In this document: piece after piece, positions 1 through 64,000 of the stretch | Layout of the letters: every line of letters starts with the position of its first letter | Numbering within the stretch: the stretch's first letter is position 1 | Assembly (NCBI RefSeq): GCF_032118995.1 | Contig: NC_092653.1 | Span: 23,889,202-23,953,201, forward strand | Reading direction: 5' to 3' | Length of the DNA stretch: 64,000 nt | Source: Asterias amurensis | Lineage: Eukaryota; Echinodermata; Asteroidea; Forcipulatida; Asteriidae | The notes under the pieces: generated by a model | Databases searched by the model: none | What the model saw: the letters and a program-made list of their open reading frames with translations, nothing else | What the model was told of the DNA's origin: nothing | Translations under genes and position numbers: made by a program

Positions 1-62
1 ATAATAATGAGGTAGGCCGTCATGTAACAATATAAAACCCTCCTTGCTCATTTTTATTTCAG

Positions 63-967
63 CGGGTCAAGAAGAGCGCCAGTCATCTAGTCGGTTCCTA
101 CCCTCTACCAATCACGATCCTGACCCCTGCGAGGCCATGAATGTACACAGGGCAGTGGAAGAAATCATGTACATGACGTCGAGATATAGAAACGAGGATG
201 ACTTGGTTAGGGTAAGCAACTAACCTCAATCGCCTCATCCATTTATATATTTATTTTATTTTATTTATTTAACACCCAACAACACAATTGGCCCCTTAGA
301 TAGGAAATGGGAAGAAAATTGTTAAGTTTTAGAGAAAAAACCCAATAAAGGAAAACCCATTGGTTTTACCCTGGTTTTTTTTAATTTCCTCTCACATCTA
401 AAACTTAAACACGAAGTAAAGGTAGAGACTGAAACACCCAATCCACATGCAAGGCTCAGCTCTGAGGTGGGATTTGAACCAGTGTCCACAAAGCTGACAG
501 ACAGGGAAAGGAACAACTGAGCCAACCTGATTTTACTGTAGATCATTACATTACCATATTGAATCACTACATATCTGTTAAACCACATTGAGACTAGAAG
601 GGGTGTGGGAGTCAAACCCTTTCCTGGGGAGCCCCCCCCCCCCCCCACCCCCTTACAAAAAAAGATCGGAAAAAAACATCTGACTGCGTCACGGCTTTTT
701 GGTATGATCATGAACATTAGCGGATTCATTACTGTTACTACACTCAAGGATCACTCCAAAAAAGGGTATCTACTGATCGGACTATTGCTCATGAAAAGTG
801 ATTTATTCTTTTCTTCTGTACAGGCACGAGAGGATTGGAAGTACGTTGCCATGGTAGTAGACCGCATCTTCCTCATCATCTTTCTCTGCGGTGTCTTCGC
901 TGGCACCATCACAATCATGTTAGAGGCTCCTTTGGCCAAGGAGTTCTTTGCACAAGCATTCATATGA
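63..967 (+). CDS. nicotinic acetylcholine receptor-type subunit, last two coding exons (partial gene)
   Basis: Two plus-strand exons, 63-211 and 824-967, encode the C-terminus of a Cys-loop ligand-gated channel subunit; the rest lies before the window. Exon 63-211 follows a tttatttcag acceptor and ends at a gtaagc donor. It encodes the end of the large cytoplasmic loop and the amphipathic MA helix (HRAVEEIMYM, then MTSRYRNEDD). The last exon follows ttctgtacag and encodes REDWKYVAMVVDRIFL, the hallmark entry to transmembrane helix 4, then TM4 and a short extracellular tail ending at TGA 965-967. Both junctions are phase 0. Family knowledge: such subunits form pentameric cation channels gated by acetylcholine at the plasma membrane. 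The extracellular domain is absent here, so alpha or non-alpha type and ligand cannot be settled. A decayed copy of the terminal exon lies just downstream. Confidence 0.9.
330..530 (-). repeat. tRNA-derived SINE in the receptor last intron
   Basis: On the minus strand a tRNA-like head is readable: an A-box-like TTGGCTCAGTTGTT and a B-box-like GGTTCAAATCCCACC about 40 bases later, followed by a non-tRNA body. A related body (aggaaaaccc, gaaacccaaatgcaaggt) recurs at about 12640-12760. The head spacing fits a pol III internal promoter. It is not a functional tRNA because the arms do not fold into a full cloverleaf with an acceptor stem. Confidence 0.6.
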
Positions 968-1095
968 GAATTGGACTAACTTAAAAACTTTGATGCCAGC
1001 GTTGAAGCCATGCAAAAGGTCAAGATCTACTGTAGGAGTTCGCTATGGCGGCATCGGCTTGATTGATGGTTTAGAGGGAGGATAACTTTAACTTA

Positions 1096-1305
1096 TCTGT
1101 GGTGTCTTGGCTGGTACCATCACAATCATGTTGGAGGCTCCTCGAGCTAAGGAGTTCTTTGCTCAAGTCTTCGTATGAGAATAAGAAACTGTTTGAACGT
1201 GGAACAAATTGAAAACTTTGATGCCAGCGTTCAAGCAGGTTAAGATCTACTGTATGATCATTCGCCGTTTGGTGGCAGTGGCCTAATTGGTGGTTTAGAG
1301 GAAAG
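1096..1305 (+). pseudogene. decayed tandem copy of the receptor terminal exon and 3'UTR
   Basis: From 1096 the sequence repeats the TM4-coding part of the upstream exon (from about 885) with an offset of 211 bases. It encodes GTITIMLEAP, then a tail like the original, and a stop at 1176-1178 exactly 211 bases after the real stop. Similarity continues into the 3'UTR (aactttgatgccagcgtt, tggtttagagg). No usable acceptor or WKYVAMV segment is present upstream of the copy, so it looks non-functional, although it lies inside the transcribed 3'UTR if that reaches the AATAAA sites near 1.7 kb. Confidence 0.8.
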
Positions 1306-1715
1306 ACAGTTTTAGAAACGGGTACTTTTGAAAACAACACGGGACCACTTGGGCATTTTGCAGCCGTATACCACTGCGACCATCCTTTGCTTTAGCAAGC
1401 GACCAACAGTGCAGATGCCTCTCTGCAGACTGATCACTATTGTGGGGTAGCCTCAGACACCACTGAACAACTCCGTCACTGTCATCGAAACCATTCGATC
1501 TCATCATATTCACAGTCCATATTGGACATGAATAGTGCCTACTATAGGACGTGTCGAATAGATAGTCTGTCAACATGGCTGTCAATGTGCTTTCTTTCAC
1601 TTGAAGATTGTTTTATAAATATCTTAAATGAAGCTGATGATCATTGACAACAACATCTATCGTCAGCCATTTTGTAGATCTATCGAGCCCTGAAATGACG
1701 TAATGTGAGCCCAAA

Positions 1716-1788
1716 AATAAAGTTGTTTTTTTACGTGATCGCCCACAGTTCTTGTACGAGTATATAACCCTTGAACAACAACAATAAA
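1716..1788 (+). terminator. candidate polyadenylation signals of the receptor gene
   Basis: AATAAA occurs at 1716-1721, followed at once by a GTTG plus T-rich tract, and again at 1783-1788. They lie about 750-820 bases after the receptor stop, a plausible 3'UTR length. There is no transcript evidence. Confidence 0.35.
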
Positions 1789-3725
1789 CCTAATCACGTG
1801 GAACTTAATCATGTGGAACTCGACTAATAATTAATACCATGTACTTGAGTAATCTGATTTTCATGTATTTATGGACTTTTTCAGTAAAATAACTTATATC
1901 CAAGCGTAACGTGCGATCTGCCATCAACGGCCTCTTTCTGAGCGAAAGTGCTGCGCTACAGCGAACAATTTGTACGAGTGGTTTGTGACAAACAAAACTG
2001 TCGGGAAAATGTGATTGTGTATATTAGACAACTAATTATAACATTAACAACAAGTTTTTATGGAATTATTATGTTAGCTATGTAAATTGTCAATATAGAA
2101 CAGGATTTTATTTTTGCCAAATAGACTACACAACAGTGTATTGTTAGGTCCATCCACCCAGGAGTTTTGAAAATACTGTTCAGTTAGTTTTGTATTTGTT
2201 TAACTAGCATTATCAGTATTCCAACATGACATCGATTATCACTTCTACTCTGCCAACGGAAGATTCGCCATAATCATCCATAGCTTTAAAGTTTTACTTT
2301 ATGATATTTTCAAGTTATGTTTTACTTATTTGTTTCAAACACTTATAGACCTGACGTTATCTATTCTTGGTCATGTATGGTTATAAACGAGGGAAACCAA
2401 AAGTTTATACTACAAGTTTCCTAAGTTTTAGACCCCTATTTCTATTTACACAGTACACTCTGAAAATAGTTGGGCCTGAACTACTTTCATCATAGAAACA
2501 AATATCCTCAAAAAATCAGTAGTTATGTTGATAAACCAAACCGAAATTGGCACATCGAGGGTGAGACCCCCCCCCCCCCCAAAAAAAAAAAAAAAAAAAA
2601 AAAACTCAGAAATTGGCAAATAACTCAAACGACTCTAATGACATCGTCACAAGTCGGGTGGATTGAAGTGGTTGTTGATGAGAATAGATTAACGCTCTCT
2701 TTAAAAAAACAATGTATCGTACATTAACCAATTAAAGGGAAATCAATACAATTAACTGTCAACATTATGCGTAATTGGTATTTTCTTCTCATTGGCTACC
2801 CATCACAAAAATAGTATTGAATGAAAATAAGAGCTAAATGTTAATAATCACCAGCAATAATTTCCATAGTTGTGGTAAAGGTGTTCGTTTTGTTTATTTG
2901 AGTGTGGATGTTTCACTGAGTAGTCCGTGGTCCCAAAACATGTGCTCATTTTCGCTAGGCCTCCAAAAAAAAGGGGAAACAAAAGGACTCCAAATGGAAA
3001 TTCTTAAGACTCGGACTCTCCACACAGGGACATTTTGTGTACAAAATCTATGGGGAACTGTTATTGTGCATGGACAAGGATGCAATGATGATGAGAATGT
3101 GAGAATGCCAGTGTGTCCAAAATACATTGCCGTTTTTGTTCACGGATTTACGTCTTCGTTGTTGCTTTACAAGTTGTGGAATGTTTTAGTACATAACATT
3201 ATTAATGTCACAGAAGTAATGATTGGACAAAATCACTATTGTTGAGTTGAGGGGAAAACGTGTGAAAACCCCCAACAAATCCAATAGATCTAGTTACAGT
3301 GATCTTCCTACCAGCGACTTAGCACGAAGATTGTCGATTCAAACAAAAACAGTTTAAGCCTGTTATACCATGCTCTTTCGGAGACGTAGGTGGCAGTAGA
3401 CAGACCAGGTATGATAGAGGGCACCACAAACATGAACATAATTATTTTATGCAATACACTGTGCAATAAGAACGGGAGGGAATTGTTTTCTCTGAAGAAC
3501 CTTTAACAAGTTTAGGAACAAAAGTAACTACGTAATGTCCAACTGTACAGTAACCGAAAAGTGAATCAATTGCCTATTTTCATTTCTTATGCTATCTCTT
3601 GTTTAACTTCTATGTAAAGTTGTTTATTGTTTACTCTGGTTGCCGTGGTTTAATTCCGTACATAATGGTGCATTTCCATCCACTATGCATGTTTATCGGT
3701 AAAGATTTGTTGTTTCCGTAAAAAA

Positions 3726-3745
3726 TATATATATATATATATATA
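3726..3745. repeat. (TA)n microsatellite
   Basis: A run of alternating ta about 20 bases long sits in otherwise unannotated AT-rich DNA. From the receptor 3' end to about 4.0 kb I see no other feature. Confidence 0.9.
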
Positions 3746-4034
3746 AAAAACAACACTTAACATTTCAGTTTATAAGAGATAACTTTTCTTTTCCAGAAAA
3801 GTCGTTTGACTGTAAAATCATTCATTTGAAAGTCACCCTGGGAAATAAATAATTAATTCAAAGTCAATAACAAAAAATAAAAAACAATTCATTACTCAAC
3901 AAGTTTCGTGACTCCGATATATAATGACTCCGTGTAACATTAAAAACTAATTAAATTGATCAGAAGATATCAGTTAAGGTAAACCTATCGCCAGACCTAT
4001 CACTATTAGCTTAATGTTGCTTTTAACTTGCAAC

Positions 4035-4385
4035 AAAGATCCACCAATATGCAATAATTGCCATCAAGAGGTTGTGGGTTCGAATACCACCAAGCTAACC
4101 GCTGATTTCAAAATCACTAAGTATACAAGTATTGTCGTGTAATTACTGAATCACAAATTGATTTGTGCAATTTAAAAAAAATCATAGACATCTAACCAAT
4201 GTCTATAATGAGAGGGAGATGGCTGTTGCCAGCTTGGTCTTTATACCCCCTTGTGGGAGTTTGCCGAGTTCCCTTGATGGGAAGATCATTGAGGGAAACT
4301 TGCAGGGGTATTATTTTGCAACACTTAGGCCTACGGATAATACTCCTGAAACCAAGAAGAATGACTCAATCAACCAATAAAAAAT
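4035..4385 (+). repeat. SINE-like retroposon, copy 1
   Basis: A B-box-like GTGGGTTCGAATACC near 4074 is followed by a body (taattactgaatcaca, then ttgatgggaagatcattg) that recurs in the same order at 62568-62790 (tagtaactgaatcaca, cttgacgggaagatcatt). The shared order of blocks at two distant sites supports a dispersed tRNA-derived family. Confidence 0.55.
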
Positions 4386-4787
4386 GATAAGTTTTACCCC
4401 TTATTTCTTCATTTGGTGACATAATATAAACAGGAAGGAAAAACAAATCAAAGATCTAAAATCCTCCAAATTGAAACTTCCTGACAAACCTCACACAGCT
4501 GGACTTTACTTTAGATTTGCATTATACATGTACATTTGAAACTCAATCGTTCAGCTTTAAAATGGGGTGGGGTACGCGGGGGGGGGGGGGGGTGCATGAA
4601 CAACTAATTTACATCACTTTTTCCGTCTCAGCCGTCTCTTTACAAAGAGCCGATGGTGGCAGTATACAAGGTTCGCATGGCTTGCCATTATTTTATTCAT
4701 CATGCAATTTGTTACCGTGATGCCGATAGTGCGCCCTCTTGGTTTTAATTATTACATTTCAGGGGTTTTGAATAAACACTGCCCGTG

Positions 4788-5252
4788 TCAGACACAATTG
4801 TGTCCGCCATGTAATAGTGTCCGCTCCGGACACTTTTGCATATGCAATCATGTCCGGGGCTTTGCAAAAACCGTCCGGTGGACATGTACATGACTGTACA
4901 TGTAAGTGCGCGCGTAAGTGAGCAAGCACTCACTGAACCTACGTTTATGCAGCAATGAATATGCACGTATATGATTGTAGAAAATACCCAAAAGGCCGAA
5001 CATTTCATGACATGATGATGCACTTAGCTTGTAAAACAAATGCCAAGGGCGTTTAATTTACTGCAAGGACGGTTTTGCACGGGGGCGGACACAACTTCAT
5101 GTGCAAATGTGTCCGGGCGGACACAATTGCATTATGCAGCAGCGCCAGGACTGACACGATTGCATATGCAAAACCGTCATGCGAACATTATTGCATGTGC
5201 AATAATGTTCTCCAGATAGTATTGCATAGAGGACATAATTGCATACTACACC
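4788..5252. mobile_element. inverted-repeat element with clustered octamer-like palindromes
   Basis: The left arm contains gtgtccgctccggacac, TTGCATATGCAA and ctttgcaaaaaccgtcc. The right arm contains the inverted ggacggttttgcac, gggcggacac and several TTGCATATGCAA or ATGCAAAT-like words. The two arms enclose about 180 bases. The arrangement fits a foldback or MITE-type element. No terminal duplication could be fixed. Confidence 0.5.
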
Positions 5253-5990
5253 CACCATGGTAAACTGGCCATGAAATTTCTTGCACGTTTTTATACTGTA
5301 ATACAAGACAGTAGATTTTGAAACAAATGAAATCAACATTAATGAGAGAACACTTTTGTTTAATTTTAACAATTTAAAAAACGTGCCAGCATGTTTTAAT
5401 AATCAGTACTATACAAATCATTTTAAAATCACAATATAATCGTTTTCTATACAATCATTTGATAAAAATCTATTTAGATTTAGGTGGGAAAGTCAGCTTC
5501 AATTCGATATTGTGACACTAGTGGTTTTTATCAAAATATTTTAAACAAATTATTGCTTTCAGTTGTGTAAATTTTCAAGATTTTCTTGGTTGATGTCTAT
5601 TTTAGGCAGATTTGGAGCTTGGTTAAAAAACAGCACACTATCCATTAAAGTGTGGGAAAATTATAGAAAAACCAATCTAGATGCTCCCATGTTTACATAC
5701 AATGGCTAAAGCAAGTTCCCCTGCGTCTCTTTCCCTTACCTCAACTTCAAACAAATTTGGGTATGCTGTTTATCCCTTGTTAAGCAAGAATTCTTTCTCA
5801 TGCTGACCGAATAATTATTCTTGTTTGGCACAGACAAGGGGTGGGTTGACTCAAGGCCTTTTATCCCGTCCCTATAAAATTGGTGAACAAGTTCAACACA
5901 AGCGCATAGAGAATGGTTCATTATTGTTATATAAACTGCTTTCTTCTTCCGATGGATCCATTCAAAGCTTCAGCTTGCCAGCTTATTCTG

Positions 5991-8900
5991 TCAAGGCAGC
6001 ATTTTCTTGGTAAGACTGGTGTACACACACCTCTCCGCTTCTGCTGAGTGACGGGATTCGACCAAATGCTTGGCCTTTGCAGTGATTACTGACCGCTGCT
6101 CAGGGTTCATCAGAAGATCTTTAGCCAAGAAGATAAATTCCTATAAAGAAGAAAAAATGGGAAAAGTAAGTTTCAGATTGAACCAGAGGAAAATGGAAAT
6201 TCTGAGGACACTAGGTGGCAGCAGACTTGCCAGTGATCATTTCTTCTCATAAAACAAGTGCATATATAGATATTATAAACAATGCAAAGCTACATGCATC
6301 TGGTGTGTCAGCTGCCAAGTAACGAAGGTGAAATTATACCATATTTCTTTACAAGTAAATGTACATTTATAAATAAAACATACTGAAAACTGGAATGAAA
6401 TAAGATACAAAATAACGTCATAGAAAAACACAAGACAAATTCTCTCTATTTTTAAACAGTTGGGAGAAACTAGAACTGCAAAAAAATATAATTGTATGCA
6501 CAAAGTCTTTCAAATCGTATTAAATTATATTTTATGGTTCACTCGTCAAAGGAAAGAGAGACAAATAAAATGGTTCAAAACAACAACTGATTTGTGAGAT
6601 TCTCAGTTCATTGAATTCATTGGTTAACAATTAAAAAATATTACAAAATTTATAATCACTTGGAGTGAGTTGTACAAATACAATACAATAATAGCATATT
6701 AATCAGTGACAGGTAAATATGTAAATCAATTAGGAATATGTAAGAGGAGATATTGTGCAACAGAAATCGGACAAATCAAAAGAATTGGAATAACATGAAA
6801 CATATCGAGACAAAAGTTCATCACAAACTTCTTTGTAATACCTGTAATTAAACCAGTGAGATTACATCAAAAATGCAATTCAGTTTACAAATTGTTGTTG
6901 TAAAAACAAGTAATTCAAAGCAGAGGGGTGTGGAAGTTCGAGGGGTTTGTGGTGGTGGGTTTATAAGATAGGATTTCGGGCCAGGGGTAGTTTGAGCTGG
7001 AGGGGAAAGTAAGTGTTCCCCCTAGGCTAACCATGAAATAGAGACACCTCAAGAATAGAATACAATTGACATAAAATATCACACATGCTGCCAGAGGAAA
7101 CAGGTTGCCTTCAGCCCCCCCCCCCCCCCCAACACCCTCTCCCTTTCTGCGGGATATAACTGTACCCTCTTAACAGTGGTCCACTGGCCAAATGATGGTT
7201 AAAATAACACAGGACTAGTAAATATTCTCTCCAAGTGGTCCCACCTGGGCCCAATTTCATAAGCGGAAAAAAACTGCTTAACAAAATTCTTTGCTGAGCA
7301 AAAATTGAGTGGGACACCAGTCACAACGGTGTCACCTTTTGGCAGGTAACCTGTTTCTGTTAAGCAACAATTGTCTGTGCTTAGCAAGCTTTGTGCTCAC
7401 AGGTTTTATCAAGTTGTAGCCAGGTTTTGTTGAATCATAGTTAACATGAAATTTGGATCAGTGGAGAATCTGACTGTGAAATCTAAAAGAAACCACTAAC
7501 TGGTGCTGCTGACTAGTTACAGCAAACCCTGGCTAACTCAATGCAACAGGTACTGACCTGTGGAGTGTCATACAGCAGACCAGTCTGTCTATGCTCAACT
7601 AGTGTTCTGTTTCCTGGTATGTTGCGTGCTATCACTGGTACACATAAATCCATAGCCTGCAATGTTACACAAAGGAGATAAAATATGTACATTTATTGGC
7701 CCATCTTTGCAAAGTCACAGTGTTTTGTGCCAACTACGGTCAAGTGGTGGGCAAAACTAAGAGTTACCGTCACTTCAATAAATACAATGTACAGCAGCTA
7801 AAAATTTATAACAAATTTTAATTTCAGCACTGAAAAGTCTGTCTTATAATTTGCATGGAATCTTAAACAACTATTTGAAGCACCTACACTGTAGTAAATT
7901 TACTTCATTTTAGGGCGAGCTGGCCAGTCTTTGGTATGTGGTTAAGCTGAGAGTGTGCATACGAGCCAATATTGGCTTGTAGTACATGTACACAAGGAGG
8001 TCAAGAATAAAACAAAATCTGAACCAGAAATCAGACGAGCTTGTGTTCTTGAGCCATGAGCATCACAATTGCTTGATACCAGTTCAAAGGAAATTAGTCC
8101 CAGGAAATTCTATCCCCCATTTGGAAAATTAACATGGGCTGGATGAGGATAAAACAAAAGAGGGCGCTATCAAAAGAAGTACACTGTTGAAGTACCAGTA
8201 CACAGTTCGCCGTATGGGGGACAGAATCTCTAAGGGGACAACAAATCCTGCCACACCAGCACTATATACATGTCAGTGGGTGCGATCGTTTAGCTTCCCT
8301 GGGTCGACCCCGCGGTGCTCACTCGGGTGAGCCCCTGACAAAGCTAATCGAACGATCACACTCGCCCTCTCATGGTGACGACATGCACCGCAGGTCACCC
8401 CCAAGTGACCCACTCCACAAGCAGGGCACCGGGGGCTGGCCCGGGTGAGCCCCGTCAAAGCTATTCGAACGTACCGGGTCAGACCGGGGTCGACCCAGGG
8501 AAGGTAAACGAACGCACCCAGTTATTATTATTAACTACCTCTAGTATAGCAGTGGACATGCCTTCACTCAGTGACGAGTTGACTACAGCAGTACATTCTT
8601 GCATGGCTTTATGGCAGTCATCTTGTGCTAAAGGTTCTATCATCTCAACCCCTGGCAACCTGCACACACAAAGTAAAAAGAAATAATGATATCAACAAAA
8701 ATACATGATGTCAACTGGACTCTCGTCACCAGGCACACTCTGTGGTCCAGTGGCTAGGTCAACAAGATAATGGAGGTTCTAACCCCACCCGAGTAGAATG
8801 TGAATTTGAATGTAAGGACACTGCTGACAACCAGACAGGCAAGCATCATCAACAGCAACGTTGTAAAGCCACAAAGTCATGAAAAATTGGTCAGTCAAGG

Positions 8901-11900
8901 GCGCGTGTTTAGCTCCAACCTGACCATGTGTAATTTGGACAAGATGTTGTACAGCAGGCCTGGAATTTCATCATAAAGAGAGCAAGGCCATTTTCAATTT
9001 GCAAAGGGCACTTCCATTGAAAAATCTTGATGGCTTTGTGCACCAGAGAGGTCACTGCCTTTGTGTAGTTCCAGGCATGAAACAATGCTCACTGGGGTTA
9101 AGGTAAAACTGAAACAATAAATACAACCTTTTTAAAAACACACAAGTCTTTCAATCTACATGATGTTGTGTCTCACTTAGGTGCGTTCGATAAGCTTCCC
9201 TGGGTCGACCCGCGGTGCTCACTCAGATGAGCCCCTGACAAGAGCTATTCGAACCATCACACTCACCCTCTCGTGGTAACGTCATGCACTACCTCGGGTC
9301 ACCCCCAAGTGACCCACTCCACAAGCAGGGCACTTGGGGCTGACCCGGGTGAGCACCTGGAAAGAAGCCAAAGCTATTCGAACGCACCGAGGGCAGACCG
9401 GGGTTGACCCAGGGAAGCTAAACAAACGCACCCTTAGAGTGAAATTTCATTATCTTTATTGAAGAGTACATCCAAGGTGCCGCATACATTCCCGTAACCT
9501 TAACACCAACCCCCCTCCCTCCCCCAATGTCCCAGCAAGCCCCAATGGTAAAGAACTAAAGAAAAGTACTACATACCGTTTTACGGTTACTTTGACCTTT
9601 TCTGCAAACTGACTGTCCAAACATGGTCCCATGATGACAAGATAAATACTCTTGTTCTCATTATGCCACTCTGTAAAAAGAAAACAAGGAAAGAGACCTT
9701 CTGAAAAAAAATTCTCATCTGTAGCACATTGTCCATGTTGGACAATGATATTACTAACATATCTAACACAAAAGGAAACTGACCCCCCTGCAGCTTTAAG
9801 CCATGTCCGTTTAAGTCTATGGCGTTCAACTGTGTCTTTAAGAGGTAAGTGAAGTGCATCTACATCCAAGTTTCTAGTTTATCATGATTTTGTTATTCCT
9901 TTCATGTTGTGTTTTCTGTAACAATTTGTGACTATAGCAACCCTCATCTTTTGATGTACACTTTTATTTGAGAATTTGAAAAAAAAAAAAAATCTTGCTG
10001 CCTTTGAAGTAAAAAACATTCAGTCAGTGGTGCAAAGATATTGTAGTATGAACAATATCAAAAACATATCAACAATGCAAGTGAGTGAAGTAATAGACTG
10101 ATCCATTAATCTCCGCCCACGATGCACGTGTGAGCAAGAACATGTGAGCCTCTCCAATGCCTCTCTGCACAACTCTGTCGCGTGCGCCAAAGCATACGCG
10201 CACGCATGTTGGACTTTATTTGTCGGACCTTCGTTGCGTTGTGATTGGTCAAAACGCAATGGGGCGGAGCTTAATGGATCGGTCTATTGTTCCATTGTAT
10301 AAAAAGAAAAAGAAACAATCAGAATACCTGAAAAACGGTGAGCCAGATACAATGGATCCTTGACTGGTCTCATTCCAGCCACCAACAGAAATATCTTGCT
10401 GTGATCTGGAATGCCACACGCATCCTGAAGATGGAGGTGAAAATCAAAATGGCTGGAGGGTGAGGTTACAACTCCTAAAATAGATCAAGAACACAAGTAG
10501 ACTTTTATCAAATAATCACCAGGGTCAAAGTTCATTAGGTGGATTAAGCAGGAAAACAATCAAGAGCCAAAGTTCATAAAGCAGTTAAAGCCATTGGACC
10601 CTTTCGGTAAACAGTATTGTCCAAGGCCCACACTTCGTGTATCACAACTTCTATATCAAATAACAAACCTGTGATTATTTGGGCTTAATCGGTCATCGGA
10701 GTCGGGAGAAAATAACGGGAAAACCCACCCTTGTATCCGCACATTTCGCCGTGTCATGACATGTGTTTAAAATAAATCCGTAATTCTCGTTAACGAGAAT
10801 TGATATTGTTTTACTGTTTTCTCAAAAAGTAAAGCATTTCATGGAGTAATATTTCAAGAGAAGTATTTCACCACTACCTTCTGTAAACCCTGTAAGTTAT
10901 TTGTAAATCTGTGAACTTTTTTTTTTTTTTCTGTACCGAAAGGGTCCAATGGCTTTAAAGCAGGAGAACAATCAAGAGTCAAAGTTCATGGAGAACAATA
11001 ATGATTAGACTTTCACATATCGCTTCACACATCTAGTGTCTCAAAGCGCTTACCAAAGAAAATCATTATAGAATACAGAATGAGAAGTTACAAAATGAAA
11101 TATAAATTATAAATACAGAAAAGCAGCAGAAACTGGTTTCAGATCGGGCAGTTTTTATGTGGTGCGGCAATTTGGGTGGCAGTTCCAGATTGTGCAGTAA
11201 CAAGTGTGAGACAAGTGTGAGACTCAACATCACGTATTTCCCCACTAATTTCAAGAGCATCCTTACCTTGTGGCTGGGTGAACAGTCTGCTACCAATGTC
11301 AGGCTGAAAAAAAATAATTAAATCTTAAGTTAAACATGTTAACGTGCAGTAGGGTAATTTCACAGTTTTTCAATTTGCATTGATATAGGATCAAAATTTC
11401 ATGGGAATTTTTTTTTTATGAAAAATGTAAATTTGTCGATCATGCCACTGATTACCAGAGAATTCTGCACTCACAGTGCAAAATTTGTAGGCCATACATG
11501 TATGCGCAGAATGAAAACATTGTTGCCCACAGTATACTGCGGTAGTAGAAAAAATGTCCAGTTTAGTTCAAAGAAAGAGTCAGAAAGTTTTGTTTATACC
11601 GATGCATGCTACACATAACTAAGCATTCTTTGCTCACACAAATAGTGTAGTAATTTAAGTGGTAAATGGTGAACTTGAGAACAAATTTCTATGGCAGGAA
11701 GAGCCATGAATAATGGAGCTTGGTTTTCCTGAACATGTCTTACAAAGTTATATTTTGACAATCAGGGCCCAATTTCATAGAGCTGCTTAAACATGAAATT
11801 TTGCTTGACACGTTTCTGCTTAGCAGAAATGAGCAGGATACCAGTCACAAATTGTAGCCTACATGTGACATGGTAGTTTGAATTGTAGCCATATTTACTG

Positions 11901-14806
11901 TGCTTGAATGATTTGTGTGCTTAAGCAGCTCTATGAAATTGGGCCCAGATATTGGAATATATGGTCAATGAAACGCAAATAACCACAACCTTTTTGTTTA
12001 CAGTTTGCTGTAGCTTTTGCCTTGAGTGGCATGAGAAAAAATAATTTTTAATCAAATAATATGTAAACAAACAATGACAGTACTTACCCATAATGTAACA
12101 GCCTGATCCCTCATGGCTTGATTAAAACTCACAAGAAACCTGTAATATTAAAACGAAATTAAAAAATAAACAAAACTACACACAATAATCTTATCAAACA
12201 GGTCATGAAAATTTTAGTTGGTGCTTCAACAACTGAAGCTCAGTCAGTTTCCATAACTCATGCAATGACAAAACTATTCCCTTTTCTGATGTGCTATTTT
12301 AAGTTGTCTGACAAAACTAACATAAAAACTGTACTAAAGAAATTTGTGCAGATTGTATTTAGAAGTGAAAGTCAGTACCGAAAAAAATGAAGGTTAAATC
12401 TTGCATCATTGGTTTCATGTTTACATCTGGAGTAGAGTAATGTAATAGGAAATAGGAACCTGCATTAGTTATAAATAAGGGTAGAAAAGGATGATCATAC
12501 GTTTATAAAGCACAGTTTATACTTCACGCGAAAGCTAAGTGAATTTTTGTGAAGCAATAATCGATACATAGGCTAACACTTTTCCAATTATGATGCAAGA
12601 AAATTTGCTAATGATGTTAAAACTATCTAAAGCTTAGATGTGGGAGGAAAACCCCAAATGGGGAAAACCCACGCATTCAGGTAGGAACTGAAACCCAAAT
12701 GCAAGGTTCTGATCCTTAGCAGGATTGGCACAGCCATCTATGTCCCAAAGGTGAAAGGAGCGGATGAAACCAGAACAAAAATACCCAGTAGTAATTTGTC
12801 TTTAAAATAAATTCAAAGCTCACCTTGCTTTCATTATGACTGCAGTCATGGTCCGTAATTTCTCATGATTCTTAGGATACTCATTGATGTCTGTGCCACC
12901 AAACACTATGCCGTACGGTACAGGACACTCTGCAACAGAAAAACACCCAAAAGGTCTTAGAAATTAGCACATATGCAGTATAGAATCTTTCTAGACATGC
13001 TAGATGCAGAAGCCATTTTTAAAGCACAGATATAATGACCAATTAGCAAGGGAATATAAGAGTGGGGACAAGTTCTTAAACAGCCGTTTAAAACCGACAG
13101 GGTCGTGGCCGCACGATAACGGCCAAAGGCGGCGCCCGCACGGCCATGACCCTGTCTGTTTAAAATAAGGGAATAAAAGGGTAGCGACAAGTTCTTACAC
13201 GGCCGTTTAAAGCCGGCAGGGTCGAATTGCCATGTGATAAAAGCCAAAGCCGAAGGCGAGGGCTTTTAGCGCACGGCAACAACCCTACAGGGTTTTAGAA
13301 GGGACAATTAAGAACGAGTCACTACTCTTTTATTCCCATTCATAAATGCCCTTTTGTTAAACAAATTTTTAAAAATACAATTACAGACACTTTGACAGTT
13401 GAAAATTCAAGGTTTAAAATAGTTTTTTTCAAAAACTTTGTGAAGACTCTGCTGCTCATGGGTTGTGTGTTCGCGCACGCGCTTAGAAATAGATTACGCG
13501 CGCGCGCTTAGAAGTAGATTACGTGCTGTTACTAATAGCTATGAATTGCTGTCAAGGTATTTCCCCAAAAGAACCAGTCAATTTGATACTCAGTTTCAAA
13601 GTGGGTGTGGGCCAGTACATATGTGGGAAGACTTTGGGTGCAATTAACCCTGTTTTCCTCCACAAGTGTCAAGAACGTAACCCTAACCCACATTCTGATG
13701 ATAAAAACACCAGAACTTGAGTTCAGTTCACTAAACCGCTCTGCCTTATCATGCCAAGTAGAAACATGTGAAGCCTTGCAAAGCCTAAAAAATCTACATT
13801 TTTAAAAATCAAAATCTTACCAAGGAGGAGCCTGCCACTGCGGTAGGCGTGTATGGCGAGCACACAGTCAGCTGCTGTCATGACAACATGATGGTTGAAG
13901 TCAACACCACTGCTAAAGCCGTTGCTATCAACTAATTCACTCTCAATGCCATCTTGTTTAAAAAAGTCACTGAAAACATAAAATGGAAACGGTTAGTTTG
14001 AATCTCTCACATTTTGTTTGTGTTCTTACATGTCTTAGAGTACAATTTATACACTTTTAAATAAATATATTAGCAGGGCGGGGTGGCGGCCCTGAAAGGG
14101 GGAGCTGTGGAATAAAGCAGCATCTACACCAGCGTTTCTAACTGACTGAAGACTATGCAGGCAAATCACCGGGCTAACTCAGTGGTCTACAGGTACATGT
14201 AAGACATCTGCTATTGCAATACAAAGGTCGTGGGTTCAAATCCAACCCAAGTAATTTGCCTGTGGATTTCTTTTACAGAACTCTGGGAATGTACTGATTA
14301 GATAAATTCATGACAGTCCTTATTACGCATCAGTGTAAAGGTAAAAACAAATATTATTCTTTATCCCTGATGCAAAAATAGATTATTATGACAAGTTATT
14401 TTTTGATTATATCTGATCTCTTTAGAAACTACATGTAAGGGCATCCTTGTGAGTTTTGCTTAGCCCTGCACAACACATCCACCGTGGAAACATTTGGGTC
14501 TCCAAGAGAGTCTAACTGAGATCCTTCCTGACTAACAAAACCCAACACCATAAAATGGTAACTCAACAGCAAAATGTTTGACTCTTGCAGTATGCATAAG
14601 CCCTTGCAAAACATAATTTTAGTTTACTTGTGCATATCTCAGTCCCTGAACACCATCAAACATTTTGAAAGGTTAGGGATGGCTGTGTGGCTATAGACGT
14701 GAAAATTGATGAGATTGATCTATTTAAAGTATGAGTACCTTATTCGTTGAGCAGATGAGAAGTTCCCAGTGTGTGCCTTTAGAGCAGATAGAACCAGAAC
14801 CTTCAT
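5991..14806 (-). CDS. GLT1D1: GLT1D1, glycosyltransferase 1 domain-containing protein 1 (complete, ten coding exons, 340 aa)
   Basis: Minus-strand coding exons, in transcript order: 14739-14806, 13821-13969, 12824-12929, 12088-12139, 11267-11303, 10328-10474, 9577-9670, 8539-8659, 7558-7656, 5991-6140. All have AG/GT borders (the last ends at TGA 5991-5993) and phases agree throughout, giving 1023 nt, close to the roughly 346 aa of the human protein. It starts [18 protein letters not shown], a GT-B Rossmann start. Residues 74-88 carry [15 protein letters not shown], and later come [19 protein letters not shown] and LVIMGPCLD. Residues 248-258 ([11 protein letters not shown]) hold the EX7E motif, E250 and E258, typical of retaining family GT4 enzymes. 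No signal peptide or membrane helix, so probably cytosolic. The acceptor sugar is not known from sequence. Recognition rests on motif order and recalled similarity to vertebrate GLT1D1. Confidence 0.9.
7247..7420. mobile_element. MITE family A (gggcccaatttcata), partial copy
   Basis: It begins gggcccaatttcata and contains the family's internal gctgagcaaa...tgctcagcaa-type inverted words, but the right terminus has decayed. It lies in the GLT1D1 intron between the last two coding exons. Better copies occur at 11765, 24748, 47722 and 54349. Confidence 0.5.
8278..8519. mobile_element. GC-rich MITE family C, copy 1, with AGT target duplication
   Basis: Ends are inverted: GGGTGCGATCGTTTAGCTTC at the left and GGAAGGTAAACGAACGCACCC at the right. 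Both are flanked by AGT (8275-8277 and 8520-8522). The interior holds tcaccc and gggtga hairpins. It lies in the GLT1D1 intron and ends only 19 bases from the donor-side border of exon 8539-8659. A 3-bp duplication is compatible with PIF/Harbinger-type elements, an inference without a transposase. Confidence 0.75.
8957..9080. repeat. repeat family B (ggcctggaatttcatc), copy
   Basis: Shares ggcctggaatttcatc, gcaaggccattttc and aaagggcacttccattg with blocks at 27854-28019, 35886-35998, 37429-37530 and 54250-54686. It is the most repeated dispersed family I noticed in the window. Confidence 0.6.
9180..9433. mobile_element. GC-rich MITE family C, copy 2, with TTA target duplication
   Basis: Same family and orientation as 8278-8519: GGTGCGTTCGATAAGCTTCC at the left and GGGAAGCTAAACAAACGCACC at the right, flanked by TTA at 9177-9179 and 9434-9436. 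One G seems lost at the left end. TTA is a typical PIF/Harbinger target. It lies in the next GLT1D1 intron. Confidence 0.75.
10092..10288. mobile_element. MITE with AATAGACYGATCC terminal inverted repeats
   Basis: The left end AATAGACTGATCCATTAATC matches the reverse complement of the right end gcttaatggatcggtctatt, with the inner ctccgccca and tggggcggag continuing the inverted repeat. It lies in a GLT1D1 intron; no coding content. Confidence 0.7.
10589..10954. mobile_element. MITE flanked by TTAA (piggyBac-type target site)
   Basis: Terminal inverted repeats AGCCATTGGACCCTTTCGGTA and TACCGAAAGGGTCCAATGGCT match over 21 bases. TTAA flanks both ends (10585-10588 and 10955-10958), the target of piggyBac-type transposases. 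The interior is non-coding and includes a smaller palindrome attctcgttaacgagaat. It splits a host repeat whose two halves lie on either side. Confidence 0.8.
11267..11303 (-). CDS. GLT1D1: 37-nt microexon of GLT1D1
   Basis: This exon encodes [12 protein letters not shown] plus the first base of a glycine codon and lies between ttttcag and gtaagg. It is required: only with it do the phase-0 end of exon 12088-12139 and the phase-1 start of exon 10328-10474 join, giving ...[11 protein letters not shown]...QG-VVTSP, which follows the family pattern before the first GT-B linker. Confidence 0.85.
11765..11946. mobile_element. MITE family A, well-preserved copy
   Basis: Starts GGGCCCAATTTCATAGAGCT and ends AGCTCTATGAAATTGGGCCC, a 20-base perfect terminal inverted repeat. 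The 182-base element lies in a GLT1D1 intron. The inner gcttaa and ttaagc words continue the repeat with mismatches. Confidence 0.8.
13046..13342. mobile_element. composite GC-rich foldback element
   Basis: Two related left halves (gggaatataagagtgggg at 13050 and gggaataaaagggtagcg at 13169), each followed by acaagttctta and a gccgtttaaa hairpin arm, are closed by one right end (taagaacgagtcactactct then tttattccc). Strong hairpins such as gacagggtcgtggcc with ggccatgaccctgtc occur inside. It looks like a tandem or nested pair of the same element in a GLT1D1 intron. Confidence 0.6.
14160..14330 (+). repeat. tRNA-derived SINE fragment
   Basis: An A-box-like GGGCTAACTCAGTGGTCTAC and a B-box-like GTGGGTTCAAATCCAACCC lie at pol III promoter spacing. 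The body after about 14260 is unlike the other SINEs here. It lies in the first coding intron of GLT1D1, opposite to the gene. Confidence 0.5.
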
Positions 14807-14897
14807 AGACAAGCTGTTGATTCTCAAAAATCATCATCAGATAGTGTCCCAAGTAATCACAATTAATATTGGCTGATCTACCTACAAGTATGTCACT
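14807..14897 (-). other. GLT1D1: 5'UTR part of the GLT1D1 start exon
   Basis: On the minus strand a ctttccacag acceptor precedes 91 untranslated bases that run into the ATG at 14804-14806. This implies at least one further untranslated exon upstream. The ATG was chosen because it gives the MKVLVLSA Rossmann start expected of the family. Confidence 0.5.
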
Positions 14898-15244
14898 CTG
14901 TGGAAAGTAAAAAGTTAACAGTTAAAAAAAAATACAATTAATCACATCAGTACAAATACAGGCACTGACCCTAAGCTACGTAACCAATGCCCCTAACCCT
15001 AACCCACCCCACACTTTGTACATGTACCCTATCACCATGGTTATGATTAGGCCTACACTAGTAATACTTCTTCTAAATGTACTTCTACGTGTATACTCGG
15101 TAGGGTCCATGAGACAGGACGTAAAGCCGAGTGAAAAATAGTGGAAAGTTGTGAAGATTAAAAAAGTGCAATTTAAACAAAAATCCTTCAAGCTACAACG
15201 TATTAAATGAGTGTGCATGTGATTTAAAAATGCCCACTCACTGA

Positions 15245-16360
15245 TGGAGTGGTGACAATGTCTGCAGGGATTAAGCTCCATAGTCTGACTGCTGTATGGG
15301 CATGAAGGAGAACTTGCAGATGTCCTTTTAGGAATGGGTTGTAAGAAGCTGACAGTGTTTTGCTGAATGGTTGTTTCTCAGTCTTGCATCAGACATGGTT
15401 GTGAATTACTGGTGAATGAGGTACGGCTCTTTACCCCTTCTAGTATTGGAGTGACGCCCACTGCAGACTTCTGAGAATTTCAATTATGCTCTTGGTCCGG
15501 TAGGATGTAACTGCACAAATCTTTCTTCCAATGGTTTAAACCTGGTTGATGGACGAGCAGTTTTCTAGATGGAGTCTCAAAATAGAGATGGTACTATCTA
15601 TGCCTGGTCTTTCAATCTTAGACAACAGTGTCTTAGGTTAGCTTGATGAGTCCCTGCATTCAGTTGGCTTTCTGGGTGATGTTTGATATAATGTGAGATT
15701 TCCAGGAGAGCTTGGGTGTGAAGGTTAGACCCCAGATTTGGATGTTCTTAAATTGATTTCAATACGTCTATGCCTTGGTGGTACTCAAAGCTGTTTTGTG
15801 GGTACAGTGGGAGACTTGCATTGCATGGAACTGGGTCGACTTGAATTTTATCTGCCATTTCGAAGACCAAGACAGCAGTAGAGAACCAATATTTTTGCAG
15901 TCATCCTTGGTGTTACTAGGCTCGTCTAACGAACAATCATTGGTGAATAGAAGATAGATGGAGTCGATATTTTAGATGAATGCAAGATAATGGTCGTAGC
16001 TTCATGCCTTCATGAACTCCAGAGAAAACATCTGCCCACTCCAAACTTTTGCCATCTACAAGTACCAATACTTGCTGGGATCGCTTTATAAGGAAGTTTT
16101 CAAACCACTTCAAGAGAGATCACAAACTTCATACTGATGTAGTTTTATGGGAGGAGTCTCTGGTGGTGTACTTGATCAAAGAAAGTCTTGGAGAAGTCAA
16201 GGATGATGAAGCAAAGTTCTTTTCAGTCATAAAGGGCTTTTGCAAAGTCATTGGCTGTGATGATGTGTTGCGACTCACAGGAACAGCCAGGATTGAAGTC
16301 ATGTTGACAGTCACTCAGAATGTTGTTTGTGTGTCATTATGATTCATTACTTAGCTGAAG
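15245..16360 (-). pseudogene. dead non-LTR retrotransposon (CR1/L2-like), reverse transcriptase part
   Basis: The reverse strand reads, with frameshifts and stops, as a LINE reverse transcriptase: a DFAKAL-like box near 16240, LLFTNDCSLDEPSNT at about 15905-15953 where the catalytic FxDD box is expected, LTFTPKLSWKSHI near 15690, and a C-terminal FxxRFVQLHP-like region near 15520. The first catalytic aspartate is asparagine (FTND, 15936-15947), so the enzyme is dead even apart from the stops. Same strand as GLT1D1. Subclass assignment is by pattern only. Confidence 0.7.
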
Positions 16361-16379
16361 ATGATGATCGATAAACTAT

Positions 16380-18900
16380 TTTACCCTAGCCTGTACTGCA
16401 ATCAAACGTCTTGAGGGAAGGTGAAATTTATTCTGTCATCTCTTTCAAGGTGAGCGGGAATTAAGTAAGGACCTTTTGCCTCAGTAATATTAATTTCTTT
16501 CAGGATTTTGTGCACACCTTCCTGATTCGAACTGCATGTTAGAGGTGTTGGCTTTTTTCTTAATTGTCAGTGACTGTCTTATTGCTGTGTGTCATCAGGG
16601 CTGAAATACCGGTGATATTGCACCACTTGGCTTTTTTGAAGCGCCACAAACTTTTCTTGTGCATGTTATTCTGATCATTCAGCATTGTGGATGTAAGTAG
16701 AAGACACAAATCTTATGAACTGCACGTGTACTCATCTGGAATGACTTGAATTGGTCCAAGTCGAATCCTAGAATTAGAGTTCTTCACATTCTTGTACATT
16801 CTTGATTTCTTCTTTGTTTGATGTAAGGAGTATCAAGCTTGGCTGGCATGACATCTTGGGACATTACTGGAAATGGTCTTCAATATTTACAGCTGGATTT
16901 CTCAATGGTGGATCGTTGAAAATGCTTGATCTTGCTATAAGTTCTTAGCTTGAATTTTCTTGTAGGATGTACATTGTAGGTCAACTTTACTTGAAACAAC
17001 ATCCATCACTGATTCTTTCCACTATTTAAGTGCTCTTGGTGGATTTAGGACGAGTCGTAAAAATAAGGTCCAGGATGTTGCTGGTTCGATCCCTAGTTCT
17101 TGTAGGTTCAGACACCTGCTACTCCATAACTCCATGTCAATACAAACATTCAAGAGAAGTTGACACTTGGTGGTTTCGCATGGCGTTTGCTTGACTGTGC
17201 TGTTACATGTAGATACTTGCGCTGTATAAGACTTTGATATTGTTATTGTTAGTAGTCCAATCAATGTCATCAATGTTGAATTCACATTTTAGAATGACAG
17301 CAGATGGATCTCTGATAATGCAGCATCGAACTGTCAAGTGTCAATGTATGTTTTCAGTGACCGTCCTATTGTTTTGTAGTTGAGGTGAGATACAGGTTGT
17401 ACCAGTCCTTTTTTTTGCTGCTCGGCTTTGATGAATGGCAGAAACTTTTCTTGTACGTATACATATATACTTGTCATCATGATCATTCACCATACGATTG
17501 GTACACAACCGGTAGTAGGACTGAATCTTCTTCTGCACACTCCTCCGGAATGACTTGAATTGGCCCTATTCTAGAAGTAAGTTATACATTCTGGCCCTCT
17601 TCAATGTTTGATGTAATCTTAGGCTGGCATGAGATATTTGGAGTCGGAATGCACTTTATATGCTGTATTTCTCGTTAGTTTTTTTGAGAATGCTCACTGA
17701 AAAAAACGGTTGTAAGATTTTAACAGTTCAAAGTCAGACGCAGCAATCTCCCTTGAAGTGGATGAAGAATTTTTCCTACTGATGGTAGGATGTATGCAGA
17801 ACATCATTCAGAACTGCATCATGACCACTGATTCCTTGCTCTACATTGGTGCTCTTGATGGAGTTAGGAACAGTCGTTAGAATCAGGATGTTGCTGATAG
17901 CCCTTTCCTTCGTTCTTGTTTTATGTGGCTCAAAACAAAACTGCTGAGTCCATCACGTTGTCAATGTTGCACATTACACAATTCAATACAAATGTTCCAG
18001 AGGAGTTTTGACATTTAGTTGATTCATAGGATAGGCCTATTGTTTGACTGTGCTGTCAATCCAATCAATGTCACCTTCATGAAGAAAGATGGCAGATAAG
18101 ATGGATCTCTGATAATGTGGCATCGAGCTGTCAGTGAGTTGTCAGTGATTGTCTTAATGTTGTGTCTCAGAGATAAGATACCAGTGTTGTCCTGCTGCTT
18201 GGCTTTGATGAAGCACTAGTATCAGGATCCTCCAGCATACTGTTGGTGTATGACCGGGAGGAGGCATCAATTTTCTTCTGCATGCACGTTCATCCATGTC
18301 TTGATTTGGTCTTAGGCAATTCTAGAATTAGAAGTCTTCACATTTTTGTACATTCTGGCCTTCTTCCTAAACGACCAAACGTATGTTCAATGTAGAGAGT
18401 AACAAGCTTGGCTAGCATGAGATATTTAAACTTTAATTAATGGGAATGTTTTCACTATTGTTTGCTGGATTTCTTGTTGGAGGATCGTTAAGAATTAATT
18501 GTATTGCCACTGAAAAAGCGGTTGTGAAAGATTTCAACAGTTCAAAGTCAGATTTAACACAGCCATGTATCTCCCTTGAAGTAGATGAAGAATCTTCTTT
18601 ATTTCTCCTACTGATGTAGTGGACATGTTCACTCAGAATGATGGTTCCTTCCTGCCTTGGTGCTTTTGATGGAGTAAGGATGAGTTGATAGAATCAGGCA
18701 CAGGATGTTGCTGGCTCGATTCCTACATGTACATAGTTCTTGTGGGTTCAAAAACCTGCTGCTCCATGTTGTCAATAAGTCATTACAAATGTTCCAGAGG
18801 AGTTGACAGTTAGTTGATTCATTAGCAAAAGCCTATTGCTTGACTGTGCTGTTACTCCAATCAATGTCACCTTCGATATCAGTGCCAAGAAGGAGAAATA
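16380..18900 (-). pseudogene. dead LINE, endonuclease/linker part present as three tandem segments
   Basis: Upstream of the reverse transcriptase remnant on the same strand, a block of about 0.8 kb occurs three times. Each block contains an endonuclease C-terminal box SNILDL or a decayed form (about 17053-17096, 17873-17915, 18670-18720), a gtttgactgtgctgt mark (17188, about 18040, about 18837), and a ttgtcagtga mark (about 16565, 17355, 18140). Stops and indels interrupt all reading frames. Confidence 0.65.
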
Positions 18901-20017
18901 TTATCAGACAGTGAAGCAATCATCTGAAGTTTTTTATTGCACTGGGAGTACTACATGTAAATAGGTGGAGTGATGCTTGTTTGACACAAAGGAGCATGAT
19001 AAACCGAGTTCAACCCTACATGAACATGTACATTGAGTAGACCCATACACAACTTGCTCATTAATGTTGTACTATTGTAGTGAAGGGGGTCAGTCACACC
19101 AGTTTCTATCAGTTGATGGTCTATATCGACGTGCTGTCAAGACGTCAGTCCGATCTTTGTTTATGCCATCAAATCCTGAAGCATTCAGAGTCATGAATGC
19201 AAAATTGTGCAGAACACATCGAAAACTAAAAGCTAAAATGAGTGAGAAGTTTGTTGAAAAATATGCTGAAGAACAATATCAAAAAGGACTGAACAGTACC
19301 ACCCATTTTATTTGCAGAATGTAGATGGACAACTACAAGTGGGATGGAGTAAAAACAAACTGTCAGAAAATTTTGACATGCTAGTGGGTTTGTCAAAATA
19401 AACGTTGGCATATACCACTCACTACCAAGACCAAGTCAAAAATTAAATACAATGTAATCCAACATTAAACTTAAAAGACTGGGAATGTAAGATGTCTCCC
19501 TAAAATGGCTAAAACATTATCACTTACAGTTCAGTCTACACAATAAATTAGCATGGATGGGGGATATTTATTTCCTCCATTGGTTGGACGACCATCCCAT
19601 TGTCATTGTGATTGTATCATGCCCAGGGCATGGTATGGAGGTAGAAATATAGCATTGATGAGTAGCACTTGGTAACAAAAACAAAACAAGAGCACTACCA
19701 ACAGTATACAGACAGTAGCTAGGCATCAGCACATAGCAGAAGAATCAATGTCACTTGCTACTGGCACTGCCATCGTGCCAAAAGAACTTGCCAAACTCCC
19801 CGCTGCACCCCCTGTGTATTGCATTCACATTCACAACGTGTGTACACACACAGCAATAATGGAACTTTATCTTGGGATTCTTGGTTTTAATTCTCAAGCA
19901 GTTGTAAAGATAGAAGTAGATTTGGCACCTAATTTAGCTTTATAAAAATGGTAACACATTTAAGTAATAAATATCAGCATACAACTAGTAAAACTAGAAG
20001 TAGAATTTGTAACCTAC

Positions 20018-20500
20018 CTCCAGCTTGCTGACGTTGACGTGTTGACAACATAAACAACAGCTGTACGATATGACCTTCTTCTCAGATGTATGTATAACCA
20101 TGGAGGTAGATTCTACCTCCATGGTATATCCTTCTACAAATTTCGGGGTCGATCAGCAAGAGAGCGAGGTGGTGCAGCCAGCCGCACTCGCGCTGCATGC
20201 AGAGCATGCATGGACCGCACACATACATAGTACGCGCCGCCCCCCCCCCCCCCCCCGAGAGGCACGATTTGTTTACTAGTTTATTTTGTGGGCGTGACCA
20301 GCAGCCTAAAAGTCACGTACAGGATGACAGCACGTGCACGATAACCATGCTATAACAAAGCACGTCATAAACATTACCGTACAAATTATGCTAATGAGCA
20401 AAAGACTGGCCAATGAAGTTGAGCGAAATTGATTGACCAATGAAAAGACTCTCCACTGCCACCATAGCCCGCGGCCATTTCATGTACTAATTGTAAAACA
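20018..20500 (-). promoter_or_regulatory. GLT1D1: candidate untranslated first exon and promoter of GLT1D1
   Basis: A minus-strand donor (CTGGAG followed by gtaggt) ends a possible exon at 20018. Upstream of it, around 20130-20500, base composition becomes richer in CpG than the surroundings and contains two CCAAT words (near 20410 and 20445) and a YY1-like gcggccatttc. This fits the spliced 5'UTR inferred for GLT1D1, about 5.1 kb away across the dead LINE. No transcript evidence; it could equally serve another transcript. Confidence 0.3.
20097..20125. repeat. 29-base perfect palindrome
   Basis: accatggaggtaga, a single t, then tctacctccatggt. The arms are 14 bases with no mismatch. It lies just upstream of the candidate GLT1D1 untranslated exon end. 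Confidence 0.85.
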
Positions 20501-21689
20501 GACGACCTAAAAAAATTATACAGCAACTTAATTTTTATACTATGGGGGCATTGGGGGCAATCCCAATACTCCGGGGAAAAAATGTACTTTTTTGCTCGAG
20601 GGCAGTTGCCTTCAACCCTTCTCTATAGCCACTCGAATGGTTGGACCAATATAATTGGAAAATTAACAAGCCCTAAATTACATTTACTTCACAAAATCCC
20701 CTAACTTACAAATACACGAGCGTAAACGCTCTCATAAAACCGGTACATTCTTCAACAACATACATGACATAGCCTATCGTCCGTTTATTTTTTCCCCAAT
20801 AAAATTATGCCAATAAACTTCAATTACCAGTACGCTAAACTATTCCAAATATTACTTAAAGGTCGTCAGACTTGTTCGCAAAACTGTAATGTTGTTTTTG
20901 GACCAAAATAGTTGGAAACTATAGACGGAAAAGCTTACGTTATTTTAAAAAAAATCATCGAAGTCAAAAACAAGACAAACGCGAACTGCTCTCATAAAAC
21001 CTGCGCATTATTCAACAACACAGCCTACCGTCCGTTTATGATTTTTCCAATGAAAGTATGCCACGAAACTTCAGCCACCGATACGATAAACTAGTCAAAA
21101 GCTCCTTTGAAGGTTTTTGCATGGATAGTGCTGACATGACCAAATTAAATGTAAAGTTATAGCCTACAACTTAAAAAAGGTTCGAAACAAATCTATCCAA
21201 ATTAAAACACCGGGGTATGGTGGGGGGGGGGGGGGGTGAATTCTGAGGCAGAACCCAGTAAAGTAAATGAACTTCGGAGAAAAGTTTTGGGAAAGAGTTA
21301 TTATTCGTTTGTTTGTTTCTTCTGGAAGGGTGGTTCTCATAGTTATCAAAGCCTCATCAGGTTAACTTGTAAGGAAAGAGTACATCTCGCTCATAAAGAA
21401 TGTCTGGGCACTAAAAAAAAAGGGAGAACAAAATGTCGTATATAGAAGAGTTTGCGGTAACACCATGTAATGACTTTCTCTAAATGAGTTGGGGTGGTTC
21501 TGAAAAGAACCGTTGGGTTAACTCGAAAATGTCGTATGTCTCACTTAAAATTTGTCAGTATCCATCTCAAAATACCGCCACACGTTTACGGGGGAATGAA
21601 TTTGTGTACAACTCACATCATTTTCAACAACTTTTCAGCTGTGGACTCACCCCATCCATTTGGTGTATCTTGAGGAAACTTCTTGCAAG

Positions 21690-22125
21690 AAACCGTCGAG
21701 GGTCGAACCACGTTTTCCTCCGCCGGTCAAAAGTCATCGAAGGTCCCCTGGAAAAGTTTGGCATAAACTTTGTCACTGACGGCACAGAAATCTTGCACAA
21801 AATCCCTCTTTTTTTTGTAGACTTCCACTGTAAAACAACTTCGCTCATTTGACAAATCCATCTCACCGACTGCGTATTCCACAATGTCAAAAGTTCCTCC
21901 AAACATGGTAGAAATACCGCCTCCATGTTCCAAGGGTAAACACGTTTCCGTCAGGTCCAAAGTCATTGATGGTCCCCTCAAAAAGTTTGCAGACGGCACA
22001 GAAGTCTCGCATAAAATCCCAGTTTTCTTGAATGTTTCCACCGTAAAACGAACGCTCATTTGATAAATCCATCTCACCGAGTGCGATAGTCCACAATGAA
22101 AGTTACAAGTTCCTCCAAGGATAAC
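21690..22125. repeat. two-copy tandem duplication of about 212 bases
   Basis: gacggcacagaa recurs at 21778 and 21992, and gctcatttgayaaatccatctc at 21843 and 22054. Both copies retain similar minus-strand translations (GEMDLSNERS in each) but in frames broken between copies. I do not recognise a protein family. It could be a decayed coding duplicate or a plain repeat. Confidence 0.55.
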
Positions 22126-22581
22126 ATACAAAATGTCCAAAGTTCCAAGGTTAAATTTGTAATTGTTGAAGTTGATCCTTAAAATCACGTTGCAGTGTTG
22201 TCCTGTGTAACTGATGCACTCAAGTGTCTAATCATGTCATTATGCTAATTAGCTTCGCAAACTTGTGAGGCTCTTCATTAGTTAACGCACGAACCGCACG
22301 CTTGCACACGTGTAATCACGTGTTATTGGTTGAACAAAAGTTTTGCCCAATGGTAACAATATGGCATGCGCGCGCATACAACAGGTGCAATGATGAAAGA
22401 AACTTGATAACTGGCCAAGTATCTGTGCTGACGATTTGAATGGGATTAAAAAACACATTCTTTAGAGCAGTGGAATGCATACTGTGTAATGGCCCATGAT
22501 ATGTTTGATTTATAGTCAGCCTATCCCCCAAATTATAGTGTTGAGTTTGTTAATAAATGATACTCAATCTTGAACCGTGCA

Positions 22582-22894
22582 CAATTTTATGAAGCCTGTA
22601 AGCACACAAACGTGCTAAGCACAAATAAATGTTACTTATCAGAAACTGGTTACCAGCAGAAAGCCCATACAGTTGATATAGTTGTGACTGATCCCGACCT
22701 CTGGTCGTGCTTTTATAACGGACTGCGTCTTCCGTGCAGGCTCGCTCGTAAGGGACAGAGCTCCACTGGCCCTACGGCCAGTCCCCTGCGTACTCATCTG
22801 ACTCTTTACTGGTGCCCCACCCATTTGTTTTTGCGTAGCATATAAATTTGCAAAGCAGTATTTTCTGCTTAACAGCTTTATGAAAATGGACCCA
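22582..22894. mobile_element. MITE family A, degraded copy with internal insertion
   Basis: Ends resemble family A (caattttatgaagcctgtaagc and tgcttaacagctttatgaaaatgg). The centre, about 22685-22815, is GC-richer foreign sequence not found in the other copies. Confidence 0.4.
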
Positions 22895-24747
22895 GATCGT
22901 TGGTCTTTGATAAACCCTTGAATTTCCCTTTTGATTTTTCGTTTAATGTGGCAGGGAAGAAGATCAAGGTCCATTTAATGGTGATTTATAAAATAACAAA
23001 TACTTCAAAGAAAGTTAAATCAAAAATTATATAATGAGATAATCGATCGGGAAAGAATTTCACGGATACTTATATAAGGAATCGATTGATAATACGTTTG
23101 TGATAATAAACATGTCTTTGCATGTTGACTCAGCTGCAGCATGCCCCCCCCCCCCCCCCCCCCCCTGAATGAAGAGGGGAGACTATTTGAAGAAAAGTAG
23201 GTAACAAATTCCTCCTGCCAGTAACTATGATACAGAATGATTACCAATTTGTTTTTATTCATTACTTAGACAATTATTTGGAGACCAAAATGTGCATCAT
23301 CCCTGTGGTGGAGACATCTCTTGTTTTCCCTTTGTCTCAGTTTCTAACAATTTTCCCATAGACTTTATACACAAATTTCCATGTGGGGACAGGGTTTAAA
23401 ATTCCCTAATGGAGTCCTTTTAATTTCCCTTTTTCTATTGATCCCTGTGGTCTCCATAGAGATACATAATGAGTAAACCTGAGTTCACAATTAGTAAATC
23501 ACAAACAACAACATTGACTTGACAGGCAATACTGCAGACAGGTTTTGAATGCAATACTTTATTAACATTCCTCAATATTATAATGTTATTAATTATGCGT
23601 ACCGTGTATGCTTAAAGAGACCTCTACCTTTCAAAATATATTTTCACATGTAAAATAAGCTGAGTCAATATTTATTATGTTACAATGACATTAAAAAGTT
23701 TATATCATCTCAAAAAAGTTGTTTATGTTTATATTGCAGAAACTTTAAAAGATATCTGACAAATTCATTAATATATTTATTAAAAATCTAAATTCATTAA
23801 TATGTTCATTAGATATCTTATAATTTTTGCTTTCTAAAACAAGTAGTTATGCAATTGAATCTGTACGAAAAACAACAGCATGCAAAATAAAATGTCATGC
23901 CATTTTTATGTTCGTTATTCTTATTTTAAAAGCCTTTAATAGCTAAAATGATATTTTAAAAGAGTTTACCATGTTTGTAATTTAGTGGAGATTTGGTTAT
24001 CTGACAATGGATACTGAATACCAGAAGCGCTGCAAAAACCTGGGATGTTAAAATTGACAACATGGGTGTTGTCACATATAGACATCGAACAGAGTGAAAA
24101 TGAACACCACAGGTGTAAATAACACTCTATTATTGTTTGCACTCATTTTAACATCCTTAGGTCTAAATGTTGATTTTCGTGATCTGTATGTGACAACATA
24201 AATGGTGTCAATTTAACACTGTAGATTTGGCAGTGCAGCTTACAGCATAGATTTGACAGTAAGATCAAAAGATACTTTATGATGAGTTGTCAGTATTATC
24301 ATAGTGACTTTTATTGTGACATAACACTTGCTAAACAAGCGCAGTCTCAGCTTGTCAGTGAAATCGAGCCCAATTCATTCAATTAATCATTGAGCTAGAA
24401 AACTGGTCAATCAATTTGTGTCAAGGGAAAGAAACATTAAACACTTATACTGCAAAACTATAAACAAACCAACTTGAGAAGTAATCTAGGTAGACTGTTG
24501 CCCAAACCCAAATGTGCGTTAAGTTTGGTCAAATGTTGTACAAAATAATAAAACAATCAGCAGCAGACTATTACTGGAATTGCCACAGTTATAATTCATT
24601 ACACCGTACCAACTACCTGTTAATATTTTGAGGCACTAACTTTAGACAGTGAATGTTGCATTATCAGGTCTTGTTCCTGAGCTCCCCATTATAAACAGAT
24701 GCTGTGAGAATTCACAACACATACAACCTATAGCCTGTAACGACGTG
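22895..24747. other. gene-free AT-rich stretch
   Basis: No exon, RNA gene or clear transposon recognised. It contains a long poly-C tract at about 23143-23165 and long A/T runs. Confidence 0.6.
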
Positions 24748-24934
24748 GTCGATTTCATAGGCTGCTTAAGCACAAGAAACTAGCTAAGCATTACAAAATC
24801 CTGCTTACCAGAATAAGATCACCAGCCAAATACTATGCCACTTGTACAAAGTGTGACTGGTACCCTGCCTATCTTTGCTTTGCAGAAAGTTGTTAAGCAT
24901 TATTTTCTGCCTAAGCAGCTCTGTGAAATTTGAC
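24748..24934. mobile_element. MITE family A, copy
   Basis: Left end gatttcataggctgcttaag and right end taagcagctctgtgaaattt are imperfect inverted repeats of the family A type. Outer gggccc ends are mutated. Confidence 0.65.
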
Positions 24935-25617
24935 ACGAACACAATTAGTGTGTTAATTTTGAAATGCCTAAAAACATAATTTTCATATCTGCAATAATTG
25001 GTCAAATAGGTCAGGGGTGAATATACAGCCGAAGATGGTGCATACTATCAACATGTTTCTTCATTCACTGTGAGTGGTCATTACATTTCTAAATTAATTG
25101 GTCAAAAATGAAACTGTTTCACCTGGTGTTGTGATTTATAAATAAATGTATTAAAGTTGATGTAACCCTCGCAAAATGCGCATTTGGTCACAATGTTGTA
25201 AAAAATAATTGTTACCAGTATTAAAACTTGAAGTAAGCTTTAAGCTGAACTGTCAAAAAGCACCAGTCAGAAAACTACATAAGCAAAAGGCTTGATCTTT
25301 TGTCAGGCCTATATTTTTGCCCATGAAAAGAAAAGAACACTTTATGCTATCTCTACACATGAGGAGATGGCTCAAGACAAAGTGTCCGAAGAATATTTTT
25401 GAGCAGGGGTCACCGAGGCCAAGACCGGGCAATCAAGCAAATGAGAATATTTGTATACGGGGTATGTAAGTGCAAAGACAGGAACGTTATACTACTACAT
25501 AATTTTATAAAGCTGAAACAAGTCAAACCATTATTTACACTAACTCCATTTAAAAAATATTTTCTCCATAACTGTCTTAGACCAATCCATTTTAGGTAAG
25601 TTTCATATTTATATCCA

Positions 25618-25750
25618 GGGGTCGATTTCACAAAGAGTTAGGACTAGTCCTATGAGACATTAAAAACTGAAGGCTAGTCCTAAGTTAGAACGAGTAACTC
25701 CTCCTAACTCGAGATAAGAATAGTCTTAACTCTTTGTGAATTCCACCCCT
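25618..25750. mobile_element. foldback element with cacaaag...actagtcct arms
   Basis: ggggtcgatttcacaaagag at the left pairs with ctctttgtgaattccacccc at the right; ttaggactagtcctat and gatagtcttaact-type inner words continue the pairing. Related to the short palindrome at 61784 and the element at 34652. Confidence 0.7.
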
Positions 25751-25999
25751 AGAGGAAATCAATATCAGATCAATCTATAACATCAAAGAATAAGTAGCAC
25801 CCTTTCGTTTTCAAGCTTATTTTAGTCACCACAGAAACAAACATGAATAAGAAATTCAAGCGACGATTGGTCGATAAACGTTGTGTATGTAGCTGTGGTC
25901 GGTAAAACAACACACATTGGTCAAGGGCTACAGTCAGATACAGTACTAAAAATAACAAATATAATTAAAAATCTAAAGCAGTCTCCAAATAAACCAACT

Positions 26000-27840
26000 G
26001 TATATTAACCATTTGAAGTATTAGAGTGAAACTAAAGTTTGCATGATTGATTAATGCACTTTCTGGTATCCATTATTCTCTGCTTAACACATTACACTCT
26101 GCCGAGTATCTTCCATGATTGCTTCAACACAAATTATATACCCTACACCAATACTTTTACATATTCAAAATAATACCAGCATCACTGTACACGAGCAGCT
26201 CAGGAACTGTTAAATTTGTCATTATTTTCTCAGTTGTCATGGTTTTTAGGGAACTGTAGATACATTTGTAAATGAAACAAGTTTGAAAACATATTTTTTT
26301 GATAATACACGTAGTGAAAATGTAAAATAGAATAATTTGAATCCATGTTATTAAGTTTAAGAGGGGCTTGGAAACAGCATTCACTATACAGCTTAGACAA
26401 TTTGCCAAACTTCAGACAGCCCCAAGTCTGTTTGCTCAATTTACAAAGATTAATTTTTTCTCGAGTAGGAGTTACAACATTTCCATACCATTATTATAAT
26501 ATTCACAAATAGAAAAATATCTTAAATATCATTTCAAAAAGTTATTAACAATATCTTCTGTACAAAGAGCCTTCCATGTACAATAACATTATATATCTGC
26601 ATTTTGCCCAAAGCGATGACGACAGCTGTGTTTTTATCTTTACAAAATAAAAAAAAATGAAAATATCTGGAATGGAAAAAAAAAAGCAAAATAAATAAAT
26701 AAATGTACGAAGTTTCAAATGACGATTTTAACCAAAGAAAACATCATCATACATGTACTACCTTGTTATTCCTATGCAATTCCAACCCTATCGAGACTAT
26801 GCAGCCAACATAACCTGGCACCTTTTTGTGTAGCATGCATGTTATGTGATCCTTAATACAAAAGTGTGGTACAGGCTAACCCACAAAACAACTTTCAAAA
26901 TCTTAAAATTTGAACCCTTTTGTCATCCTTCCTAAGCTCAGCATCAAAAATTACAACTGATTTATTTTTCTTATTTATTTAGAGTTGTTTTCCCCCAACA
27001 AAATTGTAATGAAACATAGCTGGTTGATTTTAACAAAATACACAATTGTATAATTTCCTCAAATGAAAAGCATACTCAGTTCAAGAAACATTTTCTAGGT
27101 CGTTTGTTACTTCCTATTTGCAGATAAAAAAGGGAAATGCATATCAATAAGGAACAACTTAAGCCATTTAAACATTTCACCAAACTCCCATGGCATTTTG
27201 ACCAAACTAATCACAACATATTTGTACATGTGTCAATGAAAAGTTATTTTTTACATTCTTTTGATGAAAACACAAGCCCCAACAAAAGTCAATTAAGCCA
27301 TATATACATTTATATTAAAACAAACGAATACAAAAATCTTGGTTAAACTCATATAACAAATTGTATACACAAGTGCAAACAATGCACAAATTCGAAGGGA
27401 CCTCCAGTTGGAACCAATTTACAAACAGCTTGCTGCAACCAACAGTCTATTTTTTCCAGTAAAAGTCATGACCAAAAGGATTTCTAGCAGACCAAAAGTC
27501 ACTGGTTAATTATTGTATCAAACTGTATTTCCTTTTTTAAAGATAAAAAGTTAGATCAAATTAGTTTTAACACAATTTTGCCCCTTTTTGAGTACGGAAA
27601 AACAAAAAGGAGCTCTGCGCAAATAAAAAGAGACTCATGTTTTCATTCAATAAGGTCATCTGGATTGTTGATAAGATGACAAGGTTTCGTTTTCTTTCCA
27701 CAAATAATGATGTAAGTAACATCTGCATTATTTTTAGATTCGAAAAAACAAACCTCATAATCCAAGATGTAATTTTTCTTCTTAATTGGAAATAATGCAC
27801 CACTGATGTATTGACAGCCAACAAACAAAAATAATGACCT
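26000..27840. other. gene-free AT-rich stretch downstream of SH2B
   Basis: No coding exon recognised on either strand. It may include 3'UTR or downstream DNA of SH2B (minus strand). Several minus-strand AATAAA words occur (plus-strand tttatt) but none can be preferred. Confidence 0.4.
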
Positions 27841-27853
27841 TTGAAATTGCTTA

Positions 27854-28019
27854 GTCCAGGCCTAGAATTACACACAGGCCACCATGACCTCCATTGCCCC
27901 TTGTCTTGGCCTTGGTGCCCCTTCAAAAGTTCCCCATTGACATTAAAGATTTTCCAATGGAAGTGCCCTTTGCAAAATAAAAATGGCCTTGCCCTTTTAA
28001 AAATGAAATTCCAGGCCTG
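27854..28019. repeat. repeat family B, well-preserved copy
   Basis: Contains ggccttggtgccccttcaaa, ttccaatggaagtgcccttt, aaaatggccttgccctttt and gaaattccaggcct, in the order seen at 35886-35998 and 54590-54686. Confidence 0.6.
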
Positions 28020-29036
28020 TAAGACCACCCCGTCCTCGAACCGTCCCAATCAGGAAATACTGTACTGTATGTTACAGCGCCAGGAGCGTCACTGAGTGAC
28101 GAATATGCACACTTTATAAGATGCCAATACTAAAACAAAAAGCACCTTTTCATGAAAAAAGCAATGTTACAATTCCTTATTTGAAAAAATTACACGATTT
28201 TTTTTTTGAAGTACTTGTAATTGTGATTGTGTTCTCTTCATGTTAAATCATTTCAATTTGTTGTTCTCATTGTTCATCAGGTTATTAAAAAACAAAAGCA
28301 AAATTGGGATTACATTTTTTTTTAAACGCAAATGGGTTTGCTTTTTTACATGTTAAAAAGTAATATCAAACTGTTGATTTCAGTGTTGAGTGTAAGCAAT
28401 TAACGGCATTGAAAATAAGGTAAATTTGAGCATTTCAGAGCTTGTATCCTTATAAAAATTGCAAATAGGTAAAAAAAAAAGCGTCAAAGCAAAATGCTTG
28501 ATCAAGGCAATAAACGAGGCAGCTCATCTACATCTACATGTACTGTATCATGTGCTCTATTCTTATTCATGGGTACAGAGTGTGATTTTCTAAACAAATT
28601 ACAGAAATACAGGTCCAAAAAAAGCGAGTGGACAAGTAGATTTTGCAAAGAATTGTTGTTGGCAAAAGTTAATTTTGGGCGTTCTAAACATAAAATATAA
28701 AATCTAGGTTTTGGATCTCTTACAGAACTATGTAGACTTAAACAGGCTAAACATTGATCATCTATTTTAACACAAAGTTCTAGTAAATTTCACAAAAGCA
28801 AGAAATGCCATCAACTTTTGCAGAGTATCTTACATAAGTCTCCAAATTAATCTCATTACTTTGAAATATGTAGCATATCGAATTGCAACACAATTACAGT
28901 ATGGATAACAACATGTATTATGTACTGCTACATGAAGACAATTATCCTCAATGAGATAAAGATACTCTGCATATTCAAGAGTGTTTCAAATGACCTTTGA
29001 CTGGTCTGCTTCTTTAAGTTGCTGCTGTGCCCAAAC

Positions 29037-29223
29037 AATAGACCCTTCCCGTGAAATATGCTAATTATATTCATGCATGCATACAGACCCTATTGGTTGG
29101 CAAATGTGCCATGCAGCCATTAGCCCCATACAGAACGGCGCGATGTTTCCTCATTTTGCACACCAAAAGGTTAATGCACAGGCGCTATGTGCAATTTACA
29201 TATTACATGGGGAGGGTCTATTG
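29037..29223. mobile_element. MITE family D, copy 1
   Basis: CAATAGACCCTTCCCGTGAAA at the left and catggggagggtctattg at the right form terminal inverted repeats. The interior (ttggttggcaaat, cacaggcgctatgtgcaa) recurs inverted at 63767-63996. It ends about ten bases from the SH2B stop codon on the 3' side. Confidence 0.7.
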
Positions 29224-29232
29224 AAAGCTTGT

Positions 29233-32200
29233 TTAGACAAATGAATACTGATTCCGTACTGCCCTCGCCGATGACCGATGGCCATTCTGACCATCCCGTG
29301 GAGAAGGCGACTGACCGGCCGAATTCATGGACAAGGAAAACTGGCTGCCGGATCCTAAGAACTCGTTTGAAATCATGAGGGAATTTGAGGTGCCCAGCCC
29401 TCTGTTGGCACCATCAGGCGTTTGTGGTGTAAGCGGGGTGCTTGGTGTGCTGACTGACTGCGCATTCGGGACGAATTCAGTCAATGTGACGTCCGGTTGG
29501 GTAGCACCATCTCTGCTGTCCAGTGGTATGGGATGGGAGCGAAAGTAGTCCAGCATGTCAAAAATACTTTCAAACCACATGTGTGTGACTTGGCATCGAC
29601 AGCTTTCATCCAGAGTCATGCGTAAATGCTGTAGAACAAAATAGAAAAAGTCATGATCCACACAAACATGCCTCTGAATTCCGTGGTTTTCCTTTTACTT
29701 TCCGACTAACGCGGCTGGCCCTTTTATGGAGTCAAAACTGTGACTCCACAAACTGGCGTGCAGTGTTAGTTCATGAGAGATAAGGAAAAACTAACAAGTT
29801 TTGACACATCCCAAAGACTTCTTTCTCCATTATTGACTCTTACCTTTGGTCTGCCATGAAAGTTGAACGTCAGTACGCATTCCCCACGTCTTGTTTCACT
29901 CTGTCTGACCAGGAATACTCCATGTCTTGTGTTACCTCCTTGTAGGACAAGCTGTGCTGCATCCACCCTTGATAACGTACCATGAAACCATGGGAACTCG
30001 TTCAGGTGTTCCGATGTTGAGGCCATTGGGTCTGATGACGGTTGGTTTAAGTTTTGATTTGATCCATCTATAAGTTAATACAAAATTAAGAAAGTAAAAT
30101 AAATCATGTTCTGTAGTAGGCTATGTTTGTTCCCTAAATTTAGAACATATTTTGAGCAATACAATTTTGAATTTTAAAGAATGAAATGGGATGATCTTTG
30201 TAAAATAATTTTATAGGCTAAATAACAACACAACATGTTTTGCCTTTGAGAAATCCTCTGCTACATTTTGGATTGGTAAGCAGTTTGCAACAGCTACATG
30301 TAGTAATGTATTGTTATTCTATATTCTCATAATACTAATTACGTGTACTGTACATGAACATGATGAAGGCCAGTAAATATCAAGCGCACATGTACAGTAC
30401 ATGTACATGTACATGTGCTCATTGACATGTACATACATGTATGTAAATATTTAGATATTTTTTCTTGAGGAATAACAAGAGTAGGCCTAAGGCATATGAT
30501 AAACTTTAAAGTGACGTCCAGATTGATAATGCTAGAGTGTACATGTCTTGACTGCATGCTGTAACTTGTAAGAAAACAATTTGTATGAATAAAAACCATG
30601 AGATTTTCTATCAAAACTTCTTGGAGTTCAGCTTTTCTGATAAGAACTTTCTCATACATGTAGGGTTCCTGTCCCCTCTCCAATAAATGTCAATATGACT
30701 CCTTCACTTTTACAAGAAATCAGTCGCACGCAAAGCCATTACCCTACGGAAACACCCCAGCCATACAGCTTAGAGTCCACCAGCTTGTGCAGTATTGCCA
30801 AGGCATGGCGGTACTGTATATCTTTAGCAATCTGTTAATACGACGTGCCTTTCAAACTGTCACTTATACTCTGGCTTGATACACTTTGAATACCATATCA
30901 CAGGATATGAATAATACAGGTACGAGTGTGCGTATACATGTACACACATGGATGACATCTAGTGACCTGCATGTACATGTACAAGAATGAACTGCGAGTT
31001 AAAGCGAACTTTAGATCTTTGAAGCTGCTCCTTAATCAAATCTGAAGGAGATATGACAACAACTTCATAAATGTCTTCATTACCTTTCAAAGTCAAGTAG
31101 ACCAAACTGACTCAACACATGTAACATGTGTGCCAACTCGGACACAAGGCCGGTGATTTTAGCCTCTGGCCAGTAAACTCAGGACTGGACAAGTTCAGTG
31201 GTCTTGTTTGTTTTTGAATTTTCATTTGACTATAAGAACCTCACTGTGTAACAATACATGTATCTTTACCTTTCAATTGAAAAATAATATCTTTCAAATG
31301 TATTCATGGTGAGAGCAAAATACTTAGTGCATGTTCCAATAAAAACAGACACATGTACCCCAAACCACGAAGAAAGTCCTCTCTCATTATACCTTCTGGG
31401 CATGTAAAATAAATGCTGGTCCAGCAAATGATGATGTACATGTAACCTACAAGCCCTGTGGTTTGGTGTATCCTACCCCCCCCCCCCTCCCCCCAAAGGT
31501 CAACTCACATTGTTATGGTCAAGTCAAAATTATTCTTTCAAATCACACGGAGAGATGACTCACAAATCACTTTGGTCATAGTCCGGTCAATTTAAACCAG
31601 CAGCTGCCTTAACTCAACAAATCCCCATTGGTACAACTACAAATTAGGTCTCGGTTTAACCAATAAATGGTCATTGATGACATCTTTGTTCAAAAATATC
31701 AAACAAGTTCTCTTGATTGAAACACATGTACTACTAGTGTAGAACGCAGACATGAAGCTGCAAAACAACAGGAAATGGCCATTAAGGGAAAACAACTTTG
31801 TGCAGTGTTTTTCCTATTTTTTATGGCACTGTTTTCTTTTAAGGAAACAAGGAAATCAGCTGATCAGCTGAAAAAGATGCATGCCTGTGCATGGTACAAA
31901 CTTTTACTGTTTGTACTGTCTGTAGATACATGTATACAAAACATTGTACAATTTTTTTCAATTAATTTAGACCTTTGAAGGAAGAAAAAATGTTTTAAAA
32001 AAACCAACATGGTGGAGTAACACGGGGATGTATAATGTACAAGAGTGATGGTCCACACATTAATTTTGTGTACAAAACCAAAAGGAACTAAAAAACAGAG
32101 AATCCTTGATTTACAGGGCCTACATGTGCAAAAATGTGTGTACATGTTACATTGTACTGTTTGCATACATGTGTACTTCGTACTACAATAACTTTGTACA

Positions 32201-35200
32201 ATGTAAATATTGCACACTGTAACTTTTGTCTTATGTTTTGTACAGTTTAATACTTTGTTAAAAGCAGTCAGTCTGATGGCCAATGTACATGTTCCAGTGT
32301 TCACACTACCAACCCTCGTATAAGTTGACGTACATGATTGCACATGTCGTTGGCCTGTAAAAATCTCTTCCTGGAAAATATCTGTATCAGCATGTGTGAG
32401 CCTCCAATCAGAAGCATGTGGGTGGAACTAATGCATTAGATTTGTGCCTCAGTGTCTGACAGAAAAAACATGTGGACAGGAATGAGGTAGACATCTGTGC
32501 ATATTGGGTGGAAATTAAGCTAATTGCATTACATTACACATCATATATACAATTGTACAGTTCACCGTACACTTGCAAGTTTCACTGCACGTAAAAACAG
32601 CACCGAGTGCACAATCTTGTTTCACAAGACCGGACATGTACAGACCAGTCATGTAAAAGTAGGAACTGATGGTAAGGTAATAAAAAACTATTGTTTGAAA
32701 GGTGATCGCTAAAAACAAAAATGTAAATAATCACTTCTTGGAAATTATGCAAAACAGTAGGCCCTACCAATGACAAGAGGAAAACATGGTGATCTCATTT
32801 ATTTAAATTCCAGGAATTTGAAACGCTCTGTTCCGTCCGCATTAGGCCTATTGTTCAGATTTAATTGAATAATCATCCCTCTTCTTACTGGGTGGATTAA
32901 GGTCCACCATTATAATGTAATGACGTTTTGTAAACTACATGTAACACGGAACGCCATGCCATTTTGTGGAGTCAAGTTTTTGACTCCATAAAATGGCCGA
33001 CCGCGTGTAGTTCACAAAGTAAAAGGAAAACCACGCAATTTTGAGGCATGTTTGTGTTGATCATTATATTCTACTTCTAAAACATCTTTTTAACTATGCA
33101 ATTTACAACAAACGGTTTCAAATGCTTTTTAAACGCTTTTCATGGACCAACGTGTCCCTTTAAGCAGCCCTACGAAATTGGCCCTTGCCTGTTCATAAAA
33201 ACACTCACCTTGTAAACGCGATTGAGTCTGCATAGGCATTTCAGGGGTTGTTGGTACATCTGAGTTGCCGCTAGGTAACCGATCTAGACTGTTGCCTTGC
33301 CGACGTCTAGGGGGTACCTGCGGTGGCGGGGATGAAGGGGGACTTGGGTCTCGACTGGAGAAACCCTCGATGGAATGCTCTGGTGTTAAGGGACTCCTTG
33401 AGTTGGGACCGTTTGAATCTGATAAAAAGCAAAAACACATCCATGATGCAAAATTACAGAAAAAGTCAATTCATTTTTATCCTCTAGTTTTCAAGATGGG
33501 TGATGAGCAATCATCTGAACTGCAACCTGCATGTACCTGTACATCGTAAAGTTGCAAGGTACAATGTAGGTAGCAGTTGCATTCTACTCTACCAGCCACG
33601 CTCCTAGTGGATAACAGTAAACATGTACATGTACAGTGTACCAATGCCTACATCCATTACAGAATGTGAAGGGGGTAACCCTGTTTCAGCTCCAGGAGAA
33701 GGTGGCAGCGTGCCCCTGGTGGCACTTCATTTTGTGGTTGATAGCCTAAATCAGTGCAGCCCTCACCTTGAAGTAACCGTGCTGTACATGGTCTTTTTAT
33801 AAGGCAATCTCTTGAGTAATTAAAACAATTTAAAAAGGAGAGATTTGTTTGGTCTGTTCGGGTCTCAACTTCACAAACGTTCTTGAAGGCAAGGATTTTT
33901 CTGAGTTTGGGATTGGTCACTTGAGGTTTCGTTTTGAAAAGTTGTTGGAGAAAGGCTCTTACCTGATTGTGGTATTTGCACTGTGAGATTTGGTTTTGGT
34001 CTCAAGAAGTTTTGAGTGGAGGAAGTTGATGAGGGTACATCAGGCAACTGAGGCACGCTAGGTAATGGTCTCCTATTACATCAAAAAAGAAAATGACGAG
34101 TTAAAGATTTAATTAAATTTGATTACATTAACATTATAAATACATCTAAATTTATGTAGGATTAAAACAATCGAACAGTTCCAGAAACCAAAGGTATACT
34201 TTGCCTTTATTATGTCATAATAAGGGACAGAATGTGTCAGGAACCTTTGGTTTGTGACTAATACTCAACATGAAGGACGGAACTGTCACAAAACAAAAAA
34301 GTAGGCAGTTTCAAAATTCCACAACCTAAATCTTTTCCTGTACATGTAGGCTACAATGAGTATTTACAATCAGGTACTTCCTTATTTTTGTACACACCAT
34401 TATCAAAATTGAAGTGAAGCGTTTGAGAATTGTTTAATATAAATCATTTTATGTGTGTACATTTAGATACTTGTGTAAGATTAGAAGATCAGCGTACACA
34501 TACATGTTCACGGAATTTATGTGTACAGGGTTTGCCCCTAAATTTTTCAGTGACTGGCCAGCATTTTACACTGCTTTCTTCAGCTTTTTACACTTCGTCA
34601 AAATTTGAAATGAACTATAGGGATGTTTTTCAACACTGAACTAGCCACCCGTCAATTTCACCAAACTCTTCCTAACTTAGGATTAATCTTAGGACGTAGG
34701 ATGAGTTAAGTTCCAGATCCATATCCATTCTTTAGGGCGCACTAAACCCATCCTAATGTAAGTGACTCGTCCTATAAACTCGAGATAGAACTAATCCTAG
34801 CGTTTCGTGAAATCGGCTGCATGAGTGGTTCGCATGTGTTTTAATTAGCATTTGGCCAGTATTGGACCACTGCTAAAGTAGTTTCGCGTCAGGCCAGTAA
34901 CTCACCATTGGACAAGTAAGTCTAGGGATACAATTTGCACTGTGAACATATGTAAAGTTGTGACCAGAATTGGAATGGAAATATATGTTAGTTTTTCATC
35001 AGGGATAGCTAATGAAGTTTGTTTTCAACCTCACACAGATGTATAAAAAGCACTAAACATTACGTACACTCCTTACTTTCCTGAGTACATTGACTGAAAT
35101 TTGATAGTCTTACCGCATTTGATTACTAAAGATCTTTGAGTATAATTTAACAGTAAAAGATTGGCTGCAATGTTATCAGTTTTTTTCCACCCACCATAAT

Positions 35201-38200
35201 GTAGACAAGTATTGAATTCCTCCTTTTTCAGGTTTTATATTTCAAATGATTTAATATTGCAATTCTGTAGTAGATGATGATGTACTCTTGATGTACGTAA
35301 ATATACATGCAACACTCATGTACACCCACAGTGTACAAAAAAAAACTTGTAAATCACAGGTTTTTTTTCTCCTGAATATGTGCATTACACGTTGACACGT
35401 TCCAACCCCCATGGGACCGAAAATGAAGACCTGAGTCATCGCACTGAAGGCTTACTTTAAGGCCAGATGTACAGTAAAGTACAATTACAAGTTCACTTTA
35501 CAGTCACAAGCAAAAATGTACAGCTTACGTTTTCAGTTTTATTTTAGTAAAAAGTACTTCTCCATTTGAAGACGAAATTAAGATTGTACAAAGCTTGAAT
35601 GTGTAGTTGACAAACTGTACAGTGTGTTCTTCTTCAAATTTGTGTACTTTGTACAGGCATGACAGGCAAAAGAAACCATTTCAAAACTGTTCAGGCTTGG
35701 AAATGGCTGCCATCTTTGATGAATCGTACACGCGTGAAAGGCCATAATTGGCTGAGAGTCGTAAATGCGTGGACGTTTCCATTGTTTCACATCAACGAGG
35801 ATGGACAATCAAATCATGTGCAATCCATCGACTATACAGAAGCCAGAGACACCATAGAGACAATGGCCTCTGTACATGAAGCTTGTCTTGGCCTTGGTGC
35901 CCCTTCAAGTTTCCCATAGTCTTAAGGATTTTCCAATGGAGGTGCCCTTTTTAAAATGGAAATGGCCTTGCCCTTGTAAAGATGAAATTCCAGACCTGAC
36001 TGTTTAAATCTACTTTGGTGTAAATTTCCATTGTAGCAGGCATCAATTGTCTGTCAAACACTTTATCCATCTCATATCCCCACTGTTTTGCTCCCGGGAA
36101 ACATAAATGTACTGCACTTCATGAAAAAAGTCAACCTTACTCTTACGAAAAGGCTACACAGAGGAGGAGTGCGGGGGCCACTGAGTACTCACTTAGCTCA
36201 GGGCGATCAGCGAGGATACTCAGTACCTTCTGAGGACTTCGCTTACACAAAGCATCTGGGATTAACCTAAAATGCTGCTTTTTTATGTAACAATTAAAGG
36301 GTTTGGGTACTTATCGTATGACAAACACACAAACGTGTTTCCCGGGAAAGTATTATTTTCATTTTACGCGACTCTCCTGAAAACATTTCTTTTCTCTCTC
36401 AAAAACTTGCCGACTAATGAAGCTAAAACTTCTACAGGTAAATTGAAACATCTTCAGTCACGGTGAGTAGGGAATAGGGATTCAAACTTGATCTACAAAA
36501 AGCATGCCTGTACATTCGTTTGGTTCGTTTTTGAAATGGCAAGGACACCAACACATTTTATAATGAGGAAATTGTTAAATTCTCCTGGAGCATTTTAAGG
36601 GCACCACAGCAATGAACAGGGGGCGTGGGGGAAATCATCTCTGTTGCCTCTGTGAAGTATCATGCATGGAAAGATCCAAAACCCATTAAAGTTGAGAAAC
36701 TATGCCAGAGGTTTAGTTGATACTGAGGGAGATGAGCACAAAGTTCATGGGGCTGCAGGCGATGTCAGCCCCCCTTGATATTTGCACTGACTTCAGGGCG
36801 AGGTAGGGGTAGATCAAACCAATGTACCCACGGGTTGCCTGAAGGCTACAGGCTCCATCCATGGGACTAGATAGGTACATGTGTGTGAAGTGAGAAGTGG
36901 GCTGTTGGGAGACGCAGTCTGAAGGTCTATAAGGGGAGAAAACTCTACAAAGGAGGGGAGAGGAACTGGTGACATTTTGATCGGGGACGTGGATCATCGA
37001 GGGGAAAGTTGTACATGTAAGAAGAGCTGCAGGCATTTTTACAAGTTTTGCATGGGCTATGAATGTGTGGAGAAGTTTTGAGGACACTCAAAACTTTGAT
37101 CGTTACAGCACTTTTTAAGTTAACAACTGGCAATGACAGTTTGAGCTCACCTTGGTACAACAGGAAGATGCATGCATGCCAGTATATTGGTCAGCCAGGA
37201 ACGCATGTCCTGCATACTCTGGGCTTCTATCACATACTCAAGGTTGTTCTCTGCCTGGAATTAGAAATAAAAACATCCATTGGTCAATTCAATGTTTCAA
37301 AGTCAACATTTTTGATACTAATATTTATAGGGCAAGGCGATTTGTCCTTTATTAAATTTTTAAAAGTACCTCTTACATGTATGCCTAGATTTACAAAAAA
37401 AGCCACAGGCCACAGGGGGCAATGCTTCTGTTGCCATCTTGGCCTTGCTGCCCCTCTAAAGCTTTCCATAGACTTAAAGATTTTCCTATGACACTGCCCT
37501 TTGTGAAATGAAAATGGGCTTGCCACCCCAAATTCATGGCTTGAACTCAGCGAGGAAACATTAAATTTAAGCAGGAACACCATCAAGGGACACCTAGAAT
37601 GACCAGTGGGCAGTTGACACAGTTGCCTCTGTACCAGGTGTCTGTTAATTAGTGTCTGTACACAAAGCACATTAATAGTATGAACACTCATAGTGCCTGG
37701 TATCCACCACAAGTGATGCTCATGGCGCAAGGAAGAAACACAAATTAATGAAAAGCAGGTGTGAAAAAGTGGGTTTTGAGGGCCTCTTTGAACTTATATG
37801 AATAGAACTTATGAACTGTGTCTATTAAATCTATGTTCATACACCGTACATGTTTGTTTCCCATTGCAAGTTCAGAGACTGTGCAGTGAGTGCATGCTTC
37901 ACAAGGTGTTCCATTAGCAGTAGGGTACACAGCATTTGTGTACGTGGTATTGTGCATTGTGTACGTGTGACGTGTGAATGATGAAAGTTTGTCAACCCTT
38001 TAAAGTGAGGACCTCCCTTAAGGCCTATTTGAACTTAGTTCTTGTTTGAAAGCAGTGCCCAGGTTTGAACAAAAATCAACCCAAGGCATCGTGAGTCAGT
38101 CACTGAGCTCTCTTTTGTTTAACTCCTTGGTGCCATTGATGGAATACACAAATAGGAATGTTTGTCGTCTAATAAGGCAATGGCGACAGTATCTGAAAAT

Positions 38201-41200
38201 GAATAAAGAGGACAACTTAAAGGTTAACAAAGCTTACAAGTAAGAGTCATAGTTCTCTTTTAGACACACTCATACTTTTAGGGTATAAATGTACATGGAT
38301 AGTTTACCAGTATGTGTGAAACCAAACAAATCTGTGAGTTAAATTTACAGTTATTATGTTAGCTCGTGTCGAAACGTGAAGCCAATAAAAATTAGTGCAT
38401 GCTATACCACCACCACAGGTCATTTTGGTTGGTAAACAATTTGCAACACCTTCCTTTTTCTCGTCTTTTAATTTGATATTAATGGTACATGCATGTAGTA
38501 CACTGTCAACACATTATTCAATTAACTGTCAGTGTCAGCGTGTCAGTAATATACTACATGTTGCACCTGCACTTTTGTTTCTGAATATGCAATTAGTTAC
38601 ATAATTGAAGCTGACTGGTCATTTACATTGTGCATCATTCTCATTCACATATTATGTAAATTGGCTAGTACATGTATGCTCCGGTAGCTATGTAAAATCA
38701 GAATATGTAATGAGCGTGCAGTATCTAGGTAACAAAGGATTCTAGAAATTAGAATGCCCATCCGAACAAACACACAACTTTTAATGACGAATGCAATTTG
38801 TCAGTTCCACTGGGGTCTCTCTGTCTCAGCAAGCTCTGCTCAGCTCAACAGACTTGATTAGATCCTTTCTCTGTCTAGTTCAAAAGCCACAAGGGAGTTC
38901 GTTCTCCTAATGGGATGTTCGGCGATAAACATGGTACAAACAAATTTGTCTGTTCACTTCACTCTGACGTGTATTGCTTTACAGCTAACTGCCACATCTG
39001 TCAGTGCGCATTTATCTAATTGTCAGGTTGGTCGCAGCGGCAAAGACACTGCACAAAATAGGGTATGTGATCTCTCAGGGAGGTTTACAAACTGTTATAT
39101 CCGTAGTTTTCAGAAGACTCGAGGCAGTAGAACTACTATTTCTAAGTATTAGGTCCCACACTCAAGAGCCAATTTCATAGCACCTTATAAAAGTATTGGA
39201 TTTAATTACAATGTTTGACATGTATTGCTTAAAAAAGGCTGCAAGTTACGTGTACATTGTAGTTCAGTGGTTTCAAATAAAACGTCAACATTGATGGAGA
39301 GTAGATAGAACCTGTGTATACCTGAAATACACCCTCTTGTGAACCCCCCCCCCCCCACCACCCCCACTACACATTTAATCCTCGACGCCAAACCCCTCTC
39401 ATCATTCTAATCTTAAAATATGTCTTTTACAGTAATTTTAAATTGAAGTATTGACAATTGGTAATGAACATTATAGTATGTCAGCTTCCAAAAATTTGTT
39501 TTCATAATCACATAACCAATAGTACACTGTACTTTGTCTTAAAACTCTGTTTTTCTGCAGGCCAATGTGCTGGCGTCGCATTTCAGCGTTGCTCAACACT
39601 TTGAAGTGCTATACTTCATGGTAAAGTGAGAAACCAATACTTCAGAAACGGGCCATTGATCAATCATTATACTTCATAATAATATGCACACATGTTATAA
39701 TGCATTTTTAATATCAGGTTATTTTTAGCAATGTAGGAATTTTTCAAGATGTCAAATTATTTGGTTGTTTTTTTCTGTATGCCAAAATATGTTCAAAGCT
39801 GACGTGTTCCTCTTGGCAGAATAGCATGGTTTCCTTTAAAAATATACTTAATTTATATTTTGTTTCCTAGGACTACCCCTACATGCACATTGTACTTTCT
39901 ACAAATAATAAAGAAACTGAATTCCCTGCAAGTTACGTGTACATTGTAGTTCAGTGGTTTCAAATAAAACGTCAACATTGATGGAGAGTAGATAGGACTA
40001 GTCCTAACTCTTTGTGAAATCGACTCCAGTGCCTTTAAAACCAAAAGGGGAACTTCCTGTTTTTGCAATCCTGTCAATGTAAAATGTAAGTTGTTATAGT
40101 AAATGATGAGTGGTTTTAGTAACTGAAATCAGATAGTAAAAGTTATTTATATAGTGTATGATAGGTAATGGGATCGCTTCCTCGTTTGAATGTTAAAAGG
40201 CAGGTAAATGTGGAATGAGACGTTCTAGTACACAGCTGGCATTACATTATGCGCACAGCCACAATCATTTACCCTTTTTTTTTTTTTACAAAGACACCAA
40301 AATGAAAAAAAAAAAACCTAATATTGAGTTTCTTTGCAGGTCTTGTGCTGACAAACTCAAACTACATGTACATGATCAAACTTTTGATTCATCAAAGACA
40401 CAGTGATTGTCAAGTTTAATAATAATACCATACAGATAATGCTTCATGTAGCCTACATCAGTGGTTTTAAAACTGTTTTTCATAAAATTGACACAAAAAA
40501 ACTTGTCCCCATAACTGCGGCTCTGCACACTATACGTACAGATGTCTAATTTGCCAACATTTTACAGATTGAACACTTATACAAACTGTACTGTGGGGTA
40601 CATTTTTGAAGTCTTACGAAAGGCTAGTTAAGAAGAGGGGGAGCGAATGCAAAAGGGGGGGGGGCAAAGAGCAGTTATCCCAATACTACATTGTACTGTA
40701 CATAAAGTAGCCTACATGTACATCATATACGAACATGACACATGTACATTGTACATGTTGTGCCTTGAAAATATGGTAACCCGCAAATTTCGTCTGCACT
40801 TCTTATTGACCCCCTTTATTGCTAATAATTTTGAGAATAGCTCCGGGAATGAAAATCCAGGGTATGAATTGAATCCCAGGTACTTTCTCTTCAACAAAGC
40901 CTCCTGATGAATACAGAGTAACACAGGGGGGCACATCATGGGATGCTTGACCACAGGGTTTATTCACAGCTAGAGATTGAGTGAAAGAAACCCAGGATAC
41001 TAATTGCTGTAGAGAACAAGGTTGATTGCGGTTATACTACTTTCCCATGGAGTAATATAGGCCTGCAAGTTGAAGCAGACAGCCAGGGTCTAACCCATAG
41101 AGCTATTTGACTAGAGCGCTAACTTGCTCTGCGTTTTGAAGCCACCCTGAGCGCAGACATGTTTGATGTGTTGCATGAGTTCGGAACGATTTTAATTTTA

Positions 41201-44200
41201 AGAGAACACACATTGCCGCGATTTTTTTACATTCGGCGTGTGGGCTTACGTACGCGACTGTCCACTCGTATACGTCCGCGCTACGAAAACCAGAACTTCA
41301 ACTTGATTGACGTACTAAAAAAAGTATAGGCGCCTTTTAAACATGACACACATTTGCTGCATTTTTGGGTTTGATGACACATAAAAAAGTACAAACGCAC
41401 TATCATGCAAATAACCGTACAATTGCCATACAAAATTTTAAGCTTTTGTATTGGTTTGTACATAAACATGGATGCGCCCACACGGCTTCAAAACCTTAGT
41501 GCGTGTATAACGGGGTGTTAGTGCTCTAGTCAATATATATAGCTCTATGGTCTAACCACACTATTCTTAGTCTATTTCTGGGGCTTGCTAGCTGGCAGAG
41601 AAAATAATGAAATCACACTTCTTTCTTTTGAAATAGTTGAATAGTTGAACTCAGAATGAATAAAATATCAAACTAGAGAAAGCAAGTGACGTATATTGTA
41701 AATATTATAGTCAGAAAACAATACACGTACACGCCTACATATACACATGTGGTATACAAAAAGTGCAACTTGTTCAATTTTACAAGAAACACAATAAAGG
41801 ACACTTTGCTGTCTCACTTCAGTGGCTTTTCCAAATGTTGGAAATTTCAGTTCCCAAAACCTTCCAAAGTGTTTCTATGTGTGAATGGACTTGCAAGTTT
41901 TATTTGAGTTGATAAGTATCCTGTTTTCCCACTGCACGAAGCTACTTTCCAGTAGGCCTGCACTGCAGGTTGACGCAGACAGCCAGGGTCTAACCTTCTG
42001 TTCTCTATTCTATTTCTGGGGTGTCCAGCTGGCAGTGAAAATACTGGCATGACACTTTTTTCTTTTGTAGTTGAATAGTTGAACTCGGATTGAATAAAAT
42101 ATCATACTACTAGATAAAGCAAATGACGCAGAGTATAGTCAATTAACAATGTGAGATTTTCAACTCTAAACTAAACCTTCCAGATAAAGCTCAGAAAGGG
42201 AAGCGAAAAAGGTATTGTCCTGTATTCAATATTCCTACATGTAGTTAAGGGCAAAGTCCTATGGATGTTTGCTTGAGACTTGAGCCCTAGGGGTATGTAA
42301 AATGCATGTACACAGATCCTTAAATATAAATAATACATTTTCAAAGAGTGTCTCCATAATTTGTGAAAAACAGAAGAGTTAAAAATAAACTGCATGAGGC
42401 AAGAGCTCAAATTAATCAAGTAAAATTCCTGCTGCTGATTGAAAATAGTTCCTTGTTTAAAAGAAATGTGAGATGTGAGGCCAAATAAAATAAAAATCAG
42501 TTGATCGTCCCCTTCCTCATCCTTTTTTGTTATTATAATTTTTTATTTGATTTTTTTTGTTCAAGAAAAGACTGACAAACTTTCTGTGCATTTCTCATTT
42601 AACTTACAAACCTTTAAGAACAAGTGGTGACTTTAACCTGAAGAATTGGTGGCCATAGTTTGCTTGGCGGCCACCTCTGAAAACAATTACAAATAAAAAA
42701 TAAAAAAGCCCTAGTACTCCTCTTTTTGGAAAAACCTGGATGATCAATTGGTATTTTGTTTTACTTGGCCTTAGTGAACGGGTAGGACTTTACCTTCAAG
42801 ACAAATGTGTTGTCTTTCTCCGGTAATTCCAGCGCTGTCGTCTCTCTCGCTTCTTCAATCAGAAAGCAGAAAATTCCAATTCTTGGTTTGCTCGACTGTT
42901 TGACAGACAAAAAGAAAAAGATAAGAGATTAGATAAACAATTCGGACTACAGTTTAGATAAAAGTATTTGATGAAAAAACAAAAACAAACATATTCTAAA
43001 GCAAAAAAAAGGATTGGCCAACCACAACTTTGGCGCTAGTAAGGCTCTGTCAGTTGTTTTGATAAAATGCGCTTTCGATACGAAGCTTCAAACAGGCAGA
43101 GAGAGACTAAGCCGAGGCTAAAACTACATATTGTTTGGAAAAAGGCATAACAATATTATCGAAGGAAAGAAGGAAAGAGACAAAAAGTCAGCAGAAAAGA
43201 TTCACGCCTGATACAGGATTTATAATGAACTGACTCAGGCCTGTACAACACGCTTCGCTTTTGAAAGGGGAAGGGCATTTTCTCTTTGGTTAAAGGACAC
43301 CCAAAAAGGAAAATGTAAATTTCAACTGGAGCATTTCAAGGGCACCAAGGCAATGACCAGGGGGCATGAAAGCAATCGCCTTCAATGCCTCCATGAAGTA
43401 TCAGGCATGCTGACTAAATTTAATTCAATTTATGGGTGAAAAAAATTGGCAGCTACTGCTACGGCTACAGGCTTCAGCTGGATCGCATATCATCATGGGA
43501 TGGAGTAGGACAGGTTATATTTAAAAACAACACCCTTTGGAAAGTGTAGCCACTAATTCTGTATAGCCACTAATTCTGATTCGGCCTTAAGATTGAGTTA
43601 AACCAAGATAATGCACTGCTGGCCCTGCAGATAATAAGATTTAAAAAAGAATTTGGTTAAAACTATTAAGATGAAGTCATAACTGTTTAGATAGAGTCAT
43701 AACTGTTTAGTGCAAATTGCTTTGTTTTACATGATCCACCTACACATGTGGTGTGTGTACTAAGCGTAAAACAAAAGTCCCTACAACCAAGCCCTGTGTC
43801 AGGCTGTCATTTTTGTAAAAGTGCCCCTTGAAAATATTTCTATAAACAGAAAGATGCCCTTTACAATGTTTACCAAGAGTTCAATCACAGACTTCTTGAA
43901 AGCATTCGGTAAATAATGAGATAAACAATCACGAAGAAAATAAATCTTCCAAGTACACTACAGTGTGGCATCAGTCCCTGGGGTGGTCGTATCACTCCCA
44001 CTTGGACGACTGTATAAACCTCCTCCGAAGGAAAAAGAAAGTTACCGTTTTAGTAAACTCCTCTCTCAAGTTCCCCAGGCAAGTCATCAGATACTCGCTT
44101 TGACTTTAATAAACAAGTTGTTATTGCGTTTGAGGTGTATCGGGGCATCTGCGGGTGACATCGTCGAAACCGCTAGCACTGCGTCATCTCTGTACCCAAA

Positions 44201-47200
44201 TTAGATATTTATAGCGCTACGTGCCCACTTCTACTATCTATGCAGTGCCCTAGGGAGGCATATCAGACGCACAATGCACTGACATTCTGTAATCTATATC
44301 CACAATGTACCTTTCAATCTGAAACATTTGAATTCAGGTTTGAAGGATGGTGGATTGGTGTCAGTTTACAGTGTTGCTGTTGTTGTAGGTATCACGTAAT
44401 GTATGGTATGTTCAGAGTTAGCCCTTTGTACAGATATACAATGTAGACATGGTGTAGACTATACAAAAACAAAGTGTAAATCTCTGTGTATATGTATGCT
44501 ACTTGTATGCCATAGACCGTATTGAATAACTCTCTTTTTTTGCTATGAAAGGCGCCATCTTGTAGGGCAAACCGTAAGTGCGTCCAAATGAAGCATGCCC
44601 CCTGCAAGCACACACGCTCACAGACGCCATGTTGTAGGGCAGATATTTGAACGGTGACGTCATATTCAATACGGTCTTTGCCATCATATTCTCATTGTAT
44701 TACTATATAATCGCTCTAAAGGTCTAAAGGCAGTTTCCTGTCAACAAACAAAGTGTAAGGCCTGAAATGTTGAGACTTGAGTCCATCATTCCTTCTAAGA
44801 ACCACCAAAACACTCACAGGGAATGGAGTTATCCAACAATTTTGTATAGCAAAGTATTTCGACTGAAATAGTTTTGTGCACACTGAATGCAATAATGTTG
44901 AGTAATTAGCAAATGATGTTTTTTGAGGAGCAACCGACCCATTTTCGTTGCATTTTGCTCTGCTCTACATGTGAAAGGGAAATCGTTCACTGACTCATAA
45001 TACACAAGGTGTCACGAGAAATTTCTTATGTTCACTGAACTTTAAAATGCAACGTATACAAAAATTCAATTTTCTACACCACAAGACATGTGAGCTACAC
45101 AGGAAAATGTCTCTATTTTCAGCACTGTGTGTACTGTCATGACTGTGGGCATTAAGGCACATGACTAAATCTATTAACTGAGGACATCGTTATCAGTTCC
45201 ATTTCACTTCACCCTTGCTCTATGATTTCACTCAGCATTGCCTTGTGAAATAGAACACAGCTTTGTCTTATCCCATTGGTTATCTCTGTCATCCTCTTCT
45301 GAGGAACCTTCTTCAGTGTTTCAACCTGGTTCCTTAAATAACTAGATGTACATGTACATATAGAAGATGACAGTACAGAAATAAGTCTACTGTGCACAAG
45401 CCTAATGGGATTTCCTGAAAACACAATACCAGCTGTACAAACAACAGAAATCCATGCACCCAATGCAGGCCTGTGCTTCGTTTTTGAAAGGGCAATGGCA
45501 ACCTGAGCATTTTCATCTTGGTAAAAGGGCACCCTCAATGTACATGCCCTATGAGGAAACTGTTAATTTCTACTATCATTTCAAGGGCAACAAGGCAAGA
45601 GCCATGGGGGCATCTAGGCATTATCGCTTTCAATGCCTCCATGAAGTATCAGTCCTGCCAATGCATTGCTCCGTGAAAAAAATGGCACCTTGCCAAGGAC
45701 TAGGGTTGGGTTAACCAACCAATCTCGGTAGTATGGAACTGGGTTAACTTTTCTCTTGAAAAAAGGAATCTCTTGGTCAGTTTTAATTTCTGTAGAAGGC
45801 ATTTTACATTGGTTGCTAATTACATGGATCTGTACAATGTACTCGGTACTGTAGTGAGAAAAGGGCTTTAATACAGTACAAACTACAATACATGGATTTG
45901 GTGACTTCTTCCAATTATTTTTCTTGGATTTTTTTAGCAGCGATTACCTTTGCAACCTTTCTATTCATACAAAGTCTGCATTAGAAAGCCATTAATGGCA
46001 TATGATTTCAGTCTTGTCATTTTAGGAATTGTCAAGTAAACAAGGAACAGAACGCCCACATGCTGGCCAAGCAGCAGATCCAACTAATGTAAGTGAATGG
46101 TGATTCCTGTCTACAACGTACAAGTCGCTGTGATTTGCTTGTTGACTCGACAAGTTGTTCAGCACCATCCACGGTTTCAGTAATGTCAACAAGCATGAGT
46201 GGGTGGAATGCAATAAAGTGCATTGAGCGATATTGGGTTCTACAAATACAAACACTTTTGCATTCAAATACAATTTCTTTGCGGATGGAAACTTCCTGGC
46301 GCTACGGTGGGAATGGGAGAAATGGGCAACCACATAGACTTTATTGCAAATACTTGGTATGTGCGCATTAGGCGTGGAATGATGTGCATACTGGTCTAAT
46401 GTAGCTAGCAAAAGTGTACAAGTAAACCCATACCAAAGGTATCTTCTCATTGGTACCTAAAGTGTATACATCCTTAATGCTCCATGGTATGGGGAATTAT
46501 GTGTAAAACAAATATTGACTACTTAATTAGACATGCCATGGTTTAGACTCGGACTCTAAAGTACTGTTTTTTCCTCCCCCCAACTTTGCCTCTGGAATAT
46601 ACAGTGTACATTGTAGAACGCTCCGGGATCACTTCGGGAGCCATAGTCTTAACCATAGCACTCCAAACAGTCAATATTTACATTGTGTGTACTGAAGATA
46701 CACGTAGCAAATACTGTAGCATCCATTATTCAATATCAGCCTCAGGAAAGATTCCTTAATTGGCATTACTGACGACTAATTTATCACTGAAAAGTCCTAC
46801 ATTAGTCTGGAGACTGACATTCTACAAGGTCTCTGTGTATGAGTATGTACCTCAGACTCGAAACCACTCCCACTCCATCTGCTCATGGCCTAATTGGAAA
46901 AGGCATATTCCATTAGACTGATCAAATTCAAATCTAATAAATTATTCCTGCTGTTGTATCATTCATTTTGTAGTCTATGGATGCGTTTTTCTTGATGTAC
47001 AATGTAATGTTGTTACTTTGCCATGTTTTGTGCTAATCAAATGCTCTGTGGCCCTGGTAAAGATGGTCATTTGTCCAGTACATGATGGATTGTTCATACA
47101 TATCTGTACAATGAAAAGGTATTACAGTGGGTAAAACATAAAATGGGGAAAAAATATTCAGACAAAAATCATTGGCAAATTACCCTCTGTGCATAAAGGC

Positions 47201-50200
47201 CCTAATCTGTACACACACATACCCTGTTGTAATGCTTGTTATTAGTGTATTGCAAAATGTAGGCCTATCCGTTTCATATTCACAATTTTGTACATTATGT
47301 AATGCAATGGGGATTTGGAAATCCCTTGCATTGTATGCATCTTGGAATTACATTTTGAACTCCCTGATTCAGCAATAGGGTTTGAAAGCAAGTGTCTATT
47401 TTACATAGGTTTGAGAAGCAATGAACAATTCAGCTGGACCACTTGAAGAAAAAGTTTTATGTGAATTGGGGTGTTCACAGGTGTTTCTGGTACACTGTAT
47501 GACTGGCAAAGCGAAGAGAATGCTGGGTCCAATTTCATGGCTCTGCTTACCGTAAGCAAAGAATCATCGTTTACGGAAGCAGATAATTCCACGCGTACGC
47601 AAACAGGTTAGCATGCATGCGTACACTCCACTTCAATAGACATTCTTTGCTTACTCAAAGCTACGGTACCACAAAAATTTGGCTCGTGCACAATAAGCGG
47701 AGAATGGTGGTTGTAAGGCCAGGGGCCAATTTCATAGAGCTGCTTAAGCAAAAATTTTGCTTAAGCACGAAAATAGCTCGCTTATTTTACACATGTTACT
47801 GGCCAGAATTTCATGCCATATACATTGCTTATGACTAGTATTTAGCTGTTGTTTACTTAGCATAACAATTGAGTGAAGTCTTGGCCGGTAATCTGATTTT
47901 ACTAAGTAATGAATTTTTTGCTTAAGCAAAATTCTGTGCTTAAGCAGCTCTATGAAATTGGGCCCAGATTTCAGCAGTAAGCAGAGCCATGAAATTGGGC
48001 CCTGGAGAGTTGTGTAAGGTTGATGAACCCTGGTCTTCCCCCAGTCAAGGAGGATCCAGGCTGCAACACATACCGGACTGGACAAGGTCAGTTTTATTCA
48101 AGTAAACCTTTCAACTCAACCTCAGTAGACTGAGTACAATAATGTGTAATCACTGATGGTCACTCCATTGAATAGACACTTGTCTAGACAGACAGGTGTC
48201 ATAATAACCTTTGTGCTCATCATCCAGGGTCATCTTAAATAATTTCCAGGTCTTTTTAAATAATTCCCAGGTCATTACTACCTGGGAATTAGGTACTTCC
48301 AGCCATAACATATATTAGCTGATGTCAGCTGAAGGTTTCTTGAAAGAAGTTATGAAATTCATTTGTTATGTTGGGTGACTTTTTTAACACGTTGTTGAAA
48401 GTGAAGTGATGTGACCATCACAAACAACAAACCTTAAGGGAAAACTATTTTTAAACTGAAATATTGCACCTTTTTTGTACTTTTAAGTCATAAACTTTGA
48501 ACAGTAGGTGGGTACTAAAAGATGCTTGTGAAAATTGCTTCCATGCTCCTGGTCAAAGCTTTGGTGCGCTTTAAATTGTTCAGAGAGGCAGTTGCCTTGC
48601 TTTGGCTCTCTGAACTGTTCAATGAGGCAGTTCCTTCCATTATGCCACATGCTTTGGTGTCCTGTGAATTGTTCACAGGGCAATTGCCTCCATGCCCCTA
48701 ACCATAGCTTTGGTGCCCTGTGAATTGTTTTAATAAGGCAGTTCTGTCCATGCACCTGGGTCAATGCTATGGTGCCCTTAGAATTGTTCAGACAGGCATT
48801 TGCCTCCATGGCTGCCCCTGGACAAAGCTTTGATGTCGTTTTCCTTCAAATTGCCAAACCTTTAGTTTGCCTTAACAGGAACAGACATGACTCACTACAC
48901 ACTAAACATGGGTAAACAACATTTATCATTACTTGTATTGGATATCAGTACATCAGTACATGTCAACAGTACTTTGTATCATGATATGGCTGGTTGATTT
49001 CATTCAGATTGTGATCTACCCATTGCTCTGGGAACTCTGCTTTTCTAAGGAATCTGTCCTATTTCCTTTGAAAAGTACATTCAGTTTGTCCCAAGAGACT
49101 AACATGTCTCAATTGGAGTAGACAGTATGAGGTTGGAAGCCAAGTCAGCTTCACTTACAAGAAGTACTTCAACAAATGTTTTGAATTTTTGTTACAATGA
49201 TGTGTATTAGGCCTACAAATAAGGATGGGGAAAGGTTTCCAATCTAAGAAAACTTGTTATCTGGGGTGGATATTGTTAAAAAATATCCACTGTTCTGGTA
49301 TCGTCCAATTTTCTTTTCTTGTTTAATTGGTAAAAAGAGAAAGAATCCAACATTGAATTGGATTCAATAAAACAATGCTTCAATAGAATGTGTTTACATT
49401 GTTGATTATTAAAAGTTTACTTACTACTTCCAGGTTTGCTCTAAACTTTTTAGTGACTAGCCAGCAGGACCAGTTAGCTTTTCATTTCACTGGTCCCTAA
49501 GCTTTTTTCGCTTAAATATTGACTGGTCCTTTGGTGTTTTAACTGGCATTAGGCCAGCGGACAATGGTGACCTTTTGTAGTACAATATGCCCTACAAGTG
49601 TACATCAAATGGCTTAATGCTTAATTGATTACTCACAAATTTAACCTTTCCTTTTTGTCCTTTCTGAAACCAGCTCTCACAAAGTTGAACCTCTGTGACC
49701 TTTTGTACATGTGTCACACAATAAAGCAGATAAATGGCTTATTATAATCCTTTCAAGCTACTGGGCATGCAGTGTGGTTTACATGTGGCTGTTTGTGAAT
49801 GATGTTTACACAAGACCAACAATGTAAATATTCTCAGTATGAACTGAAAGGCCCTATGTACACATACAATATTCTTTGCAATCTGGGCAAGGTGAGAATG
49901 GTCAAGGCAAATTGAAAGTGTTGTTGTCACTGACCACAGTGACAGAGGTGCCTTTTTTTAGGGCATTCGTTCACAAAGTACACCATTGAGCAAAAAGTGG
50001 ATTGCTTTTAAGGACTTTTTGGGCAACTATCCTGTTTAATGCTTTGGTTTTTAAATGGAAAGGGCATCAAGAGGTTTTCTCCTTGATAAAGGGAACGTCT
50101 AAAGCTATTTAGGCCTAAAGACCTACATGTACGTCTCTTACACTCCACACAAAATTGTTTAGACCTTAGAAAATGAAATGCCCAACCCAGTGTTAAGGCA

Positions 50201-52193
50201 TTATTATTTACAGGCCACAATCCCTTTGAATCCTGCCCTCTGGCAAATTGGATATTAGGCCCTAGATACAAGAAATTGGAAAACAACTGGGCATTTTTCT
50301 CCCCAGGCTTGGACATTGGACTAATTCTGTCTATCTGAACTCAATTGGCATTATTGGGACATGTTTATACTGCTGTTATAATGGCATCAGTTGGGTCAGT
50401 CCCAACTCTTGTTGGGACAACCCCAACTTGGCGTGGATGTTTTTTTTAAACACACCCCTCCATCTTCCCCACTGTTCGGAGGATGCTTGAATGGTTGTGA
50501 TTATCACAACTAAACTTGGTCGTACTGGAGTATGGTTGGGAGAGGTCCAGTATTGCTCCCACAGCTGTCTCATGAAGCGGCATGAGAAAGCAAAAACCAT
50601 AATTTAGACACTTACACATAATGCAGAACATTACACAATCTGTCTTTCAAGAAGTCATCTTACTTGGCCACTGCATGTACAAATATTTGCAGAGAGCTTT
50701 AAATTTCTACTTTTGTGTGGATTTGAATTGCATTTTTTTGATTTACTGCAGAAGTGTAGTGAATCAAGTACTCAAAATAATAGTTATGATGATATTAATT
50801 TTTAAGTTATTAAGTTAAGTTATGATGATCAAAACCTCTTACTTAAGTTGTGTGATCAACAGAAAGTAATAGTATGACCACATGTATATGAGGTAACAAA
50901 TTGTGGTATTATACAATGAATACCATACTAAGCTTTCTTACCCCAACAGCATTCAGGAAGTGGTCTTCAGTGACCCATACGTAGTTACTGTATTTCATTC
51001 TCAACTAGATATGATGAAACTTTATAAAGCTGATCTTTCAACATTTTGTACGTCTTGATTCAACACTTCCCTTACAACACAAGTTATATTGACAGTAAAC
51101 ATCAAGACTGACTTGCTGTAAATTAATGTGTAAGCACAAAACAAACTGAGTTTGTTTTGTCTGAAACTTTTTAAACTAAAAAGGTCTTTTAACTGCTTCA
51201 CGCCTAGTTGCGATAATCGTGTTTAGGCTATTGCTCTTGGTCACATCCCATTAGTTAAAGGTTAGACCTTAATTTAGGAGGATTGAGGCTTTGAAATATC
51301 GCAACTATTTAAGCTCTGCTATCTATGTACGACCGTGGAGCAACAGCTCAATGAGATGGTTAAGAAAATCACATCACATCACATCACATCACAAGGCATA
51401 AAACACTAAGATGTTGAAACTGGACCACTTTATACTCGCTGAATTGTATGCATACCTTTGGCGGGGAATAAAAATCCAGCATGTGCCCCTCCAGGCGTTT
51501 CACCAATATCAATCGAGTTCGCTCCCATTTTTGTTTCCCTTGATTGTCCTCACCGACAAGATAGTTCACATTTCCTTCTCGGACAATATCTTCTGGCTGG
51601 TACTTGACCCCACGATGTTGGGCCACCGTGTGTCCCCTTCGAAACCGATTCATTACATTTTCAGTCATGTTCCGGAAAGAGAATTTCCGCAGAACTTTAT
51701 TCTCAGTTCTTTGTCCGCCTCCTCCAACGGGGAGGATATTTCTGCTGTTACCATCAATGCTTGAGGTGCTGGAGTATCTACTGTTGGACTCACCATTGAA
51801 CACATTCCCGTTCCGGACTTCAGGCCGTCCTCCGAAAGAGTCCGACAAAAGCCTGGTGTTGACGTTCGCGTTGGACTCCGAGTCCGCGGGGCTAGCGGGG
51901 CTTTCCAGGGCGGCGTCATTTGCGTTGCGCTGGTCTTCCCTGAAATCAGACGGGCTGACGGTGTTGTAGGCTCGCCGTACTTCTGTTTCAAAATGGTCCA
52001 TGAAGTGATCGGCGAAACGCCGGGCAAATCTATTCTCATCCACGGGTGGTGCACCCTCGGCCGGGGGGTTGACACTTATGAACCGGTGGTAGGCGAAGGC
52101 GAAAGTAGACGCAGCTTTCTGAGCCTCCACCTCGCAGAATTCATTCATATCGATCACTCGATCGTTGTCATGTTGCTCCATCGTCCCGTTCAT
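29233..52193 (-). CDS. SH2B: SH2B-family adaptor protein (complete, seven coding exons, 627 aa)
   Basis: Minus-strand coding exons, in transcript order: 51456-52193, 42794-42895, 37151-37254, 33963-34072, 33209-33418, 29844-30067, 29233-29628; 1884 nt with consistent phases. N-terminus (about residues 10-75: [20 protein letters not shown] ... [20 protein letters not shown]) is the phenylalanine-rich dimerisation domain. A PH domain spans about 185-315 over three exons (FYSPPK|SSKPRIG ... [16 protein letters not shown] ... MRSWLTNIL). A proline-rich linker ([16 protein letters not shown]) follows. The SH2 domain starts at FPWFHG (about 446), has FLVRQSE with the phosphotyrosine-binding arginine near 476, and ends near 540. 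The C-terminus [10 protein letters not shown] matches the Cbl-docking motif of vertebrate APS/SH2B2. Family role: cytoplasmic adaptor downstream of receptor tyrosine kinases and JAKs. Ortholog of the whole vertebrate SH2B1/2/3 group rather than one member (inference). Confidence 0.93.
29665..29750. repeat. SH2B: palindromic repeat family E, copy 1
   Basis: catgcctctgaattccgtgg, ccttttactttc and the hairpin tggagtcaaaactgtgactcca recur in inverted orientation at 32945-33050. It sits in the last SH2B intron, about 37 bases from the terminal exon. Confidence 0.55.
30385..30445. repeat. (ACATGT)n-type simple repeat
   Basis: Runs of acatgtacatgt and variants. The same word is scattered across the whole window, most densely between 30.3 and 33.7 kb in SH2B introns. 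Confidence 0.8.
30446..32940. other. SH2B: SH2B intron between exons 33209-33418 and 29844-30067, no gene seen
   Basis: Only simple repeats (acatgt words, a C-rich tract near 31476-31492) and unassigned repeat fragments. No exon with coding signal found. Confidence 0.55.
32945..33050. repeat. SH2B: palindromic repeat family E, copy 2 (inverted)
   Basis: ttttgtggagtcaagttttt and gactccataaaatgg form the same hairpin as at 29665-29750, and flanking ggaaaaccac and ttgaggcatgtttgtg match it in reverse complement. Confidence 0.55.
34652..34822. mobile_element. SH2B: foldback element of the ttcac...cctaa type
   Basis: gtcaatttcaccaaactctt and taggattaatcttaggac on the left pair with aactaatcctagcgtttcg and tgaaatcggc on the right. 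Imperfect relative of 25618-25750, in an SH2B intron. Confidence 0.5.
35886..35998. repeat. repeat family B, copy
   Basis: tggccttggtgccccttcaa, attttccaatggaggtgccc, aaatggccttgccctt and gaaattccag in family order. It lies in the SH2B intron 34073-37150, where I see no exon. Confidence 0.6.
37429..37530. repeat. repeat family B, diverged copy
   Basis: ttggccttgctgcccctcta, attttcctatgacactgccc and gaaaatgggcttgcc align with the family B order. It lies in the 5.5-kb SH2B intron between PH-domain exons. Confidence 0.5.
39239..39308. repeat. 70-base direct repeat, copy 1
   Basis: From ctgcaagttacgtgtacatt to gatggagagtagata the 70 bases are the same as at 39926-39995 by eye. It is followed by unrelated sequence and a poly-C tract. 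Confidence 0.75.
39926..39995. repeat. 70-base direct repeat, copy 2
   Basis: Matches 39239-39308. It is followed at once by actagtcctaactctttgtg, the arm of the foldback family seen at 25618, which suggests it belongs to a larger element. Confidence 0.75.
41096..41549. mobile_element. 454-bp MITE with 8-bp target duplication (hAT-like)
   Basis: Left end CATAGAGCTATTTGACTAGA and right end TCTAGTCAATATATATAGCTCTATG are terminal inverted repeats; the subterminal gcgttttgaagcc and ggcttcaaaacc continue them. GTCTAACC flanks both ends (41088-41095 and 41550-41557). The 8-bp duplication is typical of hAT elements. No coding sequence inside. An unfilled paralogous site lies at about 41965-42020. 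Confidence 0.85.
41920..42135. repeat. paralogous copy of the MITE insertion locus (empty site)
   Basis: gcagacagccagggtctaac followed directly by a tctatttctggggtg region, the ccagctggcag segment and agttgaatagttgaactcgg reproduces both flanks of the 41096 element without the insertion. The locus is therefore a local duplication made before, or not shared by, the insertion. Confidence 0.75.
43235..43410. repeat. repeat family B2 (tgaagtatcaggcatgc)
   Basis: Blocks aaggggaagggcattttctc, gagcatttcaagggcaccaa and cctccatgaagtatcaggca recur at 45465-45665 and partly at 36590-36665. It lies in the large first SH2B intron. Confidence 0.55.
44514..44677. mobile_element. MITE with AGACCGTATTGAATA ends
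   Basis: AGACCGTATTGAATA at the left pairs with tattcaatacggtct at the right; cgccatcttgtagggc and gccatgttgtagggc are internal direct repeats. Flanks atgccat (44507-44513) and ttgccat (44678-44684) look like a 7-8-bp target duplication with one change. Confidence 0.7.
45465..45665. repeat. repeat family B2, copy 2
   Basis: tttgaaagggcaatggcaac, tttcaagggcaacaaggcaa and cctccatgaagtatcagtcc follow the order of 43235-43410. Confidence 0.55.
47525..48002. mobile_element. MITE related to family A, interrupted by a second MITE
   Basis: Outer ends gggtccaatttcatggctct and agagccatgaaattgggccc form inverted repeats that differ from family A at ggctct versus gagctgc. The centre is interrupted by the complete family A copy at 47722-47965. 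Confidence 0.7.
47722..47965. mobile_element. MITE family A, complete copy nested in another MITE
   Basis: GGGCCAATTTCATAGAGCTG at the left and cagctctatgaaattgggcc at the right, with ttaagcaaaattttgc and gcttaagcaaaattctg inner arms. It lies wholly inside 47525-48002. Confidence 0.75.
48535..48835. repeat. minisatellite, unit about 56 bases, five to six copies
   Basis: gaattgttca-type words recur at about 48574, 48613, 48667, 48723 and 48782, each followed by aggca(g/a)tTgcct and then ctttggtgccct. Units have diverged. It lies in the first SH2B intron. Confidence 0.7.
51367..51393. repeat. (CATCA)n microsatellite next to the SH2B first coding exon
   Basis: Five units of acatc starting near 51369, about 65 bases from the donor of the first coding exon (51456). 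Confidence 0.85.
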
Positions 52194-53950
52194 TTTGACT
52201 GTCTGCTACAATTTGATGACGAAATTAATGGTAATACATGATTCCTGATACAATCCACATCGTGTTCCTTCCAAGAAAATCAATGATCAAGGTTTGTTAA
52301 ACGTGAAATACACGGTGTCTTTCCAAGATAAGTGCTTAGAATTCCTAATAAGTCGTCATCATTTCCGCATCTGTTCGTCGTGTGTGATCATCTGCAGCAC
52401 AAAACACGCGGTAGATCGCATGCAATGTGTGTGTGTGTGTGATGTGATGAGCGCCATCTGCAGACTGTTTCTCTCAAAGCCAATGAAAATAAAATGCGCA
52501 GTACGTCATAATGAATCACTGCGCAAACTGAGGAGGTCAACAGTTCAAAGGCTAACAAGAAAGGTCAACAAAGAAAACAGGTGACTGATTGCTGAATTTA
52601 GTCAACTTTACACAGTCGTTGCTGCGCAAACAAAAGTTTCTCCAAAATCCAGAACCAACAAAGCTAATTACTTCAACTTAGATACAACAGCAGAAGAAAT
52701 CAACGAAAATTGACGATATGTTTGATGCTTGAAGCTTCAAAGTGTGTTGATTTGTGCTGAAAAAGTTACTTTAAAATAAAATTAAAACTTGTGCAAAGTG
52801 GAAATCTAAAAGAGACTTGGAAGTGTCTAGGTGATCGTGATCTGGCTGAATGAATTTCTGGACGGTTTCATCAATGAAAAGAAGGACAGGCATGACGGGT
52901 GTTTCTCCATGTTCTCTCTGTTTTCAGTGTTTACTAACAAGGTAAGACTAATAAAGATATTGCTATTTGGAGATGAACTTCTTTTTAGCTACACAATGGG
53001 TCAATGGGAGAAGACAGGATCAAAATACCTTCCCAGATTAACTCTGAAAAGTTGACACAACAAAACGTGAACAGCATAATGATACAGTGCACCTCCTCAA
53101 GTGCAGTGAACTCTAGTTCACACTGAGTTGCGATTCAAATTTCAAGGCCATCGGGAGAGGAGGGTTGGGATAACTTTCCGTATGGCGCCACCACTTTTTC
53201 ACTCATTTTTACAAACAGGGATATCTCATTGAGGTAAATTTGATACTATATTCTTTCATATCGAATGAATAAGTGGTGGCGCCATACAGAAACTTTCCCC
53301 TAATTTACCTTTTTCTTTTGTAAAAATGAGTGCATCCCATAAGTGGTGGCGCCATAATCACCATACAGAAATTTATCCGCTTAGTAGTTAGGTTAGGAAG
53401 TTAGGGGGGTGGTTTGGGGGAGACGATAGACGCGAAACCGAAATAGTTCTAGCTAGGAGTAGTTGTCCCCTCCCTAAACTTCACCACTCTGTGGACGCCG
53501 GTTCAAAATTAGAACTGGAGGGCTTCTTGCATGTGGATTGGGTTTTTCAGTCCTACTTTGTTGGTTTTAACTTTTCCTTAAAAAAAAACTATTCAATTTC
53601 TTCATTGTCTTCTTAAGTTCTTTACTTCACTGGGTAGAACTCATGCAATTAATGTGGGTAGTTTGTGTGTGTAGGGCATGCTTGCAATGCATGCGCTGGT
53701 ACTCAGTTATATTTACATTGGCTAAATACACAGCGACATGAGGAGTACCAGTTGTGTAGGATGTAGGATTCCTAAACGACACATACCTTGTATTTTTTCC
53801 GCAGATCTTGTAGCAATTGGCAAATATATTTCAAAATGTTTTCATAATGCTATTTGTAACTGCTAACTACATTGTACATTTTGTTTTCCTGCAGAACCAA
53901 ACAAACAGACCTCCATGTCAGCATTTGGGTAGCAGTAATTCTTTCCAAAG
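52194..53950. promoter_or_regulatory. shared upstream region of SH2B (minus) and the PhnD-like gene (plus)
   Basis: The two start codons diverge from a 1757-base interval. It contains a CCAAT word in aaagccaatgaaa near 52478, a (GT)n run near 52429, possible plus-strand donors at aaaacag|gtgact (about 52580) and aacaag|gtaaga (about 52941), and a MITE at 53168-53378. The coding start exon of the PhnD-like gene is preceded by a tttcctgcag acceptor at 53895, so its 5'UTR is spliced. Start sites are not determined. Confidence 0.4.
53168..53378. mobile_element. palindromic MITE with three copies of a cgccaccactt word
   Basis: ggataactttccgtatggcg and ccaccactttttcactc at the left pair with cataagtggtggcgccataa and acagaaatttatcc at the right. 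A third copy, aagtggtggcgccatacaga, lies in the middle near 53272. Confidence 0.65.
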
Positions 53951-56900
53951 ATGGCAGACCAAGCCATTCCACTGAGACTACGTCTCATCACGTATCTTAC
54001 CCCTGGCGTACCCATCAAGTACTTTGAGTTATTGAAGGAATATCTTGAAGAAAAGTTACAATGTTATGTGTATCTTCTGTCTGAGAGTCGCTGGTCTGGA
54101 CCGCCTGCTGACCGTGTAGATCCTTTTACAACAGGAGATGCTGATATTGGTGAGGAAGAGTAGAACCACAGACGGGCAAAGAGTGTTGGCAATCGCCCAA
54201 AAGGGTGGAGGCAATTGCCTCGATGCCCTACGCTTTTCACTGCCTTATCAGGCCAGGAATTTTATCATTGAGAGGGCAAGGCCATTGCCATTTTCTGTTT
54301 GAAAATCTTGCATTCACACGCAGGCTTCCATTGGCCTACGTTGGCCTTGGGCCCAATTTCTAAGCAAAAAATTTTGCCTAAGCAAAAAAATCATTGCTTA
54401 GTAAAATCAGATTACCGGCCAAGACTCCACTCAATTGTAATGCTAAGTAAACAACAGCTTAATACTAGTCAAAAGCAATGTATATTGCAGGAAATTTTGG
54501 CCAGTAACATGTTTAAAATAAGGGAGCTATTTTCGTGCTTAAGCAAATTGTTTGCTTAAGCAGCTCTATGAAATTGGCCCCTGGTTTTGGCCTTGGTGCC
54601 CCTTCAAAGATTTCCCACTGACTTTAAATGTGGTGCTCTTTGCAAAATGAAAATGGCCTGCCCTTTCAAAGATGAAATTCCAGGCCTTAGAGTCTATTTG
54701 AAACTTGTGTTCTATATAAGTAGCGCCAAGGCAAACAGGCCATGCCTCTCTATAATTCCAGGCCTGCCTTGTTGCCCTAAATTAATCCTTACTGTATTCA
54801 CGTTGCAGGATTTGTTTGCTTTCCAACATTCCACCGCATGTTTTTGGATCCAAAAAGCACAGTTATTCTCCTAGGTATAGCTGCTGGAAATGCTGACCCT
54901 CGCATTCAAGATCAACCGATGTACTTTTCAGATGTTATTACCCACAAAGATAATTGGTAAAATATCAAGTTTTATCATAGAGTTACATATATATAAGAAC
55001 TAGAAAGCGCACTTGCCTATATACACGCCCGGCATGCGCCCAGGCGGGCATTTTCTAAGTTGACAAAACTGGCATCTTACAGCGTGTGTTTGTGCGGCCA
55101 TTTTGTAAGTTGAACAAACAGCATCGCATGAGCGTTCAATAAAAAAAAACTGAAACGTGTATTTCATATTCAACGCGCGTGCAGAATGAGGAGCTTGTCA
55201 TCTTGCGGTCCCGTGGCGTTTGTGCACGAAGCATCACTCGTGCGCCCTCTAGTTCTTAGTTATAACTCTATGAGTTTTATATAACACCCAAGCAGATCCT
55301 TGCTATTTGATTGGAGGATTGCCTGATTGAAGGAGTGTTCCATTCAACTCTGCGTCGCCTCATTGAATGGAACATTCCATCTTTCATCTCATGAAAATAT
55401 TTGCACCAAATTGCAATCATAAACATTCATTGTTTGTATAATAGTCAGGCTCATTGTAGAATGTCGCACCTGTCCTAACATCTTCATCTTTAAGCCTTAC
55501 TCCCTAAGCCCACTTGCCTACCATCCTCCTCTCCAATGTCACTTCACTCCAACATTCTTGGACCTACTACATGTGCGAACCAAGTGGCTTTCCTGTAGCT
55601 CTGGTGACCCCTTTCATAAAATAATCCAAACTCCTTTGTGCTTTTACTTTGTCTGTTCGTAATCCTTTCTTTTTGTGGCCTTCATAATATTAAAAATCTA
55701 AATTTGTTGAGTTTAAATGAGAACTAGAATTGTATAGTTTTTTTTACGATTTGGGTATGTTAGTGTTAAAAGCTTGTTGTGCTAACCAAAGTTCTCTTTT
55801 GTTTTGCAGTACTAAATTCAAAGAGTTTAAAGACCTGCGTGGTTCAAGATGGGCATACAATGACGACTACTCATTAAGTGGATGTCTCATAACACTCAGG
55901 GAACTACGGAAGATTGGAGAAAATGCAAATTTCTTTGGCAACATTGTTCGATCAGGTATGGTTACTTTTGTCGCTTTCTTTTTCTGGATCCTCCCTTAAT
56001 CCCTTTCCCTTTTTTTTCTATAAACGGATATGTATTTGTTTGTACTTGTTTATGCCTCTGATGAAGAAGGTCCAATTTGGATCGAAAGCTAAGGCCATCT
56101 AACCTACTAATTAGGCTATTTAGTTTTTATATATATTTTTGTATGAGATACCACTTTACATCACAAGGCGGGCGGCCATTATAAGATGAAGGTTATACTT
56201 TAAAACTGATTTGGGCTGTCGTCAGAAATGTCAAACCTTCCAGTCTCAAGCTCTGGTGTTACTGATCAGCAGAGAGTGGGTTTGAGTCTCGATCTTGACG
56301 CTTGTGTCCTTAAGCAAAACACTAATTGTAAACCCTTTCAGGTGCAACATAAATTGGGGCGATCATAAGATATCACAATTCTTCATAAACTGCAAAATAC
56401 CTGTCTTTAAAAGTGTTTCTCTTAATTTGTTCAAGTGTCTTGAGCACCTAAATGGTGGATGTGCGCTATAAAGACATGCATGCTCAGATCTTTTGTTAAA
56501 GTGAAAATTACCTTGTATGTCTATAGCCAACTAAGATCCCCACGTCTTTTAATTGGAATTAAAGGTACTCCTACCTGATCCCTGACCTTTCGACCCCCTA
56601 TTCCTTTCCATCAGGCGCCCATTTGAAGTCGATCAAGATGGTCCTGAACAAAATGGTAGACGGTGCCGCAATCGACTCCAACACCCTCTCCTATCAGATG
56701 AAATGTGATCCAGAGTTGAGGAAGAAACTACACATTGTCACATCATGGGGACCACTACCCGTATACCCTGCTGTGGTCAGCTCAAAATTACCCGGTAAGT
56801 GCATTTTCTTTTGGTTTATTTTCTAAAGATACCACCTGATTGAATTTAAGCAAGGCACTTAACCATGATCGCTCCATAAAGTAGGGGAGGTAGTGCTTTC

Positions 56901-58546
56901 TGCTCTACTAACCAGGCTTCTTATGGATACCCATGCCTGCATCCGTATATGGACTGTAAAGGGGATAACCCTATTTCAGCCTCAGGAATACATGTAGGTG
57001 GCAATGGCCCCTGGACAAAACAAATTGTTAATAGCTCACACCCTGACATGGCCTTCGGGCCTTGTGTGTCACATGACTTGCATACAAATTAATAATATAA
57101 AAACGTAGGTTTCTGGCCTAAAGTCACATCTATTGAGTTAATTGTCAGTGACTCAAACTCATACTCGAGTCATGAGGTGCATTCTTTGACCTAGAGATGA
57201 CCCTGACTCCCAGTGGGACATACACTCATTCTTATTGACTCACACAGCCTAAAAATAACCTTTGCAATTCCTAGACTGTTTCTAAACCCAACATAAGAAA
57301 AACCCATGTAAGCTACTTTTTACCATAAATAAAACAGTCAGAGTGAGGATGGATCTTCAGCATAGTAGATAAATTCTCAGAACGTTTTGTGCATCCAAGT
57401 ATTATTCTAATTATCTTGAAGGGCACAGTAATTTTCCTATTGTAAAGGGGAGTGAAAACCTGAAAAGGGCATCTTGGCAAAAGCAACGGGACAACTGGGC
57501 AATATTTAGCAGGCGCTGTACATTACTTCAATCAAGGCCTGCATGGATTATACACAAGCAATACAAATTCTTGTATAATGCATTATGAATAAGCGCTGGA
57601 CAGTCTGCCAAAAATAGAAGTGTAACTGACTTCTAATGCCATACACACTTTGAGTCAATAGATTAACCGGAGATTGCAACTCATTGTGACATTTGCAAAA
57701 TTGCCGAGGTACGATGCTCTAGAGGGGGATTTACTTACACCTGTTTTTTAGAATTCATCCCTCTTGATGATTCATGTTGGATTCGGGATTCATGATCTCA
57801 ACTGAGACTGCCTGCCGATGGTAAATTAAATTAAAACTGAAGCTTTAAGACTGGAGGGTCATTGAAAGTCTCAAGGGGCCCATCTTTAAGATCCGCTCAG
57901 CAAATAACTTTGAGGATCAAAGATGTCCTTAAATATTCCTATTAAAAGCTATTTGTATCCTTCATTTGTTTTAGTGAAATGGCTGCTGGCAATATACATG
58001 TATTTAAGTAGAATAAACTGCATTTAAAAAAAAAAAATTATTCAGGACATGATAGCTCTTTTTTAACTTTTCCATTAGAAATCTGAATTTGCATAACAGT
58101 CAGTTCAAAAAGATTTATCTTTGACAGTTTTATAAGTATCTCAGATTTGAGATATTAAGATGCTTCTACAAATAAGCACACAGGTTTAACTCCCTGTCAG
58201 TGAAAAACTTCCTTAGGTTTAATTCTTATTATTATTGGTTTATTAAACCAATATTAAGATGCTTCTACAAATAAGCACACAGGTTTAACTCCCTGTCAGT
58301 AAAAAACTTCCTTAGGTTCAATTCTTATGTTTTTCTTTCTCTTCATTTTTTTTTCAAGAGGAACTGAGGAAGTCGTTGGTCAGCCACTTTCTCAAGATGC
58401 ATGAAGATCCAAAGTGGCAGGCTCGTCTGAACGAGTTCTTGGTGACTAGGTTTGTCCCTGTTACATTGGAGGACCTTCAAGGAGAGGGAGACAAAATCAG
58501 GGAAGAAGTTGGAGAGATGACCATGACCAAAGAAGTAAACTACTGA
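53951..58546 (+). CDS. PhnD-like substrate-binding-protein homologue without signal peptide (complete, five exons, 286 aa)
   Basis: Plus-strand exons 53951-54149, 54809-54956, 55810-55955, 56615-56794 and 58359-58546 join in phase to an intact 861-nt reading frame, stop TGA 58544-58546. The start ATG (caaagATGG) follows a spliced 5'UTR. The protein resembles the phosphonate-binding (PhnD, Pfam Phosphonate-bd) class of type 2 periplasmic binding proteins. It opens with a beta strand and LKEYLEEKLQCYVYLL, then FTTGDADIGFVCFPTF, then FKEFKDLRGSRWAYNDDYSLSG (residues 119-140, the KSLxDLKGKxxAF...S.SG block), then LNKMVDGAAIDSNTL (175-189, with the ligand-site-type D185), and a C-terminal PEELRKSLVSHFLKM. 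No signal peptide or lipobox, and no PhnC or PhnE partner, so it should be cytosolic. Ligand and role unknown. The family call is by motif order, not by search. Confidence 0.82.
54250..54686. repeat. repeat family B interrupted by a MITE
   Basis: Family B blocks (caggccaggaattttatc, agggcaaggcca) on the left and ggccttggtgccccttcaaa to gatgaaattccaggcct on the right are separated by the family A MITE at 54349-54580. It lies in the first intron of the PhnD-like gene. Confidence 0.65.
54349..54580. mobile_element. MITE family A inserted into repeat B
   Basis: gggcccaatttctaagcaaa at the left and gcagctctatgaaattggcc at the right; the left end has lost part of the atagagctgc segment. Confidence 0.7.
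56225..56480 (+). repeat. tRNA-derived SINE
   Basis: A-box-like caagctctggtgttactg, B-box-like gtgggtttgagtctcg, then cttgtgtccttaagcaaaac and a tail ending gcgctataaagaca. The gacac/cttgtgtccttaagc segment links it to the inverted copy at 59285-59430. It lies in the third intron of the PhnD-like gene. Confidence 0.6.
58154..58328. repeat. tandem duplication, unit about 99 bases
   Basis: attaagatgcttctacaaat to ccttaggttyaattcttat occurs at 58154 and again at 58253, with two or three differences over about 77 bases. It lies immediately before the last exon of the PhnD-like gene. Confidence 0.8.
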
Positions 58547-59160
58547 TATAACACCCTCTCCCTAGTCTTGGTTCTAGTGATGCTCATGGCGCTTCAAGAT
58601 TATTACCCCTGGTCACTGGGCCTTAAATCATTCCTTAAACCTAAAATCATTCCTTGAATCATTCCTACCTACCATGAATCCCTAGCAAAATTAGATTTGG
58701 AACCTCTTCATGTATAAGGCGAGAGAAAGTTTGCAGAGTTTTCTCAACAAAAGCTTGCTCCTCACAGCAGTTCTCTGAGTGGTTTCCACTCTCTGAATAC
58801 ACATCATCAATGTCGCTCAGAAATCAACCCAAGTTCAAACCGTACAGGTGTTCCTTACCACATTCAGGACAAGCCCTCTGCCTTACATGACTGGGTTACT
58901 AAATAGAAAATAGTGCAATATTGTCCTCTCAGTCCACCATTGGATCTTAAGTCTCGTTTTGTATCAACCAATCAATTTTTTGGAGGTTCACCCAAATTTA
59001 ATTAATAATTTTTTCTTGATCTTCTTTTAAGGACTGTTAGTCTTATATATAGTGTGCTTTCTTGTAAAATTTTGCCTCAGACTGCCTGAGTTTTAATATT
59101 GTATTTTTCTTCTTTGTAAATTGCATGTAATTCAGCCTTTGGCTGCAATGTGGTTTTAAC

Positions 59161-59166
59161 AATAAA
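59161..59166 (+). terminator. candidate polyadenylation signal of the PhnD-like gene
   Basis: AATAAA about 615 bases after the stop, followed by an A-rich run. The preceding ttcagcctttggctgcaatg resembles LINE/SINE 3' ends, so it may instead be a retroposon tail. Confidence 0.3.
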
Positions 59167-59284
59167 CCAATTAATTAAAAAAAAAATTAAAAAAACCTTC
59201 TCGGAATAAACAGCCTTGTGCAACAAATGTGGTACTCAGCTGAATCAATCACAAGAACCATCTCTGCCCTCACAGGTACCAATT

Positions 59285-59430
59285 AACCCCTGTGCAGAGA
59301 GAAGCAATTATATTGAAGTGTCTTGTGCAGGGACACAAGTGTCACGACCGGGATTCGAACCCATACTCTGCTGAACACTAGAATCACTAGAGCTTGAATT
59401 CGGTCCTCTTATCCCCTTTTCCACGACACC
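59285..59430 (-). repeat. tRNA-derived SINE, inverted
   Basis: Read on the minus strand: caagctctagtgattctag (A-box region), gtatgggttcgaatcccggt (B box), then gtgacacttgtgtccctg. The same family as 56225-56480. Confidence 0.6.
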
Positions 59431-59639
59431 CCATAATATTACGTAAACCCACAATTTGTTCTGTAAAACAAAGGAGGGCCATTGCTTTTATGAATTGTTG
59501 CAAAAAATAATGTCCAACATGCCCATATTTTCCTGGAAAGTAGGGTCAAAGTAGACGTATTCAGTGTTGACCTTTAATTGCTTAAAACCTGGAAACTTAT
59601 TATAGAAGAGCATGGTTCCAATTTGTATCAATTATTTGT

Positions 59640-59768
59640 ATTACTATTATTATTATTATCATATATGATTTGTGTGTTATTAATTTTTTCTGTATTGCAT
59701 GTATTCAAAATGATTTTCTCCCATGGTAGGACCAATAAAATTGAATTGAATTGAATTGAATTGAATCG
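59640..59768 (+). repeat. LINE-type 3' tail with (TTGAA)n
   Basis: catggtaggaccaataaaat followed by five ttgaa units. AATAAA plus a short tandem repeat tail is the usual end of CR1/L2-like elements. No coding remnant of the element is seen beside it. Confidence 0.5.
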
Positions 59769-60116
59769 AGTTAAGGGTTAAACGCTTCATAATTCGGGGG
59801 GGGGCGGGGGCACAAGACTCTTTAGGGGGTGGAATATTTGTACAGGACCAAAATCAAGTAACCCACAAGGATCAAAGTGAGAGAAGTCTAAGCACTGATA
59901 AAAAAGGATCTCATTGATTTTATGGGCGAGTAGGGGAGGGGGGTACACTTGCCCCCCCCCCCCCTCGAATTATGATGTCAGATGTTCGCGGGGGGGGGGG
60001 GGGGTAGACTGGATACGTCCGTCCGACGTTCAGGCTGGGGGGCAGGGATGGTTGGCAATATTAGTCGGCAGAGGGCGCTGTGCAAGTATTGACTGGTCGA
60101 GAGTTGACATAACGTC

Positions 60117-60274
60117 TATAAATAGAAATTAGTATGGTTCTGCTGGATGCATGCTGCAATGTCACTGTCGTTTTTCTGTGCTCTGTCTATCTATCCATGA
60201 TATTTCTATCAAATCGGGTTTTTTTTTAAGAGTTTGTTACAGCAGTAACTGGGCGACTAAAGCTTTCATTCTAG
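60117..60274 (+). promoter_or_regulatory. TATA box and candidate untranslated first exon of the ABC transporter gene
   Basis: TATAAATA at 60117-60124 would place transcription start near 60145-60150. A good donor (cattctag|gtaaga) follows at 60274/60275. The first coding exon begins at an acceptor (tttgttacag) with only seven untranslated bases, so an upstream untranslated exon is required; this is the best candidate I see. No transcript evidence. Confidence 0.4.
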
Positions 60275-60554
60275 GTAAGAATTTGAATTTAAAATATTGT
60301 TCAATTTTTGTGTGATTATGTTGAACTGTGTGGAGGAAGAGATAGTCTCTCTACACCTACTGACCTAGCTCAGTCAGGCGGGAGAGCAAAATGATTTTCA
60401 CGTGAGGCCGTGTAAATTCACCGGCTTGTGACGATGGAGTGGCCCTGGCTCTGTCTACTTGTTATATAGTACTACAGTACCTAGGCTCTAGCATGGAGCA
60501 ATACCTCATGACCAATCAAGTACAATGGCTACGTTGCCATACTTGTCCTAGTCC

Positions 60555-61110
60555 GGCTCCGCCGTCGGCAGGAGGGTTACGTTATCGCAACTATGCTTGT
60601 CCTTGACCTTGAGCAAGACAGTTCAAACAGACAGACAGAGTGCTGACTCTGTGTACTTAAGTCCACTTTGGTTACCTGCTATTATTATAGTACTACTAGC
60701 TACTAAATACTAGCTTGTCCTATCTTTGTATGTGTAGTACTGTCCCTGCTGTGTAGGCCTACTTTTTGTGCTGTAAATTGTGTACTATATTTACTCTATT
60801 AGAGGTTTAGTTTAGTTCAACCAATATTAAATCTTTGCTTTAATTTTAATATAATAATAATAATATAATAAAATATTCAATTTATCATTTAGTAAGGCGT
60901 AGTCTAAGTCTTGTCATATTAGTAGTTGCGATAACGTAACCCTCCTCCCGCCGGAAGATCGCAGCTATGTCGTGACTGTAGAAAACTCATTCATACTGTC
61001 GTAATTAGTAGCAAGTTAACTAGTAGGCCTACTAGAGGAGAACCAGTTACTGTAGTTAAAGATAACGTAACCCTCCTCCATTCGTCGGGAGGGGTTACGT
61101 CGAGAAACAA
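60555..61110. mobile_element. inverted-repeat element with cgataacgtaaccctcct arms, plus a small hairpin copy
   Basis: ggagggttacgttatcgcaa at 60571 pairs with ttgcgataacgtaaccctcc at 60925. A separate short hairpin, gataacgtaaccctcctcca to ggaggggttacgtc, lies at 61059-61104. It lies in the presumed first intron of the transporter gene. Confidence 0.55.
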
Positions 61111-61783
61111 CAGTTAATATGTAGGCCATACATGTACTCCCTTTTTTAGAAATTGGTTATTGCCCGTTAATGACAAATTTCAAAGAAAAAAAATGAGTAG
61201 GGCCTATACACAATGCAGCGTCCCACCTTCAGAAACAGGGTTAAATCAAGCCCACTCTTACTAGAACCACATTAGGTTCATTCTGCTATTGCTCCATGAA
61301 GCAGTCATGAATGAATCATCCTCACAACACAAACGTTTTGTTTTTGCCTTTGCAATTTGCATTCAAATCTCTTTTCTTTTGAATCAAATCTTGCCAAAAT
61401 TTAGCTCTATGTGGGACTCTGTCATGTCTAGATGACGTGTTCCTTGAATTCTCATTGAGCTTGAGGATGGTCCAGAAAGTTCACTCATCAAACTCAAAAT
61501 TGTTAAAAAGTTATAAATTCTGATCTGGGGAAGGCGAGAATTGCTTGCACCAAGACTATAATCACACCTTGGAATGTTTGATGAAATATTTGTCTGAAAA
61601 AGTTATTTGAAACAATGACTTGAGGGACTATTTGAATCCAGATTTACAGTCGTTTAGGCCTACACACATGTAACTATGGTATTTTTAATTGCTTTATAAA
61701 GCAATTATAAATTGTGATTGAATCACACATTTCGCAGTGCATTCTCAACAAAGATGCATGCCACTGCCAGTGACTGTTGACAC

Positions 61784-61844
61784 CAGGGGTGGATTTCACA
61801 AAGGTAGTCCTAAGTTAGGACTACCTTTGTGAAATCCACCCCTG
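61784..61844. mobile_element. 61-base perfect palindrome (minimal foldback element)
   Basis: caggggtggatttcacaaag and gtagtcctaa, a central g, then the exact reverse complement. The arms are 30 bases each without mismatch and match the termini of 25618-25750. Confidence 0.9.
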
Positions 61845-62149
61845 TTGTCCTAAAGAGAAGTGAAAGTTGTACTGGTATTGTTGTAAGCTTTAAAGTTCAC
61901 CATATTCCCTCATGTCCCTTTAATTTTAATAACATGCCAACAGGTTGCCCAAGGCTTGCTCCCATTTCTTGTAAACAACATGTCCCAAACATTCCTAGGC
62001 TATGGCCTCATGGTCCCCAATACACTGATCATTTACCCCCCCCCCCCAGGTTGCACCATTACATCATCCAAACATAATTTAAGAACTGATGTCATAGCAA
62101 AGAGGGGAGCCAAAGATTACTTTGAATAGTTTTAAATGTATTGTTGATT

Positions 62150-62245
62150 GCTTTGAAGCGTGTAATCAGCTCTAGGCGCATAGAGGAATCTTTTATTCAT
62201 AATGCGCCTTATAAATGCTGTTTATTATTATTATCATGTACGTGT
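62150..62245 (+). repeat. SINE/LINE-type 3' tail
   Basis: gcgccttataaatgctgttt followed by (att)n is a typical retroposon end. No head with pol III boxes could be assigned. Confidence 0.4.
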
Positions 62246-62407
62246 ACACAATAAGTTAATATTGGTAATTATTATTGTCAGGCTTTGTGTGTCCCATACA
62301 AGTTCTTACACCATAGCAATTCATGATCGCTGGCCACAATCTTATCGTACTTGCCCAATCTCTAAACTTTTGTTTTAATTTTCAAAATGGTTTGTTACAG
62401 ATTCAAC

Positions 62408-63708
62408 ATGGGGAAGACGTATTACACCCTCCCCTTAATTCGCTTCACCAACTTTGCAAGATTGCTGGTGTTTCTTGATGGATGTGCTTCATCTGCTCTG
62501 TGGCTTGCAGGTAAGTACTTTGATTAAGATTGGTGTCCTAGGTCAAGGGTCAATGATGTTACAACCAAGTCAATTAGGTCCAGTGGTAAGACTGTAGAAC
62601 TTGCAATCACAAGATTGGACTTGAATCCTACCAAGTTAAAACCCCTATTTTCACAATGACTAGAATAATTATCGACGTGTAGTAACTGAATCACAATTTC
62701 TTGATTTTCGAATTCCATAGCCGCTCAATGGGAGCTTGCCGCTCTTGACGGGAAGATCATTAAGACCAACAGTGGTCCCTGATCTCCCTGTCCCTCATGA
62801 ATGTAGACATTTAATCTGCTGTCACAAAAATGGCAGTGTCCCTGCCTAATGGTATGTCTACATAAGTGGGGTGGCCTCAACCTCTTTGGGCTTGACTTTG
62901 CCATTGGGCTCTCAGAGGCCAAGCTTGCTGTCAAGCTGGAAGTTCATGGATGCATGGTGGCGATAGCGATAACGGTACAGCAGCAAGAATTGTTTAGATA
63001 CATCAGTGTATGGTGGGTTATATCTTAGCATAGACATCAAGGACATGTGCACATTAAACAAGAACTTCTTGGAGCAATTCCTCTTGCAAAGATTTCCATG
63101 AGTTCTTATCTGGGGTATCATTGGTGTAGCTGGGGTCCATGGAATCTCATGTTTTTTAAATTTATTTCTTGTTTAGCGGTTTTTCATTCATTGTTTATTT
63201 TCTTTCCTCAGGCGGCCATGACTCGTATCTGGAATCAAGTGTCACCCAATGGAGCATTACAAGTTCCACTTTTGAGCTGGCATGCATAGGCATTGTAAAG
63301 ATGCTCTTTCTCTTCCATGCGTTCTCAAAACTTGAAGATCTAGCCCTGATGAAGTTGAGTGATCCGTACAATCCAGACATGATCAAGAAAAAACGCTTAC
63401 TTCATGTAGCCACGATCCTTCTGTCATTCGCTAGCTTGGCGTACACAGCAGTCAAAGGAGGTCTCGTGCTCAACTTGATTCTGAACGACCCAGGGTATAA
63501 CTTGATGCATGTCACATACAATGTCCTAGTGATCTGCGCAGGAGCCTTTTCTCTTATTGAGCTGATTGTGGCTATATTGTGCCCGATGTTTCTGCGGAAA
63601 CTGCAGGTGATTCGGATCAAGCATGAACTCACTGATGAAGAAGAAGAGAAGATGAAGGTGGAAGAGAATAAGGCCAGTCTAGGGAGGGTCTTGGGACTAG
63701 CCAAACCG
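62408..63708 (+). CDS. ABCB-type half transporter, first two coding exons (TMD0; TAPL/ABCB9-like, gene continues beyond window)
   Basis: Exons 62408-62510 (ATG at 62408, acceptor at 62400, donor gtaagt) and 63212-63708 (acceptor tttcctcag, donor gtaagt at 63709) join in phase and encode 200 residues; the second ends in phase 0. Four hydrophobic helices are visible at about residues 10-34, 55-75, 100-124 and 135-160, a TMD0-like module. It is followed by an acidic charged linker (LTDEEEEKMKVEENK) and LGRVLGLAKP, the usual lead into the first core helix of ABCB half transporters. Family knowledge: TAPL (ABCB9) and TAP-type proteins use a four-helix TMD0 for lysosomal targeting or partner binding and export peptides. 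The ATP-binding domain lies outside the window, so the member cannot be fixed. Confidence 0.7.
62568..62790 (+). repeat. SINE-like retroposon, copy 2
   Basis: ggtccagtggtaagactgta and gattggacttgaatcctacc resemble pol III boxes; the body tagtaactgaatcacaattt and cttgacgggaagatcatt matches 4035-4385. It lies in the ABC transporter intron. Confidence 0.55.
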
Positions 63709-63766
63709 GTAAGTGAATGCTTTAGCAGCCACAAGTAGCATGTACTTTGCTAACATGTAGTGACCA

Positions 63767-63996
63767 CAATAGACCCATCCCATGAAATATGTAAATTGCA
63801 CATAGCGATTGCGCACTTACATTTTGGTTGGCAAAATGAGGGAACATTGCGCTGTGTTGTACACGGCTAATGGGTGCACGACGCAAACGCGATTGCGCGT
63901 CTGCTAAGTGCACAACTCTATGGTGTTTGCCAACCAACAGGGTCTGTATGCACTATACGTGAATGTAATTAGCATATTTCATGGGAAGGGTCCATT
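63767..63996. mobile_element. MITE family D, copy 2 (inverted relative to copy 1)
   Basis: AATAGACCCATCCCATGAAA at the left and ttcatgggaagggtccattg at the right are inverted repeats; the interior ttgccaaccaacagggtctg and cacatagcg match 29037-29223 in reverse complement. Confidence 0.7.
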
Positions 63997-64000
63997 GCTT

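Follow-up and report, generated by a model that had tools for sequence, protein, structure and literature searches.

A spliced animal gene for a putative cytosolic oxyanion receptor with an AioX-type pocket

The arsenite-binding pocket of AioX is formed by Y88, C106, Y131, S161, S163, H192, and D210, with arsenite held on C106, and PhnD has glycine and asparagine where AioX has this cysteine and the aspartate, as described previously (PMC5908839). AioX and ArrX have this pocket in common and bind different ions (PMC5908839), so a pocket of this type does not name its ligand. Here we analyse a gene located on the + strand (53951–58546) of a 64,000-nucleotide stretch of Asterias amurensis DNA, referred to as the window. 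With a probability of about 0.63, its product would be a type-2 PF12974 protein of a stand-alone bacterial subfamily that carries the AioX/ArrX pocket, and would serve in the cytosol as a receptor that binds a small oxyanion through a pocket thiol.

Gene structure, fold, and pocket

The gene was rebuilt from the sequence and has five exons, all on the + strand, separated by four GT-AG introns of 659, 853, 659, and 1564 nt, in this order. Exon 1 (53951–54149) starts with an ATG in the context AAAGATGG, encodes amino acids 1–66 and the first base of codon 67, and is followed by the donor GTGAGG. Exons 2 (54809–54956), 3 (55810–55955), and 4 (56615–56794) end inside codons 116, 165, and 225, respectively, and exon 5 (58359–58546) continues through amino acid 286 to a TGA stop codon. 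The spliced coding sequence of 861 nt thus encodes 286 amino acids and the stop with no internal stop codon, which bears out the original prediction of an intact spliced gene with five exons in phase. The first AATAAA/ATTAAA 3′ of the stop codon (59161–59166, + strand) is, by its pattern, a candidate polyadenylation signal.

The N-terminus of the protein, MADQAIPLRLRLITYL, displays no hydrophobic signal segment, as judged by eye; for all proteins in this work the absence of a signal peptide was assessed by inspection. An in-frame TAA stop is positioned 15 nt 5′ of the ATG (53936–53938, + strand), and the earlier claim that the protein carries no export signal agrees with both observations. Contamination, which had also been argued against, is ruled out by the introns and by the location of the window at 23.9 Mb of contig C6. 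A protein search of the 491.5 Mb animal genome recovered all five exons and found a single copy; a search of the same genome with the PF12974 profile returned nothing at 1e-3, a result that misses the gene itself because exons are scored singly. Ten of the 44 window frames of at least 100 amino acids were scanned with Pfam, and no transporter part was present among the ten.

The protein matches the Pfam Phosphonate-bd family, PF12974, with a score of 95 bits, the cut-off being 27 (E 6.1e-27), far beyond chance and as anticipated. The narrower label of PhnD proved to be the wrong subgroup. The score against the PhnD equivalog TIGR03431 is 65.2 bits, far below the cut-off of 261.1, and the pocket carries the cysteine and aspartate of AioX, so PhnD proper is rejected; the phosphate/phosphite/phosphonate binding protein model TIGR01098 is likewise not reached (86.9 bits, cut-off 112.05). 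Two of the three sequence blocks from which PhnD had been proposed are present, SxSG as SLSG (residues 137–140) and DGAAID as written (residues 180–185). From the third, SLxDL(K/R)G, the DL(K/R)G part is found in FKDLRG (residues 122–127, preceded by E), but the letters SL are not.

For the fold we turned to a relative, L011, which is 36% identical to the animal protein and whose AF2 model has a pLDDT of 94.6. In a Foldseek search with this model, AioX and ArrX occupied ranks 1–11 (best E 2.1e-25), with PhnD and others after them, which supports the predicted type 2 binding protein fold to the extent that a model of a relative represents the animal protein.

Setting the AioX pocket numbering onto the PDB alignment by a single constant offset, we find that six of the seven AioX pocket residues are identical in the animal protein, including the arsenite-binding cysteine. 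According to codon positions derived from the exon coordinates, these are C70 (54817–54819) and Y105 (54922–54924) in exon 2, S137 (55871–55873) and S139 (55877–55879) of the SLSG anion loop in exon 3, and H167 (56620–56622) and D185 (56674–56676) in exon 4. AioX Y88 is replaced by W48 at a position that is variable within the family. Among 48 cytosolic bacterial sequences, a set that leaves out four loci whose frames were cut at a TGA in place of the cysteine codon, the cysteine, both serines, the histidine, and the aspartate are present in all 48 and the tyrosine in 47. All three secreted PhnD-type operon proteins, in contrast, carry glycine in place of the cysteine and glutamate in place of the aspartate.

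We propose that the ligand is a small oxyanion, either arsenite, selenite, arsenate, phosphate, or one closely related to these, which would enter between the two lobes and be held by the SLSG loop, Y105, H167, D185, and the C70 thiol. The lobes would then close around the bound ion, and the closed form could buffer the ion, carry it to an enzyme, or signal its level. We infer oxyanion binding, lobe closure, a cytosolic location, and the role of a sensor, buffer, or carrier rather than that of an enzyme.

Relationship to bacterial proteins

PF12974 is also present in other animals and in fungi. Judged by title and abstract, the papers found in literature searches recognise no animal or eukaryotic member; database annotations of such members may well exist. 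A scan of genome contigs with the animal protein alone as the query and three scans of viral contigs found no relatives; a second scan of genome contigs, with query A1, yielded 71 loci.

In the final tree, which leaves out the four TGA loci and two others, L100 and L101 (each represented by the longest frame of the locus and not by the matched gene), the animal protein groups with 15 bacterial sequences, 14 of them from Actinomycetota, with a support of 100/99; in an earlier tree that included L100 and L101, the outgroup did not form one side of any branch. The closest bacterial sequences align over the full length with identities to the animal protein of up to 42%. As the placement of the animal branch inside or beside a bacterial group that we call SGP (L103–L116 of Actinomycetota and L087 of Chloroflexota) is not separable (p-AU 0.52), we name no donor. 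A close kinship with cyanobacterial proteins, which had given the first good matches, is rejected (p-AU 0.0048). A horizontal origin of the animal gene is likely.

The original prediction also envisaged a secreted protein redeployed to the cytosol in animals, and this part was not supported. The data reject a kinship with secreted proteins, one of which is ArrX-like (p-AU 0.0012), and no signal peptide is visible by eye in the nearest bacterial relatives either, so export was not lost on the animal side. Considering (i) the absence of a visible signal peptide, (ii) the Cys (or Sec)/Ser/Ser/His/Asp pocket, and (iii) the position in the clade, the animal protein is, as far as sequence can assign it, a member of an unnamed stand-alone AioX-pocket family that we propose here.

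The animal branch is long (1.82), as would be expected of a decaying remnant of an old transfer with no present function. At an overall identity of about 40%, however, the protein retains 50 of the 69 columns that are near-invariant among the 15 closest sequences, and its five exons are intact, with proper junctions and no stop, which makes such a relic very improbable.

Probable selenocysteine and gene neighbourhoods in the bacterial family

In four bacterial loci (L015, L016, L020, and L021), a TGA is located exactly at the pocket cysteine codon of a frame that is otherwise open, whereas the other 123 of the 127 loci with a match covering this position, several of which are second cuts of one gene, have cysteine. 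SelB is over the cut-off in all four TGA-bearing genomes, compared to two of 14 controls. Taken together, the in-frame TGA at a cysteine codon and the presence of SelB indicate that this residue is probably selenocysteine. A search of the four loci for SECIS elements gave no Rfam match at E ≤ 1, and the predicted folding of the 63-nt segments from the TGA codons onwards does not surpass that of shuffled sequences (z −1.05 to 0.73). No selenocysteine form of PF12974 was found in a literature search or, by word, in the main texts of two reviews. In one further locus, L076, a TGA occurs elsewhere in the match, at the position of animal I90.

Selenocysteine is a frequent mark of redox enzymes, and the probable Cys/Sec exchange at C70 could therefore reflect a reactive or redox residue in a protein that has turned catalytic, as cytosolic yeast Thi5 has on a similar fold; Thi5 is indeed among the Foldseek matches of the L011 model (rank 50, E 6.9e-11). 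Yet the anion-pocket residues are retained, Pfam shows no domain besides PF12974 at E ≤ 1 and no Thi5/NMT1-type match, and the equivalent AioX cysteine is used for binding (PMC5908839), so that we regard an enzyme as improbable.

In nine of the 17 loci cut, a PhnE-like gene is found directly upstream of the family gene. At one locus, L125, PhnE reaches 260.8 bits (cut-off 216.7) and a secreted binding protein 238 bits (cut-off 112), which would be in line with a PhnCDE-type importer and with a phosphonate, phosphite, or phosphate ligand. Phosphite is held in PtxB by the same loop, tyrosine, and histidine (PMC5700983), a complete 2-aminoethylphosphonate synthesis pathway is reported for a coral (PMC3640398), and weak phosphate binding is given for ArrX (PMC5908839). 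But the animal protein retains the cysteine and aspartate that distinguish AioX from PhnD, falls short of the PhnD equivalog, and belongs to a family in which selenocysteine at the cysteine position would have no obvious use for phosphorus ligands; moreover, in the ITC section of the AioX report, AioX bound neither phosphate nor phosphonate (PMC5908839). A phosphorus ligand thus appears distinctly unlikely.

Other neighbours could point to selenium. The operon begins with a LysR gene, whose product matches a selenium-associated LysR model best (189 bits), and the secreted binding protein of the operon matches a putative selenate model (192 bits) after two phosphonate-type models, both scores being below cut-offs of 250 bits. 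SenA (selenoneine synthase) is over the cut-off in 17 of 396 Actinomycetota genomes, nine of which are among the 31 with a family match (E ≤ 1e-22) and eight among the other 365 (Fisher p 5e-7), counts that are not independent because the genomes are related. The family gene and SenA lie within 2 kb on one contig in four of the 16 genomes cut, and SenB (L122) and SelD (L123) are also over the cut-off there. Selenite or a downstream selenium species might accordingly be captured in the cytosol for the synthesis of selenoproteins or selenometabolites, with C70 holding a pyramidal ion as C106 of AioX holds arsenite, and the probable selenocysteine of the four relatives would fit such a role. Set against this, among the five sequences nearest to the animal one, SenA is over the cut-off in the genomes of L105 and L110 but not in those of L103, L107, and L112; three family genes (L118, L119, and L121) are located behind argS instead; SelD shows no association with the family gene in Chloroflexota (14/17 versus 181/234, p 0.77); and the cyanobacterial neighbours suggest sulfur. 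When the cyanobacterial TPR neighbour was used as a query against the animal genome, nothing was returned, a result that is uninformative because exons were scored singly. In the ITC section cited above, AioX, ArxX, and ArrX bound no selenate, and selenite is absent from that list (PMC5908839). On balance, a dedicated selenium ligand is unlikely.

A broader version of the receptor reading, tentative and rather doubtful as a whole, is that an animal lineage took from bacteria an intracellular AioX-like receptor of a Cys/Sec family, in which arsenite or selenite is held by the pocket thiol (by a selenol in some bacteria), and which in bacteria had been the inner partner in a two-stage capture system equipped with an importer of its own; in the animal it would sense, buffer, or deliver the ion. 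The authors of two reports knew of no dedicated selenium transporter (PMC9312934; PMC11097638).

If the preferred reading of a cytosolic oxyanion receptor is true, an animal possesses a protein that has the fold of a bacterial binding protein, retains an intact oxyanion pocket of the arsenic type, and shows nothing to suggest export. The gene also draws attention to a bacterial family in which the AioX pocket occurs in proteins lacking an export signal. Members of this family are in some cases encoded together with a complete importer, which has a secreted binding protein of its own, and four genomes have an apparent selenocysteine at the residue equivalent to the arsenite-binding cysteine of AioX. 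This combination suggests that a soft ion is captured in two stages, outside and then inside the membrane.

Comparison with known systems

The SGP proteins resemble the animal protein in their full-length alignment (at most 42% identity), a common SGP...DPF...C.P block, the same pocket, and the lack of a visible signal peptide; they differ in that the animal gene has introns, whereas nine of the 17 bacterial loci cut have the upstream PhnE-like gene. SaoX and SaoB are binding subunits of ABC transporters with a predicted selenocysteine, as in the four TGA loci, but they belong to other families, NF040735 and NF040727 (PMC13188914), and the animal protein matches neither of these among its NCBIfam results at E ≤ 1. 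PhnD and PtxB share with it PF12974, the fold, the Ser-x-Ser loop, the tyrosine, and the histidine (PtxB residues from PMC5700983), while the animal protein is far below the PhnD cut-off, has the cysteine and aspartate pocket, and shows no visible export signal. The likeness to AioX and ArrX is that of the fold, through L011, and of six of the seven pocket residues. AioX, however, is a periplasmic protein with which a signalling system begins (PMC5908839), whereas the animal protein carries no visible signal peptide and its grouping with secreted proteins, including the ArrX-like one, is rejected.

A spliced gene in animal DNA

The gene at 53951–58546 of the window consists of five exons on the + strand (53951–54149, 54809–54956, 55810–55955, 56615–56794 and 58359–58546), which, once joined, give an uninterrupted frame of 286 codons. 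All four introns have GT-AG borders, and an in-frame stop lies 15 nt 5′ of the start codon. The original prediction of an intact spliced gene, with five exons and no internal stop, is borne out. The GC content is 0.44 in the coding sequence, 0.37–0.43 in the introns and 0.39 in the window. When the protein was searched in six frames against the complete genome (491.5 Mb in 23 contigs), it matched five pieces, which are the five exons, and no second copy of the gene. Intron 4 contains a 78-nt sequence twice (58152–58328), with a spacing of 99 nt and 97% likeness between the copies.

The window (C6:23889202–23953201 in the genome) is animal DNA. It carries a histone 3′ UTR stem-loop (21470–21516, − strand; Rfam score 34.7 vs a gathering score of 34 bits) and SH2 (29769–30074, − strand, 3e-10) and Phe_ZIP (51387–52205, − strand, 1.9e-14) domains, which are probably parts of one long minus-strand adapter gene that we take to be SH2B-like, and one contig of the assembly (C23) has a COX1 frame containing 11 TGA codons that are read through. 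COX1 copies are also found at C5:658874–660214 and C5:675294–676634, 16.4 kb apart and with 12 TGA codons each; the pair reflects either a mitochondrial genome copied in tandem into the nuclear DNA or an error of assembly.

Fold, pocket and bacterial kin

A Pfam search of the animal protein gave a single match, PF12974 (95 bits vs a cut-off of 27), and the protein missed the cut-offs of the NCBIfam PhnD equivalog (65 vs 261 bits) and of TIGR01098 (87 vs 112 bits). The description as a PhnD-like binding protein thus holds for the Pfam family but not for the PhnD equivalog. The nearest sequences with solved structures are the arsenic-oxyanion sensors ArrX (1.8e-16) and AioX, and a four-row profile matched ArrX (3.5e-32), AioX (3.0e-24) and PtxB (2.5e-14). 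A structure model of a Chloroflexota relative (L011, 36% identical to the animal protein), made with an alignment of 39 rows, has a mean pLDDT of 94.6 and a pTM of 0.90. Foldseek placed AioX and ArrX at ranks 1–11 for this model, with PhnD and others after them, in agreement with the predicted PhnD-superfamily fold as seen in a relative.

According to PMC5908839, arsenite is linked to Cys106 of the AioX pocket, which further comprises Tyr88, Tyr131, Ser161, Ser163, His192 and Asp210. All seven letters fit the HMMER alignment of chain 6esv with a single offset of 21. The animal protein has six of the seven residues (C70, Y105, S137, S139, H167 and D185) and differs from AioX in carrying W48 at the Tyr88 place; PhnD, in the same source, has Gly and Asn where AioX carries Cys and Asp. 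Among the 48 other cytosolic rows, C, S, S, H and D are present in 48 and Y in 47, and all three secreted PhnD-type proteins of bacterial operons have G at the Cys place and E at the Asp place. We read W48 as a putative counterpart of Trp W52 of HtxB, which packs on hypophosphite (PMC5700983).

Bacterial relatives were found in 138 plasmid records (the best-ranked at 32%) and at 71 loci in a genome-contig scan with a small alignment, a biased set since the scan patterns were drawn mostly from cyanobacterial rows. These proteins, from Cyanobacteria, Chloroflexota, Actinomycetota and SAR324, align from about animal residue 10 and mostly start a few residues ahead of the alignment without a signal peptide, as judged by eye throughout; the exceptions, L023 and L009 (the latter in an arsenic locus, adjoining a histidine kinase), are apparently exported. 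The absence of an export signal is therefore a trait of the bacterial family: none is visible in the animal protein, as predicted, but this was already typical of its kin. One Chloroflexota member (L024:5986–7353, + strand) has roughly 190 extra residues C-terminal to the binding domain.

Genome draws from four phyla were searched with the animal protein at E thresholds that differ between draws. Matches occurred in 39 of 251 Chloroflexota genomes (E ≤ 1e-10; 17 of the 39 at 99 bits or more), 3 of 52 from the SAR324 phylum (1e-15; one above 100 bits), 1 of 398 Pseudomonadota (1e-22; the centre genome of the draw) and 31 of 396 Actinomycetota (1e-22). The last draw gave the best matches of all four, with ten genomes at 38–42% identity, at least 170 bits and a lowest E of 1.8e-60.

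The tree has 54 rows. Fourteen rows of the Actinomycetota draw and one Chloroflexota row join the animal protein in a single group, which has support of 100/99 and lies within the stand-alone family. Among the rows displayed, the block SGP...DPF...D(V/I/L)GF(M/V)C.P is common to the animal protein and this SGP group, and the animal protein is identical at 50 of the 69 columns that are near-invariant in SGP rows. Its branch is long (1.82), and a topology that groups the 15 bacterial rows without it is equally good (p-AU 0.52). Placement of the animal protein with cyanobacterial (p-AU 0.0048) or secreted (p-AU 0.0012) proteins was rejected. For a spliced gene with bacterial kin among the genomes sampled, transfer from bacteria would be the simplest account; of the two origins first proposed, horizontal acquisition and ancient retention, the former is likely.

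Gene neighbourhoods in bacteria

Seventeen stretches from 16 genomes contain close relatives, 16 at SGP-type loci and one, L131, of another type. In nine of the 17, the family gene lies directly 3′ of a member of one gene cluster, in the same direction. This cluster is PhnE-like, with its members in L120, L125 and L129 over the PhnE cut-off. A PhnC-like ATPase (below the PhnC cut-off in L125, 220 vs 266) and a secreted PhnD-type protein precede the PhnE-like gene in L120, L122 and L125; the secreted binding proteins of L120 and L125 are over the TIGR01098 cut-off. A LysR gene is upstream in L122, L125, L126 and L129. Other neighbours over their cut-offs are SenA (L124), SenB and UDP-galactopyranose mutase (both L122), SelD (L123), MtnA (L126) and ArgS (L121), and a gene of the ArgS cluster is also upstream in L118 and L119. 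Where the importer brings an external binding protein of its own, a second, intracellular one encoded alongside would be plausible as a receiver, buffer or sensor of the imported substance, and the animal appears to hold the inside part of this bacterial two-part arrangement.

SenA is over cut-off in 17 of the 396 Actinomycetota genomes of the same draw, namely in 9 of 31 with a family match vs 8 of 365 without (p = 5e-7, which overstates the case because the genomes are related). The two genes are on one contig, at most 2 kb apart, in four genomes (G934, G955, G987 and G1025). Only two of the five rows nearest the animal protein come from SenA genomes, and in Chloroflexota SelD showed no link to the family (14/17 vs 181/234).

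A TPR-repeat gene lies on the opposite strand, at most three genes downstream, at 39 of 75 loci (L006–L080), cyanobacterial among those listed (for example L041:6899–8146, − strand). It presumably resembles StaR/TTC38, a family that we take to occur in animals as well; this neighbour, searched against the animal genome, gave no match, an uninformative result. Smaller sets of cyanobacterial members have other neighbours, each family being checked on one representative; SsuA, SsuD and a sulfate binding protein exceeded their cut-offs there. These neighbours hint at a role in the metabolism of sulfur: a TauD-like oxygenase, SsuA or SsuD is nearby at L034, L038, L042, L045, L049, L055, L060, L064, L068 and L079, and an Rrf2 regulator or sulfate binding protein at L051–L053, L062, L066, L067, L074 and L077.

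A TGA codon at the pocket cysteine and the reading of function

Four bacterial loci, one from Chloroflexota and three from Actinomycetota, gave short frames, each with a single TGA in the match (L015, 5992–6795; L016, 3092–3890; L020, 5992–6795; L021, from 5983) located exactly at the pocket-Cys codon. This column is covered in 127 of 132 matched loci, with 123 Cys and four TGA, several of these loci being second cuts of one gene and hence not independent. The sole other locus with a stop inside the match is L076; the chance of four of five stops falling at one given column of 250 is 1.3e-9. With TGA read as U, L020 and L015 encode complete family proteins, and the DNA likeness among the four loci is 57–87%. 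SelB is over cut-off in all four of their genomes, and among 14 control genomes in two. The search for a SECIS in the four loci gave no match, and local RNA folds at their TGA codons were no better than shuffles. In these four, the pocket residue is probably selenocysteine, making them a probable selenoprotein form of PF12974, which would mark the cysteine as reactive.

The replacement of Cys by Sec makes a soft ligand, or else a redox step, more likely. It weighs against binding of a phosphonate, phosphite or phosphate, which we consider improbable, and toward the animal protein being an enzyme with C70 as its reactive or redox residue, which we rate lower still. The best explanation, at a probability of roughly 0.6, is a cytosolic receptor for a small oxyanion in the animal. 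A narrower proposal, unlikely as a whole, is that this receptor was acquired from the bacterial Cys/Sec family and holds arsenite or selenite by its thiol to sense, buffer or deliver the ion. Both the receptor and the thiol-held ion are rated higher because of the TGA at the pocket cysteine. The pocket predicts a small oxyanion but is too general to single one out: AioX and ArxX bind arsenite, ArrX binds arsenate and has a weak affinity for phosphate, and selenate was bound by neither ArrX nor the two arsenite binders (PMC5908839).

A parallel can be drawn to SaoX and SaoB, other binding subunits with a predicted Sec, as in the four TGA-bearing loci. The 2026 review that describes them (PMC13188914) links the majority of these transporter selenoproteins to resistance against metals or metalloids and states that Sec may serve as a metal ligand.
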